Assembly: GCA_014084085.1 (NCBI GenBank)
Contig: NPFB01000159.1
Span: 1-27,315, forward strand
Direction of reading: 5' to 3'
DNA: 27,315 nucleotides
Origin: Hondaea fermentalgiana
Lineage: Eukaryota > Sar > Bigyra > Thraustochytrida > Thraustochytriidae
The notes under the pieces are model-generated. The model saw nothing but the letters and a program-made list of their open reading frames with translations. It ran no database searches and was not told where the DNA came from. The translations under genes and the position numbers were made by a program. Positions 1 to 27,315 of this stretch are shown piece after piece (position 1 is the first letter of the stretch; each line of letters opens with the position of its first letter).

Positions 1-512
1 CCGTGATGAGGCCGCCGCGCCCAACCTTGAGGTTTCGCTGGAAGAACATGGTGGACCGCGAGCACATACTCTGGCATACCGCTCCTCCCGTCTCGCAGGC
101 TGATCATCGCTTGCGAGTCATTGTTTGCTATCGGCGTTGCGTTGTCCTCGCCGATCGTCTCGCATGCTTGCTCGATTGTATCCTCGTCATTTTGGGCATC
201 ATCACGCAAGTCGATCCCAGTCGAGGTCGTGGCTCGCATAAGCAAGTCTCCACGATGGTCCATCGACTCCACCATGCGAAGAACTGCGTATGCAACGACA
301 TCGCGCCGCTCGGAATCGACAAACTTTTCCGATCGTTGCTGCTGTGCTTGCTGCTGCGATCGATGTTGGTCTGACAAGCTGTTGGAGCCTTCGTTTGTTG
401 CACCGCCCGGCGAAGCATGACACCCAGGCCGACGAGGACCACGAACCGTGCCACAACGAAAAACGCTTAGCAAGAGTACTTCGCAAGAGCGGATTCTCGA
501 ACAAAGTGTCAT
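1..512 (-). CDS. Unrecognised protein, N-terminal part; 3' end beyond the left edge
   Basis: One minus-strand frame is open from an ATG at 510-512 (the codon just upstream is a TAA) to the left edge, about 170 codons without a stop. The middle and distal part reads like real protein: a Gln-rich patch (about residues 65-73), then SEKFVDSERR, VVAYAVLRMVESMD, and an acidic stretch with DEDTIEQACETIGED, followed by MPEYVLAVHHVLP close to the edge. The plus-strand frame over the same bases is its codon-by-codon complement and looks like a shadow. I recognise no domain, and no function is proposed. The first 45 or so residues are Cys/Arg/Gly-rich and less convincing, so the true start, or a first intron, may differ. 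The gene is isolated from its nearest neighbour on the right by about 3.9 kb of repeat-rich DNA. Confidence 0.5.
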   Translation of the reverse strand, partial: MTLCSRIRSCEVLLLSVFRCGTVRGPRRPGCHASPGGATNEGSNSLSDQHRSQQQAQQQRSEKFVDSERRDVVAYAVLRMVESMDHRGDLLMRATTSTGIDLRDDAQNDEDTIEQACETIGEDNATPIANNDSQAMISLRDGRSGMPEYVLAVHHVLPAKPQGWARRPHH

Positions 513-1600
513 CGCTTAGCACACCAGGAGCTTGTTCAGGATGCTGGGAGTTTCAACAGTCATTGGTACCTTATTTGGCGCTTTGGCGTCTACCTTTGCC
601 CAATTACGACTTGGTACTCTCTGCCCATATTAGCGCCTATTACCACCACCCCACGCGGCCCGCAAACACGATAACTTTTCGTCTACGAAATTTCGTGGCT
701 CGAAAAGACCAGATTCGCGCTCTCCAGGCCGAGCCGAAGCCAGACGCCCTCGCCGCGGTCTGCGAAACGCAAGTGCGGATTTTCGGCCTGGCGGGTCTGT
801 CAAATCTCCGTAATAATTTGCTCAGAAATAGACGGTCTTTACAAAAGGGTCTTTTATTTGGGCCTCTTCGGGTGGTAAGGGCCGGCAGCGGCCTATGATC
901 TTGAGCTTGACTCACAGATTACGGGGAGCCGCATCAACGGTGTTGAGATTTTATCGTAGTCAATATGGTGTACATTTGGCGCCGCAAGATCTGGCAGTCT
1001 GACAGGGCGGGACTTGTGGAAGAGGATCGGGGACCGAAACGGGATCTCAGACTCACGCAGCATTGGCTGCGGCGGCTAGCAGCCAGCAGCAGAGGTCTTG
1101 GACTTGGACTTTTGTCCTTCCGAATGCATCGGACGAGAGTACGGTCAAGGCCAAGACATTCGAAATGGACAGCAAAAGACTTCCGGTCGGCCGATTCTTG
1201 CTAGCACACATGCCCGGAAGACAGTCAAGACCAGAGCAAGGAGGATTCCTCGTATCAGTGAAAGTAAAGTCCGCCGGGGCACCAAGCCGTTTGACTTGAT
1301 TGCATGCCGCGTCAGCGCTTCTTGCTTATCCGTTGCCGCGAGGGTCGTCGGAGCCGGAGTCCATGTCGCGGTCCTTCACGTAGGGGAGTTCGGGTCCGAT
1401 TCTTGGCTGGCACGATTTGTTCTCCGACTCATGATCGTAGTGATCGGTCGACCGGCCAGCCATGGAGGGTCGTTTGGGCCATGTTTTTATGATATTCGAT
1501 CTGGCGGATCGATCGCCTCAAACCAATCAGTATCTCAATTAATGAAAAGTACGGAAATGGTGCGGCGCATCGTCTCGAGACGGAGGCGCCGCTCGCAGGT
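513..1600. other. Gene-free stretch, nothing assignable
   Basis: About 1.1 kb of moderate-complexity sequence. Open frames up to about 200 codons exist on both strands (for example 290-898 plus and 640-915 minus), but their translations are Arg/Ser/Cys-rich, show no domain, and conflict with one another. I saw no tRNA- or rRNA-like sequence by eye. It probably holds upstream sequence or 5' UTR of the minus-strand gene at the left edge. Confidence 0.4.
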
Positions 1601-2000
1601 GTGGGTGGTGGCTGGCTGACCGCCCCAATCATCTCCGAGGGTACCGTTTGCCAGGAATCCGAGAACGGTCTTGCGCTCGAGATGCCTGCGAAGCTGGGTC
1701 CGTTTCTTTTCTTCCATCCTTCCTCGCCTCCTCTCCTTCCTTCATCCCTTCCCGCGTTGGATCCCCCTCTCCTTCCACCGCCACTGCGATTCCACGCGGC
1801 GCGGATATTCAGTCCACGGCCGTGCCAAGCCAATCCAGTTCGTTCTTGCATTTGATCGATCGTTTCTCATCCCTCCCTCAACTCACACAGGAAGGAGCGC
1901 GCAATTAAAATGTAATGGCAAATCCCGCAGTGGAGAGTGGCCGCCGCCTCCGCGGCCGCCGAGCGTCGGCCAGTCCATGCGCCCTGGCAGCCAGGCTGCC

Positions 2001-2040
2001 GTGCCATGCCATGCCATGCCATGCCATGCCATGCCATGCC
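2001..2040. repeat. (ATGCC)n pentamer microsatellite
   Basis: GTGCC followed by seven perfect ATGCC units, then GGGCC copies and a run of CCCT units (about 2061-2081). It lies in non-coding sequence. Confidence 0.9.
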
Positions 2041-3061
2041 GGGCCGGGCCGGGCGAGGCTTCCCTCCCTCCCTCCCTCCCTCGTCGCGCGTCGAGTCGGA
2101 GCCGCGGCGCAGACGGCAGCGGAGTCGAGAGCGCTCGATGACGCATGGCCGATATTGAGAGCGATGTGTTGACCGTGAGGAGACTTTTTATTCGCCCCCT
2201 GGCGGACCATCTGTGGGGGCGGGCATACGTTACGATGCCGTCGTCCACGTTGTCTCGCGTTTTGTTGGCTTGTGTTTTGTTGTCTTGCGTCGGTGCCGAC
2301 GATCTGATCTTGTGCTGGGCGCTGCTGCAGCAGCAGCTGCAGCTGCAGCATCTCGCCCGCTCGCTCGCACGCACACAGGCACGCAAGCGTCTTCGTGCAC
2401 GCATGCTCGCTGCGAACGACGCATGCGTTTGTACCTCCGCGTGTTTGCGGGGCCTGCACCGCCGGTCGCCGTGCCTCGCCACGCTTCGTCGCGACGGCCG
2501 CGCGCGACTGCGAGTCCATCCGCACCTGGCCCGCCCGCCAGCACCGCCAGCTGCTCTGCGGCTGCCAACACCGAGCACGCGCGCGGCCGCGACGTGGATG
2601 GGTGCTGGACCTCCGGGAAGAAAAGGTCCAGCCGCACCGCCGCTGCGTGGCCGGCCAGGGCCGTCGCCGAGCTCGAAGAAGTTGGTCGACGACGAAGGCG
2701 ATGTTATGTTGGTGCTGGTAGTGGTGGCCTTGGAGGGCGCCGGCCGGCACGTCTGGCGGAGGCTGGTGGAGAGGGAGGCGAAGAGTGAAATGACCCCCGG
2801 GCGGATCGGAGCAGCCTCGAGCCACGCCGCGGCAGAGCGAAGGATGGAGGAGCCAAGCTGGCTAGACGCTGGCTCGACGCGGAGGCGCGCTCGGGTACTT
2901 TACTCTACTCCTTTTGCCGGCGGTTCGCAGCGTAGCGCATTGCTGTTGCTGTTGCTGTCGCTGTTGCTGTCGCTGTTGCTGATGCTGCAGCTGCAGCTGC
3001 GAAGGGGGAATGCGATTCTTTGGTGTTAGTTTGACTGTGAGCGATCGATTTGTTGACGTGC

Positions 3062-3095
3062 GAGCAAGGCCGCGCTCGCAAGGCCGCGCTCGCAA
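3062..3095. repeat. Tandem duplication of a 16-bp GC-rich unit
   Basis: The unit GCAAGGCCGCGCTC plus two bases occurs twice back to back, with a third partial start (GCAAG). It is in non-coding sequence. Confidence 0.8.
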
Positions 3096-3332
3096 GCGCC
3101 GAAGGCGTCCGTTTCGAGGTCGGGCTTCCCGAGGCGCGGCCTCGCAAATCCGCAACCCCGACCGAGCCCGCTGAGCCGCTGAGACGGAGTCCAGGTGAGT
3201 GAAGCCGCAGCCGAGAAGGCGGAGTAGAGCAGCTGCAGCAGCGGTAGCAGCAGCAGCAGCAGCGAGGACGGGGACGAGGACGAGGACGAGGCCAGGAATC
3301 CAGGCTTCCCGGCCGAGCCCGATCCCGCGACG

Positions 3333-3357
3333 AGGGAGGGAGGGAGGGAGGGAGGGG
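3333..3357. repeat. (GGGA)n tetramer microsatellite
   Basis: About six GGGA units in a purine-rich strand; mirror of the CCCT run at 2061-2081. Confidence 0.85.
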
Positions 3358-3540
3358 GAGCCGGCGGCGTCCATTTGCGGCGGAGGCGGCGAAGTCCCGG
3401 AGCAGCGAGGGAGCAGGAGAAAGGGACCTCGGCGAGGGCGCAGCATCGATCGTGCCGGCGGCCTGCGAGGCGAGGAGCGAGGGCAGAACCCGAAAGCAGC
3501 GGAGCGACGAGCACGCCGTCGAGGCGGACGAGGCGCGGAG

Positions 3541-3590
3541 CAGAGCAGAGCAGAGCAGAGCAGAGCAGAGCAGAGCAGAGCAGTGCAGAG
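3541..3590. repeat. (CAGAG)n pentamer microsatellite, long copy
   Basis: Eight perfect CAGAG units, then CAGTG and CAGAG. The same pentamer returns at 4316-4336 and 13731-13753, each time in sequence just upstream of a gene. Confidence 0.95.
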
Positions 3591-3918
3591 CTGATTCACT
3601 TACTTCCTTCCTTACTCCGCTTGCTTGCTTAGGAGCGAGCGCGTTCGCAGAAGCAAGCCACGCAGCGCAGAGGTCTCGTCCATTCCGCCAGCCACCCGCC
3701 CGCCCACCCGCCCAGCCACCCGCGCGAGACCTGCGGAAAAAGCACGAGCTCGTCGATCGCTCGCGGGCACTGACCGACCGACCGACCGCCAGGCCTGGCT
3801 TCGAGCCTCGCAAGCGCAGCAGCCTCGCGCGCGGACGCCAAGCCTGCCAGCCTGCCTGCCTGCCTGCAGAAAGCCTGCCTCGCTTGCTGTTGAGGAAGAG
3901 ACGCGGCACGCGCTGCTT

Positions 3919-3957
3919 GCTCTTTCTTTCTTTCTTTCTTTCTTTCCTTCTTTCCAG
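3919..3957 (+). promoter_or_regulatory. (TTTC)n pyrimidine tract, possible 3' splice site
   Basis: A run of CTTT/TTTC units ends in TTTCCAG and is followed by CTG repeats. It looks like a strong 3' splice acceptor on the plus strand, about 460 bases before the MHYT start codon. It could pair with GTGAGT at 3195. Without transcript data it may simply be a microsatellite. Confidence 0.35.
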
Positions 3958-4315
3958 CTGCTGCTGCTGCGTCCTGGCGCCTTTAGGCTGAGGCCTAAAC
4001 AGCGGACACCCCTTCCACCTCCGCCCACCTGCCGCGGCCGCGCGCGCCGCGCGCCTCCCGCGCACACACACACGCACACGCGCGGCTCTCTCGCAAGCAG
4101 GCGGGATAGGCAAGCACGCGCAAGCACAAACCAAACGCGCACACACCCGCCCAGCCGGCCGCGCCACCTCGTCGCGACAGGCCTAGTCCTGAATCGCTCG
4201 ACGCGCGAGCACGTGCACCGACCGCAGCAGCGGCGGCGAGGCAAAACTCTTGGCCGCGGGAGACCGAGGGCCAAGCTCGAGTCGACCGCGCAGGGGAGCT
4301 CGGCACGGGACGGCA

Positions 4316-4336
4316 AGAGCAGAGCAGAGCAGAGCA
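4316..4336. repeat. (AGAGC)n pentamer microsatellite, short copy
   Basis: Four AGAGC units about 75 bases upstream of the MHYT start codon, same motif and same strand as the array at 3541-3590. Confidence 0.9.
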
Positions 4337-4414
4337 GACAGCTCGGAGCGACGAGGTGATTGAGATTCCTGAGGAGCACCCCTGTTGCAGCGAAGGTAGA
4401 CGAACTAAGGCAAG

Positions 4415-5590
4415 ATGGCCGACGTGTACGACATGCTGGCGACCATCCCCGAGGGCACGGAGCTGCACGGGAGCTTCGACCCGGCCCTCGTCGCGGCAAG
4501 CATCTGCGTGTCCATTTGCGGAGCATGGGCCGGTGTGAACATGATGGAGTCCTTTCGGACGGAGAAAAAGGAGATCACTAGGCAAGCCATGCTCCTCATG
4601 TTCGGCTTCCTCATCGGCGGCGTCGGTATTTGGGCCATGCATTTCGTGGGCATGAACGCCTTTCAACTCGAGTTCGAGGTCTCTGGTGTCGTGTACACCG
4701 TCCCCGTCAGGTTTAACGTGGCCATCACGACCGTCTCCTTTCTCTGCGCAGCTCTCTTTCTCTACGTGGGCGCCTACATCGCCTCCACGGACGTCTTCTT
4801 TGGCGCAAGTACCGAGGAGGCGCTCACCGCACTGCAGGCCATGATCGAACTCAAGGAGCTCATGCGCGTGGGAAAGCGCATCAAATTCATCGCTCTCTTC
4901 AAGCACCCATGGCGTCTCATCGCCGGAGGCATCATCGCAGGCACCGGAGTCTGCATCATGCATTTCGAGGGAATGACTGCGATCGATCAGAATGGCTTTG
5001 AAATTAAGTGGAAGCCCGGTATCGTCGTTGCCGCTTGCTTCATCGCGGCGACCGTCGCCTCCGTGGGCTTCTGGATTGTCTTTCGCTTCCTCCAGTGGCG
5101 CCCCGACTCCGAGATCTCGCGTCTCATTGGCGCCATCATCATCGCCCTCGCAGTCTGCAGCATGCACTATACCGGTATGTTGGCCGCCACCTATGTCGCA
5201 ACGGGAGAAAGCGGCGAGCCTTCCGGCGTGCTTTCCAAGGACGTTCTCCTGGTGGGCCTTCTCGTCGCTGCTGCCCTCGTCGTTCTTGGCTTTTCCGGTA
5301 TCGCGATTCATGCACGGAAGAGCATTACCGTCTATCGCGACGAGATCACGGAGGACATGATCCGAATGATTGAGAAGCAGGTCAATCGCTCGAGCAACTA
5401 CGAGGATCTGCTTTACAACCTCAACAAGCATGTCATCAAGGCTCTCCGGGTCCGCACGACCAAGAGCACCAACCGTACGAATAAGACTGGCGAGTACACG
5501 AATGAGCTGACCGTGGGCCAAAGCGAGCCAGGCTCATCTGTCGACCCTCTCAGCTCACAGTTTGCTCAGAGCAACTCTCGCGTTGCCTAA
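4415..5590 (+). CDS. MHYT-domain seven-helix integral membrane protein
   Basis: 391 residues, probably a membrane sensor. Three copies of the MHYT hallmark are visible at the ends of helices: MHFVGM (75-80), MHFEGM (182-187) and MHYTGM (250-255). About seven hydrophobic helices can be drawn (roughly 24-43, 58-78, 100-123, 166-186, 201-224, 235-253, 275-297). This is the family plan, in which conserved His/Met are proposed to hold copper and sense O2, CO or NO. The last 95 residues are a hydrophilic cytoplasmic-type tail. No GGDEF, EAL or kinase domain is attached, unlike most bacterial members. The start at 4415 has AAG before ATG and G after, a good eukaryotic context. No intron is needed in the coding part. 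The ligand is unknown; the domain assignment is firm. Confidence 0.92.
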   Translation: MADVYDMLATIPEGTELHGSFDPALVAASICVSICGAWAGVNMMESFRTEKKEITRQAMLLMFGFLIGGVGIWAMHFVGMNAFQLEFEVSGVVYTVPVRFNVAITTVSFLCAALFLYVGAYIASTDVFFGASTEEALTALQAMIELKELMRVGKRIKFIALFKHPWRLIAGGIIAGTGVCIMHFEGMTAIDQNGFEIKWKPGIVVAACFIAATVASVGFWIVFRFLQWRPDSEISRLIGAIIIALAVCSMHYTGMLAATYVATGESGEPSGVLSKDVLLVGLLVAAALVVLGFSGIAIHARKSITVYRDEITEDMIRMIEKQVNRSSNYEDLLYNLNKHVIKALRVRTTKSTNRTNKTGEYTNELTVGQSEPGSSVDPLSSQFAQSNSRVA

Positions 5591-6285
5591 ATTCGTTCCG
5601 TCGCTCTCGCTTCCTCGCTGGCTTTGGGAGCTTCTACTTTTTCTTTTGCATTTTTGACAGTCGGCCCCCAAGTAAGATATGAATTACATTTCGCACATTT
5701 TTTTGGCTTTGAAACGCTTAGAAATCATGCGAGTCGCCTTCCCTGCAGTGGTGGTATTCTCGTGCTCCCTTCCAATGTGAACGAGCGTAGTTTCCGAGTT
5801 TGCTCAACTCTTACCGCGCTCTCTGCCTTTCTCCTTTTCGACGCTTTCCTTTTCTGTCAGCTGGTTCATGGCGTCGGCTCTGTGGCATCATTCTCAGATC
5901 ACATCAGATCAGATCACAACAAATCACTCAGACGACATCAGATCAGATCAGATCACTCAGATTACATCAGATCACATCAGATCACATCAGATCACATCAG
6001 ATCAGATCAAGCTCGTGCTGCTGCGCAAATGCTGCTGCGCCAAGCAGCAGTTCCTCTTCTCTTGCGTCCTTTGCGGGGGTGGGGGGGCTTCGCCGGCCGA
6101 GTCCTCCCTCTCGTCCTCCCCACTTCACTTCTTCCTCCCGCCCGTCACTTTCCCCTCTTGCACTAACTAACCACCGCGGGCGGCGCCAAATCCAAAAAGG
6201 GAAAAAAAGAAAGCGAGAGGGAAGAGCGCCATCGATCGATCAGGCTGGCGACGCGCGGAGCGCGCGCTGCGCGTGAGGAGGAGCG
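5591..6285. other. Intergenic region between MHYT and SET genes
   Basis: 695 bases between two plus-strand genes. The first part is T-rich (3' UTR of the MHYT gene). The middle holds an ATCAG-type microsatellite. The last 250 bases become pyrimidine-rich then GC-rich, consistent with the promoter and 5' UTR of the SET gene. No gene is seen. Confidence 0.6.
5895..6009. repeat. ATCAG / ATCACATCAG microsatellite
   Basis: About 115 bases built from ATCAG, ATCAC and the decamer ATCACATCAG (about four consecutive decamers near 5963-6002), with imperfect units to the left. It is rich in GATC sites. It sits about 280-390 bases upstream of the SET-gene start codon. Confidence 0.9.
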
Positions 6286-9200
6286 ATGGGCGGCGGGCGG
6301 CGGGCGGGCAGCGGCGGCGGCGTGGCCGGCGACGGCGGAGTAGCGCTGGACGACGTGCTGCCCCCGGGCGAGCCGTTCTGCGTGGTATGCTTTGGGCCCG
6401 GGCGCGGCGGCGCCGCGGCGCCCATGGAACGACGTGAACGCGTACTTGCGTGCGTGTCTTGCGGCCACGGCATGCACGCGCGCTGCATGGGGCTCCCCGA
6501 AGACACCAAGGCGCCCTTTTGCTGCGACTCGTGCACAGACTTCACCGGCGGAGGCGAAAAGCCGCGACGCGTCGCCAAGGTCAAGCTCCAGCGCGATTGC
6601 CCTCTCTGCACGAACGGCCTGCAGGGCGGCTTCCTCGCCACGACGGCTGGACCCGACGTGTGGGCGCACGCGAGCTGCGTCTCGGCCAACGACTACGTTT
6701 CCTTCGATGCCCAGTCGCGTAGAGCCGATATTTCCCAGATCCCCGGCGAAAGGAGCGCACTGACCTGCGAGCTCTGTGGCAAAGCTGGCTCTCCCGGTTG
6801 TCTGCCCTGCCGCGGAGGCTGCGGGTCCTCCGCCTTTCATGCGACCTGCGCGCTCGTCCTCGGTGTGAAAAGCGGCTACGCGGTCGATCGCTGCCCCTCC
6901 TGCTCACAGGCGGCCGCGGTGATTCGGCATCGCTTGCCCTTTCTTACCGCTCTCGACAGTTGTGGAGACATCATTCCGGACATTGATAGAGAATCCCTCA
7001 AAGCCGTCATCAACGAGGGCCGCTGCGATCGTACCCCTTTTACTGCCGAGCTCGTCCGCCTCAAGGCCATCGAGCGTCCTGCTGACAAGGCCTTTGCCAC
7101 GGTTATGCGGGACCTCGCCGGCTTCTCAGGCCCGCGCACGCGCCAAGAAAAAATCGCCTTGGCAGCAGAGTATCAGCGCATTACCAAGATGGGCAAGGCT
7201 CCCGCCACCGTTTTAAAGTTCTTTCGGAATATTATCCCAGAGGCTGAGGAGAGCGACATTCTCGTTGAGGTCACCTCTGTCAGTCTGCAGAGCCCCGAGC
7301 CTTCCTCGCGTCGGTCTCGGCCGCGCTTTCCAGGCTTTCGAGACTCCCCCATGCTATATTTTGATGTCGAACGCTTCGCCAACGAGGCCAACATCATCTT
7401 CGTACTTTCACCCGGCATCGAGCGCGCCACCGTCCAGCTCATGGTGCGCACCGCGGCACGCGCCATCGAGGAACTCCTCCTTTCCCGCGTCTTTCGTGTT
7501 GGGGTCGCCGAACGCGCCCGGGCCGCGCTCGCGAGCGGCGCCGATGGCCTCGAGGAGGCCATCGGCTCGAGCACTCCCGGCAAACGAGGGTCCTCTTCGA
7601 GCAAAAAACGACGCAAAAGCTCCTCTGCAGCTGCGAGCGCCGCCAAAAACGGCGCCGCTACCTCCGCCGCTTCCGCAAATGGGCCCGAGGGAAAATCTGA
7701 GCAGGATGAGGATGATGTGAGCCTCTTTAAACTTGAAGGGCACGAAGTCCGCATGACGAATCAAATTGCGTATAGTGTGTTTAGTCGCGTGGGACGCGAA
7801 CTCGAGCACAACGCGACCGTCGAACCGTACCTGAACGGCAAGTGGAACAAGGCACCTTACCCAAGACGCCCATATGAAGAGATCAAGGAATACGCGCCCA
7901 CACCGGGTCTTAGTGCGCGCGAACAAAAGGAGGTCCTCGATATTCTTAAAACCTCCAAGCGCGCAGAGTGCGATCAGTCTGACCTCTGCGCGCAGATCGT
8001 GCCCTTTAATCTCGCGGAGAACCGTTTTGAAACGCCTGCGCGCTGCAAGTCGCGCCGTGTGGGCTGCCATCGCACGGCCGTAGGGTCCAAGCGGCCGCTT
8101 CGCGTTGGCCAGCAAGTCCAGGTTGCAGACATGTGGGGTCTCGACTGCTACACGCGCCGCAACGTGCAAACAGTCTTGCGCATGGCGGCGGGGCTCGAGA
8201 CCGAGTTGCTTCAGCGCAGCTTTGTTCAGCGCATCCTTCTCCCCGTTGTCGACGCCCAACCGGCTCACCGGGCCCATAACTTAGTGCACGCCATGCGCTC
8301 CATTCTCGGTGTCGTTGGTCGACCTCCTGTCGCCTCGGACGCCCACGAGGCCGCAGCGCAGCCACGCCTTCCGGTCGCGCTCGCCGACATCCCGACCTTT
8401 GAGTCTGACTTCACACCCGACGACCGACCCGAGGTCGCCAGCAAGGTCGCGCAGATTATTGCCGCGGCGACGGCATCCTATCCGGAACTTTCCAAGGACC
8501 GTGTGCGTGCCGGCGCAGTATGTCTCCTCTTTGCTGTGCGCAATTGGGGTCTCAATGCGTTTCGCGTGCACCCCAAGGGCGTCGGCGTGCAGTGCACCGA
8601 GCGCAACGGTCTGCGCTCCGGAACCTTTGTCACCGAATATCTGGGAGAGCTTTTTGCGCCGTGGCGCTGGTTTGAGAAACAGGACGCCATCAAGAATGCC
8701 CAGAAAAAGTGCCGCTTTAAGCCTATTCTGCCCGACTTTTACAACATCATGATGGAGCGTCACGAGGATGACGAGCAGGGCTACGACGTTGCTTACATCG
8801 ATCCCATTGTGCGCGGTAACTTTGCGTCCCGTCTGAGTCATAGTTGCGAACCAAACTGTGCGACCGTGGTGATGGTTGTCAATGGCCGCTACGTCGTCAC
8901 GGTGTATACTTTGCGCGAAATCGGTTTTGGTGAAGAGCTCACCTTTGACTATTCTTCCGTGACGGAGGATGAAAGCGAATTCAAGGCCGCGACTTGTCTC
9001 TGCGGCTCCTTGGGTTGCCGCGGTTCCTTTCTCTACTACGCTGGTGTGGGTGCCTTTGCTCAGGTCCTTGCTGATGAGCACACCTTCTTGCATCGGAACG
9101 CGCTCGTCTACGCCGCTTGTGCGAACCCTGTCCTCAACCAGGACGACAAAGCGCGGCTGGTGCGCGCCGGCATCAAAAAGGCTGCTCTTCGGGATAGTCC

Positions 9201-11316
9201 CACGTGGCTCGTCAAGTGGACCTCGCTGGTGCTTGCCTACGCTGAGCGTGAGCGCGACGAACTTGCGCACCGTCTCTGTCTGAGCACGTTCCGCGACCGT
9301 CTGACGTACACGGGGGAACAGGCGCGCTTGCAAGCTGCAGGCGTGCTTGAAAACCGAGTGCAAAACGTTGTCATTACCCTCAACAAGCTTCGGCATTTCT
9401 TCACGGCCGCGCGAACCTCGGGGACGGCTGCGCGAGACTCGGTTGGTATTTCCAGCAAACCCCTTTCCAAAATCCCGTCTCCTGTACGGCCTGTAACTCC
9501 GGCGGAGCTCGTGGATATTCTTTGGAGCTCGGAAGGCTCGCACGCCCGTGTAGCTCTGCAGGGTTTTCTCAGCTTGCCGCTCGTAAAAGACCCGGCATAC
9601 GCTACGCATGTGTCCCGTGCGCGCCAGCTGCTCAAGATGTCCGAAAGCAACGCCGCACAAACATATCCGCAAGTGCAAGAGTACCTCGCGGAAATCCGCA
9701 ACATTCTCTGGTCTTCGTCCGCGTGCCAGTGCGTCGCTGCTGGCGATCTACTGACTTGGATTCTTCACACCAAGCACTTTTTTACGGCCGTCACATATCC
9801 CGGCATGCGGTCGACTGCGATTGTCATTCGCAACGTAGACATTGGCCGCGATGGCAGCGTTGCTGCGTCGACGCAAACGACCAAGAAGGGTGCGGCTTCT
9901 TCGAGCAAGGCCAAGGCTGCCACTTCTCCTGGTGACGAAGGTGCAGCGAGCGCGTCTGCTTCTGGAGCATCGGCGTCTCCGACGCCAGCGCCAGCACCAG
10001 CGAAAGGGCGCAAGTCGCGTGCAGTGAAAAAGGAGGCGGCGCAGCAGGGCCAGGGCCGTGGTAAACGGGTAAAGCGTCCTACTGCTGCCGAGGCAGCCGC
10101 CGAAGCAGCCGCAGATGCATCTGGCCTTGTTGGAGGTATCGAGCAAGCGCCTGCAACACCTTTTCTTCAAAACCCAGGCGCGCAGGCGACATCTCTGCAG
10201 GGGCAGGCGCCGCCGCCTTATCCTTCCTTTACTCCTGCGATGTCAGATCTTAAACATGGTTTCGAGGCATCTCAGCGTACGCCAGGCCCGCTGCAGCTGC
10301 CATACTGGTATGGCGTTGACAATGCCGGAGGGGTGGTTCTTTCTGCTGCCACGCCTGAGAATTTCACGTGCATTTCCTTTGAGCAAGATCCTGACAAACC
10401 TTTTCTTCGGGGCCTCCGGCTCGCGTCCGAGCCTCCGACAGAGTCCCCTCGCGCCCAAAAGTTTTTCATCCTGACGATTCCCATGCCCGGTTGCGTGCCC
10501 GTCTACATGTATCGCCCCATGCGAGCCGGGCCTACGCCGGGAGGAAAGCTTGAACCCGTTCGTGAGGATCCGAGTCTTGCGCTTGTGACCACGCGATTGG
10601 TCCCGGACGCGCCAACGAGACCTCTGCCGATCGAGGGCATTGTGTGGGACAACATTGGGCTCATTTATGCTTTCGACGTGCAGCTTCCAGGCACCGATCG
10701 GATGTGCGCTCTCGACCACGAAGGCCGCGTCCTGACTCTGTTTGCCTTTTCTGAAATGACCTTTTGCAACCGAGTACGCTTTCTGCGGCCAGGCGAGACC
10801 TTTCACAACTCGGCAAGCTCGCCGCAGACCGCATCCATTCCACGCGCAGTTGATCCGCTCAAGGTAGTCTTCGATGAGGAGAAAAAGTACCAGAGCGGGT
10901 ACGTGTGGGGTCAAATGTCGGGCTGGTTCAAGCAAACAGTGGCATCCCCTGACGCGAGTCTCTCGGCAGAGCGACGAGGAACCTTGTCGCTTCCCGACAT
11001 GCAAAGCTGTTTCACAGCCACTTCGTACAAAGATCGCCAGGCCATTGTGGACCGCGTTTCCAAACAGCCTGAAGCCATGTGGCCTACAGGCTCGCACTGG
11101 TCTTTCAAGAACAAGCGCAAGCTGTATGGTTCCCCATGGCTTGATGACGTCATTGATCCTTCGTCGCGAAGTACCGAGGCTGCGCTGCAGGAAATGGATT
11201 TCCACATGCAGCACAACAGTGCACCCCCTCCCCCGATGCTGAACAACGATGCAGCGATGGCCCTCAGCGCTCTTCAGAACGCGCCAACGAGCAGCTATCC
11301 TCTCAGTTTTCCGTAA
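6286..11316 (+). CDS. PHD-ePHD-SET histone H3K4 methyltransferase, ATXR3/SDG2 type
   Basis: 1,676 residues in one exon, predicted nuclear. A C4HC3 PHD finger uses C32, C35, C56, C59, H64, C67, C80, C83. An extended PHD (Cys/His-rich, about 105-209) follows. Basic NLS-like patches lie at 440-444 (KKRRK) and near 1246-1265. The SET domain (about 760-900) has SHSCEPNC (851-858) and GEELTFDY (882-889), then post-SET cysteines 904, 906 and 911. The SET insert with PPWRWFEKQD-like text (here APWRWFEKQD) and the long C-terminal module (LVKWT, WGQM..W, TLSLPDM, WSFKNK, GSPWLDD) match Arabidopsis ATXR3/SDG2, the main H3K4 trimethylase there, as I remember it. The plant protein lacks PHD fingers to my knowledge, so the N-terminal readers are notable. 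ATG has G at -3 and +4. H3K4 specificity is inferred by homology. Confidence 0.9.
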   Translation: MGGGRRAGSGGGVAGDGGVALDDVLPPGEPFCVVCFGPGRGGAAAPMERRERVLACVSCGHGMHARCMGLPEDTKAPFCCDSCTDFTGGGEKPRRVAKVKLQRDCPLCTNGLQGGFLATTAGPDVWAHASCVSANDYVSFDAQSRRADISQIPGERSALTCELCGKAGSPGCLPCRGGCGSSAFHATCALVLGVKSGYAVDRCPSCSQAAAVIRHRLPFLTALDSCGDIIPDIDRESLKAVINEGRCDRTPFTAELVRLKAIERPADKAFATVMRDLAGFSGPRTRQEKIALAAEYQRITKMGKAPATVLKFFRNIIPEAEESDILVEVTSVSLQSPEPSSRRSRPRFPGFRDSPMLYFDVERFANEANIIFVLSPGIERATVQLMVRTAARAIEELLLSRVFRVGVAERARAALASGADGLEEAIGSSTPGKRGSSSSKKRRKSSSAAASAAKNGAATSAASANGPEGKSEQDEDDVSLFKLEGHEVRMTNQIAYSVFSRVGRELEHNATVEPYLNGKWNKAPYPRRPYEEIKEYAPTPGLSAREQKEVLDILKTSKRAECDQSDLCAQIVPFNLAENRFETPARCKSRRVGCHRTAVGSKRPLRVGQQVQVADMWGLDCYTRRNVQTVLRMAAGLETELLQRSFVQRILLPVVDAQPAHRAHNLVHAMRSILGVVGRPPVASDAHEAAAQPRLPVALADIPTFESDFTPDDRPEVASKVAQIIAAATASYPELSKDRVRAGAVCLLFAVRNWGLNAFRVHPKGVGVQCTERNGLRSGTFVTEYLGELFAPWRWFEKQDAIKNAQKKCRFKPILPDFYNIMMERHEDDEQGYDVAYIDPIVRGNFASRLSHSCEPNCATVVMVVNGRYVVTVYTLREIGFGEELTFDYSSVTEDESEFKAATCLCGSLGCRGSFLYYAGVGAFAQVLADEHTFLHRNALVYAACANPVLNQDDKARLVRAGIKKAALRDSPTWLVKWTSLVLAYAERERDELAHRLCLSTFRDRLTYTGEQARLQAAGVLENRVQNVVITLNKLRHFFTAARTSGTAARDSVGISSKPLSKIPSPVRPVTPAELVDILWSSEGSHARVALQGFLSLPLVKDPAYATHVSRARQLLKMSESNAAQTYPQVQEYLAEIRNILWSSSACQCVAAGDLLTWILHTKHFFTAVTYPGMRSTAIVIRNVDIGRDGSVAASTQTTKKGAASSSKAKAATSPGDEGAASASASGASASPTPAPAPAKGRKSRAVKKEAAQQGQGRGKRVKRPTAAEAAAEAAADASGLVGGIEQAPATPFLQNPGAQATSLQGQAPPPYPSFTPAMSDLKHGFEASQRTPGPLQLPYWYGVDNAGGVVLSAATPENFTCISFEQDPDKPFLRGLRLASEPPTESPRAQKFFILTIPMPGCVPVYMYRPMRAGPTPGGKLEPVREDPSLALVTTRLVPDAPTRPLPIEGIVWDNIGLIYAFDVQLPGTDRMCALDHEGRVLTLFAFSEMTFCNRVRFLRPGETFHNSASSPQTASIPRAVDPLKVVFDEEKKYQSGYVWGQMSGWFKQTVASPDASLSAERRGTLSLPDMQSCFTATSYKDRQAIVDRVSKQPEAMWPTGSHWSFKNKRKLYGSPWLDDVIDPSSRSTEAALQEMDFHMQHNSAPPPPMLNNDAAMALSALQNAPTSSYPLSFP

Positions 11317-11751
11317 AAGGAATCGCATTTGTTGAACGAGCAACCAAACAAACAAACAAAAAATAGAATGAAAGACAATCATGACGCGTTGCTAAATCTT
11401 AACTAACGAGAAGACCATGTCTGGAATGAAGAACAGATCATTAAAAATAGATCACCTTTTGACTCTGAGATAACTCACATGCATCTGGTGGTACCTTTCA
11501 GTCCGCGGGAAGCTGCATCTCGTGAAAGCCCAACGATGTGAGACCATCAAATTTGTCTATCAGGCAGAAACCTCGGTCACGTTTTCAAATAATATAATCT
11601 TAAACGGCTTTTGGTGCTGCAAGTCAATCTGGTTCGATCACGCGTGTTGAGATGTCGTCCCTTTTTTTTTCTATACTTCTCTTTTTGTTTTCCTTTTTGT
11701 CCATTTGGAGGGAGGAAATCACACACACACACACACTCGCGTGCAGCACGG
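11317..11751. other. Convergent 3' region between SET and F1-alpha-like genes
   Basis: 435 bases, A/T-rich compared with the flanks, with T-rich tracts (about 11663-11700) and a short (CA)n run near 11720-11737. It should hold the 3' UTRs of both genes. No open frame here resembles a gene. Confidence 0.65.
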
Positions 11752-13470
11752 TCAAAACTTGCAGAGCGTGTCAAAAATGACAATATCCAGGGCCTGGCAA
11801 ATCGCAGGGCAATCGCTGACGAGCGTCTTGGATGGCTTGAGCACTTCGTTCTCGAGCTGGTCTAATAAACCATTCTCCCTTGCTGCTTCACAGATTGCCG
11901 CGATTGCGGGCTTGATTTGCGAAGAGGTTGTGAGCGAAGGGGCCTCGAGAAAGCCCTCTGCAGCAACGTAAAGAGCAAGAAGCTCTTGAGCGCGAGACGT
12001 CAGCGTCTCGTCATTGACGTCCGCCTCGAAGAGGGCGCGGAGGCTCTGCGCATGAGCAAGGCCCGTGCCAAGGTTTTCTTCGTCCATTGGGTCAATTCCT
12101 AAACGACGCGCAATGGTGCCAGCAGACTCTGCGGAAGACGCTTCCTTGAGACGGACCTGAAGACGCCAGGCAAGCTCTCTCAAAGCGGGCGCCTGATAAG
12201 CGCGAATACCTGGGAGACGTGCCCCTACGGCGCGAATGGAACGCAAGCCTTGCATATCGATGGTAGTGTCGACTTGGCCAGCAATTCTGTCACGAACTTG
12301 CTCAGACTCTGTCGAGTCATCCTGATGAAGGAGGGCCAGGGTGGTCACGGATCCACCACTCTGGAGCGCGCCAAGCCGCTCGAGATACCGGTGGGGCTGA
12401 AAGAGTGGCGTGACGCGAGCGCCTGATCGTGCGCCCTCCACTTCTGCAAGGGCGGCACCCACAGGGCCGAGACTGTCGATAATGACGAGGACGTTCTCGC
12501 CACGAGCGGCGCGATCCTCCGCCATGGCACAAAGAGCCGCCGGACCGAGGGCGCGCAAGGCCCACGGATCGCTGGCGGGGGCGGCAACGATGGCCGTGAA
12601 AGCGAGCGCGCCCATAGCCTCGAGATCGAGATACGTCTTGCGGATGCCACTCTGGTCGAGACCGGCAGAGAGCCAAATGGCGAAATCGACTTCGCGATCC
12701 GACTCGGCGAGCTTGGACTGGCGAGACAAGAGGTTCATTGCTACGTATCGCATGCCTGCTGGATTCTTTCCCATGAGCGCCGTGCGCGTACCGCGGCCAA
12801 GCGGATAAAGAGCATCAAGCGTGAGGATGCCGGTCCAGAGCTGTTCTCGGACGATGGAACGCTCAGGTAGCGTAGGCGCGCCCTGTTTAGAGTCCATGGT
12901 CATTTTCAATGTGAGCGGTAGGGGCTCTTGCGTCCAATAATCAACTCCGATGGGTGTAGAAACCTGGCCAGCATCGAGAGCAGCCGCGCGAAGTTTTCCT
13001 TCGTCGCCTGGCAGCAGCCGCGCGAAGGCGCCCGAGCGGACCTGGGCTGCGCTTGAGGAGCCAAGAGCCGCGATTTTGGTCACGCGGTTCTCGAGGCGGA
13101 GAACAAAGCCGCGAAGGCCTTGGTCGCCCAGTTGAACGACATCGTTGGGGCGCGCGTCGGCGAGCCCAACCACAGACACCACGCCTCTGCTGACGTCAAC
13201 CACCTCGCCCTCGTCGCCCAGAAACTCGTGGGCGGTCCCTAGAATCTGCTCTTCAAGCGCGAGCTCGCTCTCGTCGAGCCTCGGGGCTTGTCGGTTCCGG
13301 TCACGCGACGAAGGCGGCGCGCCCGGAGCCGCCCTCGTCGTCGACGCTGACGCCGAGGAAAGCGCCGCCGCCGCCGGCCGCCGCCATGCGCTCGACGGCA
13401 TCCATGGCTGCGGCGTCCGGGCCCCGGCCACGGCCCGCAGGCGCGCCAGTCGCGGCGCCGCGGCGAGCAT
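11752..13470 (-). CDS. Degenerate F1-ATPase alpha-subunit-like protein (P-loop lost), mitochondrial
   Basis: 572 residues, close to the length of alpha-subunit precursors. The order of segments is that of F1-alpha: an Ala/Arg-rich presequence (1-45), an N-terminal beta-barrel (about 87-140, GEVVDVSRGVVSVVGL), then TGILTLDALYPLGRG (213-227) where alpha has TGLKAVDALVPIGRG. The Walker A box GDRQTGKT is replaced by GKNPAGMR (234-241): the Lys becomes Met and the Thr becomes Arg. AIVAAPASDP (293-302) matches the conserved IVAATASDP. VLVIIDSL (327-334) stands where Walker B LIIYDDL is, with the second Asp changed to Ser. A helical C-terminal domain follows. The start at 13470 is chosen because the protein gains an import signal there and A is at -3. 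The frame stays open to 14325, but that part is low-complexity promoter. It probably binds no nucleotide; its role may be structural. An ordinary alpha subunit should exist elsewhere. Confidence 0.8.
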   Translation of the reverse strand: MLAAAPRLARLRAVAGARTPQPWMPSSAWRRPAAAALSSASASTTRAAPGAPPSSRDRNRQAPRLDESELALEEQILGTAHEFLGDEGEVVDVSRGVVSVVGLADARPNDVVQLGDQGLRGFVLRLENRVTKIAALGSSSAAQVRSGAFARLLPGDEGKLRAAALDAGQVSTPIGVDYWTQEPLPLTLKMTMDSKQGAPTLPERSIVREQLWTGILTLDALYPLGRGTRTALMGKNPAGMRYVAMNLLSRQSKLAESDREVDFAIWLSAGLDQSGIRKTYLDLEAMGALAFTAIVAAPASDPWALRALGPAALCAMAEDRAARGENVLVIIDSLGPVGAALAEVEGARSGARVTPLFQPHRYLERLGALQSGGSVTTLALLHQDDSTESEQVRDRIAGQVDTTIDMQGLRSIRAVGARLPGIRAYQAPALRELAWRLQVRLKEASSAESAGTIARRLGIDPMDEENLGTGLAHAQSLRALFEADVNDETLTSRAQELLALYVAAEGFLEAPSLTTSSQIKPAIAAICEAARENGLLDQLENEVLKPSKTLVSDCPAICQALDIVIFDTLCKF

Positions 13471-13680
13471 GCTCCTGCACCAGATCGCGCTCCGCCTGCG
13501 TGCCTGCGTGCGTGCCTGCGAGCGTGCCTGCGCGCGGGCGCGGCTCCAGTTCGTTGCCGCTTCGCAGCCCCATGGCGGCCAGATCGCGAGCCCAGGGAGA
13601 GAGAGAGAGAGAGAAAGAGCGCGACAAGGAGCAGCAGCGAGGGCCACAGAGCCGCAAGCCCGCGCTCGCGGCGCCGCTCG

Positions 13681-13715
<35 letters not shown>
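13681..13715. repeat. (TGCTCC)n hexamer microsatellite
   Basis: Five TGCTCC units plus a partial one, in the divergent promoter region. Confidence 0.9.
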
Positions 13716-13730
13716 GCGGTCCCGCCCGCG

Positions 13731-13753
13731 CAGAGCAGAGCAGAGCAGAGCAG
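13731..13753. repeat. (CAGAG)n pentamer microsatellite, third copy
   Basis: Four CAGAG units plus CAG, same motif as at 3541-3590 and 4316-4336, about 300 bases upstream of the plus-strand start codon at 14051. Confidence 0.9.
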
Positions 13754-14050
13754 CCGGGCGCGGAGGAGGAGCAGCGGCGAGGCGCCCGCGCGGCGTCGCT
13801 CGCTCGCGCGGAGAAGAGGAGGCGGAGGCGAGTGGACGGGACGATCGGCCATCCATACATCCGTCGGTCGAGATCTCCGGCAGAGGCGAAAGAGACGTTG
13901 GGCGAGGAGGACGAGGTCGAGGACGAGGAGCCCTCGACGCGGAGGGAGGAGAACAGAGCCTCGTCGCGGAGACAGATCTTGGCGGGGACGACAGAGCTGG
14001 TCGGGGGACTGCTCGAGTGAGTGAGAGAGCGGGCGAGCGAGCGAGCGACG

Positions 14051-14713
14051 ATGGAGTCCAAGCTCGGCGCAGAGACCAAAGGCGGAGACGAGGCGTTTTC
14101 GGTGCGCGAGAGCAAGCTGGCCGACTTGCCTGCGCGAGAAGACGATGACGAAGACGTGCAGCGGGGGGACGACGAGGAGGAGGAAGAGGGCGAAGTCGAG
14201 GTGATCCAGCTCAAGGCCGTGGAGTTCTTGGAGGGCTCCGACTTGCAGCCCGTGTCGGCTCCGCTTGCCTTCAAGCTCAAGTTTCGGGCTCTGCAACCGC
14301 TCAAGCAGGCTTCGTGGGAAGTCAAGGTAAGTTGCCAACAGGACCAGAACCTTCAGCACACTGCTTCTCTGCGTATGTTGGTTGGAGCTCCGGCGAACTA
14401 ATATCTGTGGACGTGTTTCTTCTTCAACGTATGACAAATGCAGTATCTGGTGGACTGTGTAACGAAACGCAACATCATCGTCTTGGGCCGCACGCCGCCC
14501 ACGAATTATACGGGCACGAACACGATGGAGTTTCGCACAGATGTGGTGGATGTCTCGCACATCAAGCCATCTCAGCTTTCGAATGCCGGTCTGCTCATTT
14601 GCTCGCTGCGCAGTGGTCCAGACGAAGCTGAGATCGCCGAGGTGAAAATGGTTGTGCAGGTGAATACGCAGGATGGTGAATTTATTCGATGTATATACAG
14701 CCCTCTGGACTGA
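14051..14713 (+). CDS. Small acidic protein, possible ASF1-like beta-sandwich; two exons
   Basis: Exon 1 is 14051-14326 (92 codons) and exon 2 is 14444-14713, giving 181 residues. The junction is phase 0: AAG then GTAAGT, with a T/C tract and GCAG before exon 2. Unspliced, the frame would end at 14401, losing the conserved-looking half. Residues 1-48 are disordered and acidic (DDDED, DEEEEEGE). From residue 51 the spacing recalls the ASF1 histone-chaperone core: a strand FKLKFRALQPL, then WEVKYLVD (89-96), IIVLGRTPP (103-111), MEFRTDVVDVSHIKPSQL (120-137), LLICSL, and a closing strand GEFIRCIYSPL (170-180) like ASF1's EFVRVGYYV. Sequence identity to ASF1 is low, so a divergent Ig-like family is equally possible. 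The start has A at -3 and G at +4. Confidence 0.72.
14327..14443 (+). other. Spliceosomal intron (117 nt)
   Basis: Donor GTAAGT at 14327, acceptor GCAG ending at 14443 after a T/C-rich stretch. Removing it joins two in-frame halves without a frame change. Confidence 0.85.
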
Positions 14714-15501
14714 CCGAAAGGCAGTCAACGGCACTTTCTTACATGAAAAGATAGAAGTTACCCAGGAACCAAAAAATGCAACACTAGAATGTAGAATCCT
14801 TGATTGGGATCGCAAGATAATGGAATTGAGTTCGTTCGTGGGATCGCATGTCTTAAAGATTGGGACCGTGCCGTGCGTCTTGAAAATCGAGATCTTCCGT
14901 TGCAAGACCGCAACAAAAGAGTCGCCGAGAAAAAAAAGAATACGCAGGAAGGAGTTAAAATCAAAGGCACGGGACTCTCTTTATTTTATTTTTCGGTGTT
15001 TTTATGTGCTGCTGCTGCTATCAGATGAAAGAGAAGAAGACTTGAGCTGGGTCAAGAGGGGATCTTGGTTGAGTTCGCCCGGAAGTCGAAGTAAGTTTTG
15101 AAAAAGGGGGAATGTTGAAGCTGGCGGCTATTGTTTTGAAAGGTGGATGATAAAGAAATGAAGCCGGATGCCGACACGTGCAGACGCGCACACGCGCGCT
15201 CGTACGCACAAACCCACCCACATGCTCCGCCCTCGCGGATCAGAGGGATAGGCGCACTACGGCTCCCTTTCTCGTTTCCTTCTTTGCTTGCTTGCTTGCT
15301 TGCATGCTAACTTGCTTGCTTGCATGCATGCGTATTTGTTTGTGACTTGCACGTTCCTTCGCAAAGGTCAAACATACCGTCTGTCTACATCGAACGAGTC
15401 CAAGGGAAGGGAAAAAGTGCCAGGCAACACTGGCCTGCTTTTTACGTACGCTACGTTGGGGACGTGCAAAGATCAAACAAAAAGAGATCCTACTGCGTCG
15501 C
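14714..15501. other. Convergent 3' region between ASF1-like and NDUFB8 genes
   Basis: 788 bases of mixed composition, A-rich in the first half, with (CTTG)n/(CATG) repeats at about 15282-15332. Frames of 60-140 codons exist, but one starts inside the upstream coding sequence out of frame and none has a recognisable domain. It is best read as two 3' UTRs plus spacer. Confidence 0.55.
15282..15332. repeat. (CTTG)n tetramer microsatellite
   Basis: Runs of TGCTTGCTTGCTTGC interrupted by CATG and CTAA, in the convergent spacer. Confidence 0.85.
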
Positions 15502-15885
15502 CTACTTGTAGGTGGCCATCTCTGTGCGGCCGCCAAAGTCGGCGGTGAGGTCTGGGAGGTCGCGCTTGGGGAAAGGCGCCTGCGTCTCGGGCTGCTTGAC
15601 CACCTTGACGAAGGTGAAGGTGCCCGCAAGGAAAGCAATGCCACCGAGCCACATGAGGAAACCGGTGAAGCGGTCCACGTTGGGGGCGTCAAAGTCGATC
15701 GTGGGCTCGGGCGCGACACCGTCATCCCAGACGAGGTCGTTGTGCTCGTGCAGCTGCTCCTTGGGCGCGGGCAGGCGCATGAACGAGGGTGGCGGGGCGC
15801 CGCCACCGCCGCCGCGGGTCACAGCTGCGCTCCGCGCACGGGCGACGGCGCCGCCGCGGCGGGCCACGATGCGGGCGGCCTGCAT
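15502..15885 (-). CDS. NDUFB8: Mitochondrial complex I subunit NDUFB8 (ASHI) type
   Basis: 127 residues, an accessory subunit of the membrane arm of NADH:ubiquinone oxidoreductase in the inner mitochondrial membrane. Residues 1-30 form an Arg/Ala/Gly-rich presequence without acidic residues. The family signature follows: LPAPKEQLHEHNDLVWDDG (38-56) and APEPTIDFDAP (58-68), the same text as in plant, fungal and animal NDUFB8/ASHI. One membrane helix (about 75-95) and a short tail complete it. The ATG at 15885 is preceded by AAAC, giving A at -3; the open frame extends further upstream only through non-ATG codons. The length matches plant homologues. It is divergent from mitochondrial EF-Tu with 634 bases between the start codons, so the two may be co-regulated. 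Confidence 0.85.
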   Translation of the reverse strand: MQAARIVARRGGAVARARSAAVTRGGGGGAPPPSFMRLPAPKEQLHEHNDLVWDDGVAPEPTIDFDAPNVDRFTGFLMWLGGIAFLAGTFTFVKVVKQPETQAPFPKRDLPDLTADFGGRTEMATYK

Positions 15886-16519
15886 GTTTCCTGCTCCTTG
15901 CTCTCGCTCTCCCGGCTCTGCTCCGCGCGCACGCGCAAGGACACGCTCGCTCGCTCGCACGACCTCTCGCGTGTCGAGCTGCGCAGCCTTGTCGAACTAC
16001 GCGCAGCCCCTGCAGGCCGCGCAAGTGGGTTATAGCCCCCTCGCCAAGTGCGCTATGCGCCGCGCCACCACTGCCACTGCCGCCATTCTCCACTTGCGCG
16101 CCGCCCTTGCGTCCGTTCGCGGGCACCGCCACGGAGGCTGTGTTATCCTAGGCTGTGCAGCCACCGTTTCGCCGGCAGGGGACAAACGCGTTATATCCTC
16201 TTAAACGAAGGCGAGGATATCCGGGGGCGACTCGCGCCTTTCGGACGCGGAGAAAGGGGCGCGCGAGGCGCCTTAAATACCGAGAAAGTAAAGCCGTGGA
16301 CAAGCGTGAAAAGAGGCCAATGTTAAGGTGGGAGAAACCGCGATGATTTATTGGCCGCGCGCAGCAGGCAGTCCTGCTGCGAGCGGAGCGGACGAGGCGC
16401 GGAGTCAGTCCCGAGCGCATACGTGCGTGCGTGCGAGCGAGCGAGGCAGCTTGCTTGCTTCTTGCGGTGTCAGAGATCTATAGACTGATCGCGTGACCAA
16501 CCGGTCGCGGAGAGTAAAG
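15886..16519. promoter_or_regulatory. Divergent promoter region, NDUFB8 (-) and mitochondrial EF-Tu (+)
   Basis: 634 bases hold both promoters. A TATA-like TTAAATA lies at 16273-16279, about 240 bases before the EF-Tu start, flanked by GC-rich DNA. (GCGA)n/(GTGC)n runs (about 16418-16444) lie close to the EF-Tu start. The plus-strand frame running through this region (15512-16204) is antisense to NDUFB8 and not credible. Confidence 0.6.
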
Positions 16520-17794
16520 ATGCTGCGCAACCTCGTCGCCAAGGCCCCCTGGGCCGCCGCCGTGCGGCCCCGCGTGGGCGCCGCCGGTTCCCGTGGCATG
16601 GCCGACTTCGTCCGTGCCCTCCCTCACTGCAACGTCGGCACCATTGGCCACGTCGATCATGGCAAGACCACCCTGACGGCCGCCATCACCAAGGTGCTGT
16701 CGGATATGAACCCGAACTCGGCCACCTTTGTGGACTACGCTTCCATTGACAAGGCCCCCGAGGAGCGGGCCCGTGGTATCACCATCTCCACGGCCCACGT
16801 CGAGTACGAGACTGAGAACCGCCACTACTCGCACGTCGACTGCCCCGGCCACGCTGATTATGTCAAGAACATGATCACTGGTGCCGCCACCATGGATGGC
16901 GGCATCCTTGTCGTTTCGGCCTCGGATGGCCCTATGCCCCAGACTCGCGAGCATTTGCTTCTCAGCAAGCAGGTCGGCGTCCCCGCCCTCGTTGTCTTCC
17001 TCAACAAGGTCGACCAGGTCGATGACGAGGAGCTCCTCGAGATTGTCGAGATGGAGATCCGCGAGCTCCTCGACAACCACGACTTCCCTGGTGATGATAC
17101 CCCCATTGTGCGCGGCTCTGCCCTCGCTGCCGTTGAGGGCCGCGACGACGCGATTGGCAAGGACGCTGTCGTTGAGCTCATGAAGAACGTTGACTCCTTC
17201 ATCCCCCAGCCCACCCGTGACCTTGACAAGCCCTTCCTTCTTCCCATCGAGGATACCTTTTCCATCTCTGGCCGTGGTACCGTGGTTACTGGCCGTATCG
17301 AGGCTGGCTGCGTGAACGCTGGTGAGGAGATCGAGGTTGTTGGCGGCAAGCGCGACAAGATCCGCACTACCTGCACCGGTGTCGAGATGCACCGCAAGAC
17401 TCTCGCTCGCGGCGAGGCTGGCGACAACGTCGGCATCCTCCTTCGCGGTGTCAAGCGCGAGGACGTCAGCCGCGGCCAGGTCGTGACCCACCCGGGCAAC
17501 ATCACCCAGAACACCAAGTTTCTCTGCCAGGTCTACGTCCTTACCCAAAAGGAGGGTGGCCGCCACTCACCTTGCTTTGATGGCTACTCTCCCCAGTTCT
17601 TCATCCGCACTGCTGATGTGACTGGCTCCGTCAAGATCGCCGATGATGGCAAGGAGATGATCATGCCCGGTGATGACTGCACCCTCGAGGTCACGCTTCA
17701 GAGCCCGACCCCGATGAACGAGGGTCTTCGCTTCGCCATGCGCGAGGGTGGCCGCACCATCGGCGCCGGCACCATCAGCAAGATTATCGAGTAA
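16520..17794 (+). CDS. TUFM: Mitochondrial translation elongation factor EF-Tu
   Basis: 424 residues; a GTPase delivering aminoacyl-tRNA to the mitochondrial ribosome. Residues 1-27 are an Arg/Ala-rich presequence ([10 protein letters not shown] start, no acidic residues). The G motifs are intact: GHVDHGKT (43-50), RGITI (85-89), DCPGH (107-111), NKVD (162-165), SAL (200-202). The switch I/effector region with PEERARG is present. Domains II and III follow ([11 protein letters not shown], then the [14 protein letters not shown] segment and the closing [12 protein letters not shown]). The ATG at 16520 is preferred over an in-frame ATG at 16493 because it begins the typical presequence and has A at -3. 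Codons strongly favour C in third position, as expected for a highly expressed gene. A 362-codon antisense frame over it is a by-product of this bias. Confidence 0.96.
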
Positions 17795-18321
17795 GAATAT
17801 CAAACAAGAAACTTGCACGTATCTGCTCTTACTGTTTCGACTTGTATTCAAACGAGCTCGCGCGTATCCTTTTTCATCACATAAACACAAAATAGAGGGG
17901 GGCGGGGGGTTCGTGTGATGCGCCACTTGATGACCTTCATCACCGAAAGTCTGGAGAATGAATAAGGTAAACGCCCTTGCCGCCTCTGCTCGCCTGATTT
18001 TCCGTGTGCCAAAGCAAATGCTAACCTTGTGAAGAAGGAAGAGCAAATTCGGATCCAGAACCGCAACATTCATCTGCCACACCATTCAAAGTTTTACTAT
18101 ACATGCAACATAGCATCGCCGCGAGCCGCAGACTTGCGCTTTGCGCAAAGCGCGGTCCTGCAGCAGCTCCTTCTGCGCTCGGCACGGCCCTGGCAGCCAC
18201 GGCCAACGAGAGCCTCTTGGCATCGACGAGGAGACCCACCCTATCGTCAAGGCGGTGCCGACGAACTTTGGTGATCGCGTCAAACCTCAGGGTCAGGGAG
18301 CAGCAAAGCGCAAGAGGCAAG
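17795..18321. other. Intergenic region between EF-Tu and the CinA/nucleotidyltransferase gene
   Basis: 527 bases: 3' UTR of EF-Tu (A/T-rich, with a G-rich run near 17896-17909), then the upstream region of the next gene. From 18103 a frame with an ATG runs in register with the next gene. Its translation is Arg/Ala/Ser-rich without acidic residues for 36 positions, so it could encode an import presequence, or be chance. Confidence 0.5.
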
Positions 18322-19838
18322 ATGGCTGCGACGCTGCAAGCAAGAGGCACGGCTTCGGTGCCAGCCTCGGGCTCCTCCGAAACAGCGCGTGAGGCTTGGG
18401 ACCTCGTCGCTGCACTTTACCGAGAGCCAGGCGCACCCAAGGTCGCCCTCTGCGCCACAGGCGGCGCAGCACAAGGTTAGTGGGGCGGGGCGGGGCGAGG
18501 CGAGGCGGGCAATGATGATCTGAGACGTGCGATCTTTGCTCATGAGGGCTTTCGTGCACGTGCGCAATGAGTTACTCACTTTTCAATATTTTCGGGGGAT
18601 GTGTATCTTTCTCAGCATCTGCGTGGCTCTTGGCCACCCCAGGAGCGTCGAGCTGTGTCCTCGACATCCAGTACCCGTACCATCGGGGTGCCCTGGTAGA
18701 CTATGTCCGCGGAGACACGGATCCCGAAGAGTCTTTCGCCTCAATGGAAATGGCACGACGTCTTGCACGGCACGCGCGTCGGCGCGCCTTCGGGATCATT
18801 TCGAACGCAGACTCTCAGGACACCGCTGTCGCAAGCAATATTCTTGGTGTCGGATATGCGGGCGCCCTTGCAACCGCGCGGGAGCGTCGGGGCGAAGACA
18901 AATTCTTCATTGCCCTTCTCGCAGCAGACGGTCACGAAGTCGTGCATACTGTCAAATTCCCCAAAGGTCAGAGCACGAGACCTGAGCAGGACGAACTTGC
19001 GAGCCTGGCCGTGATTCGGTCCATCGTAAACTGGACCCGCGGTACGGTTGCTGAGATTGGTCTTGACAAGAACTATGTGTTGGAGGACTCTGTGCGTGAG
19101 CTCGCGCCGCGCCATGCATCCGAGTCAGTCCCAGGAGTACTGCAAACGATGTTTGAAGATCAGCAAGCTGGTGCGGTGCCCGCATCAGTTTGGTTTTGGC
19201 CCCTTAACGAACAAGGCAAGCAACGCGCAGTAGACGTGCAAACAGCGCTCACTGAACCAAGCGTTCGTCATCTCGTCATTAGCGGGTCATTCAATCCGCT
19301 GCACAAAGGCCACGAGGCCCTCGCGATGGCTGCGCGGGCGCTGAAAGAACGGTTGGAACCCGATGCGAAGAGATCAGTGCAGGTGGTCTTTGAGCTTGCG
19401 GTTCGCAATGCCGACAAAGGGGATATCGATGTGAAAGCGGTGGAAGAGCGCGTGAGACAATTTGCTAATCCAACATCGCACTCCGATGGATCTTGGCCCG
19501 TCGCTGTCACGCAAGCTTCCATTTTTGTCGACAAGGCCATGCTTTTTCCAGCAAGTACCTTCGTTGTCGGCTATGATACTGCAGTTCGTCTGGTCGACCC
19601 CAAGTACTACAATAACTCGCACGAGCAGATGTGCGAGGCGCTCTTGACTATTGTGCGTCAGCGCTGCGACTTTGTCGTTGCTGGCAGAGTTGGCGCAGAT
19701 GACACCTTTCTTACTCTCGAAGACATGCGAGCCTCCATTCCAACTGGATTCCACAGTATCTTTCATGGTCTTTCTGCCTCAGAATTTCGTGTCGACCTCT
19801 CGTCAACCGAAATTCGTCAGCAGCGTGCCAAACAATAA
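18322..19838 (+). CDS. CinA-C-like domain fused to a nucleotidyltransferase; two exons
   Basis: Exon 1 is 18322-18475 and exon 2 is 18616-19838, 458 residues, phase 1 junction. Residues about 28-200 resemble CinA C-terminal/PncC proteins: ATGGAAQ (45-51), LLATPGASS, YPYHR, then GVGYAGALATARERRGEDKFF. Residues about 268-455 are a cytidylyltransferase-fold domain: GSFNPLHKGH (275-284) with the HxGH site, FVVGYDTAVRLVDPKYY, and SSTEIR (447-452). The same two-domain order is known in plants (Arabidopsis At2g01220, annotated as a nucleotidylyl transferase). In bacteria PncC deamidates NMN and NMN adenylyltransferases make the dinucleotide, so a role in pyridine-nucleotide metabolism is plausible but unproven; the PncC-type catalytic Ser appears changed (CATGG for SCTGG). 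A start at 18103 would add 73 residues resembling a mitochondrial presequence; 18322 has the better context (AAG ATG G). Confidence 0.85.
18476..18615 (+). other. Spliceosomal intron (140 nt)
   Basis: Donor AAG then GTTAGT at 18476, acceptor TTTCTCAG ending at 18615. Splicing restores one Ala codon and joins the CinA-like motif halves in frame; unspliced, a TAG follows at 18478. Confidence 0.85.
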
Positions 19839-20411
19839 TAGATATCAGCCTAAAGGATAGAGCCTTTTTTTCTCTTCTTTGCTCTCTTTGCCTTTCCCAA
19901 TGTCCTTACTCGACGTCCTCGCACTTGCTTGTCGCTTCGTAGTACAAGTCAAACCCAACGCAGCAGCAAAAAACAAATAAAAAACAAAAGACAGAAAGAA
20001 AGAGATCGATTAGGAAAGTTTGATTGGGACAGTGCTCTGCGTGCGGTGGGCACAAGTAAGTACCTCATAGTAGCAGCAGCAGATGCCATTGACTGCTTCA
20101 ATGATTCCGGTTGCTTGGTATACTACTAGTGACTAGTAGCGACTACTAGTACTACTAGTACAAACTGCATTCAACGGACACAAGCCAAAACAAGTGATCG
20201 ATAATCAATATTTTTTCTTTCATTCCTTCTCTTCCGCGTGCTTGCGAGCTCAAGTAAGAAAAAGGGGCTCGCTTGGACCTCGATCGGCAACAGAGTCGCG
20301 ACTTCTGCTCTCGATACCGCACGCCGCCCCGCTTCAGTCGCTCATGCGAACGAGGAGGGGCGTGCGCAGCTCACGAACTCGCTGCTGCACTTCCCTCCCC
20401 TTTGTACTCTC
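19839..20411. other. Intergenic region upstream of the IQ-motif gene, possible 5' UTR intron
   Basis: 573 bases. After a T-rich 3' UTR come A-rich sequence, a palindromic ACTAGT cluster (20119-20160) and a pyrimidine tract (about 20211-20236). A donor-like CACAA then GTAAGT lies near 20054 and an acceptor-like site in the pyrimidine tract near 20248, so the IQ gene could have an upstream exon. The frame of the IQ protein is open back to a TAA at 20202, but contains no ATG before 20412. Confidence 0.45.
20119..20160. repeat. Palindromic ACTAGT cluster
   Basis: Four ACTAGT hexamers plus overlapping CTAGTA/TACTAG text in about 42 bases. One perfect arm pair is CTACTAGT-G-ACTAGTAG. It could form a small cruciform or hairpin. 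It is non-coding. Confidence 0.8.
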
Positions 20412-22640
20412 ATGGGGCGACCACCTCGTCGAGGAGCACAGTCGTCAGGGCCTCCAAAGGCCAGCCAAAGCCAGCGAGGAGCGCGCAACAATACAGATGA
20501 AGCCAGGATCGCGGAGTTCGGGCGAAAGGCAACATCGCTCGATGATAAAAGCAAGAATGCAGAACAACGCGGTCCATTGCGACTCCTTCCACGCGTAGGC
20601 GCACAAATTGTGAACCGTGCAAGAACGTCCAAAAAGAGGGCTCGCGGTGGACATGGCGCCGACGGCCATGGGACCAAGCAATTGTTCGGCGAGATCCCCC
20701 TGTGTCTCGACAAGGCTACTGCAAAGTACATGCCGTACAGCGCCGTCGCCTTTCCAAAAATTGACAACCAGACTGACACTTCCGTGGACACGATTTGGAT
20801 GGTGGGATTCCTCGATTACGAGAGACGGCGACAAAAAGAGCTTGCTCTTGACGAGCTTACTCATTTTCGCGGACTCCCCGGAGGCCATGTGCCCCCGAGC
20901 GCAGCGGTTCATCTGCGCAAGGCATATAGTAAAGACCGCGCAGCGAATCGAGAGGAAGATGACACCGAAAAGCAAAAACAAAATGCACCTCGACTCGGAG
21001 CACGACATAGAAAGGCACAAAAGGAGCCAGATCGCTTGAAGCTTTCTGATGAAGACGCCATGAAACTCCGACTCTTGGAGGAAAGACTCTCGAAAAAGGG
21101 ACCCAAGCGCCCGTGGGCTATCTACACGGCTGAGAATCGCCGCATTCGCGCTGCGCTGCGCGACAAGAATCCTGGGCGAAGCACCACCAACGTGATGCGG
21201 TCTCGCGCATTTGAGAACATGTTTGAGCTGGAGCGTGAGCACATGCAAGCAGCACTTTGCATTCAACAAAGGTACCGAAGGTATCGCATGCATTTGTACT
21301 GGCAAGAAATCGTCCGTAAGAGTCGCGCAGTCAAAGTAATCCAGCGCTATGCCCGCGGAATGCTTACGCGAACTCTCATACGCGTATGGCTTTTGCGCAA
21401 GACATGGCTGGTCACAGTTGCCCAGGCATGCGTGCGCGGCTACATCTCGCGTCGCCGTACCCGCGAACGAATTGCCGAAATGAACGCGGGCGTCCGCAAG
21501 ATCCAAGTGATCATTCGAGGCTACCTCGGTCGACTTCGCGCCGACGCGCGTCGAAGCGAGCTAGCAGCTTCGAAAATTCAGCGTGTTTGGCGAGGAAGCG
21601 TGGCGCGCGTTCGGTGCGACCGACTTTGGCTTGATCTTCAGGTGACCAAGATTCAGCAGGTTGTGCGTGGTCATCTGGGGCGCATTGAGTTTGCGCGATG
21701 GCAACGAGCTGCACATGCTGGCGCACTTGTCTTGCAGCGCGTATTCAGAGGTCTTCGGGGCAGATGGGAGCGAAATCGACTCTTGTGGGTTCGTGAAACG
21801 GAGCGACAGCGCCAATTTATTCAGGTCCTTCGCGCCGAAGACGACTTTATCTGTGACGAGATCACTGCTCTCGAAACCCGCATGCGGGATATTCTCCAGG
21901 TCGATGCAACTCTTCAGCATGCCGAAAAGCAGTATGAGGACATGCTCCATCTCGTGCGCGAAAAGCAATTTGACTATGAAGCTATGCAGATTGAGCGGGG
22001 ACGCGTGGATCCCCTCGCCATGCGACAAGGCTGGACTGAAGAGCTTGACAAGTATGTTGCAGAGCACCGCTTATGGCTCACCAACGCCAAATTTCAATTC
22101 CTTTTTGTGGGTGCGACCTACTATCGCCAAGTGCTTCTTGACAAAGCAGATCTAGAAAGTCAACTACAACGCCTCCAAAATCGCCGCGAGAGAATCTGTT
22201 CCATTCGTCAAACATTTGTGGAGTCTTTATACCAGCGCGAGTCCTTGGCGCGCTGGGAGCAGCGCCGACGTGATCGTCGGCGCAGAATTGCGGACCAGCG
22301 TCGCCGATGGCACGTCAAGTGGTACACGGACGATGGTAAGATTGACAAGAAGCGCAGGTACGGGTATCCATGGGATCCGTCCGTGTTCGCTGGTCCTGAG
22401 CGGGACACTCTCTGTCTGGGGACAGTCGATCTCGTTCCCACGGCTGGGACAGCGAGCTCTTCGCTGGATCGTGTTATCGAGCAAGTTGCCCTACAAAATG
22501 CACAGAATGAAATTGTGCAGCACGGAGCTTTACTTGCTCCGCTCATGGACGGCATGGAGGCTTTCTCTGACAAGATTGAGCGCCATTTTGAACTCGAACG
22601 ACAATTTGCAGAAATGATGGCAGACGATGAGGAAGACTAG
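20412..22640 (+). CDS. Multi-IQ-motif protein, probable calmodulin-binding, with coiled coil
   Basis: About 742 residues from the first in-frame ATG. Residues 1-280 are basic and probably disordered, apart from a segment with WMVGFLDYERRRQ. From about 279 to 457 come seven IQ-like repeats of the IQxxxRGxxxR type, for example VIQRYARGMLTR, KIQVIIRGYLGR, KIQRVWRGSVAR, KIQQVVRGHLGR, VLQRVFRGLRGR. These are expected to hold calmodulin or related light chains. Downstream is a charged helical region with likely coiled coil (about 465-640), an Arg-rich patch (WEQRRRDRRRR), and an acidic end (MMADDEED). There is no myosin motor or other enzyme domain, so it is more likely a cytoskeletal or ciliary scaffold, which is inference. 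The 20412 start has a weak context (C at -3), and an upstream exon cannot be excluded. Confidence 0.82.
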   Translation: MGRPPRRGAQSSGPPKASQSQRGARNNTDEARIAEFGRKATSLDDKSKNAEQRGPLRLLPRVGAQIVNRARTSKKRARGGHGADGHGTKQLFGEIPLCLDKATAKYMPYSAVAFPKIDNQTDTSVDTIWMVGFLDYERRRQKELALDELTHFRGLPGGHVPPSAAVHLRKAYSKDRAANREEDDTEKQKQNAPRLGARHRKAQKEPDRLKLSDEDAMKLRLLEERLSKKGPKRPWAIYTAENRRIRAALRDKNPGRSTTNVMRSRAFENMFELEREHMQAALCIQQRYRRYRMHLYWQEIVRKSRAVKVIQRYARGMLTRTLIRVWLLRKTWLVTVAQACVRGYISRRRTRERIAEMNAGVRKIQVIIRGYLGRLRADARRSELAASKIQRVWRGSVARVRCDRLWLDLQVTKIQQVVRGHLGRIEFARWQRAAHAGALVLQRVFRGLRGRWERNRLLWVRETERQRQFIQVLRAEDDFICDEITALETRMRDILQVDATLQHAEKQYEDMLHLVREKQFDYEAMQIERGRVDPLAMRQGWTEELDKYVAEHRLWLTNAKFQFLFVGATYYRQVLLDKADLESQLQRLQNRRERICSIRQTFVESLYQRESLARWEQRRRDRRRRIADQRRRWHVKWYTDDGKIDKKRRYGYPWDPSVFAGPERDTLCLGTVDLVPTAGTASSSLDRVIEQVALQNAQNEIVQHGALLAPLMDGMEAFSDKIERHFELERQFAEMMADDEED

Positions 22641-23864
22641 GCTCTAGACCCTAGGGTTTAGGCCATTTTGTATCTAAATGACAAAGGCCACGATCCCTGC
22701 CCCCTATTTCGTCCCCCGCCCGTCCACGCACCCGCCCCGAGTTCCCTTTTTCTCTTTTTTTTTTCTTCCTTTTGTTACCGCATAGCCTTCCTTTCAAAAA
22801 ACAAAAACAAAACTATCCGTTGAAGAATCCGTTGACCGTCCGAGGTCCTCGGACTGTCTGTAAACTCCGGCTTGATTGATTCGAGATTTCGATTTGTGAC
22901 AATAATGTGAGATAGACAGAAGTTCCGCGCCTCCGCGCCTCGTCTCGCTTTCTCCCCCCCCCCCCCCCCCCCCCCTCTCTCTCTCTGTGTGTCAAGGCTG
23001 ATTCTCACGACAGCCTCGGCGCGGCCGCACGGCCGGTCTGCTAATCAAGAAGGTGTTGATCGTTTTCGAGCATACCAAGCCAAAATTGCGCGCAGTATTC
23101 TTCCTAGCTTGTGCGGCATTTAGCGACTCGGACGCGCCGCAACTGAGGCCTATAGTGCCGAGGCTAAAAAGCAAGCACCAGGTAAGCACTCGAGTCTTCC
23201 AACTGACGTTGATGTCGAGGCCGCAAGCGGTTGGACGTCCCGGTGCTTGGTGAATCACAATCAGTCAAGTACCAACGACTGGAAGCAAGTGTAGAAATCT
23301 GTCCGCGCGGAGATAGTGCAAGCCACGGCCAGTAAGGAAAAGCGAAGGTCTATCCACAGCGCACCTTTTGACAAGCTGCCAAGCTATCAAGCTACCAGGC
23401 AGGCGAGAGGACACACCTTGAACAGTCTCTGCGAAAAAAGTCAGAAAACGGATTGAGAGCGCCGCGTCGCTGAGCAAAGTCCGCATCGCGGAGTTGGCGG
23501 GGGGGCACGTCTACCGGCGTGCGCGTGTGCGTACGAGCGTGCGTGCGCGCGTCCGCCAGCGAGCGCCTCTGCGGCGACGGGCCGGTCGCAGGAGGGCGTA
23601 AGAAACGAGGACGCTGGAGCGGGCGGGTACGCACCGCGAGGTGGGTACTAGGATTGCCAAGCACCTTGTCGCTTGCAAGCAAGCAAGTTCAAGCATAAGT
23701 TCGCGAATTCAGGTGCGCATCGCGCGCGACCTTGAAGAGGTTCACTCGAGAGCTCAAGGACGGAGGCCAGCGATATAGCTGTCAAGGACGCTCAGTGCGC
23801 CACAAGCACGGTGCAGTCCTTTACTCTAGTACACGCGCGGAGGAAGGATCGCTACAATTCAAAC
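22641..23864. other. Long intergenic region upstream of the GRK-like kinase
   Basis: 1,224 bases without a credible gene; frames up to about 96 codons are low-complexity or featureless. It holds the IQ gene's 3' UTR, a 22-base C run (22954-22975), GTGCG/GCGTGC-rich sequence (about 23517-23560), and a consensus-like donor (CACCAG then GTAAGC at 23182) that may mark a 5' UTR intron of the kinase gene. Confidence 0.5.
22954..22975. repeat. C22 homopolymer followed by (TC)n and (TG)n
   Basis: Twenty-two consecutive C, then TCTCTCTCTCTC and TGTGTGTG-like sequence up to about 22993. The length of such a run is often unreliable in assemblies. Confidence 0.85.
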
Positions 23865-25577
23865 ATGGATGACATTGCTGCATGCATCAAGGACCACCAA
23901 TACAATGAGGCCATTCGCAAGACTGTCGTTGACCCTGAAGAGGCCCTTGCCAAAGCGATCCTAGAGAAGATTCCTCATCCTCCCAAGAACTCGGATGCAC
24001 TCGTACCACTCGAGGAGTACGTGGGCAAAGTTAAGCTAGAAGATGTCTCAAGCTGCAGTATTGGTCGATTTCTGCTTTGCTGTCTATTGTCGGACCAGGA
24101 GCCGGACACCTGGGGAGAAAAGCGCAGCAAGCAGTTTGAGGACGCGCACGATGTTCTCGACGAATTTATGCAAAGCACAGCCCCTAGCAAGACTGAAGCC
24201 ACGCATGTCCACGCTCGTTTCAGCAAGCTCGGCAAGATCTTCCCCAAACTTGGACTGGACGAAGCAATAGCCACGATTGCCACGACAATCAACGAGACTG
24301 ACTTTACATCCGAGGCGCCCGAGGCACTGCACGAGATTTTCAAACCTCTTGCCGAGATCATTCGCGAGAAGGTCTTCGTGCCTGCCTTTGAGCTCTTCAA
24401 GGCGCATGAGTCGTATCCGACACGCTTTCAGGAACTAATCTGGTATCGCGACCGCGAAGTGTGCATGGATGACTTTGTCGTCTTTCGTGATCTTGGACGA
24501 GGAGCATTTGGAGTGGTGAGCGGAGCGCGGCACCGCGTCACGGGACAGATGGTGGCGCTCAAGGGAATGAATAGGAAGCTCATCAAGGGAAAGAAGGTAT
24601 TGAAGATGGTGGTTGGCGAATTTCAGATCCTCAAGACACTTGGTGAAAAGCCGTCTCCATTTTGTGTCTCGCTGGTGTACTCGTTCATGGACAGTACCGA
24701 CCTCTATCTCGGTCTGCCGCTGTGCACTGGAGGCGATCTCATGTTCCACTTGCGTGCGAACGCGCATGGCTATGGACTTGAGCGATCGAGGTTTTTCGCA
24801 GCAGAAATCCTTCTCGCGCTCGAGCATCTGCACAACCTCGGCATTCTGTATCGTGATCTGAAGCCAGAGAACGTTTTGCTCGACGAGAAGGGGCACACGA
24901 AAATTTCCGACATGGGTTTGGCGGTGCTGACCAAGCGGACGCCCCGAACAATCGGCGAAAAATTGCTCACAGGGAGGGCAGGGACGCCGGGTTACTGGCC
25001 TCCAGAGATGCTCACAAAGAAGGGGTACGGATTCGACGCCGATTGGTGGAGCTATGGCGTCATGTTGTTCGAATTTCTCAGTGGCATTTGCTGCTTCTCG
25101 GAGACATACAGCGGCTGCAAAGACCGCAACGAGGCGACGCTTCAATACGACATTAAATTCCCCGAGCTGTGCGGCGAGGATCCCTTTCCGGAAGATGCCA
25201 AGGACCTGATCTTACAACTCCTCGAGCGCGACAGGACAAAGAGACTTGGTGCAAACCCCAAAGCGGTCGAGATTCTTAAGGCACATCCCTTCTTCGAGAG
25301 CATGGACTGGGCCCAGATGGCAGGCGCCAAGGTTACGCCTCCTTGGACTCCACCTGCAGACTCCATCAATGCTGCTTCACAGGAGGAACTTCAAGGCCGG
25401 AGCAAAGAGCACGAGTTCAAAAAACTCAAGCTTACCGAGGAGGACGATGTCAAGGGCATTAATTACAGCTCAAAGAATCACGAGCGTGACATGGTCACTG
25501 TCCTTCGCCTCGAGAGAAAGGGGAAGCTTTCGCATCTCGAGCCGTCAGTAACGAGCGGCGCATGCAACATTCTTTAA
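23865..25577 (+). CDS. GRK-like AGC-family protein kinase with RGS-homology domain and CaaX tail
   Basis: 570 residues. N-terminal helical RGS-homology region (about 45-190), then a kinase domain (about 204-477): GRGAFG (211-216), Lys233 in the VAIK-like position, YRDLKPEN (329-336) as the catalytic loop, SDMG (348-351) in the DFG position, GTPGYWPPE (373-381) in the activation segment, and DWWSYGVMLFE. Order, spacing and AGC-type sequence match G-protein-coupled receptor kinases, which phosphorylate activated receptors at the membrane. GRKs carry DLG at the DFG site; here it is DMG. The protein ends in CNIL (567-570), a CaaX box predicting prenylation (Leu at the end favours geranylgeranyl), as in vertebrate GRK1/GRK7. 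The ATG at 23865 has A at -3 and G at +4; the frame extends to a GTG further up, not used here. The substrate receptor is unknown. Confidence 0.88.
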   Translation: MDDIAACIKDHQYNEAIRKTVVDPEEALAKAILEKIPHPPKNSDALVPLEEYVGKVKLEDVSSCSIGRFLLCCLLSDQEPDTWGEKRSKQFEDAHDVLDEFMQSTAPSKTEATHVHARFSKLGKIFPKLGLDEAIATIATTINETDFTSEAPEALHEIFKPLAEIIREKVFVPAFELFKAHESYPTRFQELIWYRDREVCMDDFVVFRDLGRGAFGVVSGARHRVTGQMVALKGMNRKLIKGKKVLKMVVGEFQILKTLGEKPSPFCVSLVYSFMDSTDLYLGLPLCTGGDLMFHLRANAHGYGLERSRFFAAEILLALEHLHNLGILYRDLKPENVLLDEKGHTKISDMGLAVLTKRTPRTIGEKLLTGRAGTPGYWPPEMLTKKGYGFDADWWSYGVMLFEFLSGICCFSETYSGCKDRNEATLQYDIKFPELCGEDPFPEDAKDLILQLLERDRTKRLGANPKAVEILKAHPFFESMDWAQMAGAKVTPPWTPPADSINAASQEELQGRSKEHEFKKLKLTEEDDVKGINYSSKNHERDMVTVLRLERKGKLSHLEPSVTSGACNIL

Positions 25578-26103
25578 AAATCCAAAAAAAAGGCAAAACG
25601 GATTCAGTCTGGCTCAAGTCTGTAGCTGTGCTCCACCTTGTTTCATTTCTAGAGAAAAATCCCGTCTTTTCCTACTTCTCGCCTTCTCTTCTTTCGCGCT
25701 CAACCTTTCTTACTTTGCCCTTTTTTTTAAACATTCCTTTCTTCTTTTGAAGAATCAGCGAGACGGTTGTGTGCACTTAACAAAGAAAGGCATATTTGAC
25801 ACCATCGTACGCTCTTCATTCCTCCGCACCTTTTGCTTGTTTCTTGCTCTTGGACTTTCAAACAAAAAATAATCTAAAACTGTTCTGGCTGACATATGAA
25901 TTAGGCCTACCCCACCCAAACTTGACTCCAACTCAATTCAACTCAACTCGACACTAGCTTTGACTTGACTTGACTTGACTTGACTAAAAACTTCAAACGT
26001 CGAAATGAGTTGGGCTCGACTTCAAGTCGACTCAACTTGGCTTCGGCATGACCTACTTTTTAGAAAAATCAGTCCTCGCAGGGTGGGAATTCTTGTTGTA
26101 AAA
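25578..26103. other. Convergent 3' region between the kinase and MSS51-like genes
   Basis: 526 bases of A/T- and pyrimidine-rich sequence holding both 3' UTRs. In the right half are imperfect CAACT and TTGAC repeats (about 25925-26040), including a hairpin with arms TCGACTT / AAGTCGA around 26016-26030. No gene is seen. Confidence 0.6.
25964..25985. repeat. (TTGAC)n pentamer microsatellite
   Basis: Four TTGAC units, preceded by imperfect CAACT units (25928-25950) that read as a diverged opposite-strand relative. Confidence 0.8.
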
Positions 26104-27010
26104 TCAAAGCGTTGCAACAACCACAGCCGCGTTGGCAAAGACGCGCTCAGAAGGATCGGGCGAAGACTCACGACTCAATGATCTCAGAGGATTTTCACGC
26201 TCTACAAAGTTGATGTTTGCTCCAAGCGCTTCCAACGCTTTTAAATCGCGCGCCAGATCGTCTGCATGGAAGCTCGTAAAAAGGGCGCGTCGGCCCGATC
26301 CCTTGAGATCCGCAAGGGCTTGTGCCCACCGCTTTGATTCTTTGGGGTGTCCAATGCCACTATTGAAAAAGGCGTAGAGGTCCGGCGAGGGGAGCTCACA
26401 GGTCTCCAACGGCCTCTGCGCGGTTGCAAAGCTGACTTGATTAAGAATGGAAACCTCGCGATCGCGCAAGGCATCGTGCACTGGCGGTCCACTCAGACTC
26501 ACATCTGGGCCAATAAATTGCAGGTTCCACTGTTGCGCTCGAGCGGAGTCTGGCGCGAGCGCAACGAGGTGAGTCCAGTACAGGGCTGGCAGCGACGACT
26601 CGGCGCGCGCACCAACGATGCTAACGCGGATATTGTCATTATTTGATTTTTCAAGGTCACAATGTGCATGGGCATACTTGGCGAGTGTCAAAGGGTACGA
26701 AAGCAATTTTGTAAAGACTGCAACGCCTCCTGACGCGGCGTGCCTTTCGACCCAGCTTTCCAGACCGAGCTCTTGCACGACTGTATCCCAATTTTCGAGA
26801 GGATCCACCTTCGCTTGCTTCGCTTGCTTCGCAGTTGCGGCATCGTCGGAGTTGGCGGAGGAGACGGCCTGTCTCTCTGCCGCCTGCCAAAGCCTTGGCA
26901 CGAGGTGGTCCTCCTCGAGCTCTTTGACAGCGCGTCGGAGCGCGTCGGCAGCGGCTTTACCCTTCGCACGCATCGAATCAAGCTTTGCTCTTTCGTCTTC
27001 TTCTTCTTCT

Positions 27011-27041
<31 letters not shown>

Positions 27042-27315
27042 GCCGCTGTCCTCCTTCTCTCGACCGCTGCTTCTCTCGCGCTCGCTCTCCTCCTGTTGCC
27101 GACTCTGCCGTCTCCGCGGTGCGCTCCCCGGCAAGCCAAGCTCTTTCTTTTGCTCGCGCCGCTTTTCCCTCTCCCTCTCTGGGAAACCGGGCGTCCTCCC
27201 GCTCTTTCGCCTTGGGCGCGAAGCGAAGCGAGAAGGCGACCGGGTACGCGGCGAGCGCCTCGCGCTGCGTAGTGTCGCCGACGGCGGCCAGCTCGGCGCG
27301 CGGGCGCGGGCGCGG
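26104..27315 (-). CDS. MSS51 C-terminal-domain-like protein; 5' end beyond the right edge
   Basis: The frame is open from the right edge to TGA at 26104, 403 visible residues with no upstream stop, so the Met at 26973 is internal rather than the start. The visible N-terminal part is charged (AKEREDARFPEREGEG) and contains a run of 14 Glu encoded by GAA/GAG (26998-27039). The C-terminal half matches the domain found at the end of MSS51 and MYND-zinc-finger relatives: LSYPLTLAKYAHAH, then VSIVGARAESSLP with W.HL at the alpha/beta start, LQFIGPDVS, PDLYAFFNSGIGHP, and RALFTSFHADDL. MSS51 acts in mitochondrial COX1 expression in yeast; related proteins occur widely with unknown roles. The MYND finger, if any, would lie outside the window. 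Family 0.75 likely, function open. Confidence 0.78.
26998..27039 (-). repeat. In-frame (GAA)n trinucleotide repeat encoding poly-Glu
   Basis: Fourteen consecutive Glu codons (GAA with one GAG) in the MSS51-like coding sequence; read in another frame it gives poly-Lys, which is not coding. Confidence 0.85.

Follow-up and report, generated by a model that had tools for sequence, protein, structure and literature searches.

The window, the whole 27,315-nucleotide stretch of Hondaea fermentalgiana DNA that was analysed, carries a gene for a protein related to the F1-ATPase alpha subunit, here called pseudo-alpha. Judged from sequence comparison, this F1 alpha-type paralogue appears to have lost its nucleotide site, to carry altered ring contacts and to be retained at low abundance. 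We propose, with a probability of roughly 0.4, that it is a low-abundance alpha mimic that functions as an assembly or quality-control factor for F1 in the mitochondrial matrix. The features of the gene are given below, where P0001 denotes pseudo-alpha and P0002 its orthologue.

11752..13470, reverse strand: pseudo-alpha gene, 572 codons plus stop (open reading frame, Pfam, NCBIfam, fold prediction)
13303..13470, reverse strand: acid-free, Arg/Ala-rich N-terminus, a possible presequence, residues 1-56 (composition)
13240..13257, reverse strand: LEEQIL, residues 72-77, aligned with LEDRIA of the genome's own alpha and identical in P0002 (alignment)
12961..13215, reverse strand: alpha-type N-terminal beta-barrel, residues 86-170 (alignment, model)
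12136..12834, reverse strand: nucleotide-domain fold, residues 213-445, with PF00006 at 214-404 (Pfam, alignment)
12748..12771, reverse strand: GKNPAGMR in place of the Walker A sequence GDRQTGKT, residues 234-241; GNNPRGLR in P0002 (alignment)
12472..12477, reverse strand: Walker B Asp retained and second Asp replaced by Ser, residues 332-333, likewise in P0002 (alignment)
12388..12441, reverse strand: shortened loop, residues 344-361, with 5-6 residues less than in alpha, beta and FliI (alignment, pattern count)
12217..12219, reverse strand: Arg418, conserved in P0002 and within a few residues of the place of S.SR (alignment)
11755..12135, reverse strand: helical C-terminal domain, residues 446-572, the least conserved part (alignment)

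The original prediction of an undamaged 572-codon frame at this locus is borne out: the frame begins with ATG, ends with TGA at positions 11752-11754 and contains no internal stop codon. Upstream of the chosen ATG the frame remains open (866 codons altogether), and therefore this start codon is probable rather than proven. The contig to which the protein database assigns P0001 measures 33,245 bases, which exceeds the 27,315-base contig of the window and indicates that the contig exists in another version. Residues 214-404 match the Pfam family PF00006 (ATP-synt_ab; E 2e-19). The protein also matches 19 NCBIfam models, and the top two are F1 alpha models (1.6e-31 and 1.6e-28) whose scores of 109.5 and 99.7 bits compare with curated cut-offs of 554 and 484; the second of these pairs of values is for TIGR00962. 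A structure model built from an alignment that includes 13 alphas, which is of moderate confidence, predicts the F1 alpha fold and domain order, whereas a model from the alignment of P0001 and P0002 alone was unusable (pLDDT 41). The full alpha plan that had been claimed for the protein thus stands for the barrel, the nucleotide domain and the helical C-terminus, but the F1 alpha scores are far below their cut-offs and the presequence does not share in this support because of its low hydrophobic moment.

Specifically, residues 1-56 contain no acidic residue, and five Arg or Lys residues occur within the first 30. However, the best 18-residue hydrophobic moment is 0.29, compared to a mean of 0.41 for shuffled versions of the same sequence. 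Five other presumed mitochondrial proteins of the same genome range from 0.33 to 0.58, with two of the five also below 0.41, and two further proteins, with SET and MHYT domains, yield 0.31 and 0.25. The composition of the N-terminus is consistent with a presequence while its amphipathicity is weak, and mitochondrial import of pseudo-alpha is at most plausible.

The genome assembly that was searched comprises 36.0 Mb in 238 contigs, with the window corresponding to contig C67. A canonical alpha of 556 residues with an intact GDRQTGKT is encoded elsewhere in the genome (C100), as the original prediction had anticipated, and is 68-73% identical to bacterial AtpA loci (80 kept of 590). Its presence rules out pseudo-alpha as the sole alpha gene of the species. 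Genes for beta (C75), gamma (C14) and OSCP (C212) are also present, as are those for the assembly chaperones Atp12 (C125) and Atp11 (C99) and an IF1-like gene (C173) scoring 24.2 bits, slightly below the cut-off of 25. Because these last three are all found, a role for pseudo-alpha as a stand-in for a missing Atp11, Atp12 or IF1 is likewise ruled out. A genome-wide PF00006 search returned alpha, beta, pseudo-alpha and one additional weak match. The genome searches revealed neither a further beta-like gene nor a further gamma-like gene, although V-ATPase subunits A and B were missed as well. The membrane subunit a of the V-ATPase is present (L135, G000:C9), which indicates that the assembly is incomplete or that intron-split genes were missed, and absences in this genome therefore carry limited weight. 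Elsewhere in the assembly (G000:C161 and C154), a 5,708-residue frame matches the front of the PUFA synthase model PfaA repeatedly and an 869-residue frame matches its end, all below cut-off; we take the front part of this model to be the ketosynthase. Frames of this kind would be in keeping with a thraustochytrid.

Several other genes in the window could be assigned. Those that are possibly mitochondrial include an elongation factor Tu, which is of the mitochondrial type by its N-terminal extension (16493-17794, forward strand), a protein with an MSS51 C-terminal domain (26104-26973, reverse strand; E 2.3e-18), and a small frame without a Pfam match (15502-15960, reverse strand) that presumably encodes a protein resembling the complex I subunit NDUFB8. 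Together with pseudo-alpha, this makes four such genes on one 27-kb contig. The others encode a SET-domain protein of 1,676 residues with an SDG2 C-terminal domain and a PHD-like zinc finger (6286-11316, forward strand), a eukaryotic protein with three repeats of MHYT, a domain named for bacterial signalling proteins (4415-5590, forward strand), and an 800-residue protein with an IQ calmodulin-binding motif (20238-22640, forward strand).

Among 5.8 billion proteins, the searches recovered a single orthologue of pseudo-alpha, P0002, a JGI protein of 495 residues encoded on a 1,788-base contig. The two proteins are 54% identical and share the Walker B stretch IDSLGPVGAALAE, and the P-loop of P0002 (GNNPRGLR) carries the same loss, in line with the original prediction. 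A full-length search (7,996 candidates scored) and a profile search with the pair (7,995 candidates scored) recovered only P0001 and P0002 among these candidates. A search with residues 212-395 of P0002 (1,846 candidates) recovered the pair but no further member; its other matches were three proteins of the FliI type and a single F1 alpha. Six peptides of pseudo-alpha searched against GTDB contigs yielded 92 stretches with no relatives, and viral contigs yielded none in 2 stretches (P0002 query) and 55 stretches (pair query). The true range may be wider, since the full-length searches extended to about 8,000 candidates and the contig collections cover prokaryotes and viruses. No title or abstract among the open-access records retrieved concerns a P-loop-less F1 alpha-like protein of this kind.

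Conservation was assessed with an alignment (A3) of 15 sequences, including 11 of 80 bacterial loci; L066, which has a stop codon, and L020, L035, L090 and L030 were left out. Pseudo-alpha is only 22-25% identical to the 13 canonical alphas, and P0002 agrees with the genome's own alpha in 110 of the 463 positions compared (summed regional counts). There are 210 columns that are invariant in the canonical alphas, of which 57 are kept in both P0001 and P0002 and 72 are replaced by an identical new residue in the two proteins. The pair is best conserved in the nucleotide domain (58-65% identity, compared to 45-48% in the remainder). When random change was simulated at 0.3, 0.5 and 1 per site, the 495-codon frame remained open in none of 500 runs at each level. 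Pseudo-alpha and its orthologue are thus, by sequence, a conserved new state and not a decaying copy, because P0002 carries the same loss, and the proposal that this alpha paralogue is held under selection agrees with these counts.

Kinship was examined with a tree of 28 proteins in which FliI is represented by four rows. For the bacterial rows, 30 loci from six genomes were considered; 17 were classified by a P-loop motif rule and 13 classless loci were dropped. Beta and FliI are split off from the pair with support of 100/97. The pair takes a position immediately outside the alphas, for which support is weak (71/90). Unions of the pair with the genome's own alpha (p 0.068) and with alphaproteobacterial and mitochondrial alphas (p 0.106) are not rejected, whereas unions with beta (p 0.030) and with the four FliI rows (AU p 0.022; long branches) are weakly rejected. 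Identical values were obtained when the tree was recalculated from input stripped of gap letters. 'Alpha paralogue' is therefore the best label for pseudo-alpha, while the tree neither demonstrates nor rejects that it arose when the mitochondrial alpha was duplicated.

Several known systems resemble pseudo-alpha in part. The V-type and A-type B subunits are also alpha-type ring subunits, and the V-type B binds no nucleotide, as stated in PMC4171097. However, the two B models give pseudo-alpha only 29.8 and 28.0 bits compared to 109.5 for F1 alpha. In Mycoplasma, the gliding or F1-like alpha homologues are likewise alpha paralogues that have diverged and serve a special role. Two models of this group, MMOB1660 and MSC_0619, match pseudo-alpha weakly (53.6 and 50 bits, with cut-offs of 600 and 520), but no partner beta-like paralogue was found by the PF00006 search of this genome. 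The FliI and T3SS ATPases share the Walker B sequence DSL with the pair, the sequence LERVAPLxGxGS[IV]TAF is present in both P0002 and the FliI-type P0004, and FliI-type proteins score near F1 alpha in residues 212-395 of P0002 (39 versus 40 bits). In contrast, whole-protein FliI models give at most 41 bits compared to 109.5, and the union with FliI is weakly rejected as noted above. The stretch from Walker B DSL through LERVAPLxGxGS[IV]TAF, in its P0002 form (residues 332-380; window 12331-12477, reverse strand), looks more FliI-like than alpha-like. Candidate explanations for such a stretch in a protein that as a whole groups with alphas are convergent change, an ancient origin and a mosaic gene.

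The stem leading to the pair is saturated, at about 6.5 changes per column. Together with the 72 shared replacements, this length might indicate that the alpha fold has been reused outside ATP synthase, perhaps to provide a binding scaffold in which the GxNPxG[ML]R loop forms a putative new binding site. We regard this as a possible but lesser explanation, given that the pair retains the alpha domain plan and the N-terminal LEEQIL, neither of which is obviously needed by a free scaffold.

Alignment to the genome's own alpha confirms the predicted replacement of GDRQTGKT by GKNPAGMR. Both the Lys and the Thr of Walker A are gone, in keeping with the term 'pseudo-ATPase'. The substitution of the second Walker B Asp by Ser is likewise real (IIDSL in pseudo-alpha, FYDDL in the own alpha), but it is not in itself a sign of damage because the FliI-type proteins P0004-P0006 have DSL at this place. 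The stretch from Walker B to the ER motif does not vary in length among the 24 comparison proteins (alpha, beta and FliI) that could be measured out of 26 (L122 and L123 are unmatched by the pattern), and it is 5-6 residues shorter in the pair, with a value of 32 for P0001. The S.SR motif, which we take to be the arginine finger of F1 alpha, was sought anywhere in each protein; it is present in 25 of the 26 comparison proteins (not L123) and absent from the whole of P0001 and P0002. Arg418 is a possible remnant of the finger. The shorter stretch and the absence of S.SR make the ring contacts of pseudo-alpha look changed.

Such a protein might instead serve as a scarce second form of alpha, built into a fraction of the F1 hexamers, where the missing non-catalytic site would leave the enzyme MgADP-inhibited and provide a genetic brake on ATP hydrolysis. 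A Bacillus subtilis F1 is described in PMC4171097 with alpha K175A/T176A (and the R354W probe) that binds no nucleotide at its non-catalytic sites, starts at wild-type-like activity and reaches a steady state of 2.7-13% of wild type; the same source places V-type B subunits in a ring without bound nucleotide. The fold and N-terminus of pseudo-alpha are also alpha-like. This explanation is nevertheless unlikely, since the Walker B-ER stretch is short, S.SR is absent, and an IF1-like inhibitor gene already exists with a codon adaptation of.78 over 97 codons.

Codon adaptation indices, calculated against the F1 subunits with each subunit omitted from the reference when its own value was determined, separate the genes by class. 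High values are exhibited by alpha (.77), beta (.75), gamma (.71), OSCP (.63) and EF-Tu (.65), with the short IF1-like gene at the same level, and intermediate values by the NDUFB8-like frame (.46) and the MHYT protein (.41). Low values are found for pseudo-alpha (.26), Atp12 (.31) and Atp11 (.24), and also for the SET protein (.27), a sterol-reductase-like protein (.26), a kinase (.23), a cytidylyltransferase-like protein (.20), the MSS51-like protein (.19) and the IQ protein (.18). In 150-codon windows the four F1 subunits range from.55 to.83 and do not overlap with Atp11, Atp12 and pseudo-alpha (.19-.39). The suggestion of a lineage-specific structural subunit is therefore disfavoured for a bulk component, because three copies per F1 would predict the high class, although a stoichiometric part can score below the F1 subunits, given that the presumed complex I subunit reaches only.46. 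As an indirect proxy, codon adaptation suggests low abundance of pseudo-alpha, and it is the chief ground for favouring a regulatory or assembly-factor-like protein over a bulk subunit.

The low value may instead mark a stage-specific gene, and pseudo-alpha could be a true F1 subunit confined to a short life stage with weak codon selection. In Drosophila, as reported in PMC5364652, six ATP-synthase subunits have two paralogues each and the testis-enriched ones are more substituted. We consider this improbable for a protein with such low identity to canonical alphas and with changes in both the nucleotide site and the ring motifs. Pseudogene decay, an artefact of assembly or contamination, for which the low codon adaptation might speak, are hardly credible. 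Decay is rejected by the 572-codon open frame, the orthologue with the same changes and the simulation, while the eukaryote-type genes on the contig, such as the SDG2-type SET protein, argue against contamination.

The reading of pseudo-alpha as an assembly or quality-control factor would accommodate these features as follows. From its most likely location in the mitochondrial matrix, pseudo-alpha would use its alpha-like faces to bind an unassembled partner of alpha, either beta, Atp12, or OSCP via the LEEQIL-type N-terminus. Since it would lack a nucleotide site and its rotor loop is changed, it might retain beta, or engage either OSCP or Atp12, while no working ring is closed. It would then be a placeholder or quality-control factor alongside Atp11 and Atp12, which according to PMC7607909 shield the interface surfaces of beta and alpha before these are assembled. 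Pseudo-alpha resembles these chaperones in proposed role and codon-adaptation class, whereas they belong to PF06644 and PF07542 and are encoded by separate genes in the same genome. Counting against this reading are the presence of both Atp11 and Atp12, such that no vacant assembly role is visible, the weakly amphipathic N-terminus, and the number of known members, which is two.

A more specific form of the proposal, which we offer tentatively, is that the pair represents a new mitochondrial pseudo-F1-alpha family that templates or gates F1 assembly from the place of alpha on beta or OSCP, and thus a chaperone derived from the subunit it imitates. The F1 alpha subunit ranks among the most conserved proteins, and here the fold is kept while the nucleotide site is lost, the inter-subunit motifs are changed and a new state is conserved. 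Pseudo-alpha offers a test of which alpha surfaces matter beyond catalysis and of how ring ATPases yield non-ATPase helpers. If the assembly role is true, an F1 subunit would have given rise to a factor for F1 assembly, and pseudo-alpha would represent a route to added control over the build-up of ATP synthase.
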